64,000 nucleotides of DNA from Thermoplasmata archaeon (lineage in GTDB: Archaea > Thermoplasmatota > Thermoplasmata > Lutacidiplasmatales > UBA184), in assembly GCA_021844945.1 (NCBI GenBank), contig JAKBSJ010000001.1:186001-250000 (forward strand). Reading direction: 5' to 3'. The translations under genes were made by a program, and so were the position numbers. The notes beneath the pieces are model-generated. The model was not told where the DNA came from. It ran no database searches and was given only the letters and a program-made list of their open reading frames with translations. This document shows, piece by piece, positions 1 to 64,000 of this stretch (its first letter is position 1; every line of letters begins with the position of its first letter).

Positions 1-255
1 GAAAGTCCCCTCTCCGGGAACCACGGGGCCGGATGGGAATCCGGCGGGCGAGAGCCTGAGCTCCGGAGCAGAAACGACACAGTCCGGTGGGACGGTGAGG
101 ATGCGGCATCGGAGGCTCCACCGGAATTTGATGAAACGGCCGACTCCCCGGGAGCAAGCCCTAGAGGACGGCGTGAGGAGGTTCCCCGACCGTCGAGGAG
201 AGCGCGCAGTCGAATGCTGCCGAGAACAGAAAGGGGCTTACTCCCACCACCTGGC
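1..255 (+). ncRNA. rnpB: RNase P RNA (archaeal type A), 5' end truncated by window edge
   Basis: Starts inside the conserved 5' P4 motif 'GAAAGTCC'; contains 'GAGCAGAAACGACACAGTCC', 'GAGCAAGCCC' and the 3' P4 motif 'ACAGAAAGGGGCTTAC'. 3' boundary approximate. Confidence 0.85.
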
Positions 256-281
256 CCCACTGGCGAGAAATCGCCAGTGGG
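256..281 (+). terminator. 11-bp perfect stem-loop with GAAA tetraloop immediately after RNase P RNA
   Basis: CCCACTGGCGA-GAAA-TCGCCAGTGGG followed by GTTT; termination/3'-stabilising role is inference. Confidence 0.45.
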
Positions 282-377
282 TTTGCGGCTGCCACCGGGC
301 CCGATCGCCTCGCGGGGCGCCCATGCGCCCTCCAGCTCATATCGGGCCATGAGTCGACCCGGGAGGAGTCACGTATC

Positions 378-905
378 ATGAGCCCAGATCCCGAAGAAAG
401 GCCGGGCACGCTCCCTATAGAGCTCGACCGTACCCGGATGGCGCGGGCGCTGGTCGGCGCTACGGTCGTATTGTTGGGGGCGGAGTTTCTCCTCGGCCTT
501 GCCGTTTCGCTGTGGACGACCAAGCTGCCGGCCAACCTGTCCTTTCTCTTCGGATCGAGCGCGTTCTCCTACGGCTACCTTTCCGCCCACGCGATCATCG
601 GCGCTGTGTTGGTTTTGGTAGAGATCGGCTTGATCGTATCGGTCTACCGTCTCCACCGCCCGTTTCTCGCGGTGAGCGCAGGGTCGATCTTCCTCCTCAC
701 GATCGTAGCGGCTGCATTCGGCTCGGCGTTCCTCGCATCCGGGGACAATGCGATCTATGCCTTCTTGATGGCCCTCTTCTTCTTGGGCGCGTGGACCAGT
801 GCTATCCTACTACAGGCGCGCCTACGGTTCGCGACGCGATGGACTCGATATCGTGCAAGGCAGCCGGATCCTCCCGCGTCGGGACCGATGGGCCCGGTTT
901 CGTAA
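378..905 (+). CDS. hypothetical multi-pass membrane protein (about 4 TM)
   Basis: Intact ORF with hydrophobic segments (ALVGATVVLLGAEFLLGLAVSLW, AHAIIGAVLVLVEIGLIVSV, SIFLLTIVAAAFGSAFLA, YAFLMALFFLGAWTSAILL). Confidence 0.7.
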   Translation: MSPDPEERPGTLPIELDRTRMARALVGATVVLLGAEFLLGLAVSLWTTKLPANLSFLFGSSAFSYGYLSAHAIIGAVLVLVEIGLIVSVYRLHRPFLAVSAGSIFLLTIVAAAFGSAFLASGDNAIYAFLMALFFLGAWTSAILLQARLRFATRWTRYRARQPDPPASGPMGPVS

Positions 906-974
906 GGCCGGCGGGCGGACCCGCATCACGCCGGCACCGGGGGGCTTGACGGCAGCCCCTCGGCCCACCCTCCC

Positions 975-1964
975 TCAGCCGGGTGGGGGATCCCTGACCG
1001 CAGGGTCGATCCGTTCTCGGGGACGATGCCCGCCTTGGGTCGCCGGCAGCGTCCGTGCGGTCCCGATCAGGTAGATGCTCGCGATGACCAGCAACATCCC
1101 GGCGATCTCGGATGCGGTGAAGCGTTCCTGAAAGACGATCGAGGAGGCGATGACCGTAATCATGGGGACCACGAACGTGTAGGCCGAGAGTGTGGCTGCC
1201 CGGATCCGAGAGAGGAGCCGGTACCAGACGATGTAGGCGAACCCCGTGCCCACCACCCCGATCCAGACGAGGACGAGGCCGAGAACGGGAGAGGGCACGG
1301 GGAGCTGAGAGTGGTTGACCACGATTGCGGCAGCAACGAGCGCGGCGGCGCCGCCGGCCATCTGGTAGACGTTGGCTTCGCTCATCTCGGTCGGACTCGG
1401 AAAGCGGCGTTGTACGATCACCGTGCCCACCGCCCAGAAGATTGCGGCCGCGAGGAGCTCGGCGAGCGAGATCGGCGCGATCGCCCCGGCTCCCAGCGAC
1501 CAGGGTTGCGAGATGAGCACCACGCCGGCGAAGCCGATACCGATCGCGAGCCAATGGCGCCCCGAGAGCGGGTGCCCCAGGACCCACGGGGAGAGCAGGG
1601 CAACCCAGAGCGGGAACGTGTAGATGAGGATCGCCGTCTCACCGGCAGGGACCGAAGCCGCCGCGTAGAACCACAGGCCGAGGAAGGCCGCGGTCGTCGG
1701 TAGCCCAACGATCAGCGCATCGCGTCGTCCGGCGGCGTCGAGCACGCGCGGGTGGTGGGTCGCGCGCAGGAAGGCGAATACCACGATCGCACCGACGGCC
1801 GCTCGAAGCCCCGCCAGCCATAGCGGGGTCACGTAATCGAGCCCGATAACGACGAAGATGTAATTGATACCCCAGGCGATGGTCATCGTGAGAAAGAGCA
1901 CGACCGACATCGCAGTCCCCGAGCCGTCGATAGAACGTTCCATGGGGTCGGGCGGGTGCCTCAC
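975..1964 (-). CDS. EamA/DMT-family transporter
   Basis: About 10 TM ORF with EamA-like repeats (TMTIAWGINYIFVVIGLDYVTPLWLAGLRA; AYTFVVPMITVIASSIVFQERFTASEIAGMLLVIASIYLI). Start may be an internal Met. Confidence 0.85.
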   Translation of the reverse strand: MRHPPDPMERSIDGSGTAMSVVLFLTMTIAWGINYIFVVIGLDYVTPLWLAGLRAAVGAIVVFAFLRATHHPRVLDAAGRRDALIVGLPTTAAFLGLWFYAAASVPAGETAILIYTFPLWVALLSPWVLGHPLSGRHWLAIGIGFAGVVLISQPWSLGAGAIAPISLAELLAAAIFWAVGTVIVQRRFPSPTEMSEANVYQMAGGAAALVAAAIVVNHSQLPVPSPVLGLVLVWIGVVGTGFAYIVWYRLLSRIRAATLSAYTFVVPMITVIASSIVFQERFTASEIAGMLLVIASIYLIGTARTLPATQGGHRPRERIDPAVRDPPPG

Positions 1965-2027
1965 GGGGATCTGCGGGCCCCCTCAGGCGACAATCCTTAA
2001 GGCGTGACGCCTCAATCGCGAGCCCGG

Positions 2028-2963
2028 ATGGCGCTGAAGGGCCGGGACATCGTTTCCATACGCGATCTCTCGACCGATGAGATTTCGGAGATCCTCGACC
2101 ACGCGCGAAAGATGATCCCCGTAGCGGAAGGCAAGAAGCCGAGCGATGCGCTCGAGGGGCGTGTCGTCGCGACGGCCTTCTTCGAGCCGTCCACGCGAAC
2201 GCGTCTATCTTTCGAGGCCGCAGTGCAACGGCTCGGCGGCCGTTGCCTCACCATCGCCGACATCGGGGTCACCTCGATGCGCAAGGGAGAGAGCCTCTAC
2301 GACACGGTGCGGATGCTGAGCTCGTACTCGGACGCGATCGTGCTCCGTCACCCGAACGAGGGAGCGGCGCGGCTCGCCGCGGACGCCTCGGACCGGCCGG
2401 TGATCAACGCCGGCGACGGGGCGAACCAGCACCCCACTCAGGCGCTCCTCGACCTGATGGCCATGCAGGAGGCATTCGGCACGCTCTCCGGCCTTAAGGT
2501 CGTCCTTCTCGGCGACCTGAAGTACGGGAGGACCGTCCACTCGCTTTCGCTCGCGCTCGCCCAATTCGGTTCGGAGATGATCCTTTCCGCGCCGAAAGCG
2601 CTCGCCCTGCCCGAGGACCTGCGCGGCGAGCTCGACGCGCTAGGGGCGAAGATCAGCGAGGAACCGGAGCTCAAGCGCGCGGTGCGGGATGCGGACGTCG
2701 TCTACGTGACCCGTATCCAGAAGGAACGGTTCCCGGACGAGGGCGAGTACCGCAGCGTCGCCGGTTCCTATCGTGTCGATGCCTCGGTTCTCGAGGGAGC
2801 GAAACCGCAGTTGATCGTGCTCCACCCGCTGCCGAGGGCCGGCGAGGTCGATCCCGAGATCGACCGAACGCCCCACGCCGCCTACTTCCGGCAAGCGTTC
2901 CTGGCCGTACCCGTGCGGATGGCCTTGCTTTCTTCGATCCTCGGCCCCGGGCGTGGAGGCTAG
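2028..2963 (+). CDS. pyrB: aspartate carbamoyltransferase catalytic subunit
   Basis: FFEPSTRTRLSFE, HPTQALLDL, LHPLPR motifs. Upstream in-frame GTG at 2004 is an alternative start; TATA-like CCTTAAGG upstream fits 2028. Confidence 0.95.
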   Translation: MALKGRDIVSIRDLSTDEISEILDHARKMIPVAEGKKPSDALEGRVVATAFFEPSTRTRLSFEAAVQRLGGRCLTIADIGVTSMRKGESLYDTVRMLSSYSDAIVLRHPNEGAARLAADASDRPVINAGDGANQHPTQALLDLMAMQEAFGTLSGLKVVLLGDLKYGRTVHSLSLALAQFGSEMILSAPKALALPEDLRGELDALGAKISEEPELKRAVRDADVVYVTRIQKERFPDEGEYRSVAGSYRVDASVLEGAKPQLIVLHPLPRAGEVDPEIDRTPHAAYFRQAFLAVPVRMALLSSILGPGRGG

Positions 2964-2971
2964 TCGCAGCG

Positions 2972-3433
2972 ATGGTGCGGGAGCTACGGATTACTCCGAT
3001 CCGCAACGGGACGGTGATCGATCACATCACGAACGGCCTCGCACTGGACGTGCTTCGCATTATCGGGGTCCGAGAGCTCGACAAAGACTCGACGGTCAGC
3101 ATCGCCCTGCACGTGCGCAGCGGAAAGATCGGCTGGAAGGACATCGTCAAGGTCGAGAACATGGAGCTCTCGCCTCGGAAGGTCAACGCAATCGCGCTGA
3201 TCACCCCGAGCGCGACGATCTCGATCATCCGGGACCACCAGGTCCGTGAGAAGAGGAGCGTTGACCTCCCCGAGCATGTGACCGGCGTGGTCCGGTGCCC
3301 GAACATCAACTGCATCTCCAACCAGGGTGAGCCGATCGAGAGCGACTTCCGGGTCGTCCGACGTCGCCCGGTGGTCCTTCGCTGCACGTACTGCGATCGG
3401 CAAGTCACCGACTTCCTGCGACACCTCGCGTAG
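2972..3433 (+). CDS. pyrI: aspartate carbamoyltransferase regulatory subunit
   Basis: PyrI N-terminal pattern (ITPIRNGTVIDHI) and C-terminal zinc site (CPNINC...CTYC); directly follows pyrB. Confidence 0.95.
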   Translation: MVRELRITPIRNGTVIDHITNGLALDVLRIIGVRELDKDSTVSIALHVRSGKIGWKDIVKVENMELSPRKVNAIALITPSATISIIRDHQVREKRSVDLPEHVTGVVRCPNINCISNQGEPIESDFRVVRRRPVVLRCTYCDRQVTDFLRHLA

Positions 3434-3436
3434 TTC

Positions 3437-4039
3437 GTGAGCGCCACCGCACTCTACGGCGCTCTCGTGGTCTACGTCGTCATCGCGGGGCTCGAGCTGG
3501 CCGATCGGACGAACTTCTCGCTCATCGCACTGGCGGCGCGCAACTCCCCGCTCGCCACGTTCGTCGGAGGCGCGCTCGCCTTCATCGCATCGACGGGGGT
3601 CGCGGTCTCGATCGGCGCGACGCTCGTCGCCGCCCTGGGGCCGTCGCGCATCGATCTCCTCCGGATCGCGGGCGGGGCCTTCCTCATTGCCTACGCGGTC
3701 TGGCTCCTTTTGCGACCGGTCGACGAGCCGGTGGCTCCTCGCTTCGGACGTTCCGCTCTGCTCACCGCGTTTCTGCTCACCTTCCTCCTCGAGCTCGGGG
3801 ACACCACCATGATCTTCCAGATCGTCTTCGTGACCACGTACGGGTGGGAGATCGTGCTGGCCGCCGGCGCCGCCGGTCTCATCACGACCGCGGCGCTCGG
3901 GACCACGATCGGCCGCCATTTGGGACTCCGCGTCCCACCGGCCCAGCTCCAGAAACTCGTGATCGCCGTGCTGCTCGTGGTCGGAGCTCTGACGGTGCTC
4001 TACGGTATCGACCCGGGTCTGTTCTCGTGGATCGGCTGA
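3437..4039 (+). CDS. TMEM165/GDT1 (UPF0016) family cation transporter
   Basis: Two-repeat membrane protein with two GDT1-like motifs: ELADRT and ELGDTT. Confidence 0.8.
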   Translation: MSATALYGALVVYVVIAGLELADRTNFSLIALAARNSPLATFVGGALAFIASTGVAVSIGATLVAALGPSRIDLLRIAGGAFLIAYAVWLLLRPVDEPVAPRFGRSALLTAFLLTFLLELGDTTMIFQIVFVTTYGWEIVLAAGAAGLITTAALGTTIGRHLGLRVPPAQLQKLVIAVLLVVGALTVLYGIDPGLFSWIG

Positions 4040-4084
4040 CCCGGGCTCCCGCGCGTTTAAGAACGGCCCCGGTGTCCCCCACCC

Positions 4085-5161
4085 GTGTCCCCCTCTCTCG
4101 CGTCTCGACGCCGTTCGTACCTGCGCGACCCGGTGCGCTCCGTGGACGTGACCAAGGCCCGGAACGTCGGCGCGCTCGTAGAGCAGTTCCAGACCTCCTC
4201 GATCCAGGCGCGCAACCTGGGACGCGCGCTCACCGTATGGGAGAACGCGCTCCGGGATCCCAAGCGCCCGACGATCCTCATCGGCCTCGCCGGCCCCCTC
4301 ATCGCGGCGGGCCTCCGCAAAGTGCTCCGGGATCTGATCGATTGGGGCCTCGTGGACGTCGTGGTTTCGACCGGCGCGGTCCTCTACCAGGACCTGTACC
4401 AGTCCATCGGCGGGCGCCACTGGATGGGCACACCGAACGCGGACGACGTGAAGTTGCGCGATCTCTACCTCGACCGGATCTACGACACCTACGTTGACGA
4501 GCTCGAGTTCGAACGGACGGATCGAGCGATCGGCAAGTTGACCGAAGGGTTCGTCCGGCGCCCCGCTTCCTCGCGCGAGTACCTCGCCTACCTCGGATCG
4601 AGATTCAACGACCCCGACTCGATCATGGCCACCGCCGCGCGCCGCGGCGTCCCGGTGTTCTCTCCGGCGCTCATCGACAGCTCGATCGGCATCGGGCTCA
4701 CGCTGTATTACCAGGCGAATCGAATGCGCAAGGACCGTTTCATCCTCGACTCGATCCGCGATAACTACGAGCTCGTCCAGATTCTGAACGCTTCCCGCCG
4801 CACCGCAGTGATCTACATCGGGGGCGGGACCCCGAAGAACTGGATCAACGACGGGATTGTGATGGCGAACTATGCGTTCGGCCGAGAAGGGGAGGGGCAC
4901 TTCTACGCGCTGCAGATTACGATGGACACTCCCGTTACCGGGGGGCTTTCGGGCAGCACGCTGGACGAGGCGCAGTCCTGGGGGAAGATCTCTCGAACGG
5001 CTCGAAGGGCGATGGCTCATCTCGATGCGTCGATCGGCCTCCCGCTTCTCGCCGCGGCGCTCTGGGACCGGCGGTCGCGCTGGCAGCCCCGCAGTCGCCT
5101 CAAGTTCGACTGGACCGGCGACCAGGTTCGGGTCGCGCGAACCCGGCCGGGCGGAAAGTAG
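4085..5161 (+). CDS. dys: deoxyhypusine synthase
   Basis: GGGTPKNWINDG and STLDEAQSWGKI; overall DHS architecture. GTG start. Confidence 0.93.
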   Translation: MSPSLASRRRSYLRDPVRSVDVTKARNVGALVEQFQTSSIQARNLGRALTVWENALRDPKRPTILIGLAGPLIAAGLRKVLRDLIDWGLVDVVVSTGAVLYQDLYQSIGGRHWMGTPNADDVKLRDLYLDRIYDTYVDELEFERTDRAIGKLTEGFVRRPASSREYLAYLGSRFNDPDSIMATAARRGVPVFSPALIDSSIGIGLTLYYQANRMRKDRFILDSIRDNYELVQILNASRRTAVIYIGGGTPKNWINDGIVMANYAFGREGEGHFYALQITMDTPVTGGLSGSTLDEAQSWGKISRTARRAMAHLDASIGLPLLAAALWDRRSRWQPRSRLKFDWTGDQVRVARTRPGGK

Positions 5162-5324
5162 GGGCACCACCTCTCGCGCTATGGCATCGATCCCGACCTC
5201 CGGCTCTACCGGGGCTCGAACGCGCGCGAACCGGGGGTCGAGCCCGAGGGCGGGCCGAGGTCCGTCGCCCCTACACAAAATCCCTTAAGCTCGAAAGCCT
5301 CGCGCGCGGGGACGGTGGGCAGGA

Positions 5325-5549
5325 TTGGCCGAACAGAAGTGCGCGACCTGCGGGGGGCCGCTCGTGGCCGGGTTCATTTCGACGACGAACGGCTCCGGGC
5401 TCGAGTGGGCCCATGAAGCGGTCGACCGGCGGTTGCGACCGAAGGGCCTCGAAGTCCTGGTGCCGACCGGGTTTCAAGGAGTGTTCAGCGCGAATCTCGC
5501 CGGGCTACGCTGCGAGCGCTGCCGAACGATCCTCGTGAAGATCCCCTAG
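5325..5549 (+). CDS. small zinc-ribbon protein
   Basis: CATCGG...CERC cysteine pairs; TTG start. Confidence 0.65.
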   Translation: MAEQKCATCGGPLVAGFISTTNGSGLEWAHEAVDRRLRPKGLEVLVPTGFQGVFSANLAGLRCERCRTILVKIP

Positions 5550-6953
5550 TCAACCCGACCCGGCGATCGTCAGCCCGTCGGTCACGAGGCTCGGGCTCGA
5601 CAGATGCCCGGTGAGGACCGCCCGCGACCCGATGGCCCGTACATTCGCGAGCAGTGACGTCTCGCCGGGCGATGCGAAGACCGGCCCCCCGAGGGTCCCC
5701 CCGCGAACCGGGCCGGTGATCTTCCCGTGCTCGACGCGATAGGCGATGCGGATCTCGCCTCCAAAGGACCCGCTCATGGGGTCGGGGTTCGGCCAGCCGA
5801 GCTGATCGATCCAGATGCCATCGTCGATTCCCTCGATCAGCTCCGCATCCTCGCCATCGGTCCCAACAGCCACGGATACCGGGCCCAGGTACGGGTGAGG
5901 GCGTGCGGTGAATCGGTACCAGTTCACTCGCTCGAAGAGGCTCGTGCGACCCGCGGACCCGTTCGAGCGTCGATCGAAAGCGGCCGCGTGCAGGACATCG
6001 TAAACCAAGCCTACCGCGGCGCCTCGCTCGACGAGGGGCACGGGTTCGGTGATCCATCCTTCGTCGTCGACGGGAGAGGACCCGAAGGCCCAACCGGTCC
6101 TCGGATCCCGACGGATCGAGATTCCGTCGGCGGCAATCCGTGCGCCCTCCTCGAACGTCATCTTCTGCAGGCGGCCGGAGCCATTGAATCGGACGCTCAT
6201 CGCCCCGGGTAACACCTCGTTGAGGAACGCCGGAGGCAACCCCACCTTGCGGACGCCGGAAGGAGGGGCTTTCGCGACGCGCACGTCGCGGGCCCGCTGG
6301 GCCCAGCGCAGGGTCTCTTCCGCGAGGGGCGCCTCGTCCAACTGGCTGAACTCTCGAGTGAGCCAGTACTCACCGGGAGCCCTTCCTTCGGACCCCCCAA
6401 ACGCCTTCACCGCGAACTCGAGCTCCGCCGAAGTCGCGACGTAGCTCGTGCGGAGCCCATCGCTATTGGCGATCGAGGTCTCGATGAGGTTCGCTTTCAC
6501 CGATCCAAAGCTCGGCGCGACGTCGTGCAGCGGCTCATAGGGGGTCAGCAGAGCGTGCACGTATCGCTCGACCTCCTCGGTCGGCCGATCCCATAGCGAA
6601 ACGGAGCAAATCTCGGGTCCCTGGGCGATCCGAGGGGCATGCGAGGGCAACTCGACGTGGGTCGCGGGGAACAACGAGAGTTTCGCCGACTGCTCCGCGG
6701 TCCCGACGATGCCATGGATCCCGGCCGGGCTTAGGTCGCTCGTCGCCTGGAAACCGATGCCCAGTTTCCCGTCCCGCGGCCGAAAGATGCGAAGGCCGAT
6801 TCCCTCGAGCTCGATCGGCCCGCGGACGGTCTCGAGGTGGGATTCGTCGAAGTACGTCTCGAATCTACGCACCCGCTGGCCAAAGACTTCCCACGGGGGC
6901 GGGAGCCGGAGCGAGTCCGCGACGCGAAAGGCCGTCTCCGCGGGCGCGCTCAT
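5550..6953 (-). CDS. TldE/PmbA-family metalloprotease-related protein
   Basis: TldD/PmbA-type C-terminus; start overlaps the end of the adjacent tldD-like gene. Track ORF extends too far 5' (to 7316). Confidence 0.8.
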   Translation of the reverse strand: MSAPAETAFRVADSLRLPPPWEVFGQRVRRFETYFDESHLETVRGPIELEGIGLRIFRPRDGKLGIGFQATSDLSPAGIHGIVGTAEQSAKLSLFPATHVELPSHAPRIAQGPEICSVSLWDRPTEEVERYVHALLTPYEPLHDVAPSFGSVKANLIETSIANSDGLRTSYVATSAELEFAVKAFGGSEGRAPGEYWLTREFSQLDEAPLAEETLRWAQRARDVRVAKAPPSGVRKVGLPPAFLNEVLPGAMSVRFNGSGRLQKMTFEEGARIAADGISIRRDPRTGWAFGSSPVDDEGWITEPVPLVERGAAVGLVYDVLHAAAFDRRSNGSAGRTSLFERVNWYRFTARPHPYLGPVSVAVGTDGEDAELIEGIDDGIWIDQLGWPNPDPMSGSFGGEIRIAYRVEHGKITGPVRGGTLGGPVFASPGETSLLANVRAIGSRAVLTGHLSSPSLVTDGLTIAGSG

Positions 6954-8344
6954 GCCGGCCCCACCGTAGCGTCGGTGAGAAGGTAGGCGGCGCTGGAGCC
7001 GACGGGAATGTAATCGCTGTGGCCTTTCCCGCAGTAGCCAATCTCCATCTCCATCTTCTCCATGCGGCTGACGCCTCGCACCGAGCGCAGCACGTCCAGC
7101 ACGCGTCCCGAGAGGGCCATCGCACCGAGGAGATCGGTCTCCTTCCCCTGGACGATCCGACGTCCCTTGAGCACCCGGATCTGCATCAGCCCCCCGAGCG
7201 GATCCTCGACGCCCGATGTGAACTGTTCGAGGAGGACCCCGTTCCGCGCTTCTTCGATGAGCTCTTCGCGCGAGCGGTCCCCGGGGGCGATGTAGGTGTT
7301 GGTCATCCGTACCCACAGCCGGCTGAGGAAATCCGACCGACGCGCATTTCCGGTCGGCGTGCCGCCCAGCGCGGCCGCGGTCGTTCGATCGTGGAGCACT
7401 CCCACGAACCGGCCGTGGTCGATGAGGTAGGTCGGCTTCGGCTTCGTACCTTCATCATCGAAGTAGAAGGAGCCCCATCCCCCCGGATACGAGCCATCGT
7501 CCACGATCGAGAGGAACTCCGGGCCTACTTGGGTGCCGAGGATCGGTTGGAGGTAGGAGCGGTGCCGGACGAACTGGTCCGCCTCCGTTCCGTGGCCGAA
7601 CGATTCATGGGCCAGGGTCCCTGCGGTGCTGGGATCGAGCACGATCGCGGTCGGTCCGGCCGGCGCGGTCTTCGCATGCAAGAGGGCGACGGCGCTCTTC
7701 GATGCCTCGTGGACCGCGGCCTCGGTGACCGGTTCCAGAATCTCCTGCCCGCCCATCCCCCCGGGCCGCACCACGTCGAAGCGAACCGTTCCATTCTCCA
7801 TGGCCACAGCGACCGTGCCCCCGAACGCCCGCGGAACGACCTGGTATCGCTCCGCTCCCGCCGTGTTCAGGTAGAGGCGCGAGTCGGTGGACGCCCCAAT
7901 CACCGACCGCCCGTCGGAGACGCCGGGGACGGCCCGAGCCCATGCGCGATACTCCTCGGCACGCGCGATCCACTCTTCGATCCCTTTCTCGTCCATCGGG
8001 TGGCGGGGAGGATGGATCGCGCTCTCGCGACCGGTGGCCGGGGCCCCGGGAGCGCTCTTCTTCGACGAGGGCGATGCGAGCCGACGGGAGAGTCCATCAA
8101 TCGCGGACTTGAGCGAACGCGAGTCCACGCCGCCGGCGGCGGTCTCGACCCAGTGGTCGCCCGCCCACGCCCGGAACGCGACCCCCGATAGGACCGGGTC
8201 GATCCGGACCGACGGGCCGGTCCGGTCGATTTGGACCTGCCAGCCGGTCTCTGCCTGAGCCAGCGCCTCGGCGAATGAGGTGTGGGTCTCGAGGTGTCGA
8301 AGGGCGCCGCGGATCTCTGCCTGGGCGTCGCGTAGGTCGATCAC
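6950..8344 (-). CDS. tldD: TldD-family metalloprotease
   Basis: HESFGHGTEAD zinc-binding motif, LSIVDDGSYPGGWGSFYFDDEG, MRMTNTYIAPGD. Confidence 0.9.
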   Translation of the reverse strand: MIDLRDAQAEIRGALRHLETHTSFAEALAQAETGWQVQIDRTGPSVRIDPVLSGVAFRAWAGDHWVETAAGGVDSRSLKSAIDGLSRRLASPSSKKSAPGAPATGRESAIHPPRHPMDEKGIEEWIARAEEYRAWARAVPGVSDGRSVIGASTDSRLYLNTAGAERYQVVPRAFGGTVAVAMENGTVRFDVVRPGGMGGQEILEPVTEAAVHEASKSAVALLHAKTAPAGPTAIVLDPSTAGTLAHESFGHGTEADQFVRHRSYLQPILGTQVGPEFLSIVDDGSYPGGWGSFYFDDEGTKPKPTYLIDHGRFVGVLHDRTTAAALGGTPTGNARRSDFLSRLWVRMTNTYIAPGDRSREELIEEARNGVLLEQFTSGVEDPLGGLMQIRVLKGRRIVQGKETDLLGAMALSGRVLDVLRSVRGVSRMEKMEMEIGYCGKGHSDYIPVGSSAAYLLTDATVGPA

Positions 8345-8432
8345 GGCGCATCAAAGGCGTGCCCCGCTTAATGGAGCCGGTCCGGGCCGCTCGGAGCGTC
8401 GAGCTTTTGCCGCCTTCGCCGCTTTCCGCCTC

Positions 8433-9395
8433 ATGACGCTTCGCACGGTCATCGCTCTCGGAGGAAACGCGCTCCAGCGCGCGGGCACGTCGGGCACGTG
8501 GTCCGAGGCGGTGCGCCAGATGCGACGGACCGCGCCGGCGATCGTTCGCGTCGCCCAAAGCGGACGCGAGATCCTCCTCACGCACGGGAACGGCCCCCAG
8601 GTAGGGGCCCTGCTGCGGAGCAGCGAGCTTGCCGCCCGCGAGATCCCGGCACCCCCGATGCCGGCGGTAGACGCCGAGTCCGAGGGCCAGATCGGGTACC
8701 TCATCGAACAGGAGATCGACTCCGCCCTCGCCGTTGCCCGAGCACGTCGCCATGTCGCGGCTCTGATCGCCCGGATGGAGGTCTCCCCGCGCGACCCGGA
8801 GTTCCGTTCTCCGTCCAAGCCGGTCGGTCGATTCTACACGGAGATCGAGGCGCGCCGTCTGCGAAAGAGCGAGGGATGGACAATGGTCCACGATACGGCG
8901 AGAGGAGGCTGGCGACGGGTGGTCGCGTCCCCGAAGCCGCTGCGGTGGCTCGAAGCGGATCTCGTCAAGGGGTTCTTCGAATTCGGTCTCGGGTCCCACT
9001 GGATCTTGGTCACCGGCGGCGGGGGCGGGATCGCGGTGGTGCGCCGCGCTCGCGGCCGGTTCGAGGGCGTGGACGCCGTCATTGACAAGGACCTCGGTTC
9101 CGCCGTGATCGCGCGCGCGATCGGCGCCGACACCCTCGCGATCGTCACCGACGTGCCCGGGGTGGCTACCGGGTTCGGGACCCCGTCGGAGCGCTGGCTC
9201 GGCGCGACGACGCTCGAGGAGCTGGAACGTCGGAGCGCCGCCGGCGAGTTCCCGAAGGGGACCATGGGGCCGAAGGTCGAGGCCGGGATCGACTTCCTGC
9301 GCGCGGGCGGTCGGGAGTTTGTCGTAACGGATATCCCGTCACTGGACCGCGCACTTCGCGGCGAAGCCGGGACCCGGGTCCGCTCGCGCCGTTAG
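8433..9395 (+). CDS. arcC: carbamate kinase
   Basis: MTLRTVIALGGNALQR, LTHGNGPQVG, GGGGGIAV, VIDKDLGSAVIA, FPKGTMGPKVEA. Confidence 0.93.
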   Translation: MTLRTVIALGGNALQRAGTSGTWSEAVRQMRRTAPAIVRVAQSGREILLTHGNGPQVGALLRSSELAAREIPAPPMPAVDAESEGQIGYLIEQEIDSALAVARARRHVAALIARMEVSPRDPEFRSPSKPVGRFYTEIEARRLRKSEGWTMVHDTARGGWRRVVASPKPLRWLEADLVKGFFEFGLGSHWILVTGGGGGIAVVRRARGRFEGVDAVIDKDLGSAVIARAIGADTLAIVTDVPGVATGFGTPSERWLGATTLEELERRSAAGEFPKGTMGPKVEAGIDFLRAGGREFVVTDIPSLDRALRGEAGTRVRSRR

Positions 9396-10699
9396 ACCGG
9401 CGTCCGCGCGAGCGCGCACGTCATGCAATGCGCCGCGCCGTAACCGCCCGTGATCTCTTCGAGGCGGATCGTCCGGGCGTGAATGCCGAGCTCGGCGATC
9501 TCCGGTTTGTACGGGAAGAACTGCCCGAGGTTCCCGAGCCGACGGCGGTCCTTGAGCGCCTGGCGCAACAGGGGGCCGTAGCGGCGGGGGTTCGCGCGGG
9601 AAGCCGCCGCGAGACTCTGCAGCACCCGAGGGACGATCCGCTCGACTTCGAAGGTCAGGATGCGTCGGTCCCGAAGGCAGAGGAAGTTGGAAGCGTAGCT
9701 CACCTGTTCGAGCGTCGTGATGGGAAGGATCCGGAATCCCTTGGAACGCAAGTACCGGGAGAGAGGTTGCGTTCCCGGTACACGGTGCCGTCCGTGCCGG
9801 GTCCGAGGGCCGTATACCTCGACCTTTGCTGCCCGTAGCAGCGGCTCGCATCCTACGGCAATCCCCTCCCCGGCGAAGTTGAGGTACGTGTCGACATGCA
9901 TATCCACCATTGGATCCCGTTCGTCCCCGGGGATCAGCGGGTGGGCCGGCTGACGAACGACCGCGATCTCGGGGAACCCGGTATCCATGCGAAGGAACTG
10001 CTCGACGCCGTTGCGGTTCGTACGATCCCCGAGGCCGAGGAGCGCGAACGTACCGGCGGGCAGGAAATCACCTCCTTCGAAGGTCCCGGGAGCGCGGATG
10101 GACCCTGCGATGCGGACCCCCATGGCGCGGAGGACCGCCCGCGTGAGCGGAGGCTCGCCCCGCCGTTGGGGTTTCGACATCCTTCCGAACACGAAACCGC
10201 GGGCGGTGAGCGCCTGCTGGTCGCGCATGAAATACAGGTTGGCGAGCGGCGCGTCGAGCTGCACCTGAGGCAGGATGACCCGAGCCCCGGCGTGTCGTTC
10301 GAGCCGGATCGTCGGACGTAGGAACAGGATGTTGAAAATGCTCTCGGCGTCGAAGCGAGAGAGGTTCCGGCGCAGCGCGGTCCGGGCGTCGCGGACCATC
10401 GCCGCTGAACCGGTATACCGCACGGTTCGGAGAACCTCTCTTCGGATCCGCTCCACGAGCTCGGGCCGTTCTCGGGCCGCCGCCACGATCCACTCCTTCA
10501 AGCGGTGGACGACTACGCCGGCGTCCGTGAGGGCCTGTTCGAGGGCCCGATGCTCGGCGATCGCCCCGGTGAGACTGAATGCCTCCTCGTAGAGGAACGA
10601 GTAAGGCTCAAGCAGACCGAAGAACATCTCCACTCCGGGTCGGTGCACAAGGACCTCGCGCAAGGGGTCCCACTCCGCTCGCGCGACGTTCGCGACCAC
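9392..10699 (-). CDS. arcA: arginine deiminase / amidinotransferase-superfamily enzyme
   Basis: WDPLREVLVHRPG, TFEGGDFLPAG, HVDTYLNFAGEGIAVG, C-terminal catalytic-type Cys (HCMTCALAR); convergent with carbamate kinase. Confidence 0.8.
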   Translation of the reverse strand: MVANVARAEWDPLREVLVHRPGVEMFFGLLEPYSFLYEEAFSLTGAIAEHRALEQALTDAGVVVHRLKEWIVAAARERPELVERIRREVLRTVRYTGSAAMVRDARTALRRNLSRFDAESIFNILFLRPTIRLERHAGARVILPQVQLDAPLANLYFMRDQQALTARGFVFGRMSKPQRRGEPPLTRAVLRAMGVRIAGSIRAPGTFEGGDFLPAGTFALLGLGDRTNRNGVEQFLRMDTGFPEIAVVRQPAHPLIPGDERDPMVDMHVDTYLNFAGEGIAVGCEPLLRAAKVEVYGPRTRHGRHRVPGTQPLSRYLRSKGFRILPITTLEQVSYASNFLCLRDRRILTFEVERIVPRVLQSLAAASRANPRRYGPLLRQALKDRRRLGNLGQFFPYKPEIAELGIHARTIRLEEITGGYGAAHCMTCALARTPV

Positions 10700-10768
10700 T
10701 TCGGTCTCCCTCCGGGTACGGACCCGGGCGGCCCATCTAATGGTGTCGGTGGTGGGCGAGGTCCCGGC

Positions 10769-11707
10769 TCACCCGGGCGTTGGCCCGGGAAGGCGGGTCG
10801 CGGCGGTCCCCTCTTTCGCGACCCGGACGATGTCGGAGATCTCGAGCAGGATGGCGCTTCGTGGGCCGTCCTCGAAGGCGCCGCGGCACAGGGCGTCCAC
10901 GCTCAGCACGAAGACCGTCGCGGTGGCCTGGTTCACGAGCACTCGTACCGACTGAGGGTCCTTGACCCACGGGTTGCCCGCTATGCGTTGGCGGATCTGC
11001 TCGAGAAGAGGGCGAACGTCGATCGTCGTCGGCACGTCGAATTTCGCGCGGACCCACCGCTGCCCGACCTCGTGGGTCAGGACGGCAGCCTGGAGGAGGA
11101 TGCTGTTCGGGATCTGAACGATGGGTCCCTCGTCGAGGACCACCGACGAGTAGACGATCCCTAGGGACCGCACGATCCCCGTGTAACCGGGAAACAGGAA
11201 GTCCTGCGAGTAGAACTTCGGTGGATACGCCGGGATGTCGACACCGAACTGCCACGTCACGATCGTGACGCGGTCCCCGGGCTGCATCGGGTGCGCGGAA
11301 AGGAGCACGACCCCCGAGATGATGTTGGAGAGCGCCGTCTGGCTCGCGAGCCCGAGGACGAGCCCCGCGAAGGTGCCGCCCGCGAGGAGGCCAATGCTGT
11401 TGACGTTCGCCGAAAGGAGGATCGCGAACGCGAGCGCCGCGTACGCAGCGAAGCGATAGGCGCTGATGATCACCCCGCCCCAGCGAGGGGCCGACCTGGA
11501 GGAGATCAGGCGAGTGAGGAGCCGCTCTATTCCCAGGACCGCGATCAAGCCGAAGACGGCCGTCAGCAGCACCCTAATCCAAAGGGTTCCGGCGAAGACC
11601 GACGGGTAGACGGAGTCCACCACGTAGTACACGCCCGCGGCGGCCGCAACGACCGCGGCGAGGATGCCGATGGCGAAGAGCACGACGTTGCGTGGGGACT
11701 CGGCCAT
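10769..11707 (-). CDS. MscS-family mechanosensitive channel
   Basis: N-terminal TMs plus MscS core (GLVLGLASQTALSNIISGVVLLSAHPMQPGDRVTI; SSVVLDEGPIVQIPNSIL). Confidence 0.87.
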   Translation of the reverse strand: MAESPRNVVLFAIGILAAVVAAAAGVYYVVDSVYPSVFAGTLWIRVLLTAVFGLIAVLGIERLLTRLISSRSAPRWGGVIISAYRFAAYAALAFAILLSANVNSIGLLAGGTFAGLVLGLASQTALSNIISGVVLLSAHPMQPGDRVTIVTWQFGVDIPAYPPKFYSQDFLFPGYTGIVRSLGIVYSSVVLDEGPIVQIPNSILLQAAVLTHEVGQRWVRAKFDVPTTIDVRPLLEQIRQRIAGNPWVKDPQSVRVLVNQATATVFVLSVDALCRGAFEDGPRSAILLEISDIVRVAKEGTAATRLPGPTPG

Positions 11708-11810
11708 GTCCGTACAGCTTCTAGGGGTTCTAATCTCTTAGGAGGGACCGCGGCTTCTTCGCAGCCCCGTCGACCGGCGCAGATTAATTCCCGTCGCCGT
11801 TACGGAGGGA

Positions 11811-12383
11811 GTGGTTCCGGAACTCCTACGGCCGGCCCGTCGGGACGACATCCCGGCCTTGGTGGACCATCGGCACCGTATGTTCCTTGACATCGGGGGG
11901 AGGACCGAAGACCAGATCGCGGCGCACGACGCCCGGTACCGTCGTTGGGTGCGAGCACGGCTGGCCCGACGGGAAGTGTTCGGCTATATCGCCGAGGGCG
12001 GCGACGGCCGCGCGCTGGCGAGCGCGCTCCTTTGGCTCCGACCCGACCACCCGCGGCCGGGCACGACGAAGGACCGTACTCCCTACGTATTCTCGGTCTA
12101 CACCGCGCCGTCGGCGCGGCGGAAGGGTCTCGCAACCCGATTGGTCCGGCGGTTGGTCGAGGAAGCCCGACGACACGGGTACCCTCGCATCGTGCTGCAC
12201 GCATCCGAAATGGGGCTGCCCGTTTACGAGAAGCTCGGGTTCGAACGGACCCGGGAGATGCGCATCGTGTTCGACCGGTTGAGGACGTCGCGTGCGAGGG
12301 TCAGTCGATCTCGAGCGCGTCGCCGATCCGCGTCGACCCGGGCCGGACGACGCGCGCGTACCAACCGCGGCGGGAGAGCGTAG
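11811..12383 (+). CDS. GNAT-family N-acetyltransferase
   Basis: FSVYTAPSARRKGLATRLVRRLVEEARRHGYPRIVLHAS...GLPVYEKLGF; GTG start. Confidence 0.87.
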   Translation: MVPELLRPARRDDIPALVDHRHRMFLDIGGRTEDQIAAHDARYRRWVRARLARREVFGYIAEGGDGRALASALLWLRPDHPRPGTTKDRTPYVFSVYTAPSARRKGLATRLVRRLVEEARRHGYPRIVLHASEMGLPVYEKLGFERTREMRIVFDRLRTSRARVSRSRARRRSASTRAGRRARTNRGGRA

Positions 12384-12786
12384 CCCGGAGGAACGCGGGC
12401 AACTTGTCGTTCCCCACGTAGGGCAGATATCGCAGGCGTTCGCACGGCGTGCACGCCCGCGTCGTCCGCAGTTCCGCGCGCCCCAGGCGAACGGTGCGTC
12501 CGGGCCGGAAATCCGGCCAGGCGATACCACGTATACCCACGTTCTCACCGAGATCTCCCGGACGCACCGGCCAACCCTCCTGACGCAGCTCATCGAGGAT
12601 CTCGTGGGGAAGGAGTAGAACGGCCGAATCCGGGTCTCCGTGGAGCTCCTCGGTCCGGAAATTGTTGTAGTCTCCGCGCGTTCCACTCGGGGTCAGCTCG
12701 ACCTCCGGAACGGATTGTTTGGGCAGGCCCGGTTCCCCCGGTACACGCTCCTTCACGAACAGACCGACTACGCGCCCCGCCGGCAT
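12301..12786 (-). CDS. MOSC-domain protein
   Basis: GLFVKERVPGEPGLPKQSV, GDYNNFR...HGDPDSAVLL, RPGDLGENVGIRG, TTRACTPCERL. 3' end overlaps the GNAT gene tail-to-tail. Confidence 0.83.
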   Translation of the reverse strand: MPAGRVVGLFVKERVPGEPGLPKQSVPEVELTPSGTRGDYNNFRTEELHGDPDSAVLLLPHEILDELRQEGWPVRPGDLGENVGIRGIAWPDFRPGRTVRLGRAELRTTRACTPCERLRYLPYVGNDKLPAFLRATLSRRGWYARVVRPGSTRIGDALEID

Positions 12787-12932
12787 GGTCCACCGTCGTA
12801 TGTCATACCCACGACCAGATAATCGTGACCTGGCCGATGGGCCGGCCGCAGATCGGGCCACGCTACATTCCCGTGTCTACTCCGGTGGGCAGAGGGCGCC
12901 GGGGCGATCGCCGCGGGGATGCGAAGCTCATC

Positions 12933-13223
12933 TCAGAAGGTCGAGGCGGGGCCCCCGTGCGGCTCCCGCAGAGCGATGGCACGACGCCCCGCCCGTGAGA
13001 TTATCTCGCCCGCGGCGGGCGCTTGGAGTTCAAGGAACCTCGTCGGGAGTTCTCGATACGGATCCGCCGGGGCGAGCAATGGGGTGCGCGCGAGGTACGG
13101 GACGTAGCCGTGTTCCGCGATCCCCTTCCCAACGAGCCTGTCGCGAGCCGGCCACTTCAGCTCGCGCGTCCGGCCTGCCTGGACCGGAGGCGAATCGGCG
13201 CAAGGGGGAGGGAGCGAACGCAC
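12933..13223 (-). CDS. hypothetical small protein
   Basis: 96-aa ORF (GTG start) filling a gap; TATA-like CTTATACT just upstream on the minus strand. No recognised domain. Confidence 0.3.
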   Translation of the reverse strand: MRSLPPPCADSPPVQAGRTRELKWPARDRLVGKGIAEHGYVPYLARTPLLAPADPYRELPTRFLELQAPAAGEIISRAGRRAIALREPHGGPASTF

Positions 13224-13330
13224 GAATGGAGCCGGCGCGGAGTATAAGGACCCCCGAGACTGACCGACCCTTCAATCGAGGCGCGGGAGGGCGCTTCGCA
13301 GCGACGAAGGGTGGATGCGACCGACGCACA

Positions 13331-14437
13331 ATGAGCGCGACCGAGAGAGCCGCACCGCCGACCGTGAGCACGGTGGTGCTCGATCCGCTCTCCCAGTTCG
13401 ATCGTCCGCGGATCGACTGGTTCTCCGGGATCGTCGTCGCGGCCTTCCTGAGCATCCCCGTCGCCTTCGCGCTCGGGACCCACGACAAGGCTGCGTGGAT
13501 CGTGGTCGCCCTGGGGGCCCTGAACGTCTTCATCGGCCAGGGCCTCCTTGACTTTCGCCACCGATCACGGGCGGCGTTCTTGGCGCTCGGCCTCAACGCC
13601 GTCGGTCTCGCCGCCGGCTCGCTCGTCGCCACGACGGGGAACTTTGAGTTTCCCCTGATCGCGATCTCGATCGCCGGGTTTGAGCTCGTCAACCTCGTCC
13701 CATACTGTCGGATCGTGGGTCTGGCAGCGGGTGCGATGTTCGCGTTCGGGATTGGGATCCGCCACACGGGTCTCACTTCCCCTGGCCTGCTCGCGGTTCT
13801 CGCACTAGCCGGAGGGGTTCTCGCGCTCGCCGGGATCTACCTTCAGCGCGCGTGGATCCTCGCCCAGGGCCGGCGCGCTCAACGATCGGGGAGGGTTTCG
13901 ATACGTTGGGAACCTCCCGACCTGCCGCTGCCCGATCTGCCGGCTCGGCGGACGGTGTTCACGACGGCCATCGCCGCCGGAGTCGCGGCATCGCTCGCGT
14001 TCGCGCTGGGGGCCTGGCTCGGCCTCGCGCACGATTATTGGACGATCCTGTCGGTCATCGTCGTGCTTCAGGTGGGGTTCATGGCGACGCTGGACATGGC
14101 GGTCGTGCGGATGACCGGAACGGTCGCGGGAGCCGCGTTGGGCGGTTTGCTCGTGATCTACGTCACGGGGGCGTGGGCCATGGGGGTCGCCATCGCCGCG
14201 CTGTCGGCCATCACTATCAGTGTACGGTCTGCGAGTCCATCCCTGTATGTTCTCAGCCTCACCCCATGGGTCCTGCTGTTGCTGGGGATCAGCTCCGAGA
14301 GCGGCTGGGCGGCCGCGGAGGCTCGCGTCGTCGCGACGCTGATCGGCGGGTTGTTCGCCCTCGCGGGCGCGTTCGCTGCGTGGGCGATCCTTCGCTCTCC
14401 CAACTCGCCCGTGAATTCCCAGCCCTCGCGATCGTGA
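13331..14437 (+). CDS. FUSC-family (aromatic acid exporter-like) membrane protein
   Basis: Two sets of TM segments around a cytosolic stretch; HDYWTILSVIVVLQ and RMTGTVAGAALGGLLVI are FUSC-like. Confidence 0.78.
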   Translation: MSATERAAPPTVSTVVLDPLSQFDRPRIDWFSGIVVAAFLSIPVAFALGTHDKAAWIVVALGALNVFIGQGLLDFRHRSRAAFLALGLNAVGLAAGSLVATTGNFEFPLIAISIAGFELVNLVPYCRIVGLAAGAMFAFGIGIRHTGLTSPGLLAVLALAGGVLALAGIYLQRAWILAQGRRAQRSGRVSIRWEPPDLPLPDLPARRTVFTTAIAAGVAASLAFALGAWLGLAHDYWTILSVIVVLQVGFMATLDMAVVRMTGTVAGAALGGLLVIYVTGAWAMGVAIAALSAITISVRSASPSLYVLSLTPWVLLLLGISSESGWAAAEARVVATLIGGLFALAGAFAAWAILRSPNSPVNSQPSRS

Positions 14438-14443
14438 GCGAGA

Positions 14444-15208
14444 TTAGGTCGGCCTCCGTGCCGACGAAGGTTCGCCGGCCATGGAGCGATCCGAGACTCC
14501 CCGGTCGGGAGGAACGAGGGGGGCCGTGGCCACGATGACGCGGAGTCCCGGCGCACCCCCTATGGCAATGCCGGACGCGCCTTCGACGAGGGCCCCCTCG
14601 CCCGCCTCGAGCCCAAATCCGCCCACGGTCCCGGCGCCGCTGAGGGCGTACACGATCGCCTTGCGATCGTGCCCGACCCGCACGAACGATGTGCTGTGCT
14701 GTACGAACTCGATTTCGCGGCACTCCAGACCGGCGGCGGACTTCATCTCCGCGCCGCTCCCTACAAGATGGCGGACGAGGGCGGTGTCCTCGTAGGTGGG
14801 AGTCTCGGGCCGGTGACTCGACTGAAGGCGCATCTCGGGCAATACCCTCGTTAACGACAGCACGAGCGCGAACCAGCGCACAGACGGCCCCTGGACGGCG
14901 CTAATCGAATGGGTGATGCGCGAGGTCGAGCTGAGAAGAAGGGCAGAGCCCGGTGCGACGGTCTTGGCCGGCCCATCGCCGACGCGGTACGCGGCGAATC
15001 CCTCGCTCACGTAGGTGAGTACCTCCTGCCGTTCGTGGCCATGAGGGGGGAATTGGCGAGTGCGGTTGGTGACGGTCTCCCCTACGCGCTCGAAGGGCTC
15101 CCACGCGAGGAGGCCCGCCGAGGGAATGATGAGGCGTGTGGTCGCCGTCGCGGATTGGACCTCCCCGGCGATGATCCGAACAAAGGGTGCGAGTCTTGAG
15201 GCGCCCAC
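14444..15208 (-). CDS. pirin/cupin-family protein
   Basis: FPPHGHERQEVLTYVSEG and GSALLLSSTSRITHS cupin/pirin patterns. Confidence 0.68.
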   Translation of the reverse strand: MGASRLAPFVRIIAGEVQSATATTRLIIPSAGLLAWEPFERVGETVTNRTRQFPPHGHERQEVLTYVSEGFAAYRVGDGPAKTVAPGSALLLSSTSRITHSISAVQGPSVRWFALVLSLTRVLPEMRLQSSHRPETPTYEDTALVRHLVGSGAEMKSAAGLECREIEFVQHSTSFVRVGHDRKAIVYALSGAGTVGGFGLEAGEGALVEGASGIAIGGAPGLRVIVATAPLVPPDRGVSDRSMAGEPSSARRPT

Positions 15209-15296
15209 GGAGGGCGTATCCGTACCGGGATATGAAGGGAGACGGCCGGGCGCCCGGCGCTACGTCTGAAATAGCCTTTCTCTTTGAGGGAGGACC

Positions 15297-15767
15297 ATGG
15301 CGATTCTGACGGCGCAGTACCGGTTCCAGCAGAGATTCCCGGTTCCCGCCCCCCGGGCCTTCCGCTGGTGCCTCGATTTCCGTCCCGGTGACCTCGCCCT
15401 TGAGGGTGTCCGGGGGAAGCGAAGGGTCCGCCGGATCGCCGACGATCTTGTGATCCTTACGGACACGATCTTCCGGTACGGGAAGTCATCGATCGTCAAG
15501 ACCAAGCTCGTCCGCATCCGACCCTCCGAGATGTCCTGGACGAGCACCCACTTGACCGGACCGCATCGGCTCTCGCAGTTCTGGTACCGGATCGTTTCCG
15601 ATGGCCCTCGGGCATCGCACCTCGACTTCACGGGATTCCACGTCGAGCGGAACGTTTCGAGCACTGGTGCGGCCGCCCGAGCGAAGCTCGCCGCACGCCT
15701 CGCGAGAGAGGACGCCCGAGGCTGGAAGCATTACGCGGCCGCGATGACCGCGGACCTCGGCCCCTAA
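15297..15767 (+). CDS. SRPBCC/START-like hypothetical protein
   Basis: Polyketide-cyclase-like pattern (YRFQQRFPVPAPRAFRWCLDF...). Confidence 0.6.
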   Translation: MAILTAQYRFQQRFPVPAPRAFRWCLDFRPGDLALEGVRGKRRVRRIADDLVILTDTIFRYGKSSIVKTKLVRIRPSEMSWTSTHLTGPHRLSQFWYRIVSDGPRASHLDFTGFHVERNVSSTGAAARAKLAARLAREDARGWKHYAAAMTADLGP

Positions 15768-15932
15768 CGGCAAACGTGAGCCGGGGCCCGAACCCGTCTA
15801 TGCCAGTCCCGGAGAGCGCGGGATCTTACCCGGTGCTGGCACGAGCGACCCGACCATCCGAGCCGTCGAGCGCCGGGGTCGACGCACCGCGCCGGATACA
15901 TGCGGTAACGCCGGCACGCTCCCTGAGAAGGT

Positions 15933-17123
15933 CTATGGCGACGAAGCGGAGTCGAAGCGCGTGGAGGCCGGTTCGGACGTGCCGGACCGGCCCGACGTCG
16001 GCTTCACGGGACGCCCAGGCGGCACGCCGAGCCAGCGGTCGCGTCGCGGTCGGTCGATCTCGGCCGCGAGGAGAAGGGCATACCCCCCAGGAGTCAGTAC
16101 CGTATCTGGCGGCGGAGCGAGGATGGCACGAAACCCGGGATCGTCCCCGGTCCGGCTCGGGTCTGGCTGGGCGACTCCGACTAGGATTGCCCCGGTCGAT
16201 TCGCGGAGGCGGCGGGAAGCCGTGTCGAAGTCGAGGCCCACCAAGGGGTTGGGGGGCCGGAGGGGGTACTCTTCCATCCCATAGTGGTAGCTCGAGGTTG
16301 TCAGGTCGTCGAACGTCTGGGCGATCTCCGGCTCGATCGCCGCGGCCGCGACCATCCGCCCTCCGAGATCGGAGGGGGAGATCACGTAGGTGACGCCGGC
16401 CGCGTGAAGCGTTTCCCGCAGCTCTTCCCGCAGCACGGCAACTACCACGCGCAGACCGGGGGCGAGCTGCTTGAGGAGTAAGGCGGTCAGGACGTTTCGA
16501 CCGTCGTCGTCGCTCGCCACGATCGCCTCCGCGGCGTCGGAAAGATTGAGTAGACGCAATGCCGCCCCCTGCGCGTAGTCTCCCAGCGCGAGGAAGACAT
16601 CCTCGTCCCGGGAGACCCGGGCTGCCAAAAGGGGATCCCGACGCGCCTCCGCGAGGAAGTGGGCGACGAACGTGCGGATCTCCGCGAGGAACTCCTGCTG
16701 GCGCGTCATGATGGCGACCCGGCGTCCTGCGAGCAGGAGTTCCTGAAGGGCCGCGCGGGCCGTCGCCGTCCAGCCGAGAAGCAGAACGTGCCCCCGGAAC
16801 TTCGTCCCGTTCAAGCCGAGCAATTCCTCCTCCCGCGTCCGGATCGCTAATGTGTTTATCTGGGATATCAGGTACCCGAGAATTCCCAGTGTCGAACCGG
16901 CCAAGACGATCGCGAATATCTTGGAGAGAGGGTTCGTCGGGACGACGTCTCCGTATCCTACGGTCGAGACGGTGATCACGCCCCAGTAAACCCCTTGGAA
17001 CGGTGAGACCCCCTGCGTGAGCACGAAGCCGATGACGCAGACCCCGAAGATTCCGCCGATCACGGCGACGGGCTTCCAGATTCCGGAGAGGAGCGCGCGG
17101 ACTTGCACGGGTCCGTGGAGCAC
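15933..17123 (-). CDS. potassium channel with RCK/TrkA-N domain
   Basis: Selectivity filter TVSTVGYGDVVP after a TM helix, followed by RCK Rossmann domain (GHVLLLGWTATARAALQELLLAGRRVAIM). Confidence 0.88.
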   Translation of the reverse strand: MLHGPVQVRALLSGIWKPVAVIGGIFGVCVIGFVLTQGVSPFQGVYWGVITVSTVGYGDVVPTNPLSKIFAIVLAGSTLGILGYLISQINTLAIRTREEELLGLNGTKFRGHVLLLGWTATARAALQELLLAGRRVAIMTRQQEFLAEIRTFVAHFLAEARRDPLLAARVSRDEDVFLALGDYAQGAALRLLNLSDAAEAIVASDDDGRNVLTALLLKQLAPGLRVVVAVLREELRETLHAAGVTYVISPSDLGGRMVAAAAIEPEIAQTFDDLTTSSYHYGMEEYPLRPPNPLVGLDFDTASRRLRESTGAILVGVAQPDPSRTGDDPGFRAILAPPPDTVLTPGGYALLLAAEIDRPRRDRWLGVPPGRPVKPTSGRSGTSEPASTRFDSASSP

Positions 17124-17335
17124 CGTACCGGATTATCCCTGTTGCCCCGTACCGGGCCCTCCGCTCGGGGCGTTGTTAACAGGGGCGTGGCGACGGGAGT
17201 TGGTGATGATACCACCGGCAGGAACCTCATCCGCATCCGTAGGTCTGCGGTCGTTGCACGGCGCAACAACCCCGGGCGTGCTCCGGCCCACGATGGCCGT
17301 AGGGTCGAACCGCCGTCGCTCGCATCCCACCGCGA

Positions 17336-17563
17336 TCATCGGACTCGGAACGCATAGAATATTACCAGGACGTCGAGCAGTCCCTGAATGACGGCCCCTT
17401 CCGTGAGTGCGATGAGCCCGAAGCTAGCCATCACCATCAGAACGAGGCTCGCTCCGAGACCGAATAGGATCTCTTGCCGCGCGACCCGCAGCTCCTCCCA
17501 TCGGCGGAGGCGGGTCTCGTACGTAGGTCCACGGCTCTCCCGGAGAGTGAGGGGCCCGTTCAC
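17336..17563 (-). CDS. small membrane protein (2 TM)
   Basis: 75-aa ORF with two hydrophobic helices. Confidence 0.45.
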   Translation of the reverse strand: MNGPLTLRESRGPTYETRLRRWEELRVARQEILFGLGASLVLMVMASFGLIALTEGAVIQGLLDVLVIFYAFRVR

Positions 17564-17614
17564 GGCGCCGCGGTGGTTTTATCGCGCCGTCATCTCTCGC
17601 TGCCCGAGGCTCCC

Positions 17615-18078
17615 ATGAAGTGGGTGACTCGCGAGAAGGCGAGGATCGGTCGCCTCGCGGGTCCGTGGCTCATTACGAAGATTATCGATCCCGACGCAAC
17701 GTGTTCCTCTACGTTCCCAAGGGAAACGTCGAGGTGGTGGCTCGGCGCGAAAGGGCAACGCCGTTCGATGTGCCCGGCGCCGAGATCACGCACTTTGAGC
17801 GCGAGGGCCAACGGTTCGTGAGCTTTGACGCTCTCATCCGCACCTATCACCGCACGGATACGGTGTTGCTCGAACTGGCCAAGATCGTGCGCGTGGCAGA
17901 CGGGGACTTGGGGTCCGTACCCGAGGCGGCCGAGCTGGAGGCGGCTGCCACGTCTAATTGTGAGATCGCGAAGGACGACTTCGACAATCAAAGGCTCCAA
18001 TTCCCGCTCTGCGACGCGCTGTACGCTGACTGCCGGTGGAGGGTCGAGCAGGGTGGACGGCGGGGGCCCACCGGCTGA
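17615..18078 (+). pseudogene. ChrB-C-like chromate resistance protein, split by a -1 frameshift
   Basis: Frame 1: MKWVTREKARIGRLAGPWLITKIIDPDA; shift near 17695-17701; frame 2: NVFLYVPKGNVEVVARRERATPFDVPGAEITHFE...FDALIRTYHRTDTVLLELAKIVRVADGD. Together these give the ChrB C-terminal domain pattern. Confidence 0.7.
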
Positions 18079-18171
18079 TGGTTACTGTGCCGACCGCCTT
18101 CGGTCGAGAGACGCGCCGGGGGATCGTGCGGACGCGGAGGCTGCGGTGAGGCGGATTCTCCGGATCCAGAG

Positions 18172-19431
18172 TTGAGCGCCTCTCTTGCCGCTCCCGTTCT
18201 CGTCTCGCATCGGCGGGACCGGGTGATACTCACCTTCGCTCGAGGCCTACGGGGTTTCGGTGCAGGAGCGCTCTCCATCGTCATCGCCGTCGACCTCGCG
18301 GGCGCCGGGTATTCCCCACTCATCATAGGAGTCCTCCTCGGTCTCGCCCTCGCCGGAGGCTCTCTCTGGTCTATCCTGCTCCCTCGGCTCGAACGCTGGT
18401 GGACCCGCCGAGCGATCTTCTGGGTCGAGGCGGGGATGATGATCGTGGGCGGCATCGTCCTGTGGCTCGCCCTCTCGGACTCGATCCTCCTCGTGGCCGT
18501 GCTCCTCCTTGGAGGAATCGTCGCCGGCGGAAGCGACGTGAGCCCCCTGGGCTCGCTCGAACAGGCCGTGCTGGCCGACGCGACCACGTCCCGCAACCGA
18601 ACGTCGGCCTTCGCCTATTACAATCTCGCCGGGTACGTCGGCGCCGCTCTCGGGGCCCTTGTGGTGGGATCCGTATTTACCGCGACGACCGGCCTGAGCG
18701 CGGCGAACGGAGGAAGCGGCGCGGTCTTCCTGTTCTACGCCCTGCTGGGGGCTTCGCTCATCCCAGTGTATGGAGCCCTCTCTCGCGGGGTCGACGTCCG
18801 TCCGGGCGCGGAGCCGAGGCCGGCGCTGTCGCCCTCGAGCCGACAGAAGGTCCTCCATCTTGCCGGATTGTTCTCCGTGGACGCCTTCGGAGGAGGGCTC
18901 GTCGTCAACAGCATGGTCGTGTACTATCTCGACCTACGGTTCGCCCCTCCCTTGAGCCTCCTCGGAATCCTCTTCTTCGCAGCCAGCCTTGCCGCGGCCG
19001 CTTCTTTCCTCCTCGCCGTCCCCATCGCGCGTCGCTTTGGACTGATTCCGACGATGGTGTTCACCCACCTTCCCTCGAGCGTCCTCCTGGTCGCCTTCGC
19101 CTTCGCACCTGCGTTCCCTATCGCCTCGATCCTCTGGGTCGCCCGCGCGACGCTGTCCCAGATGGACGTCCCCACTCGGCAGGCCTATACTCAGGCGATC
19201 GTCGCACCGGAGGACCGAACCGCTGCCGCGGGCATCACCACTGCCGCTCGCAGCACGCAGGCTTTCGGTGCCCCGATCACGGGAGCTTTCCTCGCAGCCG
19301 GAGGGCCCTGGGTCGCAGGGCCGTTCGTCCTCGCCGGATCGGTCAAGATCGCCTATGACCTCGCCCTGTTCGGGCGGTTCCGAAGGGTCGTTCCTCCGAG
19401 GGACGACTCTCGTCCTGCCCTCGACACCTGA
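18172..19431 (+). CDS. MFS transporter
   Basis: About 12 TM ORF, TTG start, directly downstream of the chrB-like gene. Confidence 0.8.
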   Translation: MSASLAAPVLVSHRRDRVILTFARGLRGFGAGALSIVIAVDLAGAGYSPLIIGVLLGLALAGGSLWSILLPRLERWWTRRAIFWVEAGMMIVGGIVLWLALSDSILLVAVLLLGGIVAGGSDVSPLGSLEQAVLADATTSRNRTSAFAYYNLAGYVGAALGALVVGSVFTATTGLSAANGGSGAVFLFYALLGASLIPVYGALSRGVDVRPGAEPRPALSPSSRQKVLHLAGLFSVDAFGGGLVVNSMVVYYLDLRFAPPLSLLGILFFAASLAAAASFLLAVPIARRFGLIPTMVFTHLPSSVLLVAFAFAPAFPIASILWVARATLSQMDVPTRQAYTQAIVAPEDRTAAAGITTAARSTQAFGAPITGAFLAAGGPWVAGPFVLAGSVKIAYDLALFGRFRRVVPPRDDSRPALDT

Positions 19432-19677
19432 CCTCGCGAAAGGGGGTCCAGCGGCCCTTTTCGAACGGCGCCCCACCCCCAACCGGCCTGCCTCACCGGG
19501 CCCGGTTGATCTTCTTGAGCGGGAAGCGGACGAGCGGCCTTGCGTCAGGGCGGTCAACCTTCCACGGAATGGGGCGTTCCATTACGGGGGCCGAAAACCG
19601 ACACCGCCTTCGGTCGTTTAAATGCCCCTGACTCATGGATCGCGGACAGGGCTCTGCGGGGCGGTGCCGCCACTGCC

Positions 19678-20506
19678 CTACGACCAGCGCCCGCCCCAGG
19701 CTTCGAACCGCCGCTCCGTTAGCGGGTAGGATGGTCCGTCGCAGAGATCGCTTCGTCCGAATGACGAAGGACCAATTGAGTCCCAGCCGAAGAAGACGGA
19801 TGAATCAGCGGCAGCGGTCTTGCCCAGCTTGAGGCGGGCGGCGAGCTCCGTCCCTTGCTTACCAAGGCCAACGAGGGGTGGCTTCCGACCGTGGACATGG
19901 CGACGAACGATTCGACCCTCTGCCCCACCTCGTACTTCCAATCTCGGTGCCTCGCATATCCATCGACGATGTGAGCCCACGTCTTCGAGCCGTTTTCGTC
20001 GGCGAGAGCCAGCCAAGCAGGCTCCTTCGGCGTAAGGGACGGCCGTAGCTCGAACGTTTCGGCTCCGTAAGGAAGAGCAGCAGGGCCGAGGTATCGTATC
20101 GCCAGGAAGGCGAACGATCATATTCCCTCAATATCCAACACTCTAAGGAAGAGCGCGGGAGTCTCGTAAGTGGGAATTGCGCTGTCGCGGGCAGGTGCTC
20201 GATGTCTTCCGATGCGCGGGCGTCGGGGTTATCGGCCGCTTCAATGAGCCGCTCCCAGACGCACTTCGCGAACTTCTCTCGTTCGTCGGGTACCTCACAC
20301 ATTCCGAGCACGTGGTCGCAATCCCCTTTCTTGAAGGCGAACGGCTGACCATACCCATCGCGGATGAACAGGCAGTAGCGTTTGGACGACGGGCCGAATA
20401 ACCGAGGCCTGACCGGCCCAAAGAGCCCGGCCGGATTTCGGACTGCCCGGCACGTTGCATGGGCAAAACTCAGGAGCCCGACCGGTTTTCGCAGGTCTAG
20501 CACCAC
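19678..20506 (-). pseudogene. possible decayed hypothetical protein gene (multiple frames)
   Basis: Protein-like segment RYCLFIRDGYGQPFAFKKGDCDHVLGMCEVPDEREKFAKCVWERLIEAADNPDARASEDIEHLPATAQFP in one frame; plausible continuations in the other minus frames further downstream. Confidence 0.3.
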
Positions 20507-20563
20507 AAGGTGGTGCCGCGTTGGCCGCCATCAGGTTCGGTTGGCGGGCTCCCGCTGGACCGT

Positions 20564-20586
20564 GATAAGGCATAGCACGGCTTATC
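20564..20586. promoter_or_regulatory. inverted repeat GATAAG-N11-CTTATC upstream of tyrA
   Basis: Perfect 6-bp half-sites about 27-49 bp upstream of the predicted GTG at 20613. Confidence 0.3.
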
Positions 20587-20612
20587 TGCCCGCATCTGGT
20601 CCCGCCCTTCCC

Positions 20613-21758
20613 GTGTCGGCTCAAAGGCACCCGCCGTCGGTGGAAGAGCTCCGACGCGCCGTCCGTGTCGCAGATCAAGAACTCCTACGGATCATCGGGC
20701 GCCGCCTCGAACTTGCCCAGAGAATTGCATCCGCGAAGCGCCGGCAGGGCCACGCGCTTCGAAACTACGCCGTCGAAGCCCGGGTCCTATCGCGCTGGCG
20801 GGTGGCTCTTGGTCGATGGGGGGTTCCCGCCCCCCGGGCCGAAAGTCTCACGCGTTGGATGATCGAGGAGGCGCTGCGTGCGCAGGAGCGTCGGCTACGA
20901 CGGTCCCCGGAACGATCCAGACGAGATGGAACCGCGGAGATAGCCATTGTGGGGGGGGCGGGCGCCATGGGGCGCTGGCTGGCCGGATTCCTCGAAGACT
21001 CTGGTCGCCGGGTCGCTATCGTGGACCCTCGCGCGGTCCCGGGAGAACGACCGGTGCTTCCGGATGTGGAGAGCGCCGTCCGTGCCGCGCACGTCGTGAT
21101 CTTTGCGACCCCCATCCGGTCGACCCGACCCCTCCTGCAACGGGCCCTCGTCGCGCGGGGCCGAGCCGTCCTGCTGGATATCCTGAGTGTGAAGGCGCCC
21201 ATTCAGTCGACGATCGAGCGGGGAGCCCGACTGGGCGTCGCGGTGTCGAGCCTCCACCCCCTCTTCGGACCCTCGGTCAAGACCCTGTCCGGGCGGAACC
21301 TTCTGATCGTTTCCGCGGGCGTTCCCGCGGCCGACCGTGTCGCTCGGGATCTGTTCCGCAACTCTGCGGTCTCGATCACGACTGTCCCTCTCGCCCAGCA
21401 CGATCGCTGGATCGCGGAGTCGCTCGGTCTGAGCCACCTCGTCAACCTTCTCTTCCTTTCCGCCGTTTCCCAAGACCGATTGCCCGTTCGAAAACTCGCG
21501 CATGCTTCGAGCACCACCTTTCGTCGTCAAGGCGAAGTCGCGCTCGACGTCGCCTGCGAGGGGGCCGAACTGTATCTGGACATTCAGAGCGAGAATCCGT
21601 GGTCCCGGCGGATCGATGCGCGGCTCGATGCAGCTCTCCGGTTGCTGCGATCGAGCGTTCGAGGTCACGACCTGGCGGGATTCGAGGAGATTCTCCGTCG
21701 CGGTCGGACCAAGCTCGAGCAGGCGCTGGGCCCCTCCGCCCGATCTTCCCTTAGCTAG
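20613..21758 (+). CDS. tyrA: chorismate mutase-prephenate dehydrogenase fusion
   Basis: N-terminal AroQ-like helix (VEELRRAVRVADQELLRIIGRRLELAQRIASAKRRQG) fused to a dehydrogenase (EIAIVGGAGAMGRWLAGFLEDSG; LDILSVKAPIQSTI; SLHPLFGPSVKTLSGRNLLI). GTG start. Confidence 0.88.
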   Translation: MSAQRHPPSVEELRRAVRVADQELLRIIGRRLELAQRIASAKRRQGHALRNYAVEARVLSRWRVALGRWGVPAPRAESLTRWMIEEALRAQERRLRRSPERSRRDGTAEIAIVGGAGAMGRWLAGFLEDSGRRVAIVDPRAVPGERPVLPDVESAVRAAHVVIFATPIRSTRPLLQRALVARGRAVLLDILSVKAPIQSTIERGARLGVAVSSLHPLFGPSVKTLSGRNLLIVSAGVPAADRVARDLFRNSAVSITTVPLAQHDRWIAESLGLSHLVNLLFLSAVSQDRLPVRKLAHASSTTFRRQGEVALDVACEGAELYLDIQSENPWSRRIDARLDAALRLLRSSVRGHDLAGFEEILRRGRTKLEQALGPSARSSLS

Positions 21759-21830
21759 TGGACCGGCTAGGAAATCCCATCGGGAAACTGGACCGAAAAG
21801 TCTAGGCTAGGTTCTGCTCTACCCGGAGGC

Positions 21831-22106
21831 ATGGTCGTCCGGGTCCACGAGAACAATGACGAGGAAGGAAACAAGTTCCGCCGTATCGTGCGCCACCACC
21901 AGAGCGCCATCGAGGTGAAGCGGGCGCAGGTGATCCTCGTCGCGACCCGGGGATTTACCCCACCCAAGATCGCCGTCATCGCCCCGAAGAGCGAGGACTA
22001 AGTGCGAACGCTGATCAAGACGTTCAACGAGCCCGGGTTCAAGATGCTCCGGATCTGTTACAATTCGGGACATTTCGAAGCGGGCCTGAAAGGCCCTACT
22101 CACTGA
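21831..22106 (+). pseudogene. IS630-family transposase N-terminal remnant with in-frame TAA
   Basis: FRRIVRHHQSAIEVKRAQVILVATRGFTPPKIAVIAPKSED-[TAA 21999-22001]-VRTLIKTFNEPGFKMLRICYNSGHF; helix-turn-helix pattern of IS630-type transposases; no catalytic domain follows. Confidence 0.6.
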
Positions 22107-22441
22107 GAGGCCGGGGCATCTTCGTTCGGGCGAAAGCCCTGACTCGGCAGGCGGATCGCCACGAGGTCTTGGACCTTGCGAGAGGCGCCGCCGGGGGACC
22201 GTAATCCCGACCTGGCTCTCGCGAGCCCCACGGAATTTGGGTCGCATCGAGGCACGATGGCTGGGGCTGCGGTCGGCGATGGTGGCTCGGACCAAGGCGC
22301 GTCTCCGAGCAGGGACGATGCCGCTCAATGGGGCGTCCGTCCGTCGTCGGAAGAGGGCCTGCTGGCAGGCTGACTCGTTGAGGTGCGGCGAGGGGTGTCG
22401 GTTTTTGGTTTTGGCCTCCGCAGTATAGCGCTCCAATGGAA

Positions 22442-22516
22442 TGGGCCCAGCCGGATTTGAACCGGCGACCTCCCGGTTATCAGCCGGGTGCTCCAGCCAA
22501 ACTAAGCTATGGGCCC
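22442..22516 (-). tRNA. tRNA-Ile (GAT anticodon)
   Basis: Minus strand GGGCCCATAGCTTAGTTTGGCTGGAGCACCCGGCTGATAACCGGGAGGTCGCCGGTTCAAATCCGGCTGGGCCCA folds as a cloverleaf; anticodon loop CTGATAA. Confidence 0.95.
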
Positions 22517-22749
22517 TAGTCCTGCCTCATGACGTCGGCTAGATTCGGTGGCTCTCAATTTTGCTCGCGGGGAAAGCCCGAAATCCCAGAAGCGAGAGAA
22601 TGCCTCCTGATCGTTGCCCCTGTATCGGAGTGATATAAGAATCGATCGACCCATTCCACGAAGGACGGATACTCCCCAATTCGTGAATTCGAAAGCATCG
22701 GCGTTCCGTGCGTTGTTCTTCCGCAGCCGTGGAGACCGGACCAATGTCC

Positions 22750-23748
22750 CTACGGCGGACCCAGATCCGGCGGGGAGCCCGGAGAGTCCGGTGCTCGTAC
22801 GGGCCGGGGGCGGCTGACTTCCTTGTATGCTCTCCAAAGGCTGGTCCCGCCGACCACTCCGACCACGAGGATGATGAGAACAGTGGCATAGCCGATCTGG
22901 TTCAAGTTGGGTACCGGGTTCCCGGTGGAAAGATAGAGATGGTCGAGCGAGGGAAGTGCTGCGACGATCGCGCCCACGACCATGAACGCGGCGCCTCCGA
23001 CGTAGAGCGTTCGCGCCGCCGTCCGACGGCCAATCTGCTCGATCTGTCGCCGAGTGAGCTTCTTGATCCGCGCAAGTTGAGCGAACAGGGCCCCCGTGAC
23101 GATCTGCATCACCATGGTCCCCAATCCAAACATGGCGCCGACCAGGGCCGCCCACCAAACGTTCGGCATCTGAGGGGCGAGCACGAAGATGAGAATTACC
23201 GCGAAGCCGCCGACTCCCCAGCCCGCGACAAACCCGTGGACCAGAGCCATCCGAAGCGGCACCGGCTTCACGTCGCCCTCGTCGGTGGACTCGCTGGGCG
23301 GGGGCTGCGGAACGCTGAAGCTGTGGTGGGAGTGCTCGCGGAAGAGTGGGCCGAAGATGCGCTCCAAGGCCCGATCCAAGGGGAAATGTAAATCTGAGCC
23401 TCGGAGGAGGTACCACCCCGCCACGAGCATCACGAAACCTACGGCGAGGTAGACGTACCCATCGAGGTTGTACGCGGCGTAGATGGCCGCGAGTCCCAGG
23501 AATCCGAGAGCGGTGAGGATCGAGCGTTGAATGGTAAACCCGGTGGAAAAGGTAAGTCCCGCCTTCGCGCCTCCTCGGCTGCTGTAGCTCCCCACGGAAT
23601 AGCTGAAGGTGATAGGCCACGTGTGCTCGTCGGGAGTCGCCCCGTGGAAGATGCCGAGGATGAACCCGATGATCAGGATTACGGGAACGGTGAGTCCCAC
23701 GGGAGAGGAGCCATTGAACAAGGCGAAGATGGTATCGAAGATTGACAT
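22750..23748 (-). CDS. predicted metal (Ni/Co-type or UreH/NicO-like) membrane transporter
   Basis: Multi-TM ORF with GIFHGATPDEHTWPITFSYSVGS (HG..PDEH, reminiscent of Ni/Co permease signatures), His-rich loop (REHSHHSF); next to a DtxR-type regulator. Confidence 0.55.
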   Translation of the reverse strand: MSIFDTIFALFNGSSPVGLTVPVILIIGFILGIFHGATPDEHTWPITFSYSVGSYSSRGGAKAGLTFSTGFTIQRSILTALGFLGLAAIYAAYNLDGYVYLAVGFVMLVAGWYLLRGSDLHFPLDRALERIFGPLFREHSHHSFSVPQPPPSESTDEGDVKPVPLRMALVHGFVAGWGVGGFAVILIFVLAPQMPNVWWAALVGAMFGLGTMVMQIVTGALFAQLARIKKLTRRQIEQIGRRTAARTLYVGGAAFMVVGAIVAALPSLDHLYLSTGNPVPNLNQIGYATVLIILVVGVVGGTSLWRAYKEVSRPRPVRAPDSPGSPPDLGPP

Positions 23749-23794
23749 CGCGGCGCTCCGTAACGGGTATCAGCGGCACTTATTTGATAGTGTG

Positions 23795-23807
23795 CCTATT
23801 AATTAGG
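23795..23807. promoter_or_regulatory. candidate DtxR/MntR-type operator (CCTA-N5-TAGG)
   Basis: CCTATTAATTAGG in the AT-rich gap between dtxR-like and transporter genes, close to the transporter start. Confidence 0.35.
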
Positions 23808-23856
23808 TATAATCGAATACGCATCCGCGCCCCTATGGATCCCCCCCCGCGCGCGC

Positions 23857-24296
23857 CTATCGACGGCTGCCCGCGCTTCGGTGACTCGAGGGGGCCGGAA
23901 TCGCTCCGCCATGGGGGCACTCGGCGGGGCTACCCTGTGCCTCGTAGATGCGCTCGACTACCTTATGCGAAAGGGCCAGGTCAATTTCTCGAGCCGCGCG
24001 GCACGTCTCCTGAGGGTCGAGTCCGGCCTTTTGGAACAGGCTTTCCGCCACCCTGTGATGGCGAAGGTAATCTACGAGGCACTCCCTCCCTCGGGGTGTG
24101 AGCCGGCTCTTGCCTCGGTACCGTTCGATGAGTCCCAGATGCTCGAGGATGGTCAGGTGGTCGAGGGCGGTCGGCGGCTGGACCCGTAGGTACGTTGCGA
24201 TCGATTTCAGCGGCGCTCCGCGCTCCGCCGTCTCGTTTCGCTGAACGCCGCGGAGCGCATCGACCTGTCGTCGGCTGAGTTCCATCAACGGTTCCA
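23857..24296 (-). CDS. DtxR/MntR-family metal-dependent transcriptional regulator
   Basis: LKSIATYLRVQPPTALDHLTILEHLGLIERYRGKSRLTPRGRECLVDYLRHHRVAESLFQKAGLDPQETCRAAREIDLALSHKVVERI is typical winged-HTH plus dimerisation domain. Confidence 0.83.
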
Positions 24297-24377
24297 TCGA
24301 TTGGATAAGGGGCCGGCGATATTTTAGATAATCCCTATTTATTGTGGACGAGTTAGCGATTTTGGTACGTAACGGTG

Positions 24378-25838
24378 TCACCCGCTTCCGGTGATCTCGA
24401 CCGGCACATCTTTGGCCGAGCTGCGGCTATGATGGCGAGCTCGGAAGACCAGCAACCCCAACGCTACGAGCACTAGGATCGCGGAGATGAGGAACGTCGC
24501 ATGGACCCCCTCGAGGTACTGCGCGACGGCGTTCGGGCCCACGGCTGCCCGATTTCCAAGAAGGATCGCTTCGAGCGAGGGAAGGGGCAAGATGCGGGAC
24601 ATGATCGCGAGCGTGATCCCGAGGCTGATCGTGGACCCCGTATTCAATAGGGTCGTTCCCATGCCCGAAGCGACTCCCCGCCGTTCCGCCCGAACGGCGC
24701 TCATCATGGCTGCTCGGTTCGGCGATGCGAATAGCCCCATGCCGGCTCCTAGGAAAATGAAGGGTGGCAGCAACAATGCGAGGGGCGCCGCGGACGGGAT
24801 AGTGGTCAACCAGAGAAAGCCCCCGGCGGTAATGACGAGCCCTCCGATCGTGAACCAACGCCGACCGTACTTGTCGGAGAATATCCCGCTCAGCGGTCCC
24901 ACGACGGCCAGCGATGCCGAAACCGGGATAAGGAACAGGCCGGCGGTGAAGGGGCTTAGATAGACCGGAGGTCCCTGAAGATAGAAGACCATCACGAACG
25001 TGAACGCACCTCGTCCGATGGCATTCAGGAAAGCCGCCATCGAGGTGTCGGTGAACTGAGCATTCCGGAACAGATCTAAGTCGAGCATCGGGAACTTCAC
25101 CCGCATCTCTATGAAGACGAACGCGAGGATCAGGACGACCCCGAGGACCAGGCCCGCGACCATTTCCGTGGTGGTCCACTCTCCCAAGGACCCGAACGTC
25201 AACGCCACGAGAACGAGCGCCAGCCCCCCTCCGAAGGCGAGGTTCCCTACCCAATCGATTGGTTCGCCGCGCGCGGGCTTCTGAATCTCGTGGAGGTCCG
25301 TGTAGGCTCGGTAGGTCGCGACGGCTCCTATCGGGACGTTCACGAAGAAGATCCATTGCCAGCCGATCGTAGACGTGATTACCCCTCCGAGCACCAGCCC
25401 CACGACGGAGCCGACCACGATGGATACTTGGTTGGTCCCGAGCGCCCGTCCGCGCTCGCCCGGCGGGAACGCGTCGGTGAGAATCGCGGCGGAATTCGAG
25501 AAAAGAAACCCTGCGCCTATCGCCTGGACCATCCGGAAACCGACCAGTTCGGTGCCGCTGGTCGAGAAGCCGCAGATCAGTGAACCGACCGTAAAGATCG
25601 CGAACCCTAGGACGTAGAGCCGGACGCGGCCGAATATGTCGGACAGGCGGCCGAAGCTGAGCAGTACGACGGCCGTGATGAGGGAGTAACCCAGCAAGAT
25701 CCACAGCAGCGTCGTCGCCGAAGAACCCGGGAGTTCCCGGCCGATGGTGGGAAGCGCGATGAGAACGATGTTGGTGTCGATCGAGGCCATCAGGGTGGCG
25801 ATCGTCGTGTTGGAGAGGGCGAGCCACTTGTACTCCAT
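24378..25838 (-). CDS. DHA2-type (EmrB/QacA-like, about 14 TM) MFS transporter
   Basis: TLMASIDTNIVLIALPTIGREL; WILLGYSLITAVVLLSFGRLSDIFGRVRLY; GLVLGGVITSTIGWQWIFFVNVPIG. Confidence 0.93.
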   Translation of the reverse strand: MEYKWLALSNTTIATLMASIDTNIVLIALPTIGRELPGSSATTLLWILLGYSLITAVVLLSFGRLSDIFGRVRLYVLGFAIFTVGSLICGFSTSGTELVGFRMVQAIGAGFLFSNSAAILTDAFPPGERGRALGTNQVSIVVGSVVGLVLGGVITSTIGWQWIFFVNVPIGAVATYRAYTDLHEIQKPARGEPIDWVGNLAFGGGLALVLVALTFGSLGEWTTTEMVAGLVLGVVLILAFVFIEMRVKFPMLDLDLFRNAQFTDTSMAAFLNAIGRGAFTFVMVFYLQGPPVYLSPFTAGLFLIPVSASLAVVGPLSGIFSDKYGRRWFTIGGLVITAGGFLWLTTIPSAAPLALLLPPFIFLGAGMGLFASPNRAAMMSAVRAERRGVASGMGTTLLNTGSTISLGITLAIMSRILPLPSLEAILLGNRAAVGPNAVAQYLEGVHATFLISAILVLVALGLLVFRARHHSRSSAKDVPVEITGSG

Positions 25839-25919
25839 GGCCCTGACGATCTAAACTCCCGGAACGGATGGCGACCCATCGATCCGTCGCCCTGCGCCGA
25901 GACGGGTCAGCGCCACCGA

Positions 25920-26378
25920 TTACTTCGTGCCCGTCCGCGTTGGGGACGGCGTGCCCGCCGACGCCTCGGTCGCGATCTCGTCAACGAACTGACGGAACAT
26001 CGCGAGGACGGACCGCGCCGTGATGATTCCGATCACGTGCTCTCCCTCGGCCACTACGATACGGCGGATCCGGTGCTCCGCCATCAAGGCAGCTACCTCG
26101 TCCATCGGGAGTTCGGGACGGCACGTCAGGACCGGGTGCGACGCGATGGCCCCTACCTGAATCTTGGACGGATCCTGCTCGAGCGCCACCACTTTCTCGA
26201 GAATATCATGTTCGGTCACGATCCCGCTAATCGGGTGGTCGCCGCCGGCGATCACGGCATATCCCTGGCCGTGGTCCACCATCAATCGCACGCAGCTCAG
26301 CACGTCGTTCTGGATGTCTACCGTGAGGACCGTCGGATCCATTAGGTCCCTCGCCCGCAAGCTCATGTTCGCGGGCAC
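25920..26378 (-). CDS. CBS-domain-pair protein
   Basis: Two CBS motifs: ARDLMDPTVLTVDIQN...GIVTEHDIL and VGAIASHPVLTCRPE...HVIGIITARSVL. Confidence 0.88.
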   Translation of the reverse strand: MPANMSLRARDLMDPTVLTVDIQNDVLSCVRLMVDHGQGYAVIAGGDHPISGIVTEHDILEKVVALEQDPSKIQVGAIASHPVLTCRPELPMDEVAALMAEHRIRRIVVAEGEHVIGIITARSVLAMFRQFVDEIATEASAGTPSPTRTGTK

Positions 26379-26481
26379 GTCCTCTCAGCGATATAGCGCG
26401 TGTGCGGGGCTTCAAGAATGCGCTACATTAATGGGGATCGTGCGTCCGCAGGGCGTTAGGTCGAGGATGAGAGGCGCGTGA

Positions 26482-27438
26482 GTGTCGGACTTCGTCACGG
26501 TCACCAACCTCACGCGATCGTTCCGCTCCGGTTCCCCAGCGGTGGATCACATCACGTTCTCGGTGCGTCGCGGGGAGATCTTCAGTCTGCTCGGACCGAA
26601 CGGAGCCGGGAAGACAACGACGATCCGTCTGCTCTCGGGCCTGATCTACCCCACCTCCGGTGAGGTACGGATCCTCGGCATGGTCAGCACAGACTCCTCC
26701 CAAATGGAGCGAATCCACAACGCCATCGGACTATTGCCCGAGGTTCCCGGACTCTACGAAAGCCTGTCAGCGATGGAGAATCTCCGTTTCCACGGCCGAA
26801 TGCACGGCCTGAGCGACGCGACAATCCATGAACGCGCGCGGGAGTTGCTCACCGTGTTCGACATCTGGGGCCGACGCGATGAGAAAGTAGCGACGTACTC
26901 GAAGGGAATGAAGCAGAAGGTCGCAATCGTGCGCGCCCTCCTGCACGACCCGGAGTGCCTGATCCTCGACGAGCCGCTCTCCGGCCTCGATCCGGAGGCG
27001 GCGAAATCCACACGGGACTTCCTCGTCGAACAGCGTCGACGAGGCCGGACCGTGATCGTATCTACCCACAATCTGGACGACGCCGATCGACTGAGCGACC
27101 GGGTCGCAGTGATTCGCTCTCGGCTCCTCGCCCTCGATACCCCCTCCGACCTGAAATCACGCCTCTTTCACTCGCGGGTCGAGATCCGTTTGCAGAACGG
27201 CAGTCCATCGGTCCTCGACCGGGTCCGCTCGCTCCCCGGGGTTGTCAATGCTTCATGGGAGTCGCCCACTCTGATACTCGAGCTGGCCGAGCCGGAGAAC
27301 GAGCTCCCCGACGTGATTTCCGCATTGGTAGGGGCCGGCTTTCGGCTCCAGTACGTTACCCCAACGGAGCATACCTTGGAAGATGTGTATCTAAAGTTGG
27401 TCGACGAGGCGCGCAACAGCGCCGGAGCGGGCTCGTGA
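26482..27438 (+). CDS. ABC transporter ATP-binding protein
   Basis: Walker A GPNGAGKTT, KGMKQKVAIVRALLHDPECLILDEPLSGLDP, H-loop STHNL. Confidence 0.95.
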   Translation: MSDFVTVTNLTRSFRSGSPAVDHITFSVRRGEIFSLLGPNGAGKTTTIRLLSGLIYPTSGEVRILGMVSTDSSQMERIHNAIGLLPEVPGLYESLSAMENLRFHGRMHGLSDATIHERARELLTVFDIWGRRDEKVATYSKGMKQKVAIVRALLHDPECLILDEPLSGLDPEAAKSTRDFLVEQRRRGRTVIVSTHNLDDADRLSDRVAVIRSRLLALDTPSDLKSRLFHSRVEIRLQNGSPSVLDRVRSLPGVVNASWESPTLILELAEPENELPDVISALVGAGFRLQYVTPTEHTLEDVYLKLVDEARNSAGAGS

Positions 27439-28178
27439 AGGTTAACCGCGTCCGCGAGCTCTTTCGCAAGGACTTCGCCGAATTGCGCTCGAACCGTTCG
27501 GTGTTCATTTCGCTGTTTGTCTTCCCGGTCCTATTCCTGCTCGAGGGGATCGGAAGCGCGATCGCGCGTTCCCTGACGACGACGAGCTCTCACGCGGTCT
27601 TAGTGGCCTCGTACATCTCGGGAGCTTCCCTGTCGCTCGACCTGCTCCTGTTCGTGCCGGTGATCACTGCGGTCACGATCGGGTCGAACTCGATCGTTCA
27701 GGAAAAGACGACGCATAGCCTCGAGCCCCTCCTGGCCACGCCGATTACGGACACCGAACTACTGGTCGGAAAAGCGATGACGCCCCTGCTCCCCGGCCTC
27801 ATCGCGGTGTGGGTCTGCTACACCGTGCTCTTTGCGGTGATCGACGTCCTAGCCTGGCCCGTCACTCATGCGATCGTGTTCCCGACCGCGGTCGCGCTAT
27901 TCCAGATGTGGATCGTCGCCCCGTTGCTCGGTCTGCTGGGCACATTCGGCGTTCTCACGATATCGAGCTGGGCAAAGGACGCTCGAGCGGCCCAACAAAT
28001 GAGCACCGTGATCGAGCTCCCCGCGATTGGCTTGATCCTCGTGGTCTTCCTGTTTCTTCCCTCGAGCTGGGAGGTCCTCGGTCTCTTTGCGGTCGGTCTG
28101 GCCGTCGTGTCGTATGCCCTGCTGCGCATGGCTATCCGACGGTTTGACCGACCGTCGATTCTGGTAAGCTGGCGATAG
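27435..28178 (+). CDS. ABC-2-type transporter permease
   Basis: About 6 TM ORF; overlaps the ATPase stop (GTGA); SIVQEKTTHSLEPLLATPITDTELLVGKAM typical of ABC-2 permeases. Confidence 0.87.
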   Translation: MKVNRVRELFRKDFAELRSNRSVFISLFVFPVLFLLEGIGSAIARSLTTTSSHAVLVASYISGASLSLDLLLFVPVITAVTIGSNSIVQEKTTHSLEPLLATPITDTELLVGKAMTPLLPGLIAVWVCYTVLFAVIDVLAWPVTHAIVFPTAVALFQMWIVAPLLGLLGTFGVLTISSWAKDARAAQQMSTVIELPAIGLILVVFLFLPSSWEVLGLFAVGLAVVSYALLRMAIRRFDRPSILVSWR

Positions 28179-28235
28179 CGAGGAAAGAGTAGGGCGTTCC
28201 CCGGCCACGGAGCGCGCTCGGCCGAGTCCCCTAAC

Positions 28236-28244
28236 GTTATATCG
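28236..28244 (+). promoter_or_regulatory. TATA-like box upstream of the 2-oxoacid dehydrogenase operon
   Basis: GTTATATCG about 40 nt upstream of the ATG at 28280. Confidence 0.3.
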
Positions 28245-28279
28245 AATAGTCCCGGTCGCAAACGCGGTTAGGATCTTCC

Positions 28280-29359
28280 ATGGCGAAGGCAGCACAATCG
28301 GCGCCCGAGGTGGCGCCGGGGGTAAGCCATGCGCTCTCTAACGATCGCCTTCTCTCGATGTACCGTGTGATGGTCCTTGCGCGGGCGATTGACGAGCGCT
28401 GCCTGTCCCTACAACGACAGGGCCGCATCGGTTTCTACGCGCCAGCCTCCGGCCAGGAGGCCGCCCAGATCGGATGCGCCGCTGCCCTCGGGGACGAGGA
28501 CTGGATCTTTCCCGCCTATCGTGAGATCGGCATCGCCCTGTGGAGGAAGGTCCCGTTCCGCGCGCTGATGGACCAGTTCATCGGAAATTCCACCGACCGT
28601 GTGAAGGGACGGCAGATGCCGAACCACTACAGTTTCCGGGACCACAACTTCGTCTCGCCTTCGAGCCCGATCGGCACCCAGATCACTCAGGCGGTCGGTG
28701 CTGCGATGGCGATGCAACGCCGCCATGTGCCCCAGGTGACCGCGACCTTCTTCGGGGACGGAGCGACCAGCTCGAACGACTTCCACGCCGGGATGAACTT
28801 CGCCGGCGTGTACCGGACGCCCACGATCTTCTTCTGCCAGAACAATCAGTGGGCGATTTCGCTGCCTCGGAGTAGGCAGACGCACAGCGCCACCCTCGCG
28901 CAGAAGGCGGAAGCGTACGGGTTCTCGGGGGTCGTGGTCGACGGGAACGACGTTCACGCGGTGTTCGATGCCGTGGCTGCCGCGCGGGAGCGAGCGCTGG
29001 CCGGCGAAGGCCCGACGCTCATCGAGGCCCAGGTCTATCGGTTCGGCCCCCACTCGACATCGGACGATCCCCACCGGTACCGGTCGGACGCCGACGTCGC
29101 GGAGTGGAAGCGCAAGGACCCGATTCTGCGTCTTCGCGAGGAGCTTCGAACTTCCGGCGCTCTTACGGATGAGGCGGAGTCACAGCTCCAAGAAGCGGTT
29201 AAGCGCGAGATCTCCGAGGCGATCGAGGCTGCAGAGGGCGCGCCGGCGCTCGATCCTCTGACGCTCTTCGACGACACCTTCGCGCAACGGACCCCCCGGC
29301 TCGAAGAGGAGCGGGCGGAGTTCCAGCGCCTCTTGCGGGAGGGAGTCATCCGGCCATGA
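28280..29359 (+). CDS. pdhA: 2-oxoacid dehydrogenase E1 component, alpha subunit
   Basis: RQGRIGFYAPASGQEA, FFGDGATSSNDFHAGMNFAGV, NNQWAISLPRSRQT, RFGPHSTSDDPHRYR. Confidence 0.93.
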   Translation: MAKAAQSAPEVAPGVSHALSNDRLLSMYRVMVLARAIDERCLSLQRQGRIGFYAPASGQEAAQIGCAAALGDEDWIFPAYREIGIALWRKVPFRALMDQFIGNSTDRVKGRQMPNHYSFRDHNFVSPSSPIGTQITQAVGAAMAMQRRHVPQVTATFFGDGATSSNDFHAGMNFAGVYRTPTIFFCQNNQWAISLPRSRQTHSATLAQKAEAYGFSGVVVDGNDVHAVFDAVAAARERALAGEGPTLIEAQVYRFGPHSTSDDPHRYRSDADVAEWKRKDPILRLREELRTSGALTDEAESQLQEAVKREISEAIEAAEGAPALDPLTLFDDTFAQRTPRLEEERAEFQRLLREGVIRP

Positions 29360-30333
29360 GCGAAATGACGCTAGTACAGGCGGTGAACCGAGGTCTATTC
29401 GAGGCGATGAAGCAGGACCCCGATGTCCTCGTGTTGGGCGAAGATGTCGGCGTGGACGGCGGTGTCTTCCGAGCGACGGATGGACTGATCAAAGAGTACG
29501 GGGCCGAACGTGTCATCGACACGCCGCTCTCCGAGACCGGGATCATCGGTACCGCGATAGGGATGGCGCTCTACGGCCTCAAGCCGGTGGCGGAGATCCA
29601 GTTCCTCGATTTCATCTATCCCGCATTCGACCAGATCGTCAGCGAGCTCGCGAAGTTCCGCTTCCGCTCGGGGGGTCAGTACCCATGCCACGTCGTGATC
29701 CGAGCGCCGTACGGCGGCGGGATCAAGGGCGGAGTCTACCACTCCCAGAGCACGGAAGCGTACTTCTGCCATACGGCAGGACTGAAGGTCGCGATCCCTT
29801 CGACCCCGGCGGACGCGAAGGGCCTCTTACTGACCGCGATCCACGACGAGGATCCCGTGATGTTCTTCGAGCCGAAACGCATCTACCGGACTGCTACCGG
29901 AGATGTGCCCGACGGGGATTACCGGGTGCCGTTGGGCCAGGCACGAACCGTCCGCGAAGGTGAGCACCTCTCGATCTTTGCCTACGGCGCGATGGTTCCG
30001 CCGGCCAGCGAAGCGGCCTCCGCACTGGCGAAGGACGGCATCTCGGCGGAGGTCATCGATCTCCGGACGCTCGTCCCCTTGGACGAGGCGGCCGCCGTCG
30101 CGAGCGTAGAGAAGACCGGGCGCGCGGTGGTCGTTCACGAGGCCGCGCGGTTCTGCGGCTTCGGGGCCGAGCTGAGCGCGATCCTCGCGGAGAGGGCGTT
30201 CTACTCGCTGAAGGCCCCGATCCTCCGCGTCACGGGATACGACACCCCGTTCCCCTACGCGCTCGAGAACGTCTATCTCCCCAATGCGGCGCGGATCGAA
30301 GCGGCCGCGCGGGCTGTGATGCGGGAAGGGTGA
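29356..30333 (+). CDS. pdhB: 2-oxoacid dehydrogenase E1 component, beta subunit
   Basis: VLGEDVGVDGGVFRATDGL, DTPLSETGIIGTAIGMAL, IEIQFLDF-type stretch, HSQSTEAYFCHTAGLKVAIPSTP. Confidence 0.95.
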   Translation: MSEMTLVQAVNRGLFEAMKQDPDVLVLGEDVGVDGGVFRATDGLIKEYGAERVIDTPLSETGIIGTAIGMALYGLKPVAEIQFLDFIYPAFDQIVSELAKFRFRSGGQYPCHVVIRAPYGGGIKGGVYHSQSTEAYFCHTAGLKVAIPSTPADAKGLLLTAIHDEDPVMFFEPKRIYRTATGDVPDGDYRVPLGQARTVREGEHLSIFAYGAMVPPASEAASALAKDGISAEVIDLRTLVPLDEAAAVASVEKTGRAVVVHEAARFCGFGAELSAILAERAFYSLKAPILRVTGYDTPFPYALENVYLPNAARIEAAARAVMREG

Positions 30334-30345
30334 TCCGGAGCGACC

Positions 30346-31677
30346 ATGGCGTACGAATTCCGACTCCCCGACATCGGAGAGGGCGTCGCCGAGGGCGAGA
30401 TCGTCCAATGGTTCGTTAAGGAGGGTGACACGATCCAAGAGGACGCTCCGCTTGTGAGCGTGCTGACGGACAAGGCGAACGTCGAGATTCCGTCCCCAAA
30501 GTCCGGTAGGATCGTCCGGATACATGCCCAAGTCGGAGAGAAGGTCAAGGTCGGGGGTCTCATGGTCACGATCGACCCAGCAGGGGCCGGGGGCAAGGCT
30601 TCCGCTTCTGCCTCCCCCACGTCCGCCCCTGCCCCGCCCCCCACGGGCCCCGCGAAACCTGTTACGGCTGCTCTCGCCCCTTCGGCGCCATCGGTTCGGC
30701 CGGCTCCCAGCCCCCCACCTCCGGTCCCGGCGCCCGCGACTTCCGCCTCCCCCGGAGATCGTGTGCTTGCCTCTCCGAGCCTTCGCCGAAAGGCGGCGGA
30801 GCTCGGCATCGACTTGTCCGCGGTCCACGGCTCCGGCCCCGGCGGACGAATTCTTGAATCCGACCTCGCCAGCGCCCATCCCCCGACCGCGAGCGTTGCC
30901 TCCTCCTCCTCGGGGCCGGCCATCGTTGCGCCAGCTCCCTCTGGTGCGGCCGTCCGCCCCACGGGACTGGATCAGGTCACGAAGGTTCCTATCCGCGGGG
31001 TGCGCCGAGTGATCTTCGACCACATGGCCGAGGCGAAGCACAAGGCTGCTCACTTCACCTACGTGGAGGAGGTCGACGCGAGCGAGCTCGTTCGGATACG
31101 CGATCGGATGGCGCCTCACGTCGAGAAACAGGGGGTCAAGCTCAGTTACCTGCCGTTCATCGTCAAGGCGGTCGTCGCGGGTCTACGCGAGCAGCCGGGT
31201 CTCAACGCGACGATGGACGACGAGCACCAGGAACTGCTCCTTCACAGTGCTTTCCGCATCGGAATCGCCACAGCGGCTCCGGACGGACTCCTCGTCCCCG
31301 TCGTCAACGACGCCGATACCAAGAGCATCCAGCAGCTCGCGCGCGAGATCCAGTCCCTTGCCGAGAGGGGCCGCGAAGGGAAGCTCACCCGCGAGGAGCT
31401 CACCGGTTCCACGTTCACGATCACGAGCCTCGGTGCCCTCGGCGGCGTCCTCGCCACGCCGATCCTGAACTACCCGCAGGTGGGGATCCTCGGGGTGCAC
31501 AAGATCGTCCGTCGCCCGGTCTACCGGCCGGACGGATCGATCGGCCCGGCCGATCTCATGAACCTCTCGGTCTCGGTCGACCACCGGGTCCAGGACGGGA
31601 TCGTCGCCGCCAAGTTCCTCGCGGCGGTCAAAGCGAACCTCGAGGATCCGCATCGGCTGTTCGCGGATATGGCATGA
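30346..31677 (+). CDS. pdhC: dihydrolipoamide acyltransferase E2 component
   Basis: Lipoyl domain (VLTDKANVEIPSPKSG), Pro/Ala/Ser linker, E3-binding domain, catalytic SVDHRVQDG. Confidence 0.95.
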   Translation: MAYEFRLPDIGEGVAEGEIVQWFVKEGDTIQEDAPLVSVLTDKANVEIPSPKSGRIVRIHAQVGEKVKVGGLMVTIDPAGAGGKASASASPTSAPAPPPTGPAKPVTAALAPSAPSVRPAPSPPPPVPAPATSASPGDRVLASPSLRRKAAELGIDLSAVHGSGPGGRILESDLASAHPPTASVASSSSGPAIVAPAPSGAAVRPTGLDQVTKVPIRGVRRVIFDHMAEAKHKAAHFTYVEEVDASELVRIRDRMAPHVEKQGVKLSYLPFIVKAVVAGLREQPGLNATMDDEHQELLLHSAFRIGIATAAPDGLLVPVVNDADTKSIQQLAREIQSLAERGREGKLTREELTGSTFTITSLGALGGVLATPILNYPQVGILGVHKIVRRPVYRPDGSIGPADLMNLSVSVDHRVQDGIVAAKFLAAVKANLEDPHRLFADMA

Positions 31678-32735
31678 CGGACGCCTCGGGCTCCCTCATC
31701 CCTCTTCCCTACACCCCTACGGATGTCTACCGTCGGATCGGCCCCGAGGCGCGGGAGACGCTGCGGTCCGCGTATGGATGGATGATCCTCGGACGAACGC
31801 TCGATGCGCGCATGCAGGGTCTTCAGCGGCAGGGCCGGGTGGGATTCTACGGGGCCGCCACCGGCCACGAGGCCGTCAACGTAGCGGCCGGGCTTTCGAC
31901 CCGGAAGGAGGACTGGATCTTCCCCGGACTCCGCGAACCCCTGGTTGCTCTCGTCCGCGGCCACCCCCTCCCTCGATACGTCCAGCACCTCTTTGCCACG
32001 GCTCAAGACCCATCTAAGGGACGTCAGATGCCCTGCCACCCCAGTGCGAGCGAGGTCCACCACGTTTCGATCTCGAGCGTGATCGGAACCCAGATCACCC
32101 ACGCGGTAGGTACCGCGTGGGCCCTGCGCCTTCGCAAAGCATCGGGCGTCGCGCTCGCCTTCTTCGGAGATGGGGCGACCAGCGCGAACGATTTTCACGC
32201 CGGTCTCAACTTCGCGGGCGTTGCGGGTCTGCCCGTCGTCTTCGTGTGCGCCAACAACCAGTGGGCGATCTCCATGCCCGTCGAGCGGCAGAGCGCGGTC
32301 GCTACCCTGGCCCAGAAGGCGTCCGCGTACGGCTACTCCGGTGTGACGGTCGACGGGACCGATATCGTTGCGGTCCTGGAGGCGTTCCAAAGAGTGCTCC
32401 GCGAGTCCCGCGATGGTTCGGGCCCGCATCTCATCGAATTCCGAGTCTACCGGATGACCCCACATTCTAGCTCGGACGACCCTACTCGCTACCAACCGGT
32501 GGACTGGAACGCGCGGGCAAGGGCCCACGACCCGGTCGTCCGTCTCGAGACATGGCTCTCGACGGTCGGCTGGCTCGACGACGCCGATCGAGCGGGCTAC
32601 GCCCAGCGAGCGTCGGAGAGCGTCCGGGACGCGATCGCCGAAGCGGAAGCGACCCCGCCACCGAGCCCGGCTTCCCTGTTCGAAGACGTTTTCTCTCGGC
32701 CACTCTCGGTGCCGGCGGAGATCGCTCGCATCTAG
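31674..32735 (+). CDS. second 2-oxoacid dehydrogenase E1 alpha-subunit paralogue
   Basis: RQGRVGFYGAATGHEA, FFGDGATSANDFHAGLNFAGV, NNQWAISMPVERQS, RMTPHSSSDDPTRY. Confidence 0.92.
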   Translation: MTDASGSLIPLPYTPTDVYRRIGPEARETLRSAYGWMILGRTLDARMQGLQRQGRVGFYGAATGHEAVNVAAGLSTRKEDWIFPGLREPLVALVRGHPLPRYVQHLFATAQDPSKGRQMPCHPSASEVHHVSISSVIGTQITHAVGTAWALRLRKASGVALAFFGDGATSANDFHAGLNFAGVAGLPVVFVCANNQWAISMPVERQSAVATLAQKASAYGYSGVTVDGTDIVAVLEAFQRVLRESRDGSGPHLIEFRVYRMTPHSSSDDPTRYQPVDWNARARAHDPVVRLETWLSTVGWLDDADRAGYAQRASESVRDAIAEAEATPPPSPASLFEDVFSRPLSVPAEIARI

Positions 32736-32742
32736 GGGCACG

Positions 32743-34185
32743 ATGGCCGGAACGTATGCTCGTTCGACGGATGTCCTCGTCATCGGTGGCGGACCGGGTG
32801 GATACATGGCCGCGATCCGGCTGGGCCAACTCGGAAAGGCGACGATCTTGGTCGAGAAGGGCCCGCTCGGGGGCGAGTGCCTCAACCGGGGATGCATTCC
32901 GTCCAAGGCGCTGATCTACGCGTCCGAGCTCTACGCCCACGTCCGTTCGGAGGGTCCCGAGATCGGCGTCCTCGCGCCCGATGCGAAGTTCGACCTTGCG
33001 AAGACGATGGCCTGGAAGCAGTCGGTCGTCGAGAAGGAGCGGCAAGGAGTACAGTCGCTGTTGAAGACCGCGGGCGTCACGGTCCTTCCGGGCGAAGCTC
33101 GCTTCACCGGCCCCCACTCCGTGCAACTCACCGCACCCGACGGGGGTCAAGAACGCATCGACTTCGCGAGTGCGATCATCGCCACGGGGGCCCTCCCGAT
33201 CCAACTCCCCGGGTTCGAGACGGACGGAAAGATCGTCGTCAACGCATGGGACCTGCTCTCGATCCCAAAGCTTCCCGCGTCGATGCTGATCCTGGGAGGT
33301 GGTGTGAGCGGCTGCGAGCTGGGGGAGTTCCTCGCCCGCGTCGGTGTGGCGGTGACGATCGTGGAGATGATGCCCCAGTTGATTCCCGGGATGGAAGCGG
33401 ACTTGTCCCGCGAACTCAGGCACCGTCTCGAGGCTGCGGGCGTGAAGGTTCTCACCTCCGTCCGGGCGACCCACCTCGAGCGCGGGCCCCCCGAGCTCGC
33501 GATGACGATCGAGAAGGACGGAGCGCGCGAGACCGTCCGGGGCGAGATGCTCTTCGTGACGATCGGCAAGCGCGCGGACACGCGCACCCTTGGCCTCGAG
33601 CAGGCGGGCGTCGCGGCGAACGCCCGGACCGGTTTTGTTGGCGTGGATGCCCAGATGCGAACGAACGTTCCGCACATCTACGCGGTCGGCGATGTCGCGC
33701 GCCCTCCGATGCTCGCGCACAAGGCCTACCGAGAGGGGATCGTTGCGGCCGAAGCGATCGCGGGTCGACCGACCCGGTTCGACTTCCAGTGCATCCCGTC
33801 CGTGGTGTTCACCGAGCCGGAGCTCGCGTCGGTCGGGGACTCGGTGGGGGACGCTCTCGCGAAGGGTCTCAAGGCGCGGGAGGTACGGTTTCCGTACCTC
33901 GCGCTAGGGCGCGCGCACGCGAACCACGCGACCGAGGGTTGGGTCAAGATCGTCGGCGACGATTCGAGCGGCCTCTTGCTCGGCGTGCACGCCGCCGGGG
34001 CCTCGGCCGGGGAGATGATCAGCGAGGCCGCGCTCGCGATCGAGATGGGCGCCACCGTGCGCGATATCGCGGGCACGATCCACCCCCATCCCACCTACGG
34101 TGAGCTGATGGCCGAGGCCGCCCTGCTCTGGCTCGGAGAGCCGATGCATGTCGCCCGGAGACCGTCGGATGCCGTCCGTCATTGA
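32743..34185 (+). CDS. lpdA: dihydrolipoamide dehydrogenase E3
   Basis: VIGGGPGGYMAAIRLGQLG, GGECLNRGCIPSKALI, AVGDVA, HPHPTYGE. Confidence 0.95.
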   Translation: MAGTYARSTDVLVIGGGPGGYMAAIRLGQLGKATILVEKGPLGGECLNRGCIPSKALIYASELYAHVRSEGPEIGVLAPDAKFDLAKTMAWKQSVVEKERQGVQSLLKTAGVTVLPGEARFTGPHSVQLTAPDGGQERIDFASAIIATGALPIQLPGFETDGKIVVNAWDLLSIPKLPASMLILGGGVSGCELGEFLARVGVAVTIVEMMPQLIPGMEADLSRELRHRLEAAGVKVLTSVRATHLERGPPELAMTIEKDGARETVRGEMLFVTIGKRADTRTLGLEQAGVAANARTGFVGVDAQMRTNVPHIYAVGDVARPPMLAHKAYREGIVAAEAIAGRPTRFDFQCIPSVVFTEPELASVGDSVGDALAKGLKAREVRFPYLALGRAHANHATEGWVKIVGDDSSGLLLGVHAAGASAGEMISEAALAIEMGATVRDIAGTIHPHPTYGELMAEAALLWLGEPMHVARRPSDAVRH

Positions 34186-34807
34186 TTGGGGCCGCGTCGA
34201 GTACGCTCTCGCGCTCGGCCGCATGCGGGAACTCGTCGCGGAGCGCCGACAGGGTCGGATCGAGGACACGTTGATCTTCGTCGAGCACCCGCCGGTCGTC
34301 ACGATCGGCGTGGAGGGCGACGATGGGGGGGCCGAACGATCCGGGCTTCCCGTCGTCCGGGTCGAGCGCGGGGGAAAGAGCACATTCCACGGACCCGGCC
34401 AGCTCGTCGCCTACCCGATCGTCGACCTCAACTCTCGCCAGCGGGATGTGCGGCGGTTCGTGCATGAGCTGGAGGGCGTGATCATCGACTCCCTTCGAGC
34501 GTTCGGAGTCCGGGGCGAACATGTCTCCGGGCGCCGAGGCGTCTGGGTCGACGGGAAACGCAAGATCGCCTCGATCGGGATCGCCGTGGACCACTGGGTG
34601 ACGTTCCATGGCTTCGCGCTCAACGTCGACGTCGACCTCGCCGCGTTCTCCGCCTTCCATCCATGCGGCTTCGACGGGAGCGTGATGACGAGCCTTCGCG
34701 AGGAGCTGGGCCGGGCGGTCGGGCTCGACGAGGTCCGTCCGATCGTCGAGCGAGAGTGGGTCCGCGCCTTCGCTCCTCCCGTCAAGGCGCCTCCGGCTCT
34801 CGCATGA
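34169..34807 (+). CDS. lipB: lipoyl(octanoyl) transferase
   Basis: VERGGKSTFHGPGQLVAYPI, KRKIASIGI, ALNVDVDLAAFSAFHPCGF (catalytic Cys context). Confidence 0.92.
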   Translation: MPSVIDWGRVEYALALGRMRELVAERRQGRIEDTLIFVEHPPVVTIGVEGDDGGAERSGLPVVRVERGGKSTFHGPGQLVAYPIVDLNSRQRDVRRFVHELEGVIIDSLRAFGVRGEHVSGRRGVWVDGKRKIASIGIAVDHWVTFHGFALNVDVDLAAFSAFHPCGFDGSVMTSLREELGRAVGLDEVRPIVEREWVRAFAPPVKAPPALA

Positions 34808-35709
34808 TCCGCCCCGCCGATCGGCCCGGGATGCTCCTGGTGGGAGGGGGCGGTGGCCTCGTCGGCCGGGCGATCCTCCAAGAGTTCTCGGCCTCCCACC
34901 GGATCCGCTCGGTGCACCGCCACCCGGTGGGGGAGGAGCCTCGCCTCGGGGTGGAGTGGGTCCGGGCGGACGTCGGCGCGGTGACCTCGTGGAGCGAACT
35001 CCTCGACGGCTGCGAGATCGTCGTCAACCTCGCGTGGCACCGGGCGGGCGGAGCCCGTCGGTTCCGGCCCCTCGCCGACGGGCTCCTCCGACTCACCGAC
35101 TCGGTCGCCGCCACGCCGAGCGTCCGCCGGTTCGTCCACCTCAGCGTTCCGGACGCTCCTCCGCACCTCGAGACCGAGCTTCCGTACCTGTCCTACAAGC
35201 GACGGGTGGATCGAGCGATCGGCGGGAGTGGTATCCCGTACCTGATCCTGCGCCCGACGATGCTGTTCGGCCCCGGGGACCGCCTGCTCACCGTGATGAT
35301 GCGCACGATGCATCGCTACGGCCGGTTCCCGATGTTCGGCGACGGCGACTACCACGTGAGCCCGATTGCCAGCCTCGACCTCGCGGCAATCGTCCGAAAG
35401 GAGCTCGAAGGGCCCCCGCGCCGGAGCCTGGTCCTGGGAGGGCCGGAGCGGTGGCGTTATCGAGATCTGACGGACCGTATGTGGAGCGCGCTCGGGCGTC
35501 CGCCCCGGTACTGGCGGCTGTCGGCGACGGGAGGACGCAGGGTCGCCTCCCTCCTCGAGCACCTGGGATCGAAGCTGATTTACGAGTACGAGGTTGAGTG
35601 GCTCGTCTCCGACCTTCTGGGCCTCTCGCCCTACGAGGGCCTGTCCCGGCCCCTCGCCCGAGTCGGGCCGTTCCTCGATGCTACCGCCACGGAACTCCGA
35701 GCCCGCTGA
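34804..35709 (+). CDS. NAD(P)-dependent epimerase/NDUFA9-like Rossmann protein
   Basis: MLLVGGGGGLVGRAIL, YLSYKRRVDRAIGGSGIPYLILRPTMLFGPGD. Confidence 0.83.
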   Translation: MIRPADRPGMLLVGGGGGLVGRAILQEFSASHRIRSVHRHPVGEEPRLGVEWVRADVGAVTSWSELLDGCEIVVNLAWHRAGGARRFRPLADGLLRLTDSVAATPSVRRFVHLSVPDAPPHLETELPYLSYKRRVDRAIGGSGIPYLILRPTMLFGPGDRLLTVMMRTMHRYGRFPMFGDGDYHVSPIASLDLAAIVRKELEGPPRRSLVLGGPERWRYRDLTDRMWSALGRPPRYWRLSATGGRRVASLLEHLGSKLIYEYEVEWLVSDLLGLSPYEGLSRPLARVGPFLDATATELRAR

Positions 35710-35764
35710 GACTGGCTACGGGGCCGGTCGAAGGGTTCCTAAACCCCCACCGCCATGGGGGTCC

Positions 35765-35983
35765 ATGGCTGCGGCTGCAATGTCGCCCAACCCCGAGAAC
35801 CCGATCGAGGACGTGCTGAAGGCGTTGACCGACCGCGAGAGCGATCTGGAACTCAAACTGGACGGCGTCGAGATCCAGTTCCCGTTCCTAAGGGACCCGC
35901 TGAGGGTCCGGGGGACCCTCACGCTCCGCCTCAACATGCGCGAGGTCCCTCCGAGCGGCCCGCGCGGCCGCCGGCGGGCCTAG
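35765..35983 (+). CDS. hypothetical small protein
   Basis: 72-aa ORF (MAAAAMSPNPENPIEDVLKALTDRESDLELKLDGVEIQFP...). Confidence 0.5.
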   Translation: MAAAAMSPNPENPIEDVLKALTDRESDLELKLDGVEIQFPFLRDPLRVRGTLTLRLNMREVPPSGPRGRRRA

Positions 35984-36014
35984 CGCGACCCGCGCACGGG
36001 GTCCCCGACGGGGC

Positions 36015-36746
36015 CTAGACCCCGAACGTGCTGTGGATCCCGACTCCGACCAAGTAGCCGGCCAGTCCTGCCGCCAGCCCGATCACCAGCATCCGCAGGC
36101 CGGCTCTCCACACTGATCCGACCGTCGTCCGTGCCTCATACCACCCGACCGCGAACAGCATCCCGGCAGCTAGGACGACCGCGGCAATCGCGGCCGAAGC
36201 GACGTCGGTCGTCACGAAGAACGGAAGGACCGGGATTACCGATCCCACCGCCGTGGCGAGACCCACGATCATCGCGCTGCGCGCCGGCTGGGACTCCGCG
36301 ACCGGCGCAAGGTGAAGTTCGAAGGCCATCATCAGATCGAGCCATGCTTTCGGCTTCGCGACGATCTGGTCGAGGAGCTTCTCGCGCTCCTCCCCTTCGA
36401 ATCCCCAGTTCGCGAGGATGTCGCTGACCTCCTTGCGCTCAGAGCCGGGGATGTGCTCCATCTCCCAGATCTCCTTGCGCTGTTCGCTCAGGTAGAGCTG
36501 CCGGCGCGCGCGGGTCGAGGTGTACGCCACTGCGCCCATCGAGATGGTCTCGGCGGCGAGGGCGGCGATCGTCGCAATGAGGATGACGCCCCGGGTCTGG
36601 CCCGAGCTCGCGAGACCGAGCAAGATGCCCAGAACGTTGACGAGGCCGTCCTGGCTGCCGAGGATGAAGTCGCTGAGCAGACCGGTGGAACCGGCGTGGT
36701 GCTCCTCGGCTTCGGCTTCCACGCTTCGCGGCCGGATCCGAAACAC
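36015..36746 (-). CDS. VIT1/CCC1-family Fe/Mn transporter
   Basis: GLLSDFILGSQDGLVNVLGILLGLA and AAETISMGAVAYTSTRAR are VIT1/CCC1 signatures. Confidence 0.9.
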   Translation of the reverse strand: MFRIRPRSVEAEAEEHHAGSTGLLSDFILGSQDGLVNVLGILLGLASSGQTRGVILIATIAALAAETISMGAVAYTSTRARRQLYLSEQRKEIWEMEHIPGSERKEVSDILANWGFEGEEREKLLDQIVAKPKAWLDLMMAFELHLAPVAESQPARSAMIVGLATAVGSVIPVLPFFVTTDVASAAIAAVVLAAGMLFAVGWYEARTTVGSVWRAGLRMLVIGLAAGLAGYLVGVGIHSTFGV

Positions 36747-36796
36747 CGAGGAACGAGGCGGACGGCTACGTTAACCCTTCGCCCCGCGCTCGGCCG

Positions 36797-37804
36797 CTAC
36801 GGGGGCGGCCGGCTCTCGCGCCGCGCCTTCGCTTCCAGCCGCGCGACCTCGCGAGGGCGCACGACGCCCGCCGGGGTGACGAACCCGGTCACGTACTTCG
36901 CGGGAGTGACATCGAAGGCCGGGTTGCGCGCGGGACTTCCCCGGGGCGCGACCCGCACGTCGGTGAGTCGGAGCACCTCTTCGGGGTCGCGTTCTTCGAC
37001 CGGGATGTCCGCGCCGGTCGGACGACGGAAGTCGAACGTGGACCACGGTGCCGCCACATAGAACGGCACGCCGTTCTCGTGCGCGACCACAGCCTTTTCG
37101 TAGGTTCCGATCTTGTTGGCGAAGTCGCCGTTCCGCGCGATGCGATCCGCTCCGACCAGGACAGCGTCGACCTCATGGTGGCTCAGGTAGTAGCCCGCCG
37201 CGTTGTCCGCGATCACCGCATGGGCGATTCCTTCCCGAGCGAGCTCCCACGCCGTGAGGCGGGATCCCTGCAGGAGGGGTCGGGTCTCGTCGACGAAGAC
37301 GAAAAGCTTCGGGTTGGTCTCGTGGGCCACCCGGATCGGTGCGAGCGCGGTGCCCCATTTGACCGTCGCGAGAGCTCCGGCGTTACAATGGGTGAGCACC
37401 GTATGTGCGGAAGCCAAGAGCGGCGCCCCGGCCGTTCCGATGCGGTGGCACTCGTCGACCACTCGGGTCTCGTAGGCGCGCGCGGCTGCCTCCGGATCCT
37501 CGCCCCGGGCCCAAGCGGAGCGTACCGCTTCGATCCCGACGAAGAGGTCGAAGGCGGTAGGACGGGTCGAGCGAAGGAGCCGGGCTGCCTTCTCGGAGGT
37601 CCACCGAGGGGTGCGGGAGGCGAGGGCCATTCCGTAGGCCGCCGCTACCCCGATGGCGGGCGCGCCTCGCACGACCATCGTCCGTATCGCCTCGGCGACT
37701 TCGTCGACGCGCTTCAGGTGACGGAGAACCCTACGCGCCGGTAGCTCGCGCTGGTCGATCAGGTGGAGCGAGTGACCGCGGTACCAAAGGGCGCGGACCG
37801 GCAT
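36797..37804 (-). CDS. mtnA: S-methyl-5-thioribose-1-phosphate isomerase / eIF2B-like isomerase
   Basis: VVRGAPAIGVAAAYGMAL, THCNAGALATVKWGTAL, VDETRPLLQGSRLTAWEL, VGADRIARNGDFANKIGTY. Confidence 0.9.
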   Translation of the reverse strand: MPVRALWYRGHSLHLIDQRELPARRVLRHLKRVDEVAEAIRTMVVRGAPAIGVAAAYGMALASRTPRWTSEKAARLLRSTRPTAFDLFVGIEAVRSAWARGEDPEAAARAYETRVVDECHRIGTAGAPLLASAHTVLTHCNAGALATVKWGTALAPIRVAHETNPKLFVFVDETRPLLQGSRLTAWELAREGIAHAVIADNAAGYYLSHHEVDAVLVGADRIARNGDFANKIGTYEKAVVAHENGVPFYVAAPWSTFDFRRPTGADIPVEERDPEEVLRLTDVRVAPRGSPARNPAFDVTPAKYVTGFVTPAGVVRPREVARLEAKARRESRPPP

Positions 37805-37813
37805 GGAACGCCG

Positions 37814-38836
37814 TTAGGCCTCGAGCGAATGCATTAGCTCGATCCAGGGCGGGCCGACGATCTTCGGAGAACCGAGCGCCGCATCCAACGGTACTCCAAC
37901 GACCGACTCGCCGCGGAGGACCGCGACGTGCCCGTTTTTCCCCGCGCGGGCGAGATCGACCGCGGCCACACCGAGTCGCGTCGCGAGCAGGCGATCGAAC
38001 AAGGTGGGGGCGCCTCCGCGCTGGATGTGACCGATCTGCACGGACCGGGTCTCCACGCCCGTCGTCGATTCGATTCGGCGGGCGAGCTCGGCTCCGACCC
38101 CGCGCTCCCGCAGAAGTTCGTGACCGAACTCGTCGCGCGCACCCGCGGACCCGTGCGCGGTGCCGAGATCGATGCCCTCACTCGTGACCACCAGAGCGAA
38201 GCCGCGTGCGGCCACCGCGGCGCGGATCCTCCCCATCAATCGAGCTTCGTCGTACTCTTCCTCGGGGACCAGTGTCGCATCCGCGCCGCCGGCGATGCCG
38301 GTCGCGGCGGCAACCCAGCCCGCGTGCCGCCCCATGACCTCGAGCACGATGGCGCGGTGATGGCTCCGGGCAGTGTCGCGCAGCCGTTCCAAGGCATCGA
38401 CCGCGACGGTCGACGCGCTATCGAACCCGAACGTCCAGTCGGTGCCGTTTACGTCGTTGTCCATGGTCTTGGGAACGCCCACGACGCGACCCCCTCGTCG
38501 GAACAACTCCCGCGCGGCGCCGAGGGTATCGTCTCCGCCAATCGCGATCAGGTAATCGACGCCGGAGCGCGCGATCTCGACCGTGACCCGCTGGGCCCCT
38601 TCGGGTTTCGCGAACGGGTTCGTACGCGAGCTTCCTAGGATCGTTCCCCCCGTGCCGATGATTCCCTGAACGTCGGCGGGGGTGAGCGGACGGCTGGCCC
38701 CGTCCCGGACGCCCTTCCAGCCGTCCAGGAACCCGACGGCCGTGTCGCCACCCGCGGCGGCACGAAGGACGACCGCACGGATTGCGGCGTTGAGGCCAGG
38801 ACAATCGCCCCCGCCGGTAAGGACCCCGAACTTCAC
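37814..38836 (-). CDS. 6-phosphofructokinase, PPi-dependent type by motif
   Basis: MKFGVLTGGGDCPGLNA (GTG start); AIGGDDTLGAA and VPKTMDNDVNGTDWTFGFDSA. Confidence 0.9.
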   Translation of the reverse strand: MKFGVLTGGGDCPGLNAAIRAVVLRAAAGGDTAVGFLDGWKGVRDGASRPLTPADVQGIIGTGGTILGSSRTNPFAKPEGAQRVTVEIARSGVDYLIAIGGDDTLGAARELFRRGGRVVGVPKTMDNDVNGTDWTFGFDSASTVAVDALERLRDTARSHHRAIVLEVMGRHAGWVAAATGIAGGADATLVPEEEYDEARLMGRIRAAVAARGFALVVTSEGIDLGTAHGSAGARDEFGHELLRERGVGAELARRIESTTGVETRSVQIGHIQRGGAPTLFDRLLATRLGVAAVDLARAGKNGHVAVLRGESVVGVPLDAALGSPKIVGPPWIELMHSLEA

Positions 38837-39954
38837 GCGGCGACCTCGTGATAGCCCCGTGGGGCGGTGGTGAGGAATCGATAGCCCGTTTTGGTGACGA
38901 GGACGTCGTCCTCGATGCGGACCCCGCCGTGCCCCGGAAGATAGATCCCCGGCTCGACCGTCATGACCATCCCCTCCTCGAGGAGGTCCTCCGTCCGGTC
39001 GTTCATGCCCCAGCCGTCGTGCACGCGAAGACCGATCGAGTGACCCAACCCGTGCGTGAAGCGTCCCTTCCACGGAGAAGCGTCGATGACGCGCTGCGCT
39101 GCGAGATGCAGTTCCTTCGCCGCGACGCCGGCGCGGATCAGCGCGAGAGCGGCCTGCTGGGCTTCCTCGACCTTGTCGTGGACGGCTTTGAGTTCGTCGT
39201 CGCGCCGGCCGAAGTGGAACGAGCGTGTGATATCGCTCGCGTAGCGTTCGTAGTAGGCTCCGAAGTCACAAACGATCGAGTCCCCGCTTCGCAGCTTGCG
39301 GTTCCCGGCAAAGTAGTGGGGCTCGGCGCTGTTCGGCCCAAAGCCGACGATCGTGGAGAACGAGGGGCCGGACGCGCCGTGATGCATCATCCGGTAGTTC
39401 ATCTCGGTCGCGACCGAGAGCTCGACGACTCCCTCCTTGAGCAGGGTAGGGATCTCGTTCGCCACCTTCGAACCGATCTCGCCGGCCCTCGCGAGCCGCT
39501 CGATCTCGGCGGCGTCCTTGGTCATGCGCGCTCTGCGGACGGGCGCGCTCACGTCGATCCACGAAGCGCCCGGGAGCACCTTCGTGAGTCGTTCGTACGT
39601 CGCGTGCGTGATCTCCGTGTGGTGGAGCCCGATGGTGCCGGAAGCGCCGAGGTGCTTCTTCAACTCGTCGTCGACCTCCGACGCGCTGCGGAATTCGTGG
39701 ATCCGGATGTGGGGGTCGTTCTTCGCAGCGCTCCGCGCCGTTTCCGCCTCAAGCACCGAGGACCAGACATCCACCTCGCCGTCCGGGTGGGCGACCGCGA
39801 TCGAACCCTCGAACAGACCACTGGGGACGTCGAAGATCCAGAAGAAGGCCCCGTCCAGGTGCGGGTCGACCGAGTTCGCGAAGACGATCGCATCTGGCGC
39901 GGGGTCGGTCAATCCGAACAGCTTCTCGACGCGTGCCTTCATGGCGGAAGCCAC
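38833..39954 (-). CDS. M24-family (Xaa-Pro aminopeptidase-like) metallopeptidase
   Basis: SIVCDFGAYYERYASDITRSFHFG, HGLGHSIGLRVHD, EEGMVMTVEPGIYLPGHGGVRIEDDVLV. Confidence 0.92.
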   Translation of the reverse strand: MASAMKARVEKLFGLTDPAPDAIVFANSVDPHLDGAFFWIFDVPSGLFEGSIAVAHPDGEVDVWSSVLEAETARSAAKNDPHIRIHEFRSASEVDDELKKHLGASGTIGLHHTEITHATYERLTKVLPGASWIDVSAPVRRARMTKDAAEIERLARAGEIGSKVANEIPTLLKEGVVELSVATEMNYRMMHHGASGPSFSTIVGFGPNSAEPHYFAGNRKLRSGDSIVCDFGAYYERYASDITRSFHFGRRDDELKAVHDKVEEAQQAALALIRAGVAAKELHLAAQRVIDASPWKGRFTHGLGHSIGLRVHDGWGMNDRTEDLLEEGMVMTVEPGIYLPGHGGVRIEDDVLVTKTGYRFLTTAPRGYHEVAA

Positions 39955-39967
39955 GGTCGGGAGCGTT

Positions 39968-41452
39968 TCAAGGTTTTCGGCCGTCGGAGGCCCCGCCCGG
40001 CGGGAGTCCGTCCGCCCGCAGGTCCTTCCAGGAGAGCAGCGGGTGCCGGGCGCACTCGACCTCGTCGATGCGGCTCACCGAGGTGGCCGTCGGGGCCGCC
40101 CGAAGGTGTTCGTCCGTGTCGTCCAATGCACGTTCGAACGCCGCCACGTACTCGTCCAACGCCCGACGGCTCTCGGTCTCGGGGAGCTCGACCATCAGGG
40201 CTTCGGGCACGATCGTCGGGAAGTAGACCGTCGGGGCATGCACCCCTTCGTCCAAGAGCCGTTTCGCGAGATCGAGCGTGCGGACTCCGCGCGATAGGAG
40301 CGGTTCTCCCGAGAGGAGGAACTCGTGCTTCACCAGCGGACGGAACGGGCGAGGCAGCCGCTTCCCCAGTCGAGCGGCCACGTAGTTCGAGTTGAGGACC
40401 GCCCTTCGGGCGACGTGCGTCAGTCCCTCCTCGCCGTGGATCAGGGCGAAGACGAACGCGCGCAGGTCGAGGCCGAAGTTTCCCGGCCCACTACGGACCT
40501 TCCCGATCGACTTCGGCCGGTCGTAATCGAGGCGGAACTTGCGGCCCGACTTCACCACGCGGGGAATGGGGAGGTACGGTGCGAGGGTTGCGTTCGCGGC
40601 GAGGACCCCCGCGCCGGGGCCCCCGCCGCCGTGCGGGGTGGCGAACGTCTTGTGAAGATTCAGGTGAGCCACGTCGAACCCCATCTTCCCCGGATGCGTG
40701 ATCCCTAGGATCGCGTTCAGGTTCGCCCCATCGTAGTAGAGCATCCCGCCCGCGCGGTGCACCGTTTCGGCGATCTCGAGGATATCGCTCTCGAAGAGGC
40801 CGGCGGTGTTCGGGTTCGTCAGCATGAAGCAGGCCGTCGTGTCCGAGACCGCCGCTCGCAGGGCGTCGACGTCCACGCATCCGCTCTTGGACGGGAGCTC
40901 GCGGGTCGTAAAGCCGGCCATCGTCGCGGAAGCGGGGTTGGTCCCGTGAGCGGTATCCGGAAGAAGGACCTCCGTCCTCTGACCAAGCTCGCCTTTGTCC
41001 CGGAAGTACGCGCGGATCATCAGCAGGGCGGAGTACTCCCCGTGCGCTCCTGCGGCGGGCTGCAGGGAGATCTCGGGCATGCCGGTGATGCGGCTCAGCA
41101 TCCGTTCGAGCCGCCAGATGATCTCGAGGGCCCCTTGAACGGTCTCGACCGGCTGTTCCGGGTGGAGCTCCGTGGCGGTCTTCCGCCGCGCAATCACTTC
41201 CGAGACCCGCGGGTTGTACTTCATCGTGCACGAGCCGAGAGGATAGGTCACGGTCTCGATGCCGAAGTTCATCTGGCTGAGTCGGGTGTAGTGCCGAAGG
41301 ACCTCGAGCTCGCTCAGTTCGGGCCACCGAAGGGCTTCCTTCCGGGTCCATCGGTCGGGAACGCCCGAAATCGAGGGAGCCCGCCCGGTGGGGGCGCTCG
41401 CGGAGAGCTCCCAAATGGGAGGCTCGTCCCACCGGGCCTGACGGAAGGTCAC
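39968..41452 (-). CDS. gcvPB: glycine dehydrogenase (decarboxylating) subunit 2
   Basis: YPLGSCTMKYNPR, HGTNPASATMAGF, HLNLHKTFATPHGGGGPGAG (PLP lysine). Confidence 0.95.
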   Translation of the reverse strand: MTFRQARWDEPPIWELSASAPTGRAPSISGVPDRWTRKEALRWPELSELEVLRHYTRLSQMNFGIETVTYPLGSCTMKYNPRVSEVIARRKTATELHPEQPVETVQGALEIIWRLERMLSRITGMPEISLQPAAGAHGEYSALLMIRAYFRDKGELGQRTEVLLPDTAHGTNPASATMAGFTTRELPSKSGCVDVDALRAAVSDTTACFMLTNPNTAGLFESDILEIAETVHRAGGMLYYDGANLNAILGITHPGKMGFDVAHLNLHKTFATPHGGGGPGAGVLAANATLAPYLPIPRVVKSGRKFRLDYDRPKSIGKVRSGPGNFGLDLRAFVFALIHGEEGLTHVARRAVLNSNYVAARLGKRLPRPFRPLVKHEFLLSGEPLLSRGVRTLDLAKRLLDEGVHAPTVYFPTIVPEALMVELPETESRRALDEYVAAFERALDDTDEHLRAAPTATSVSRIDEVECARHPLLSWKDLRADGLPPGGASDGRKP

Positions 41453-42897
41453 TTCGATCCTCCCGTCGAGGCGAGAGCAGAGCTCGCGGCCGAAACGAGC
41501 TTCGCAATGGCCTTGTCGTCTACGGTCTCGGTGGCGGAAACGAGGATGCGTTCGGGCTGATCCGGTGCACCCGGGCGCGGATCCCGCAAGGGAACGCCTC
41601 CCAGAACCCCTCGCTTGCGAAGCCGCTCGAGGAATTCCGATGCCGTTCCCCGGGTGAGCTCGATCGTGAAGTCCGAAAGGTAGGGGGCCTCGAATCGGGG
41701 ACTTCGCAGACCATCGAGGCCGGCGAGCGCGCTGGCGATCGTTCGCGCCCTTTCCGCCAGGCCGCGCTGAAGTTCGGCCAGCCCCCGAGGCCCGACCACG
41801 CTCGCGTAGACCACGAACGCGAGCGCGATGAGGGACTCATTCGTGCAGATGTTCGATGTGGCTCGGGACCTTCGAATGTGCTGCTCTCGCGTCTGCAGCG
41901 TGAGGGCGTAGGCCCGCCGTCCGTCCTTGTCATGGGTCGCGCCGACGATGCGGCCCGGTGAAAGGCGGACGAAATCCTTTCGGCAGGCGAACAGCCCAAC
42001 GCCGGGTCCACCGTACGACGGTGGTATCCCGAAGCTCTGTCCCTCTCCGACCACGATGTCCGCGCCGTAGTGGGCGGGAGGTTCGAGCACCGTCAAGGCG
42101 AGCGGGTCGGCCCGGACGATGAGAGGAAGGTCTCCAACGGTCGACCGAAGTTCGAAGAGGTGATCGTCCAAGTGGCCGAACCCATTCGGCACGTCGGCAA
42201 GCACTCCGAAAACGTCCCCTGTACGGACCTCTTCCGCGATCCGACCGAGGTCGATGAGACCGGTCCGCTCTTCGAAAGGGATCTCGACGACCGTAAGGCC
42301 GGGCCCGGTTGCGTAGTTCGATAGCACGCTTCTCTCCTCCCAAGGCAGGCTCGCCGGGACGAGAAACCTCCTCCCTTCGTGGACCCGTCGGGCCAAGAGG
42401 AGCGCCTCGCCGCTCGCCGTTGCACCGTCGTAGAGCGATGCGTTCGCGACATCGAGCCCGGTGAGCTCGACCCAGAGGCTCTGGAACTCGAAGAGCGCCT
42501 GGAGCATCCCTTGGCTGGCCTCGGCCTGGTAGGGCGTGTAGGAGGTATAGAACTCGCTGCGTTGAAGGATACTGTCCACGGCGGCCGGGAAGTAGCGGGT
42601 CGCGAACCTGCCTCCGAGGAAGTTGGCGAAACGGGAGAAAGGACGGTTCCGATCGAGGATCTTGTCGACCGCCCGCACGGCCTCTCCCTCCTCTTGCGCG
42701 GTTCCGATTCCGAGGCGGCCGATGCGCGCCTTTCGAGGGACGTCGCTGTACAGCTCGTCCGAGGTGGTAAGGCCGATGGCCCGGAGCATCTCCTCTTCGT
42801 CGCGCTGAGAATCCGGAATCCAGCGGACCACCGTGCTCCCCGACAGGGTGTGGAGCGCTGGTTCCCCAAAAAGACTACGTGCCTCGGCCCTGCGCAA
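41449..42897 (-). CDS. gcvPA: glycine dehydrogenase (decarboxylating) subunit 1
   Basis: FLGGRFATRYFPAAVDSILQRSEFYTSYTPYQAEASQGMLQALFEFQS; RTREQHIRRSRATSNICTNESL. Confidence 0.95.
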   Translation of the reverse strand: MRRAEARSLFGEPALHTLSGSTVVRWIPDSQRDEEEMLRAIGLTTSDELYSDVPRKARIGRLGIGTAQEEGEAVRAVDKILDRNRPFSRFANFLGGRFATRYFPAAVDSILQRSEFYTSYTPYQAEASQGMLQALFEFQSLWVELTGLDVANASLYDGATASGEALLLARRVHEGRRFLVPASLPWEERSVLSNYATGPGLTVVEIPFEERTGLIDLGRIAEEVRTGDVFGVLADVPNGFGHLDDHLFELRSTVGDLPLIVRADPLALTVLEPPAHYGADIVVGEGQSFGIPPSYGGPGVGLFACRKDFVRLSPGRIVGATHDKDGRRAYALTLQTREQHIRRSRATSNICTNESLIALAFVVYASVVGPRGLAELQRGLAERARTIASALAGLDGLRSPRFEAPYLSDFTIELTRGTASEFLERLRKRGVLGGVPLRDPRPGAPDQPERILVSATETVDDKAIAKLVSAASSALASTGGSK

Positions 42898-42934
42898 CCG
42901 TTACGGCCGTCGGGCGGCCTACTCCTCGACACTC

Positions 42935-44038
42935 ATGCCAGCCCGAAACCGACTCCTTCGTCATCCGCCTCGCAAGGCCGCGTCGCCGGCTCCACGCTCC
43001 GTAGAGATCCTGGACGTTGCCTTCCACCGCGCGTCGCTCGCCACCCCCAAAGGCTCGAGCAAGTCAGAACGGGATCGTCGCCGCGCTCAGCTGAAGATCA
43101 TCCGCAGCGGCGCGACGGTTCAACGGCAGCTCCGTTCGATCACGGGGTCGTTTCACCGTCCCGGGTTAACGGAGTTCGAACACTCCCTCGTCCAGACGCG
43201 GTTCGGAGATGGCACCTTTGAACGCGCGATGGCGCGTGTCGCCCGCGCGATCGAACGCATCCGGGGGCTCCAACGCGAGTCCGAGCGGTCCCTTCGCGGC
43301 GCATCCGGGCCGGACGAGATTGGGACGGAGGTTCGTCGGTTCTATGGCCGGCTCTCGAGCCACGTGCGGGAGATCGACGCCGACCTCTCACGACTCGAAG
43401 AGATCCGAAGATTTCTGCGGTCCCGACCGCATCTCGAGCCTTCCGCTCCGACCGTGGTTGTCGCGGGGTTCCCCAACGTCGGAAAGTCCGCGCTGGTCGG
43501 GAAGCTCTCCTCGGCCCGGCCGCGCGTCGCGGACTTCCCGTTCACCACGCTCTCCATCGAGGTCGGCCACGCCGACCTGGGGTTCGACCGATGGCAGGTT
43601 CTCGACACGCCGGGGGTGCTCGGTCGCCGCCGACGTGCCAATCCCGCCGAACGGGAAGCGGTCACGGCCGTGGAGAAGGGTGCCCAGGTGGTCGTATTCG
43701 TCATCGACCCTACCGAGAGCTGTGGCTATCCGATGGCCGATCAGGAAGCCCTGCTCGATCGCTGGCGGCGCGAACTTCCCGGGCGACCGATCATCGTGGT
43801 CGAGTCGAAGTCAGATCTCGTCCCGGACCGGGTGACCGATCGTATGCGGGTCTCGGCCGTTTCCGATGACGGAATCGAAGAGCTCCGCCAGGCGATTCGC
43901 GCTGCGGCGCCGATGCGGCCCTTGCCTCCCGAGTCGACGGACGATCTGGACGAGGCTCCGAAGGCGAATGTTCGCAAGCGACCCTCGCGCCCCCGTCGCG
44001 GCGAGGACGACTCCCGCGTGCGCGCGTACGGATCCTAA
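42935..44038 (+). CDS. NOG1-family GTP-binding protein
   Basis: VAGFPNVGKSALVGKLSSARPRVADFPFTTLSIEVGH, DTPGVLGR; NOG1-like N-terminal helices. Confidence 0.87.
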   Translation: MPARNRLLRHPPRKAASPAPRSVEILDVAFHRASLATPKGSSKSERDRRRAQLKIIRSGATVQRQLRSITGSFHRPGLTEFEHSLVQTRFGDGTFERAMARVARAIERIRGLQRESERSLRGASGPDEIGTEVRRFYGRLSSHVREIDADLSRLEEIRRFLRSRPHLEPSAPTVVVAGFPNVGKSALVGKLSSARPRVADFPFTTLSIEVGHADLGFDRWQVLDTPGVLGRRRRANPAEREAVTAVEKGAQVVVFVIDPTESCGYPMADQEALLDRWRRELPGRPIIVVESKSDLVPDRVTDRMRVSAVSDDGIEELRQAIRAAAPMRPLPPESTDDLDEAPKANVRKRPSRPRRGEDDSRVRAYGS

Positions 44039-45267
44039 ACCGAGAAGATCCGCCCGTTCTCGGGAAGCACAACGTCGCAGAACGCGGCCAGTTCGTCCCG
44101 CAACGCTTCACGGCGATCGCCGTGCATGAGCACCACCGTGCGGGCGTGTGTCGCGCGCGCGAGCTTCACGAGCTCGGAATGCGAAGCGTGGGCCGAGAAG
44201 TCGAATTTCATCACTTCGCAGACCGGCCGGATCACGATTCCGTCCACGTCCAACGTTCCCTCTTCGAGCAGCCGTCGACCGTTCGAGCCGTCGACCTGGT
44301 AGCCCGTCAGGAAGATCGCCGAGTTCGCATCCGTGTACAGTTCGCCGATGTAGTATAGGACCGGTCCGCCGTCGAGCATTCCGCCGGTCGTCACGATGAC
44401 TTCGGCGTCCCGAAGCGCCTTGCGTCGCTCGCTAGGATGACCGATGACGTGGACGCCCTCCATCGCGCGGCGGAACTTGGAATGGTTCGCGAGGTAGGGC
44501 GGTGCGCTCTCGTAGATCTGGTTGACCGTGCGAGCCATCCCGTCGAGGTAGGTCTCGAACCCCGAGGACGCGAGGGCGAGGAGCACTTCCTGCGCCCGCC
44601 CTACCGCGAACGCGGGGACGATCGCCTTTCCGCCCCGCTCGATCGTTTCGCGAATCTTGTCTCGGAACCGCCGTTCCGTCTCGGCGCGATCGGGGTGCTC
44701 GCGTCCCGAGTAAGTCGACTCGACGACCAGCACGTCGCACGTGACGGGCTCGGCACCGCCGACCAGGTGAGTCGGCAGGGTCTGGACGTCTCCCGTGAAG
44801 AGAAGGTCCTTCTCCCCATGGTAAAGGTACATGGTCGCGCCGGGAATATGCCCGGCGGGGGTGAGCTCGACCTCGATCCCCCGGTGTCGGAAGGTCCCGT
44901 GCCGGTCGACGACCGTGGTCCGGGCATGTAGCGCCCGGATGTCGTGAGGATCGTAGGGGGGCAGATAGCCCTCGAGTCGAGCAACTTTGAGGGCATCGCG
45001 GGTGAGCAGGTCGGTGACCGCGAGCGTGACGGGCGTCATCACGAGCTTCGCCTTCGGCAACCGACTCAACAGCGGCATCATGCCGGAGTGATCGAGGTGC
45101 GCATGCGACAGGAACACCGCGTCGAGGTTCACCGGCGCCGGACGAGGGTACATCGGCGGGTCGGTGGGTGTGAGCCCGTAGTCGAACATCAGCGTCCGAC
45201 CCTCGTCGCGAACGACCATTCCGAGAGATCCGATTTCCGATGCTCCGCCGAGGAACTGTAAATCCAT
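44035..45267 (-). CDS. MBL-fold beta-CASP ribonuclease (CPSF-like)
   Basis: GGASEIGSLGMVV, LSHAHLDHSGMMP, HIPGATMYLYHG, VPAFAVGRAQEVLL, DFSAHASHSEL. Confidence 0.93.
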   Translation of the reverse strand: MDLQFLGGASEIGSLGMVVRDEGRTLMFDYGLTPTDPPMYPRPAPVNLDAVFLSHAHLDHSGMMPLLSRLPKAKLVMTPVTLAVTDLLTRDALKVARLEGYLPPYDPHDIRALHARTTVVDRHGTFRHRGIEVELTPAGHIPGATMYLYHGEKDLLFTGDVQTLPTHLVGGAEPVTCDVLVVESTYSGREHPDRAETERRFRDKIRETIERGGKAIVPAFAVGRAQEVLLALASSGFETYLDGMARTVNQIYESAPPYLANHSKFRRAMEGVHVIGHPSERRKALRDAEVIVTTGGMLDGGPVLYYIGELYTDANSAIFLTGYQVDGSNGRRLLEEGTLDVDGIVIRPVCEVMKFDFSAHASHSELVKLARATHARTVVLMHGDRREALRDELAAFCDVVLPENGRIFSV

Positions 45268-45374
45268 CGCCGCGCGAGATGGGGGCCCGATTTAAGGACA
45301 CCCCGACCCGGGCGGGCGAGGAGACCTGTCGGACGCACCGTGCCCCTCTTTAGGGCGAGCTCGGTTCGCTGGGT

Positions 45375-46193
45375 GTGAGCGACTCTCGCGCGGGCGCGGC
45401 GGACCTCGAGATTCTGTTCCGCATCGGAGCCGCCGTTCAGGCAACGCTCCGTCAGACCCGGGGGTCTCCCCACCGCGGCGACGTTGTCGCGATGGGTGCG
45501 TCGGGGGCTCCGACCGAGGAGATCGACCAGCTCGCCGAGCGTTCGATCCTCGCCCGCTTGGACACGGAGGGCGTGGACTGGGACTTCTTAGGTGAGGAGA
45601 TTGGGCACGTTCGCCGCGGCGGCGGTCCGCTGCTGGTCGTCGACCCTATCGACGGAACCTACAACGTCCTGCGCGGGGTTCCTTTCGCTGCGGTCTCCCT
45701 CGCGCTCGGTCGAGGGACCCTTGCGGGCGTGGAGATCGGCATGGTCCGCGACCTCTATCGAGGAACGACCTTTTGGGCGCAGCGCGGCGGGGGCGCGTTC
45801 CGGGATGGCTGCCCGATCGCCGTGCGGCCGTGGGATCGACGCCATGACCTCTTCTTCGCGAGCCTAGGCCGGCATGTGGCGACGCGAGCGGTGGAACGCG
45901 CGCGGCAAGCCCGGCGGATCCGGTCGCTCGGCTGCGCTTCCCTCGAGCTCGCTCACGTGGCGAGTGGTGCTGGAGACGCCTACCTCTTCGAGAACGAACC
46001 CGAGGAGCTCAATCTCCGGGCCACCGACATCGCGGCCGGGTATCGTATCCTGCTCGAAGCGGGCGGAGGCGTCGTCGACGCTCGCCGCCGGTCGATCGAC
46101 GATTTTCCTCTGACCATCGACCGCCGGACCAGCGTCTTCGCCTACGGCGACCGAGCGATCGTGAGCGCGGACGCGTTCGGAGACCCCCCATGA
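45375..46193 (+). CDS. inositol monophosphatase/FBPase-family phosphatase (possible NADP phosphatase)
   Basis: DFLGEEIGHVRRGGGPLLVVDPIDGTYNVLRGVPFAAVSLAL; GTG start; overlaps NAD kinase. Confidence 0.88.
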   Translation: MSDSRAGAADLEILFRIGAAVQATLRQTRGSPHRGDVVAMGASGAPTEEIDQLAERSILARLDTEGVDWDFLGEEIGHVRRGGGPLLVVDPIDGTYNVLRGVPFAAVSLALGRGTLAGVEIGMVRDLYRGTTFWAQRGGGAFRDGCPIAVRPWDRRHDLFFASLGRHVATRAVERARQARRIRSLGCASLELAHVASGAGDAYLFENEPEELNLRATDIAAGYRILLEAGGGVVDARRRSIDDFPLTIDRRTSVFAYGDRAIVSADAFGDPP

Positions 46194-47074
46194 AACTCGG
46201 TCTCGCGGTCCACCCCGGCAAGTCGATGGCCCTTGGGATCGCGCGCGACGTAGCGCGCGCGCTCGACGGGCGGTGCGAGATCGTGGTGGCGGACCCGGTG
46301 CCGGAAAGCGCGGGCCTCCCCGGTCCACGCGCCCGGATCGAGTCGATGCACGTCGACGCCATCGTGGCGATCGGGGGGGATGGAACGTTCCTTCGCGTGC
46401 TCCGCCTCAACGCCGCCCCCTTGCTCGCCTTGAACGCGGGGACCGTCGGGGTGCTATCCGAGGTCGACGCGCGAGATCCTTCGGCGCTGCGCGCGGCCCT
46501 CGATCGGCTTGTCGAGGGCGAGTACTACATCGAGGATTGCATGAAGCTGGGCCTTCGGGCCGGCACGACCTCGCCGCGCGACGCCACGAACGAAGTCGTG
46601 GTCCACGGTCACCGCACGGCGCGCATGGGCCACTTTGAGGTCGCGCTGGACGGTCGGGTGCTCGGGAACATTTGGGCCGACGGGATCATCCTGGCCACGC
46701 CGACCGGGTCCACCGCATACGCTCTCAGCGCATTCGGGCCGATCGTCGAATCGGGGGTCGAGGGGATCGTCCTCGTGGCGATCGCCCCGTTCCGGGCCGC
46801 CCCCCGAGCGATCGTACTGGATCCGTTGCGGACGGTGTCGGTCCGGGCGCTTGCTTCCGGCGTTCCGACGGTCGCCGTGGTCGACGGTCAGGAAGAGATC
46901 GCGATCGAGCCCGAGGCGCCGGTGACGGTGTACCGCTCGCCGCGCCGGGCTCGGTTCGTGCGCTTCGGCATCACTCCGGACCTCTGGCGACTTCGGGGCA
47001 AGGGGATCCTTCCGTGGTCGGACCTGGAGGCGCCTCCCGAGCCCAACGACGGGGGTCACGATGTTTCGCCGTGA
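46190..47074 (+). CDS. nadK: NAD kinase
   Basis: AIVAIGGDGTFLRVLRL, NEVVVH, WADGIILATPTGSTAYALSAFGPIV. Confidence 0.94.
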   Translation: MKLGLAVHPGKSMALGIARDVARALDGRCEIVVADPVPESAGLPGPRARIESMHVDAIVAIGGDGTFLRVLRLNAAPLLALNAGTVGVLSEVDARDPSALRAALDRLVEGEYYIEDCMKLGLRAGTTSPRDATNEVVVHGHRTARMGHFEVALDGRVLGNIWADGIILATPTGSTAYALSAFGPIVESGVEGIVLVAIAPFRAAPRAIVLDPLRTVSVRALASGVPTVAVVDGQEEIAIEPEAPVTVYRSPRRARFVRFGITPDLWRLRGKGILPWSDLEAPPEPNDGGHDVSP

Positions 47075-47552
47075 GCGCAAGCGTACCTCCGACTACGCGA
47101 CGAAACTGGGGGCCGCGCCTCGCGCGATCACCCGTCAGGTGCTCGATAGCGCGATGGCCAGCGGCCGCAGCTCCTACCCGAACGAGTTCGGCGGCCTGCT
47201 GCGCGCGGACCCTCCGGGGATCATCTCGGAGCTCCTGCTCCTTCCCGGGACCACCGCGGGGCGACGGCATGCGAACTTCCAGTTCTACATGATGCCGGCG
47301 GACCTCGCGGTCGTCGGGACCGTTCACTCCCATCCGTCCGGCGCCATCTACCCGTCGGATGCGGACACGCGCCTCTTCCGGAACTGGGGGCGACGCCACG
47401 TCATCATCGGTACGCCGTTCGGGCCTAGTTCCTGGCGGGCCTACGATAGCAACGGACGACCCGTCGAGATCCCGGTGCTGGGCGCAGATGGAAGGCCGGA
47501 AGGCCCGCCGACCGACGGCCGGCCGGTCCGTTCGGTCCACCGGCCGGATTGA
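47061..47552 (+). CDS. JAB1/MPN/Mov34 (JAMM) metalloprotease
   Basis: NEFGGLL ... HSH-PSGAIYP-S-DA-D, a complete JAMM motif. Confidence 0.9.
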   Translation: MFRRERKRTSDYATKLGAAPRAITRQVLDSAMASGRSSYPNEFGGLLRADPPGIISELLLLPGTTAGRRHANFQFYMMPADLAVVGTVHSHPSGAIYPSDADTRLFRNWGRRHVIIGTPFGPSSWRAYDSNGRPVEIPVLGADGRPEGPPTDGRPVRSVHRPD

Positions 47553-47559
47553 GCCCGGT

Positions 47560-49152
47560 TCACTCGCGGACGGGAATCGTGGGTATCGGGAGGCGGTCCG
47601 GGTGCAGGTTCGGGTCTTCCATAGGGCGCCCTGGGCGGTTCGGCGGGCTCCAGAGGTTTCGCGTCTTCGCCGTAAAGTCGAGGAAACCGACGAACCCGCG
47701 GAACGCCGCGCGGTACGCCCGGGTGTGGGGTCCTTCCCAATCGAAGAAGTCGTTCAGCAGCCCCTTCGACTGCCGGATGCCGTGGCTGAGCGCGCGCTTG
47801 AGCAGCTCCTCCTGCACCGGGCTCAACATGTCACGGCGGAACCAGTCGCGCGACTTGAGGTGTCCGAGCGGGACGAAGAACATCGGCACGAGCAGCCCTT
47901 TGAAGTCCCAAAGGTCGTCGATGAGCTCGATCGTCTTGATGACGTCGTCTTCGGTCTCCTGCGGGAGACCGACGATGAACGTGCAAGCCGGAAAGACGTG
48001 GTTGTCGTTCATCAAGCCGGCCGCCTGAACGACCAGCTCTGGCCATTGGGAGGCCTTGAACGGGGCGACCTTCCCGGGCATGGCTGCGGTGATCATGCGG
48101 GGTGACCCGGTTTCGACCCCGATCTCGACACCCCACCAGCCTTGGTTCTCGTCGACCAGAACCTCGGCGCACTTGGACAGCAGTTTCGGCTTGGTCATCA
48201 GCGAGGCCACCGCCACGTGGCTCCAGCCGACTTGGGAGTAGTACCGCTTCGCGAGTCGGAGGAGCGGGAGGAGCTTCTCCTCGCGGGGCATGACGTTCGG
48301 GCTTCCGTAGAAGTAGACGTCGTCCGAATGCAGGATCCCCTTACGGATCCCGAGCTTCGCGTTGACCCGGAGCTCTTCCTCAATCTTGTCGAGACCGTAC
48401 CAGCGCGTCGGGCGCGTGGTTACCGAGCAGAACGAGCAGCCGCGGCAGCACCCTCGGCCGATCTCGATCAGGCCGTTGACGCTCGGGTACTTGATCGAAC
48501 TGATCTGCTCGACCTTTGGTGCATCCTTCGCTCCGAGGATCACATGGGGAGGAAGGTACTCGTCGTTCAGGGCCTTGCGGACGATCTCCCGGACGTAAAT
48601 GTCTCCCTCGCCCTCAACGACGGTATCCACACCGCCGAACGAATCGACGAACTCTTGGATCCAAGGGAGCTTCATGCGCGTCGGTGGCGCGATCTGCCAC
48701 GCGCACGGGCCACCGGCGATGATCTTCATGCCGCGCCGGCGGGCTTCGACGACCGCCGGCTGGCTCATCATGCGCTTGAAATTCACGCAGTTGAGCGGGT
48801 CCTTGTGCATGACCCCACCAAAGGTCGACGCCGGCGGGTTGAGGCCGAAGTAATCGTGGCCCGAGATCAGAAGCACCTTCGCTTCCCCGGGCATGTAGCG
48901 CTTGAGGTGGGACGGATGTACGATGCGTGCGTCAAATCCCCCGTCGATCAGGGCCGCCTCAATCTTCCGCATCCCGTAGGGTGCTTGCTGCGGGTAGCCG
49001 TGCTCGTCGACCGGCATGTCCGGATAGAAGAGGCGCTTGTAGGCCCGCTCGGGGAGGACATACGCCGGAGTGGTCGTTCCGAACCCCAGGAACTCCTTCC
49101 CGTTGTGGTTGCTCATCATCGTCCAATCGCAAGTGATGACAACTTCCGGCAT
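47560..49152 (-). CDS. B12-binding-domain radical SAM protein, GDGT ring synthase (GrsA/B)-like
   Basis: N-terminal DWTMMSNHNGKEFLGFGTTTP, APYGMRKIEAALIDGGFDA; radical SAM cluster GRGCCRGCSFCSVTTRPTRWYGLDKIEEELRVN (CxxxCxxC). Confidence 0.85.
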   Translation of the reverse strand: MPEVVITCDWTMMSNHNGKEFLGFGTTTPAYVLPERAYKRLFYPDMPVDEHGYPQQAPYGMRKIEAALIDGGFDARIVHPSHLKRYMPGEAKVLLISGHDYFGLNPPASTFGGVMHKDPLNCVNFKRMMSQPAVVEARRRGMKIIAGGPCAWQIAPPTRMKLPWIQEFVDSFGGVDTVVEGEGDIYVREIVRKALNDEYLPPHVILGAKDAPKVEQISSIKYPSVNGLIEIGRGCCRGCSFCSVTTRPTRWYGLDKIEEELRVNAKLGIRKGILHSDDVYFYGSPNVMPREEKLLPLLRLAKRYYSQVGWSHVAVASLMTKPKLLSKCAEVLVDENQGWWGVEIGVETGSPRMITAAMPGKVAPFKASQWPELVVQAAGLMNDNHVFPACTFIVGLPQETEDDVIKTIELIDDLWDFKGLLVPMFFVPLGHLKSRDWFRRDMLSPVQEELLKRALSHGIRQSKGLLNDFFDWEGPHTRAYRAAFRGFVGFLDFTAKTRNLWSPPNRPGRPMEDPNLHPDRLPIPTIPVRE

Positions 49153-49252
49153 TCAATTCCCTCCGGGGACTATCCCCGGCTCACCTTTGCCACGAACGCC
49201 CTCCCTTTTATGCGTTGCGACGCCCCGGCGTGGTGAAATTCGGGCGGGCCTT

Positions 49253-49510
49253 TCACTCGAATCCCGGCTCGTCGTCGTCCCGCGGACTCCCGCTCTCGAG
49301 GGCGTCCCCGGTCTCGTCGGGGAGTTCTTCAGCGTCGGCCGAGCCGCGGAAGGCGCTGTCGTTCTGCAGCAGGTGGACGCGCACGCAGTCTCGGTGCGCC
49401 GGCCGACCGTTCCAAGAGCTTGTCTCCTCGGGTTTTCCGAGCGGTTCCTGGCACAAGCAGCAGATCTCCGGGGGAGCGACGATCCATGCAGTACGGGGAG
49501 GAGTGGTCAT
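49253..49510 (-). CDS. small putative zinc-binding protein
   Basis: EICCLCQEPL ... GRPAHRDCVRVHL (CxxC/HxxC); acidic tail. Start taken at MTTPPRTAW. Confidence 0.5.
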   Translation of the reverse strand: MTTPPRTAWIVAPPEICCLCQEPLGKPEETSSWNGRPAHRDCVRVHLLQNDSAFRGSADAEELPDETGDALESGSPRDDDEPGFE

Positions 49511-49614
49511 CCTACCGGCGTGGAAGGGTGCGCCGGTGGATGTAGTTTTCTTGCCGCCACCCCAATCGTCCCGGGGACCGATAGGGCCATACGACACGGC
49601 TTCGTCCCCGGCTC

Positions 49615-50196
49615 GTGGACTCGCTTTCGGAGATCCGCAAGCGTCGCCGGGCCTTGGGCCTCCCTCTCTCCTCTCTCGCCCAGGCTATCGGGCGGAGCGA
49701 TGCCACCCTCTCCCGCATCGAGCGCGGCCAGATTCGTCCCTCCTACGAAGTGGTTCGGCGAATCGAGGCGTATCTGGACGCCCGAGAAGGCGCGCTGATG
49801 CCGGGTCTCACGGCCAAGGACGTCATGACCCGCTCCGTTCACACGGTCGAGGGAACGACACCGCTACATCAGGCCGGGACCGTGATGGAACAGTATGGGA
49901 TTTCCCAGATCCCGGTCGTCGAGGGGAGCAAGGTCACCGGATCGATCTCCGAGACCGCGGTTCTGCGCGCTCTTGCCCATCAGGGCCACCGGGCGACGGC
50001 CATGGCTCGGGAGGTCCAAGAAAGCGCGTACCCCATGGTCGATATCGACTTCCCGGTCGAGCTCCTCGCCGCGATGCTGACGCGCGTGCCCGCCGTGCTC
50101 GTCGTGCATCGAGGCAACCTACAGGGAATCGTCACGAAGACCGACCTGATCCGAGGACTACGCGGAAGCACGATCCGCCGGCCCTCGCCGGCGTGA
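49615..50196 (+). CDS. XRE-type HTH plus tandem CBS-domain regulator
   Basis: IRKRRRALGLPLSSLAQAIGRSDATLSRIERGQIRPSYEVVRRI followed by two CBS domains (VMTRSVHTVEG...; GIVTKTDLIRGL). Confidence 0.9.
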   Translation: MDSLSEIRKRRRALGLPLSSLAQAIGRSDATLSRIERGQIRPSYEVVRRIEAYLDAREGALMPGLTAKDVMTRSVHTVEGTTPLHQAGTVMEQYGISQIPVVEGSKVTGSISETAVLRALAHQGHRATAMAREVQESAYPMVDIDFPVELLAAMLTRVPAVLVVHRGNLQGIVTKTDLIRGLRGSTIRRPSPA

Positions 50197-51141
50197 GCCT
50201 TTCGGGTCGACAGCCCGTAGGACGGCCAACCGCGCCAGGTCGGCAGCGATGAGCCCGAACCGGTCGACCGCTTCGCCCGGGTCCGACCGGACCCGAGGGG
50301 GCCGCCGACGTTCGGTGGAAGCGGCGAACGTGACGTCGCCGTCGAACGAGGTCGCGTACGGCACCACCGTCCGAGCCAGGCCCGTCTCCACCTCCACCGC
50401 GAGGCGAGCCAGCTGGGGTCGCGACCATGCGATGTCCGTCGCCACGAGCGCGAGGGTGGTGTGGGTTCCCGAGGGCATCACCCCGTACCTGTCGTAGGGC
50501 GGGATCACCGCTTGGCCGCTTCGCGCACGGGCGCCACCGATCCATCGACCCGAGCTCGCATCGTAGACACCTCCGACGGAGTTCGCTACCACCAGCACGC
50601 CGATCGAACCCTCGGGCGTGCGGATCGCCGCGGACCCCATCCCTCCCCGCATCGCGCGATCGCGGCCTAGGTACTTTCCGATCGTGGCGCCCGCACCCGC
50701 GCCGAAGCAGCCGTGCTCGAGCGGCGCCCGAGAAGCGCGCCGCGTCGCCTCGTAAGCGATCGGCGCGTAGTCCGGGACCGGCTCCCGCGCGCGCGGTAGG
50801 TCGAATATCGCGGCGCCCGAGAGCGGTGCGATGAGATGCGCGGAGTCGAACGGGGATCGGCCCTCTTCCTCCTCGACGAGCCTCTGGCGAACTCCCCGAG
50901 CACCGTCGAGGCCGTAGACGCTCCCACCGGTGAAGAATAGGGCCCAGCGTCGACCGAAGGTGGCGTCGAGTCGCAGCGAGCCGATATCGTAGGTAGCGCA
51001 GGCTCCGCCGCGGACATCGACGACGACCGGAGCCGCTCGACCGAAGCGGACGACGGTGACCCCGGTCCGACGGTTCGGCGAAGTAGCGGAGCCGACTCGC
51101 ACGCCGGGAATCCGGGAGAAGGGGATCTCGCGGGACGCCAT
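50158..51141 (-). CDS. P1-family (DmpA/NylC-like, S58) peptidase/amidohydrolase
   Basis: GVRVGSATSPNRRTGVTVVRF, FFTGGSVYGLDGARGV, GAGAGATIGKYLGRDRAMRGGMGSAA, THTTLALVATD...SFDGDVTFAAST. Confidence 0.83.
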   Translation of the reverse strand: MASREIPFSRIPGVRVGSATSPNRRTGVTVVRFGRAAPVVVDVRGGACATYDIGSLRLDATFGRRWALFFTGGSVYGLDGARGVRQRLVEEEEGRSPFDSAHLIAPLSGAAIFDLPRAREPVPDYAPIAYEATRRASRAPLEHGCFGAGAGATIGKYLGRDRAMRGGMGSAAIRTPEGSIGVLVVANSVGGVYDASSGRWIGGARARSGQAVIPPYDRYGVMPSGTHTTLALVATDIAWSRPQLARLAVEVETGLARTVVPYATSFDGDVTFAASTERRRPPRVRSDPGEAVDRFGLIAADLARLAVLRAVDPKGSRRRGPADRASA

Positions 51142-51227
51142 CGATACGGACGGGCCGTACGCACCGGCCGTATTGAGGGCGCCGACGACATCGCCAAAGT
51201 AATGTAGAAGCCACAGGGCGAAGGGGC

Positions 51228-51809
51228 ATGTCTCGCGCGAAGCCCGTTCGCCCGAACGAGGTCTCGCCGCCCGCGGGGTTCGAGATCGACCGTTCGGTGG
51301 CGATCGGTCGTCACCCGTTGCGGGAGGTCTTTCCCGGTGCGGATCGACTTCCCATCGCCGAGAAGGTCGAACCCGACGCGCGCGAACGCGCGCGGCTGTT
51401 CCGGGCGACCGAGATCGAGCTCATCGATCAGGACATGTGGATGTACGTCGCGCCGCGCGAACTGCCGAAGCTCTTCGGTCGACGGTGGAAGCCGGTCGTC
51501 TCCCGCGACACGGATTGCATCGTGATCGGGGCGTCCCACCTCCGGGCGAGTCCGGGGCTCACCCTCTACATGGATATCTATCACGAGCTCCGCCATGTCT
51601 GCCAGCGCCGAGACGGCGCGGATCTGTGGCCCCCCGGGGTGAGCTATGTCCGTCGTTGGACCGAGATCGAAGCGTATCGGATCGTCGTCGACGACGCCCG
51701 GCGCCTTGGCGCATCGGACGATTTTCTTCGGGAGTACCTGAAGGTCGAGTGGATCGACCCGACCAAGTACCGGGAGCTCCTGAAAACGCTCGGAGTGCCT
51801 CCCGCGTAA
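51228..51809 (+). CDS. hypothetical protein with HELRH zincin-like motif
   Basis: 193-aa ORF containing DIYHELRHVCQRRDG. Confidence 0.7.
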   Translation: MSRAKPVRPNEVSPPAGFEIDRSVAIGRHPLREVFPGADRLPIAEKVEPDARERARLFRATEIELIDQDMWMYVAPRELPKLFGRRWKPVVSRDTDCIVIGASHLRASPGLTLYMDIYHELRHVCQRRDGADLWPPGVSYVRRWTEIEAYRIVVDDARRLGASDDFLREYLKVEWIDPTKYRELLKTLGVPPA

Positions 51810-51908
51810 TCGCCCGGCCAACGCCGGCCGCCCGGGCGTGCCGCACGAACTGAGGATTTATCCCTCGACACCGGCGATGGCCGCCGCGATCCGGGAGCGA
51901 GGGCCACC

Positions 51909-53342
51909 GTGGTGATCGACATCAAAGAGAAGGTCGAGATCCGGCCTTCGACCAACGACCTTTGGTTCTTCGCCTACCTTCCGCTCGCGATTTCCGACGG
52001 GATCGCGACCCCGCTCATCCCTTTGCTCGCGCTCCAACACTTCGGCGCATCGGCGTTCGCGGTGACGATCATCATCGCCGCGAGCGCCATGAGCCAGGTC
52101 CCGTTCACGATCCTCTGGGGGAACCTGTCGGACCGGATCGCCCACCGGAAGTACTTCCTCGTCGGTTCGTTCCTCGCCACCGGAGTCAGCATCATCCTCA
52201 TCGCGCTCGCGCAGAACCTCGCGACGTTCTTCTGGCTCAACGTCGTCGAGGGCCTTGCGTGCGCGGCGAGCGCTCCCATCGGCACGATGCTCCTCCTGGA
52301 GACTCGACAAAAACGCTGGTGGCCGAAGGACATCGGGCTATTCGGGTTGATCTCGGGGCTCGGCACCACGATCGGGCTGGGGATCGGATTCGTCTGGCTC
52401 TTCGTGCTGGGACTCCACCAGAGCCCTATCCAGACCATGACGGCTCTGCTCATCCTCTCGGGAGCGCTCGCGATTCTCGCGGCCGTCATCGCCTTCGCTT
52501 GGATCGAAGAACCGTCGCGTCGGCTCGCCCGGTCGAGCGTCGCGGAGCTCGTCAACCTCAACCGGGGCGTCATCGAGCGGCTGCGGCACGTTCGCTCGCG
52601 GGTCCTGAACATCGTGGATCTCGCGAAGGGCAAGGCCGAGCGCCTGCCGCGGCGAGAGTGGCTCTTTCTCGGCGCCCTGGCGGTGATGAGCGTCGGCTTC
52701 GACATCTTCTACGGGCCGTTTCCCGTCTACCTGCTCGAGGTTACGAAGCTCTCCGACGCGAGCATCTTCATCGTCTACCTCGGCGCCGCGGGGGCCTCGA
52801 CGGCGCTCTTCTTCCACTCCGGCCTGGCGGTCGAACGGAACTCTCCGAAGTCGGTTTTCCTCGCGTCGCTCGGAGGCCGAACGCTGCTGATTCTTCTCTT
52901 CGTCTGGTCCCCGATCTTCGTCATCCTCGGCTATGGGAGCGCGGGTCTCACGGGATGGATGACGCTCCTGAACGGGCTGATGGGCGTCAGTTGGGCGTTC
53001 GTTAGCACCGCGAGCACCCTATTCCTCATCCGCCTCGTCGGACGCTCCGCCCGCGGTCGCGCGCTGGGCTTGTACAACGCCGTGGCCGGGATTGGAAGCC
53101 TTTTCGGAACGGTGCTCGGGGGTTATCTGTTCGCGACCTACGGATTCCGCCCCACGTACATCTTCGCGGCGATCGTGGTCTTCGTCGGGCTCTTGCTCCT
53201 CGTTCCCATCCCCTTCCCGGTCTTCACCATTCGCCAACGACTCGTCCGCCTCCATCGGCGGCGAAGCGCTCGCCCTTCGCTCTCGGGGCCGGTGCAGCCG
53301 TTCGATCCCGGCGAGCGCCGTTCCGAGCCCAGCCATACCTAA
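51909..53342 (+). CDS. MFS transporter
   Basis: About 12 TM segments; FTILWGNLSDRIAHRKYFLVGS loop and ARGRALGLYNAVAGIGSLFGTVLGGYLF. Confidence 0.88.
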   Translation: MVIDIKEKVEIRPSTNDLWFFAYLPLAISDGIATPLIPLLALQHFGASAFAVTIIIAASAMSQVPFTILWGNLSDRIAHRKYFLVGSFLATGVSIILIALAQNLATFFWLNVVEGLACAASAPIGTMLLLETRQKRWWPKDIGLFGLISGLGTTIGLGIGFVWLFVLGLHQSPIQTMTALLILSGALAILAAVIAFAWIEEPSRRLARSSVAELVNLNRGVIERLRHVRSRVLNIVDLAKGKAERLPRREWLFLGALAVMSVGFDIFYGPFPVYLLEVTKLSDASIFIVYLGAAGASTALFFHSGLAVERNSPKSVFLASLGGRTLLILLFVWSPIFVILGYGSAGLTGWMTLLNGLMGVSWAFVSTASTLFLIRLVGRSARGRALGLYNAVAGIGSLFGTVLGGYLFATYGFRPTYIFAAIVVFVGLLLLVPIPFPVFTIRQRLVRLHRRRSARPSLSGPVQPFDPGERRSEPSHT

Positions 53343-53367
53343 GGGGCCGGGGGGTGTCCGGACGCGC

Positions 53368-54687
53368 ATGGCCCGTGAGGTGACGGATCCAGGGCTGCGG
53401 CCCCCCTCGTCCGAGGTGGCACTCGGCATGGGCTTCTACGCGACGAGCGCTGCCGGGGTGAGCGGGACGTTGAAATCCGACGCCGAGGACTTCCGGGTAC
53501 GGGAGGTCTCCGCCTACCCGATGCCGGTGCCCGACGGAAGGTTTACCGTCCTCCGGGTCGAGAGTCGCAACTGGGAGCAGCACGAGCTTGCGGACGCGAT
53601 CGGGCGTCGCCTCGGCCTTCCGCAACGATCGATCGAGTGGGCCGGGACGAAGGACCGACGCGCGGTCTCGGAGCGGCTGCTCTCCTACCCTGGAGTGCCC
53701 CCGAGCCGGGACCTCGGGCTCCCGGGCGTGGTGGTCCGGGATGCTTACCGATCCAACGAGGGTGTGCGCCTCGGGCACCACTACGGGAACTCTTTCGAGA
53801 TCGCGGTCCGCGACCTGGCTCGACCCGTGGGCCCGTCCCTCGCGATGTACCGCGCGGTGGCCGAGGAGCTCCGCCGTTTCGGCGGTTTCCCCAACTTCTT
53901 CGGTCCCCAGCGCTTCGGAGAGGTCCGACCGATCACGCACGAGGTCGGCCGCGCTCTCGTGAAGGGCGACGCGAGCGCTGCGGTGGAGATCTACCTCGCG
54001 GCCGTGCCGCTCGGGGACGGCGGTCCGGGCGTCGCGGCCCGGCGGCAGTACGCCGCGGACCACGACGCCGCACGTGCGCTCCGGGAGTTCCCGCGGGAGT
54101 ACCGCTTCGAACGTACGATCCTTGAGCGCCTGGTCCGGGGCCAGCCGCCGGAGCGCGCGCTTCGCGGGCTTTCGCGCGAGCTGAGGATGCTGTTCGTCCA
54201 CGCCTACCAGTCCCTTCTCTTCAACCGCTGGGTCACGCTCCGATGGAGCCGGGGGTTCCCGCTGACCCGCCCATTGGCGGGGGATCGGATCCTGCGCATC
54301 GGACGCGATGGCACCGTTCGCGGGACGGACGCGACGTCGGTGACCCCCGACAATGTGAGCGAGTGCTCGGACCTCGTCGAGCGAGGACGAGCGCTGGTCG
54401 CGGGTCCGCTCGTAGGGTACGGCACCCCGGTGCCGGATGATCCGGTCGGGGAGTTACTGCAAGAGATCCTCCGCGAGGAGGACGTAACCCCGAGTTCGTT
54501 CGCGCTTCCCGGTTTCCCGGAGATCGCCAGCCAAGGCGCCTACCGGCCGGTGGTCGTCCCGACTCCACCGATCGGGATCGATGCCCTCGATGCGCGGAGC
54601 GATTCGGTCCGTTTCTCATTCGCCCTACCCAAGGGGGCCTACGCGACGGTGCTCCTGAGAGAATTCCTCAAGACCGGCGCTCGTTGA
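53368..54687 (+). CDS. truD: tRNA pseudouridine(13) synthase TruD
   Basis: SDAEDFRVREV, WAGTKDRRAVSER, RFGGFPNFFGPQRFGEVRPITHEVGRALVKGD. Confidence 0.93.
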   Translation: MAREVTDPGLRPPSSEVALGMGFYATSAAGVSGTLKSDAEDFRVREVSAYPMPVPDGRFTVLRVESRNWEQHELADAIGRRLGLPQRSIEWAGTKDRRAVSERLLSYPGVPPSRDLGLPGVVVRDAYRSNEGVRLGHHYGNSFEIAVRDLARPVGPSLAMYRAVAEELRRFGGFPNFFGPQRFGEVRPITHEVGRALVKGDASAAVEIYLAAVPLGDGGPGVAARRQYAADHDAARALREFPREYRFERTILERLVRGQPPERALRGLSRELRMLFVHAYQSLLFNRWVTLRWSRGFPLTRPLAGDRILRIGRDGTVRGTDATSVTPDNVSECSDLVERGRALVAGPLVGYGTPVPDDPVGELLQEILREEDVTPSSFALPGFPEIASQGAYRPVVVPTPPIGIDALDARSDSVRFSFALPKGAYATVLLREFLKTGAR

Positions 54688-54748
54688 GCGGGTGGAAACG
54701 AGCCTTCTAATACACGCCAACCCGGTGAAATCCCGGAGGGCTCGGACG

Positions 54749-55654
54749 ATGTCGCTGGAGGCGCTGAGCGCGGCGCATCCACCCGAAGCGATGGAGGCCC
54801 CGGTGGGGTCCGCCGAACCGATCCGCGTGCCGACCGGCGTTCCGGACTTCGATTATTTCCTCGGCGGAATCCCCGCCGGGTCCGTCGTGTTGCTCATTGG
54901 GGATGCGGGCGCCGGCCAATCCGAGTTCGCCCTCACCAGCGCGGTGCAGCTGATGCTCCACGCCGAGGCTCCCGGGGCCCACGCCTTCCACTTAGGCGCC
55001 GCCCGCGGACCGTTCTCGTATCCTTCGGCTATCCTCTACGTCAGTTTCACCCGCACCCGACGCCAGGTCATCGATGAGATTCGAGCCGGCTTCGATCCCC
55101 TGTACCCCCAGGTGGTCGAACGGCACCTCACATTCGCCGACCTTTCCGCGAGCTACTTCCGGACGACCCGTGTTCCGGCGGCCTGGTCCGAGGTGCCGAG
55201 CCCGTTCTCGGGGATCGTCCGCGACCCCGGACGGACCGAGGATCACCCTCTGCGCTCGCTCGCCGACGCGCTGGACCGGGACGCGGCGGGTCGCGTGGTC
55301 ATCGTCGATTCCCTGGGCGATCTCGTGGTCCGACCGGGACTCGATCCGGGAGACTTGCTGACGTTCCTCAAAGGACTTCGGCGCCGGGCGAAGGAGTGGG
55401 GGGGGATTGTCTACCTCCTCCTCCCCAGAGGCGTCGCGGGACCCGCGATCGAGCAAGCGATGATCGACTCGGTCGATGGCGTCCTCTCCTTCTCGTGGAC
55501 GACGAACTCGAACCGCTCGCGCCGCCAACGCTCGCTCCTGATCGACAAGTTTCTACCGGTCCTTTCCCATGTCGCCGAGGAGTACCAGGGCCGGTTCGTG
55601 ATCCGGGTGCACGCCCCGACCGGACTGGTGACCACGCAGCATGAGCGCATCTGA
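54749..55654 (+). CDS. KaiC/RAD55-like RecA-superfamily protein with degenerate Walker A (GDAGAGQSE)
   Basis: VPTGVPDFDYFLGGIPAGSVVLLIGDAGAGQSEFAL; RVVIVDSLGDLV. GTG at 54692 is an alternative start. Confidence 0.8.
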   Translation: MSLEALSAAHPPEAMEAPVGSAEPIRVPTGVPDFDYFLGGIPAGSVVLLIGDAGAGQSEFALTSAVQLMLHAEAPGAHAFHLGAARGPFSYPSAILYVSFTRTRRQVIDEIRAGFDPLYPQVVERHLTFADLSASYFRTTRVPAAWSEVPSPFSGIVRDPGRTEDHPLRSLADALDRDAAGRVVIVDSLGDLVVRPGLDPGDLLTFLKGLRRRAKEWGGIVYLLLPRGVAGPAIEQAMIDSVDGVLSFSWTTNSNRSRRQRSLLIDKFLPVLSHVAEEYQGRFVIRVHAPTGLVTTQHERI

Positions 55655-56369
55655 CGGTGCTCGGCCCCGGGTCCCGACCGGGATCGACGGCCTCGATGCG
55701 ATGCTCCATGGAGGCATCCCCGCAGGCCACGTTGTTCTCGTCACCGGTCTCCCGGGCACCGGCAAGACGTGCTTCGGCCTCTCCTTCCTCGCGGCCGGCC
55801 TCGCCCGTGGCGAGCGAGGCGTGTACCTCTCGCTCGAGGAAGAAGTCGACATGCTCCTCGAAACCGCACGTCAGTTCGGGTGGCCGCTCGATGAAGCTAG
55901 GGCCGAACGTCGGCTCGAGATCCTCCGCCTCGATCCGCGCGAGACCCATCAGAGCTTGCACCGCATCCAGGGCGAGCTGGGCGCGGAACTGGCGAAGCTG
56001 AAGGCGACGCGCATCGTCGTCGACTCGGTCTCGCTGCTCGAGATGCTGTGCGACGGTGAAGCCGCACGGCGGGAGACTCTCTTCGCGCTGGCGGGCGCCT
56101 GCCGCGGCTCCGGGGCGACGACGATCCTGATCGCCGAGGCGGATCCTCAACACCCCGAGATCACCCGGGACGGGCTCTCGGAGTACGTGGCGGACGGCGT
56201 GATCCTTCTTGGGTACTCCCAAACGGCCGATGGGCATCGCGTGGGGCTATCGGCGCGCGTGATGAAGATGCGACGGACGGCTCACGTGCGCACCGCGCAA
56301 CCCTACTCGATTGGACCCCAAGGCCTCGTGGTCGACGCGAACGCCGTCGACTTCGGCCGGCTTAGCTAG
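55641..56369 (+). CDS. KaiC/RAD55-like RecA-superfamily ATPase
   Basis: VPTGIDGLDAMLHGGIPAGHVVLVTGLPGTGKTCFGLSFL; VYLSLEEEVDML; TRIVVDSVSLLEML. Confidence 0.88.
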   Translation: MSASDGARPRVPTGIDGLDAMLHGGIPAGHVVLVTGLPGTGKTCFGLSFLAAGLARGERGVYLSLEEEVDMLLETARQFGWPLDEARAERRLEILRLDPRETHQSLHRIQGELGAELAKLKATRIVVDSVSLLEMLCDGEAARRETLFALAGACRGSGATTILIAEADPQHPEITRDGLSEYVADGVILLGYSQTADGHRVGLSARVMKMRRTAHVRTAQPYSIGPQGLVVDANAVDFGRLS

Positions 56370-56451
56370 CTCCCCCCCCGACTCCGGGTCGGATTGCACG
56401 GACCGCCCTGCCGGCCACAACCCTGATTCGGCCCGCGTCGATCCTCCGGCG

Positions 56452-57582
56452 ATGGCGCCCGTGCCCCCGTGGATCCTCTACGTGGACATGGACGCCTTCT
56501 ACGTCAGTTGCGAACTCGCGGACCATCCCGAGCTGAGGGGACGGCCCGTGATCGTCGGCCAGGAGCCGACCGATCGGCCGACCCGCGCGGTCGTGCTCTC
56601 TGCCAGCTACGAAGCGCGGCCGTTCGGCGTGCACAGCGCGCAGCCGGTCCACGAGGCCGCCCGTCGCTGTCCGGATGCGGTCTGGATCCCGCCGGACTTT
56701 GAAAAGTACGAGCGTCGATCCCAAGAGGTGATGTCGTGGCTCGAGAAGCGATTCGGCTCCGTCCTTCCCCAGAGCATCGACGAGGCAATGGTGACGGTGG
56801 CCGCTCCGGACACGCGCGTCCTGGCCGAGGTCGCGCACGGCGCTCAGTCCGATCTCGCGCACGACCTCGGTCTTCCTTCGTCGTGGGGAGGGGCTCCTTC
56901 CGGCGTCGTCGCGAAGATCGCCAGCGACGTGGCGAAGCCGAACGGGGTTCGCATCGTCGACGGGTCCCAGATCGCGGAGTTCCTCGCGCCGATGTCGGTG
57001 CGGGCGATTCCGGGGATCGGACCTAAGAGCGCCGAGCGACTCGCCCGGCTCGGGATCGTTACGATCGCCGACCTGGGGGGACGTCGGCGGAGGGAGATCC
57101 GCGAGCTATTGGGAGCATGGGGCGCGGACCTGGTCGATCTCGCTCGCGGAACGATCCCCCCCTTTCGCGATGCACCGGTCTCAGGGCCGGTCTCGCGCTC
57201 CGTCGATCGGACCTTCCCCGTGGACGAAGGGGCGCTACCGGCGCTCGAAGCCTCGGTCCGCGAGCTTGCGCGCGACCTGCATCGGTCCGTAACGAAAGAA
57301 GGATTGAGGTTCGGAGCGGTGGGCATCGGCTTGCGGTGGAGCGATTTCCAGCGCACCCAAAGGGTCCGGGCGCTCCCGGGTTCCACCAGTTCCTTGGACG
57401 CGCTTGAGACGGCGGCGATCCGGTTGGTCCGGGAGCTCTATGGAGAGGAGCATCGGGGCCTCGGACGCGACGTACGAACCGTGACCGTGCGCGTCGAGCG
57501 TCTGGCGCGCGAGTCCGGACGACAGGCTCGACTCGACCGTTACGTCGAAGTCGGTCCGGACCCCCACGACGGGCCGGAGTAA
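56452..57582 (+). CDS. dinB: DNA polymerase IV (Y-family)
   Basis: YVDMDAFYVSCE, VVLSASYEARPFGVHSAQP, PQSIDEAMVTV, PGIGPKSAERLARLGI. Confidence 0.94.
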   Translation: MAPVPPWILYVDMDAFYVSCELADHPELRGRPVIVGQEPTDRPTRAVVLSASYEARPFGVHSAQPVHEAARRCPDAVWIPPDFEKYERRSQEVMSWLEKRFGSVLPQSIDEAMVTVAAPDTRVLAEVAHGAQSDLAHDLGLPSSWGGAPSGVVAKIASDVAKPNGVRIVDGSQIAEFLAPMSVRAIPGIGPKSAERLARLGIVTIADLGGRRRREIRELLGAWGADLVDLARGTIPPFRDAPVSGPVSRSVDRTFPVDEGALPALEASVRELARDLHRSVTKEGLRFGAVGIGLRWSDFQRTQRVRALPGSTSSLDALETAAIRLVRELYGEEHRGLGRDVRTVTVRVERLARESGRQARLDRYVEVGPDPHDGPE

Positions 57583-57607
57583 AGAACCCCGAACCTGTCC
57601 GCGACAC

Positions 57608-58891
57608 GTGCCGTTCGCGAAGGAGTCCGATCGCGCCGCCGAAACGCTCGGCCGGCCGGACCCCGGGTTGGGAGTTCCGCTCCCGGCGTACGAGGGCCGG
57701 TCGAACGCCAACATCGTGCCGACATGGCTGCGCAATGGGGATGCGCTGAGCGCCGGAGTTCCGCTCGCACCGGCCCTTGCCCCCGAGCTCGACCCCTGGA
57801 ACGGACGGCGCCCCGAAGGGACCACGATCGTTTTTCTGATCGATGGGCTCGGATGGCATTCGTTCCGCCGTGCGGCCGAAAAGTCGTCCGAGCTGCGGGT
57901 CCGCGCTTGGGAGGAACACGCCCACCCGATCACGACGGTCTTTCCAACGACCACGGTTGCCGGGCTCGTCAGCCTATCGACGGGAGTCCCTCCCGGACGG
58001 CACGGAGCGGCCGGCTACCGGCTCTTTCTACCAGGGTTCGGCGTAGTCGTCGACCTGCTCAAGATGACCCCGCTGGGAGTCAATCGCCCCGAGAGCCTTA
58101 CGGGGCCTGCGTGGCAGCCGTCGATGGTTTGCGCAGCGCCGACCGTGTTCCGGCGGGCGACGACGGGTTCCGTCGTGTCCCGCGAGGCGTTCGAAGGGAC
58201 GGCGTTCACGCGTACCCTCTACGACGGAGCGGAGTTCGTTGGATATTCGACCGCTTCCGAATTCGTCCATCTTCTCGCGACCCTGCTGAACCGTTCGCAG
58301 CCTCCCTCCCTGATCTACGCGTACTGGGACGAGCTCGACACCGTGCACCACCGGCAGGGTCCGCTGGACGACCTGTATCAATTCGAGCTCGAGCGGCTGG
58401 CTCATGCGCTCGGGTACCTCGCCAAGACCGCCGGGTCCCGGGCCGCACGGACGACCGTTCTGGTGACCGGGGACCACGGCCAGGTACCGTCCTCACGGGA
58501 GCACCAGATCCATATCGAGGCGATCCCCGAGATCGTGCGGGAGCTCGCGCACCCCATGGGAGGGGACCGGCGAGGAGGATACTTCGCCGCCCTTCCCGGA
58601 AGGATCGACGAGCTCCGGGCGGCGCTTCGCGCCCATCTTCCCCCGGGATCGACCTTGCTCTCCATGTCCGACGCCATCGCGGCCGGCCTCTTCGGTCCGC
58701 CTCCGTGGCACCCCGAGCTCCGGACCCGGCTCGGCGACTATCTCGCGCTGGTGCCGGCTCCGTATGGGCTCGTGCACCAGTTACCGGGGTCGACGCCGGC
58801 AAAGCGGCACCTTGCGGGCTCGCACGGCGGTCTGGACGCGGCCGAACTCCTGGTACCCCTCGTCGCCGGACCGCTCTCGGATTTCCGGTGA
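57608..58891 (+). CDS. alkaline-phosphatase-superfamily (type I phosphodiesterase/nucleotide pyrophosphatase-like) protein
   Basis: TIVFLIDGLGWHSF, TVFPTTTVAGLVSLSTGVPPGRHGAAGY, YWDELDTVHHRQGP, VLVTGDHGQVP. GTG start. Confidence 0.87.
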   Translation: MPFAKESDRAAETLGRPDPGLGVPLPAYEGRSNANIVPTWLRNGDALSAGVPLAPALAPELDPWNGRRPEGTTIVFLIDGLGWHSFRRAAEKSSELRVRAWEEHAHPITTVFPTTTVAGLVSLSTGVPPGRHGAAGYRLFLPGFGVVVDLLKMTPLGVNRPESLTGPAWQPSMVCAAPTVFRRATTGSVVSREAFEGTAFTRTLYDGAEFVGYSTASEFVHLLATLLNRSQPPSLIYAYWDELDTVHHRQGPLDDLYQFELERLAHALGYLAKTAGSRAARTTVLVTGDHGQVPSSREHQIHIEAIPEIVRELAHPMGGDRRGGYFAALPGRIDELRAALRAHLPPGSTLLSMSDAIAAGLFGPPPWHPELRTRLGDYLALVPAPYGLVHQLPGSTPAKRHLAGSHGGLDAAELLVPLVAGPLSDFR

Positions 58892-58942
58892 GCCCTCGGC
58901 CGCCGACGACAAGCTCTTAGCCCCACCATCGGGTGGACGAGC

Positions 58943-60706
58943 GTGTCCGAGCTCCGAGAGCCCATCATCAGCCTGCTCGGCCACGTGGACCACGGCAAGA
59001 CTACGCTGCTCGATCGGATTGCAGGCACCGTTCGCGCGGCCAAGGAAGCAGGCGGGATCACCCAGCATATCGGCGCAATCGAGGTGCCGGGAGCGACCAT
59101 CCGCGCGGTCTGCGAGGGGATCCTGACCCAAGACCAGCTCCAGGTCCCCGGGCTCCTGTTCATCGATACCCCCGGGCACCGCTCGTTCGAGACGATGCGC
59201 CGTCGCGGCGGGGCGCTCGCGGACATCGTCGTCCTCGTGGTCGATGTCCGCGAAGGGCTGATGCCTCAGACCCGCGAGTCCCTCCAGATCCTGCGGCACG
59301 AGAAGACCCCGTTCGCCGTCGCGCTGACCAAGATCGACCTCGTCGCAGGCTGGCGGAGACCCGCCGGCCCGGCGCGCCTCGGCGAACAGCTCGCGGCGGC
59401 GAGCGCCGAGTTCACCAAGGCGCTCGATCTTCGACTCTACAGCGTGGCGGAGGAGCTCAACGCGATGGGATTCTCGGCCGAGCGCTACGACCGCGTGAGC
59501 GACTTCACCCGGAACGTCGGAATCGTCCCGGTCTCCGCCAAGTCCGGTGTGGGCGTACCGGAGTTGCTGGCCCTGCTCGTGGGCCTCTCCCAGCGATTTC
59601 TCCAGGCGGATCTGCGCGACGTCGCGGGGACCGGCGAAGGGACGATCCTGGAGCGCAGCGAGCAGCGCGGGATCGGGCCCGTGACGAGCGTGATCGTATA
59701 CCGGGGAAAGATCGCGGTCGGCGACGAGATCCTAGTCACCGGGCGCGAGGAACCGTTCGCCACGCGCATCCGGGGGCTCTACCGGCCCGCTGCGCCGCGC
59801 ACCGGCAAGGCCCCCAAGCACCCCCGCCTGGACGGGCTCGAGTCCGTGGTGGCCGCGGCCGGGGTCTACCTCGCCGCCCCCGGGATCGAGGAAGCGGTAC
59901 CCGGCGGGATATTCAAAGTGGTCCGTTCCCCGGAGGAGACGGAGACGGTTCGTACGGAACTGACGCAAGAAAGCCACCCGGTCGCCGAGATCGCGGAGAG
60001 CGGGGTGGCGATCCACGCGGACACGCTCGGAGGGCTCGAAGCGCTCGCGTTCGAGTGCAAGCAGGCCCAGATCCCCGTCCACGAAGCGTCGGTCGGGGCC
60101 GTCGGACGCTCCACTGTCCTCAAGATTCAGAGCGTCCGCGACCCGTTGCACCGAGCGATTCTCGCCTTCAATGTTCCCATCCTGCCCGATGCGCTTCCGC
60201 CGGGAGAGTCGCCCGAGGTGGAGATCTTCCGGGACGACGTGATCTACCGGGTCGTCGAGGGGTACTCGCAATGGAAGGAGGCGCGAAAACGGCAGCTGGA
60301 CGCCCGTCGTCGCCTCGAGCTCGTTCACCCCGCCAAGCTCGAGATTCTTCCCGGCTTCGTCTTTCGGAGCTCCAAGCCCGCGATCGTGGGGATCAAGGTC
60401 CTGGGCGGCACCCTGCGGGCCGGGGTGCGCTTGATGCGGGACGACGGGACCGAGGTCGGGGTCCTCAAGAGCCTACAGCAGGAGGGGACGTCGGTCCCTC
60501 AGGCGGCGGCCGGAACCGAGCTGGCCGCGTCGATCGAGGGCGCGGTGGTGGGTCGTAACGTCTCGGAAGGGGACCGGTTGCTCGTCGCGCTACCGGAGTC
60601 CGTGGCCCGTGCGCTGCGCAAACTCGAACTCGACGACGCCGAGAAGGCCATTCTCGATGAGATCATCCGTCTGCATCAGGCGGAGTCCCCCTTCTGGGGT
60701 CAGTGA
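58943..60706 (+). CDS. infB: translation initiation factor IF-2 (aIF5B)
   Basis: ISLLGHVDHGKTTLLDRIAG, AGGITQHIGAIEVP, FIDTPGHRSFETMRRRGG, LTKIDL; no intein. GTG start. Confidence 0.96.
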   Translation: MSELREPIISLLGHVDHGKTTLLDRIAGTVRAAKEAGGITQHIGAIEVPGATIRAVCEGILTQDQLQVPGLLFIDTPGHRSFETMRRRGGALADIVVLVVDVREGLMPQTRESLQILRHEKTPFAVALTKIDLVAGWRRPAGPARLGEQLAAASAEFTKALDLRLYSVAEELNAMGFSAERYDRVSDFTRNVGIVPVSAKSGVGVPELLALLVGLSQRFLQADLRDVAGTGEGTILERSEQRGIGPVTSVIVYRGKIAVGDEILVTGREEPFATRIRGLYRPAAPRTGKAPKHPRLDGLESVVAAAGVYLAAPGIEEAVPGGIFKVVRSPEETETVRTELTQESHPVAEIAESGVAIHADTLGGLEALAFECKQAQIPVHEASVGAVGRSTVLKIQSVRDPLHRAILAFNVPILPDALPPGESPEVEIFRDDVIYRVVEGYSQWKEARKRQLDARRRLELVHPAKLEILPGFVFRSSKPAIVGIKVLGGTLRAGVRLMRDDGTEVGVLKSLQQEGTSVPQAAAGTELAASIEGAVVGRNVSEGDRLLVALPESVARALRKLELDDAEKAILDEIIRLHQAESPFWGQ

Positions 60707-60741
60707 ACGCGGCTCGGAGTACCGGTGGATCGGCCGGTAGC

Positions 60742-61533
60742 TTAGGAGATTCCGGGAGGAGGTTCCGTGTCGTCCCATTCGTCGAGGTCGGACAGTTCCT
60801 CTTCCGTAACCTCGGTCTCTTCTCGGCGGAATATCCCGCTCGGAAGGAACAGCCCGAAGAACGTCGCGAGGCACCCGATCCCCAGGAGGAGGATCGAACC
60901 GAAGAACACGGAAGCGTAGCTGAAGGTATCGAGCGCCGGTACTCGCTCCTGGTAGGTCTCGAGCAGGATCGTCTCCACCGAGATCGCATAGGAGTGCGGG
61001 TTGCGTAGGGTGAGGTAGCAGGGGCAGGCGCCCGGGTGTCCCGCGCTCGAGTTCCACGTTCCGCTCGACGCTCCGCTCCATTGGGCCGAGGCGTTGCCCG
61101 TGCACTGACCGGTCGACCCGTTGTAGAAGGCGCAAGCCGACGCCACGTAGAAGCTCGCGTCGATCGAGCCATTGGACGACCAGATGACGAACAGCGAGGC
61201 ACTCGGACTCAACGGGAAGATGATCGCCTGGTTGTTGGTGGACCCGTTCGGTTCGGCCGGCGCGTAGAGCTTCTGCGGGACGATCGTCGTGTGCAATGTA
61301 GTCGGGGGGTACAGGACGATGGTCAGAAAGACGGCCGCTCCGACCACGGCGATGACGATTCCTACGACCGCAAGGCCCGTTCGCACGCCTTCGAGAATCG
61401 GCTCGCGCGGAAATACGCTTCGTTCACCGAGCGAAGAGGCCCCTTCGTTCCCCGGCGCGATTTTTGGGTTGGACTCCGCATAAATACCCTGGCGGCTGTG
61501 GAGAGTTCGTGACGTCCGCCTCCACCGCGTCAC
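60742..61533 (-). CDS. hypothetical membrane-anchored protein with sequon-rich ectodomain
   Basis: Two TM helices flank a roughly 110-aa Ser/Gly/Asn-rich segment with five N-x-S/T sequons and Cys (CAFYNGSTGQC, CPC). The start is probably internal because the 5' end overlaps the divergent TFB gene. Confidence 0.6.
   Translation of the reverse strand: MTRWRRTSRTLHSRQGIYAESNPKIAPGNEGASSLGERSVFPREPILEGVRTGLAVVGIVIAVVGAAVFLTIVLYPPTTLHTTIVPQKLYAPAEPNGSTNNQAIIFPLSPSASLFVIWSSNGSIDASFYVASACAFYNGSTGQCTGNASAQWSGASSGTWNSSAGHPGACPCYLTLRNPHSYAISVETILLETYQERVPALDTFSYASVFFGSILLLGIGCLATFFGLFLPSGIFRREETEVTEEELSDLDEWDDTEPPPGIS
61479..61486 (+). promoter_or_regulatory. TATA-like box for the TFB gene
   Basis: CATAAATA about 23-30 nt upstream of the GTG at 61509, consistent with leaderless/short-leader archaeal initiation. 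Confidence 0.45.
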
Positions 61534-62462
61534 CCGGCTCCGAAGAACCCCTCCCGGCCTGTCCGCTCTGTGGAAGCGTCCATCGGATTACGGACCCGAT
61601 GCGCTCGGAGGTCCACTGCGCGGATTGCGGTCTGGTCTTTGAGGCCCAGCAGCTCGTTGCGACCGCCCCGATCATCCCGGTCGAGTCCGAGTCCGACGGT
61701 AGCGGTCGAGGGATTGGACCGTTCAGTCAAGCGACCAACGCGCGCGGGTCGCTGGGCACGACCCTGAACCTATCGCGCGACGGTCAAGGGCGCCGACTCG
61801 ACTCGAAACGCCGTTACGAATTCCAGCACCTCAAGAGGGTCATGCAGCGCCAAACGAGCCGGGGACCCCGTACCGTGAGTTCCCGGACCCCCGCGCATGG
61901 CGAGATTGCGACCGCCTGCGAGCGCCTCGTGCTTCCCCCCCTCATCGGCACCGAGGCCGAGCGCATCTTCCGGGAGGCCCGGTGCCGCGGACTTTCGCGG
62001 GGGAGGTCGCTCGAGTCGTGCGTCGGCGCAGCGGTCTATGCCGCCTGCCGAGTCTATTCGGTGCCCCGGACCCTGACCGAGGTCGCCGACGCTGTCGGGG
62101 CCCCCCGCACGGATGTCGGCCGCGCGTTCAAGGTCCTCTCGCGAGCGCCGATTACCCGCATCCCTTCGATCGGCTTGAAGGGGTTTCTCGCACGCTACGC
62201 CGAAGAGCTCGCGCTGAGCCCCATGGTACGCTCCACGGTCGAGGCCATGCTCGAAGAGGCTCACAAGAGCCCGGAGCTTTCGGGCCTCAGCCCGCATGGC
62301 TTGGTGGCGGCGATGATCTGCGTCGCTTCCGACCAGCACGGCGAGAAGCGGTCCCGGGCCCAGATCGCGCGGGTCAGCGCGGTCACCGAAGTCACCCTGC
62401 GTTCCACGCGCCGCATCCTCGAGAGGGCGCTCTCGAACCCAACCACCCCGACCGGGCCGTAA
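61509..62462 (+). CDS. tfb: transcription initiation factor IIB (TFB)
   Basis: Zn ribbon CPLCGSVHRITDPMRSEVHCADCGLVFE; two cyclin-like repeats (ESCVGAAVYAACRVYSVPRTLTEVADAVG...; HGLVAAMICVASDQHGEKRSRAQIARVSAVTEVTLRSTRRIL). Confidence 0.94.
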   Translation: MTSASTASPGSEEPLPACPLCGSVHRITDPMRSEVHCADCGLVFEAQQLVATAPIIPVESESDGSGRGIGPFSQATNARGSLGTTLNLSRDGQGRRLDSKRRYEFQHLKRVMQRQTSRGPRTVSSRTPAHGEIATACERLVLPPLIGTEAERIFREARCRGLSRGRSLESCVGAAVYAACRVYSVPRTLTEVADAVGAPRTDVGRAFKVLSRAPITRIPSIGLKGFLARYAEELALSPMVRSTVEAMLEEAHKSPELSGLSPHGLVAAMICVASDQHGEKRSRAQIARVSAVTEVTLRSTRRILERALSNPTTPTGP

Positions 62463-62595
62463 CCGGTCCCCGCGGTGACACGCCTTATCTCCCTCGGACC
62501 TTACTCGGCCTCGGGGAGCGCTCCGTCCCGAGCCGCCCTCGCGACGCCCCGGAGCGTCGCGACCCCGGGCCGACCGCGCCCCGACGAGGAGAACC

Positions 62596-63762
62596 TTGCC
62601 GGACCATCCCGCGGTCGCGGACCATCGGACCACCGTCATCTGGGACCCGCGCTTCCTCGACTACAATTTCGGGCCGGGCCATCCGTTCGTGATGGAGTAC
62701 CGGGGGCTCGCCGCGCACCTTCTCCGGGAGATTGCCCCGATTTCCGGTGGCGTGCGCTGGCAGACGGAGGTCCCGGTAGCCGATCACGGGACCCTGATTC
62801 GGTTCCATCGAGAGGAGTACATCCAGCTCGTAGAGGGAGCGTCGAACCTCGAGCGACGGGTCTGGCTGGATTCCGGCGACACACCGGCGTTCCCGGGCTG
62901 CCATGATGCGGCCGCACGGATCGTCCAAGGATCGATCGCTGCCGTCCACGCGGCGACCGAGCACTCCGCCCCCGCGCTCCAGCTCGGAGGCGGTCTGCAT
63001 CACGCCCATCGCGACCGAGCCAGCGGGTTCTGCATCTACAACGACGTGGCGCTCGCGGTCGACGAGGCCTGCCGGAAGGTTGGGAAGGTAGCCTACGTGG
63101 ACATCGATGCCCATCACGGGGATGGGGTCATGTACGGGTTCTACGCGCGCGGGGACGTGCTCGACATCGACATTCACCAGGATGGAAGCTCCCTGTTCCC
63201 GGGCACCGGGGACGTGGACGAGACCGGCGTCGAGGATGGCGCGGGCCTCAAGGTCAATCTACCGCTCCCCGCAGGAGCCGGGGACCGGGCGCTCGTGAGC
63301 CTCTTCCACCGAGTGGTCCTCCCGATGCTGCGGGAGTACCGGCCCCCGCTCGTCATCCTCCAGCACGGGGTGGATGGGCACGCGGGTGACCCCCTCGCGC
63401 AGCTCCAGTACACTCGGGCCGGGTATGCGGAGATTCTCCGAGAACTGCTCTCGTACGCACGCTCGAACTGCGCGGGACGCCTCGTGGTTACGGGGGGTGG
63501 AGGGTACGATCCGGCGAACGTCGCCTTGACCTTGGCCCGCGTGGGCGAGGTCCTAGGCGGAAATCCGGACGGGCCGCCGCTCGGTGCCGCACTTCCGGCG
63601 GAGTGGCGCGACTCGTTCGCCGTCCGAGCGAAGTCCGAAGCTCCTCGGCACTGGTCGGACGAGACTCGGGCCACCTCGGAAACGTGGAGCCCGGCTGTGG
63701 AGCAGTCGCTGGTGGACCGTCTCGAGTCTTCGCTCGGCCGTCGTTTCCCGCGGGTCCGCTAA
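62596..63762 (+). CDS. histone deacetylase/AcuC-family deacetylase
   Basis: GGGLHHAHRDRASGFCIYNDVALAV, VAYVDIDAHHGDGVMYGFY, FPGTGDVDETG, LVVTGGGGYD. TTG start. Confidence 0.93.
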   Translation: MPDHPAVADHRTTVIWDPRFLDYNFGPGHPFVMEYRGLAAHLLREIAPISGGVRWQTEVPVADHGTLIRFHREEYIQLVEGASNLERRVWLDSGDTPAFPGCHDAAARIVQGSIAAVHAATEHSAPALQLGGGLHHAHRDRASGFCIYNDVALAVDEACRKVGKVAYVDIDAHHGDGVMYGFYARGDVLDIDIHQDGSSLFPGTGDVDETGVEDGAGLKVNLPLPAGAGDRALVSLFHRVVLPMLREYRPPLVILQHGVDGHAGDPLAQLQYTRAGYAEILRELLSYARSNCAGRLVVTGGGGYDPANVALTLARVGEVLGGNPDGPPLGAALPAEWRDSFAVRAKSEAPRHWSDETRATSETWSPAVEQSLVDRLESSLGRRFPRVR

Positions 63763-64000
63763 GGGATCGATCCGGGGCTATCGCGATCGAGGAGATCGGC
63801 GTCGCTCGCCCCGATCCCGCGATCGATCGCCTCGCGACCGAGGATGCGTCCGTACTCCCCGCCGAGATGGGCGCGCACGAGCGCGCGAGAGAGGACCGTG
63901 GCTCGGATGAACGCTAGTTCCGAATCGAGTCGCTCCTCGAGCGGCGTCGGCTCGCCATCTTCTGAGGCGACCGAGAGGATTCCGTCGATGAGTTGGTCGC
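63759..64000 (-). CDS. hypothetical protein, C-terminal part (5' end beyond window)
   Basis: Open minus frame DQLIDGILSVASEDGEPTPLEERLDSELAFIRATVLSRALVRAHLGGEYGRILGREAIDRGIGASDADLLDRDSPGSIP*; tail-to-tail with the deacetylase gene. Confidence 0.4.
   Translation of the reverse strand, partial: DQLIDGILSVASEDGEPTPLEERLDSELAFIRATVLSRALVRAHLGGEYGRILGREAIDRGIGASDADLLDRDSPGSIP

Follow-up and report, generated by a model that had tools for sequence, protein, structure and literature searches.

A probable GrsA-type GDGT ring synthase gene in an uncultured Thermoplasmata lineage

Introduction

Temperature and pH proxies are based on ringed GDGTs, and the identity of the organisms that produce these lipids therefore matters; on land, Nitrososphaeria and methanogens are usually regarded as their source. 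An open reading frame for a radical SAM protein in the genome of an uncultured Thermoplasmata archaeon raises the question of whether another archaeal lineage carries the enzyme that closes these rings and, if so, whether it is of the GrsA or the GrsB kind. The window, i.e. the whole stretch of 64,000 nucleotides that was analysed, is part of a 406-kb contig in a genome (G000) of 1.26 Mb. GrsA homologues have been noted before in Thermoplasmata or other Thermoplasmatota (PMC8473941; PMC11868695), so that a GrsA encoded in the window adds to a known kind.

Reference sequences and searches

The reference GrsA, GrsB and Tes sequences were taken from a genome (G064) identified as Sulfolobus acidocaldarius DSM 639. 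A match of 98 % identity to a Sac7d query pointed to two genomes, with Sac7d lying at 48.4 kb in G064. Tes was located in the same genome at 560.7–562.5 kb and two Grs-like proteins at 1,353.6 kb and 199.6 kb, which we take to be the positions expected of Saci_0703 (Tes), Saci_1585 (GrsA) and Saci_0240 (GrsB), respectively. The locus tag of Tes is given in PMC8941075 and those of GrsA and GrsB in PMC8473941, and the 32 % identity between the two reference Grs proteins agrees with the 31 % stated in the latter. The identification of the reference sequences is thus indirect, via gene positions and Sac7d, and we regard it as secure. The named relatives and the Sulfolobales entry were found with a chimeric query that combined the N-terminus of the window protein with a Sac7d sequence.

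The gene and its host lineage

The open reading frame starts with ATG, encodes 530 aa and contains in its translation all three peptides quoted in the initial annotation. The Pfam model Radical_SAM (PF04055) matches residues 229–411 above its cut-off (E 1.7e-13), and the GC content is 0.85 at third codon positions vs 0.42 at second positions. Intact orthologues occur in more than 50 related genomes; at the 52 orthologue loci compared besides the window, they show 69–99 % identity to the window protein, with a mean column identity of 86 % in the alignment. Taken together with a conserved gene order and the upstream signals listed in Table 1, the open reading frame is therefore a genuine gene and not a chance occurrence.

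The named relatives of the window protein are Thermoplasmata archaeon bins, including UBA184, UBA61, AcS and SubAcS bins, the latter two presumably from the Lutacidiplasmatales study; the nearest of them is YS5.bin51, whose GrsA is 99 % identical. The host thus appears to belong to an uncultured Thermoplasmata lineage resembling UBA184/Lutacidiplasmatales, for which we infer a soil or mine-drainage habitat from the bin names and from the Lutacidiplasmatales study (PMC9287336).

The genes around the predicted grsA follow the order beta-CASP nuclease, inositol phosphatase-like, NAD kinase, JAB protease, grsA, small zinc protein, HTH-CBS and S58 peptidase, an arrangement conserved across most relatives compared, with no recognised lipid gene adjoining grsA. 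The small putative zinc protein, which matches no Pfam family, keeps its place beside grsA, in the same orientation, also at loci whose other neighbouring genes have moved. A single operon of these two genes was considered and is weakened by the promoter-like element that grsA possesses itself. Elsewhere in the window, we observed a complete-looking 2-oxoacid dehydrogenase cluster at 28280–34185 (+), comprising two E1 alpha-type genes, E1 beta, E2 and a dihydrolipoamide dehydrogenase-like gene; a split glycine dehydrogenase at 39968–42897 (-), encoded by two overlapping GcvP-type subunit genes; and a histone-deacetylase-family protein at 62596–63762 (+), adjoining a TFIIB gene at 61464–62462.

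Table 1. Features of the predicted grsA locus, in window coordinates
Feature	Position	Strand	Basis or remark
grsA orthologue, predicted GDGT ring synthase (C-7 cyclopentane rings)	47560..49152	-	46.5 % identity to S. acidocaldarius GrsA; GrsA clade 100/100
Two C-terminal helices, residues 445–469 and 477–497, amphipathic	47662..47820	-	AlphaFold2 model, sequence
CX3CX2C motif (C235, C239, C242), ligand of the radical SAM [4Fe-4S] cluster	48427..48450	-	Residues 235–242
N-terminal alpha/beta (Rossmann-like, B12-binding-like) domain, residues 1–224	48481..49152	-	AlphaFold2 model
Ribosome-binding site GGAGGG	49159..49164	-	Upstream of grsA ATG
TATA-like promoter element CATAAAAGG	49204..49212	-	About 60 nt upstream of grsA ATG; recurs in many relatives
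85-aa putative zinc-binding protein (CxxC...HxxC, WNGxPAHR, acidic tail)	49253..49510	-	Directly upstream of grsA throughout the family

Relationship to GrsA

The gene had initially been annotated as encoding a candidate ring synthase of the GrsA/GrsB type, a proposal that sequence comparison and phylogeny both support and sharpen to GrsA. By BLASTP, the window protein aligned with S. acidocaldarius GrsA over 490 aa (residues 3–488; 464 bits) at the identity given in Table 1, compared with 28.6 % identity and 219 bits for GrsB, while it gave no alignment with Tes (Saci_0703) at E values up to 10. In each of 11 Sulfolobales genomes, its best match was one GrsA-type protein with 46–49 % identity. 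A tree of 54 proteins placed it inside the Grs clade, where it and S. acidocaldarius GrsA fall into one 25-row clade with a support of 100/100. A quick 114-row tree agrees, with a support of 87 for the widest GrsA clade and of 99 for a 41-row core containing both the window protein and S. acidocaldarius GrsA.

That the window protein might instead be a GrsB-type enzyme forming C-3 rings is suggested by its 29 % identity to GrsB (Saci_0240), with which it has the superfamily and domain layout in common. However, it lies outside the separate GrsB clade, and forcing it to group with GrsB costs 69 log-likelihood units and is rejected (p-AU 4.5e-5). In addition, the genome possesses a separate GrsB orthologue. 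The tree rejects an assignment to GrsB, the probability of which we regard as very low.

The grouping with GrsA is also visible in individual positions: H16, E20, F102, G141, W310, F425, W437 and F487 are each shared by 93 % or more of 48 proteins from the GrsA clade and by no more than 15 % of 59 further Grs homologues, although these eight residues were chosen from the clades of the tree itself and hence serve as an illustration of the grouping, not as a new test of it. Besides these residues, the window protein shares with GrsA (Saci_1585) homology over the full length, a single-cluster CX3CX2C motif and a layout in which an N-terminal alpha/beta domain precedes the radical SAM domain and the C-terminal helices. 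The hosts differ, i.e. a hot-spring crenarchaeon in the case of GrsA and an uncultured high-GC Thermoplasmata archaeon in the case of the window protein.

Radical SAM core, domain layout and the B12 question

Among the nine cysteines of the window protein, only the three of the CX3CX2C motif are invariant across GrsA/GrsB, and this comparison revealed no conserved auxiliary-cluster cysteines, which is consistent with the statement that GrsA/B most likely carry one cluster only (PMC11186832). In the AlphaFold2 model, built from 53 closely related rows (pTM 0.83, mean pLDDT 77.7), the N-terminal alpha/beta domain is followed by the radical SAM domain and by a pair of C-terminal helices. Four of the GrsA-clade residues (H16, E20, F102 and G141) are located in the N-terminal domain, and F487 sits within the C-terminal helices. 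The published GrsA model has two elongated hydrophobic C-terminal helices that were proposed as a possible membrane anchor (PMC11186832); in comparison, the two helices of the window protein are amphipathic and not strongly hydrophobic, and a contact with the membrane is possible. Fold matches in the PDB were AprD4- and MiaB-type radical SAM enzymes with modest TM-scores of 0.43–0.54, the top match being the radical SAM diol dehydratase AprD4; among viral proteins, the fold search yielded no informative match beyond radical SAM homologues.

The initial annotation had further described the protein as B12-binding. The fold type of the N-terminal domain fits this description, but the window protein has neither a match to the Pfam B12-binding domain nor the DxHxxG cobalamin-ligand motif, and PF02310 itself gave weak matches in four of 14 Grs homologues (best E 0.001). 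The cobalamin label, supported by neither motif nor Pfam, is therefore unproven. These absences also bear on the idea that the protein is a cobalamin-dependent radical SAM methyltransferase unrelated to lipid rings, i.e. a relative of TIGR04013 (MJ_1487) or TIGR04014 (MCR glutamine C-methyltransferase). Both are B12-binding radical SAM families with a homologous radical SAM core and are the nearest curated models in NCBIfam (64.5 and 51.5 bits, respectively), and the closest solved chain by sequence, 9ccb, is named only ‘Radical SAM core domain-containing protein’. However, both scores fall far short of the curated thresholds (251 and 360 bits), and the same pattern is obtained with S. acidocaldarius GrsA itself (69.4 and 47.2 bits). 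Membership in either family was therefore rejected, and a methyltransferase of this kind appears very improbable.

Pathway partners

A GrsB orthologue is encoded outside the window on the same 406-kb contig (G000:C3:81019–82587, i.e. L150:478–2091, minus strand). It is 51 % identical to S. acidocaldarius GrsB, falls into the GrsB clade with a support of 100/100 and has a GC content that is normal for the genome, with no sign of recent transfer. While nearly every genome of the family that is sufficiently complete encodes a GrsA-type protein, GrsB was present in six of 103 (G000, G621, G004, G644, G617 and G620). Five of the carriers could be placed on the GrsA tree, where they need at least three changes of state; GrsB has thus been gained or lost repeatedly in the family, subject to the incompleteness of the MAGs. 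The near-universal presence of GrsA and the patchy presence of GrsB are the less expected parts of our results, and the latter pattern offers a natural comparison for the contribution of GrsB.

Tes, the radical SAM enzyme of the same pathway that is expected to make the substrate, was found as full-length matches of 37–39 % identity in most well-assembled members of the genus, and all eight members examined harboured it in complete or fragmentary form. These include G621, whose GrsA is 99 % identical to the window protein. It was not found in the window genome, which is 86.7 % complete, an absence that we take as a result of assembly incompleteness.

Grs proteins outside the GrsA clade were observed in other archaea as well. 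At least six genomes (L178, L179, L180, L190, L191, L194 and others), which possibly belong to ammonia-oxidising archaea, encode two Grs paralogues each that lie outside both the GrsA and GrsB clades and are candidates for other ring positions. Genomes of a Thermoplasmatales-like family, f17 (e.g. L232, L238, L234 and L243–L245), encode GrsB-clade proteins along with members of a third Grs clade.

Proposed function

In our view, the gene is very probably grsA, with the encoded GDGT ring synthase predicted to introduce C-7 rings into the GDGT made by Tes. The [4Fe-4S] cluster of GrsA would reductively cleave SAM to give a 5'-deoxyadenosyl radical, which would abstract a hydrogen from a saturated biphytanyl chain of the Tes-made GDGT; the resulting chain radical would then close onto a neighbouring carbon to form a C-7 cyclopentane ring, yielding GDGT-1 to GDGT-4. 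The GrsB orthologue on the same contig could subsequently add C-3 rings (GDGT-5 to -8). This ring chemistry and the division of labour between C-7 and C-3 derive from the work on S. acidocaldarius reviewed in PMC9385802. By analogy, we infer that the window protein would catalyse the same reaction in the host cell without an auxiliary cluster.

At 47 % identity to GrsA, a changed regiochemistry or substrate is possible. The protein could be an enzyme of the GrsA clade that performs the same hydrogen abstraction on another substrate or position, such as archaeol, GTGT before tetraether formation or another isoprenoid. Apart from the limited identity to the tested enzyme, this would fit with an insert near residues 155–163 and a conserved proline-rich C-terminal tail, both of which distinguish the lineage from S. 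acidocaldarius GrsA, and with the lack of Tes in the incomplete window genome. To our knowledge, no tested member is available from the Thermoplasmatota part of the GrsA clade. However, the window protein retains the residues conserved across the GrsA clade, Tes is present in sister species and GrsB co-occurs on the same contig, and we consider such a different substrate or position unlikely.

Implications for ringed lipids

Since the gene encodes a clear relative of GrsA, the host lineage probably makes ringed GDGTs. A search of PMC9287336 and PMC12220078 for lipid terms found none, and thus no lipid data for the host order; according to PMC11868695, uncultured sedimentary Thermoplasmatales have never had their lipids assessed. 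Thermoplasmatales make GDGT-1 to -4 (PMC11349054), yet the Thermoplasmatales-like family f17 gave no match in the GrsA score range; therefore, rings do not map one-to-one onto GrsA.

Going beyond the single genome, we lean towards the view that the whole uncultured and partly acidophilic lineage of soil and mine-drainage Thermoplasmata makes cyclised isoprenoid GDGTs via GrsA, and that a patchy subset carrying GrsB, including the genome analysed here, could exceed four rings. The combination of a near-universal GrsA with Tes and sometimes GrsB names this uncultured Thermoplasmata family as another likely producer. If true, ringed GDGTs on land would have, in the Thermoplasmata lineage with GrsA, a source that has gone unrecognised.
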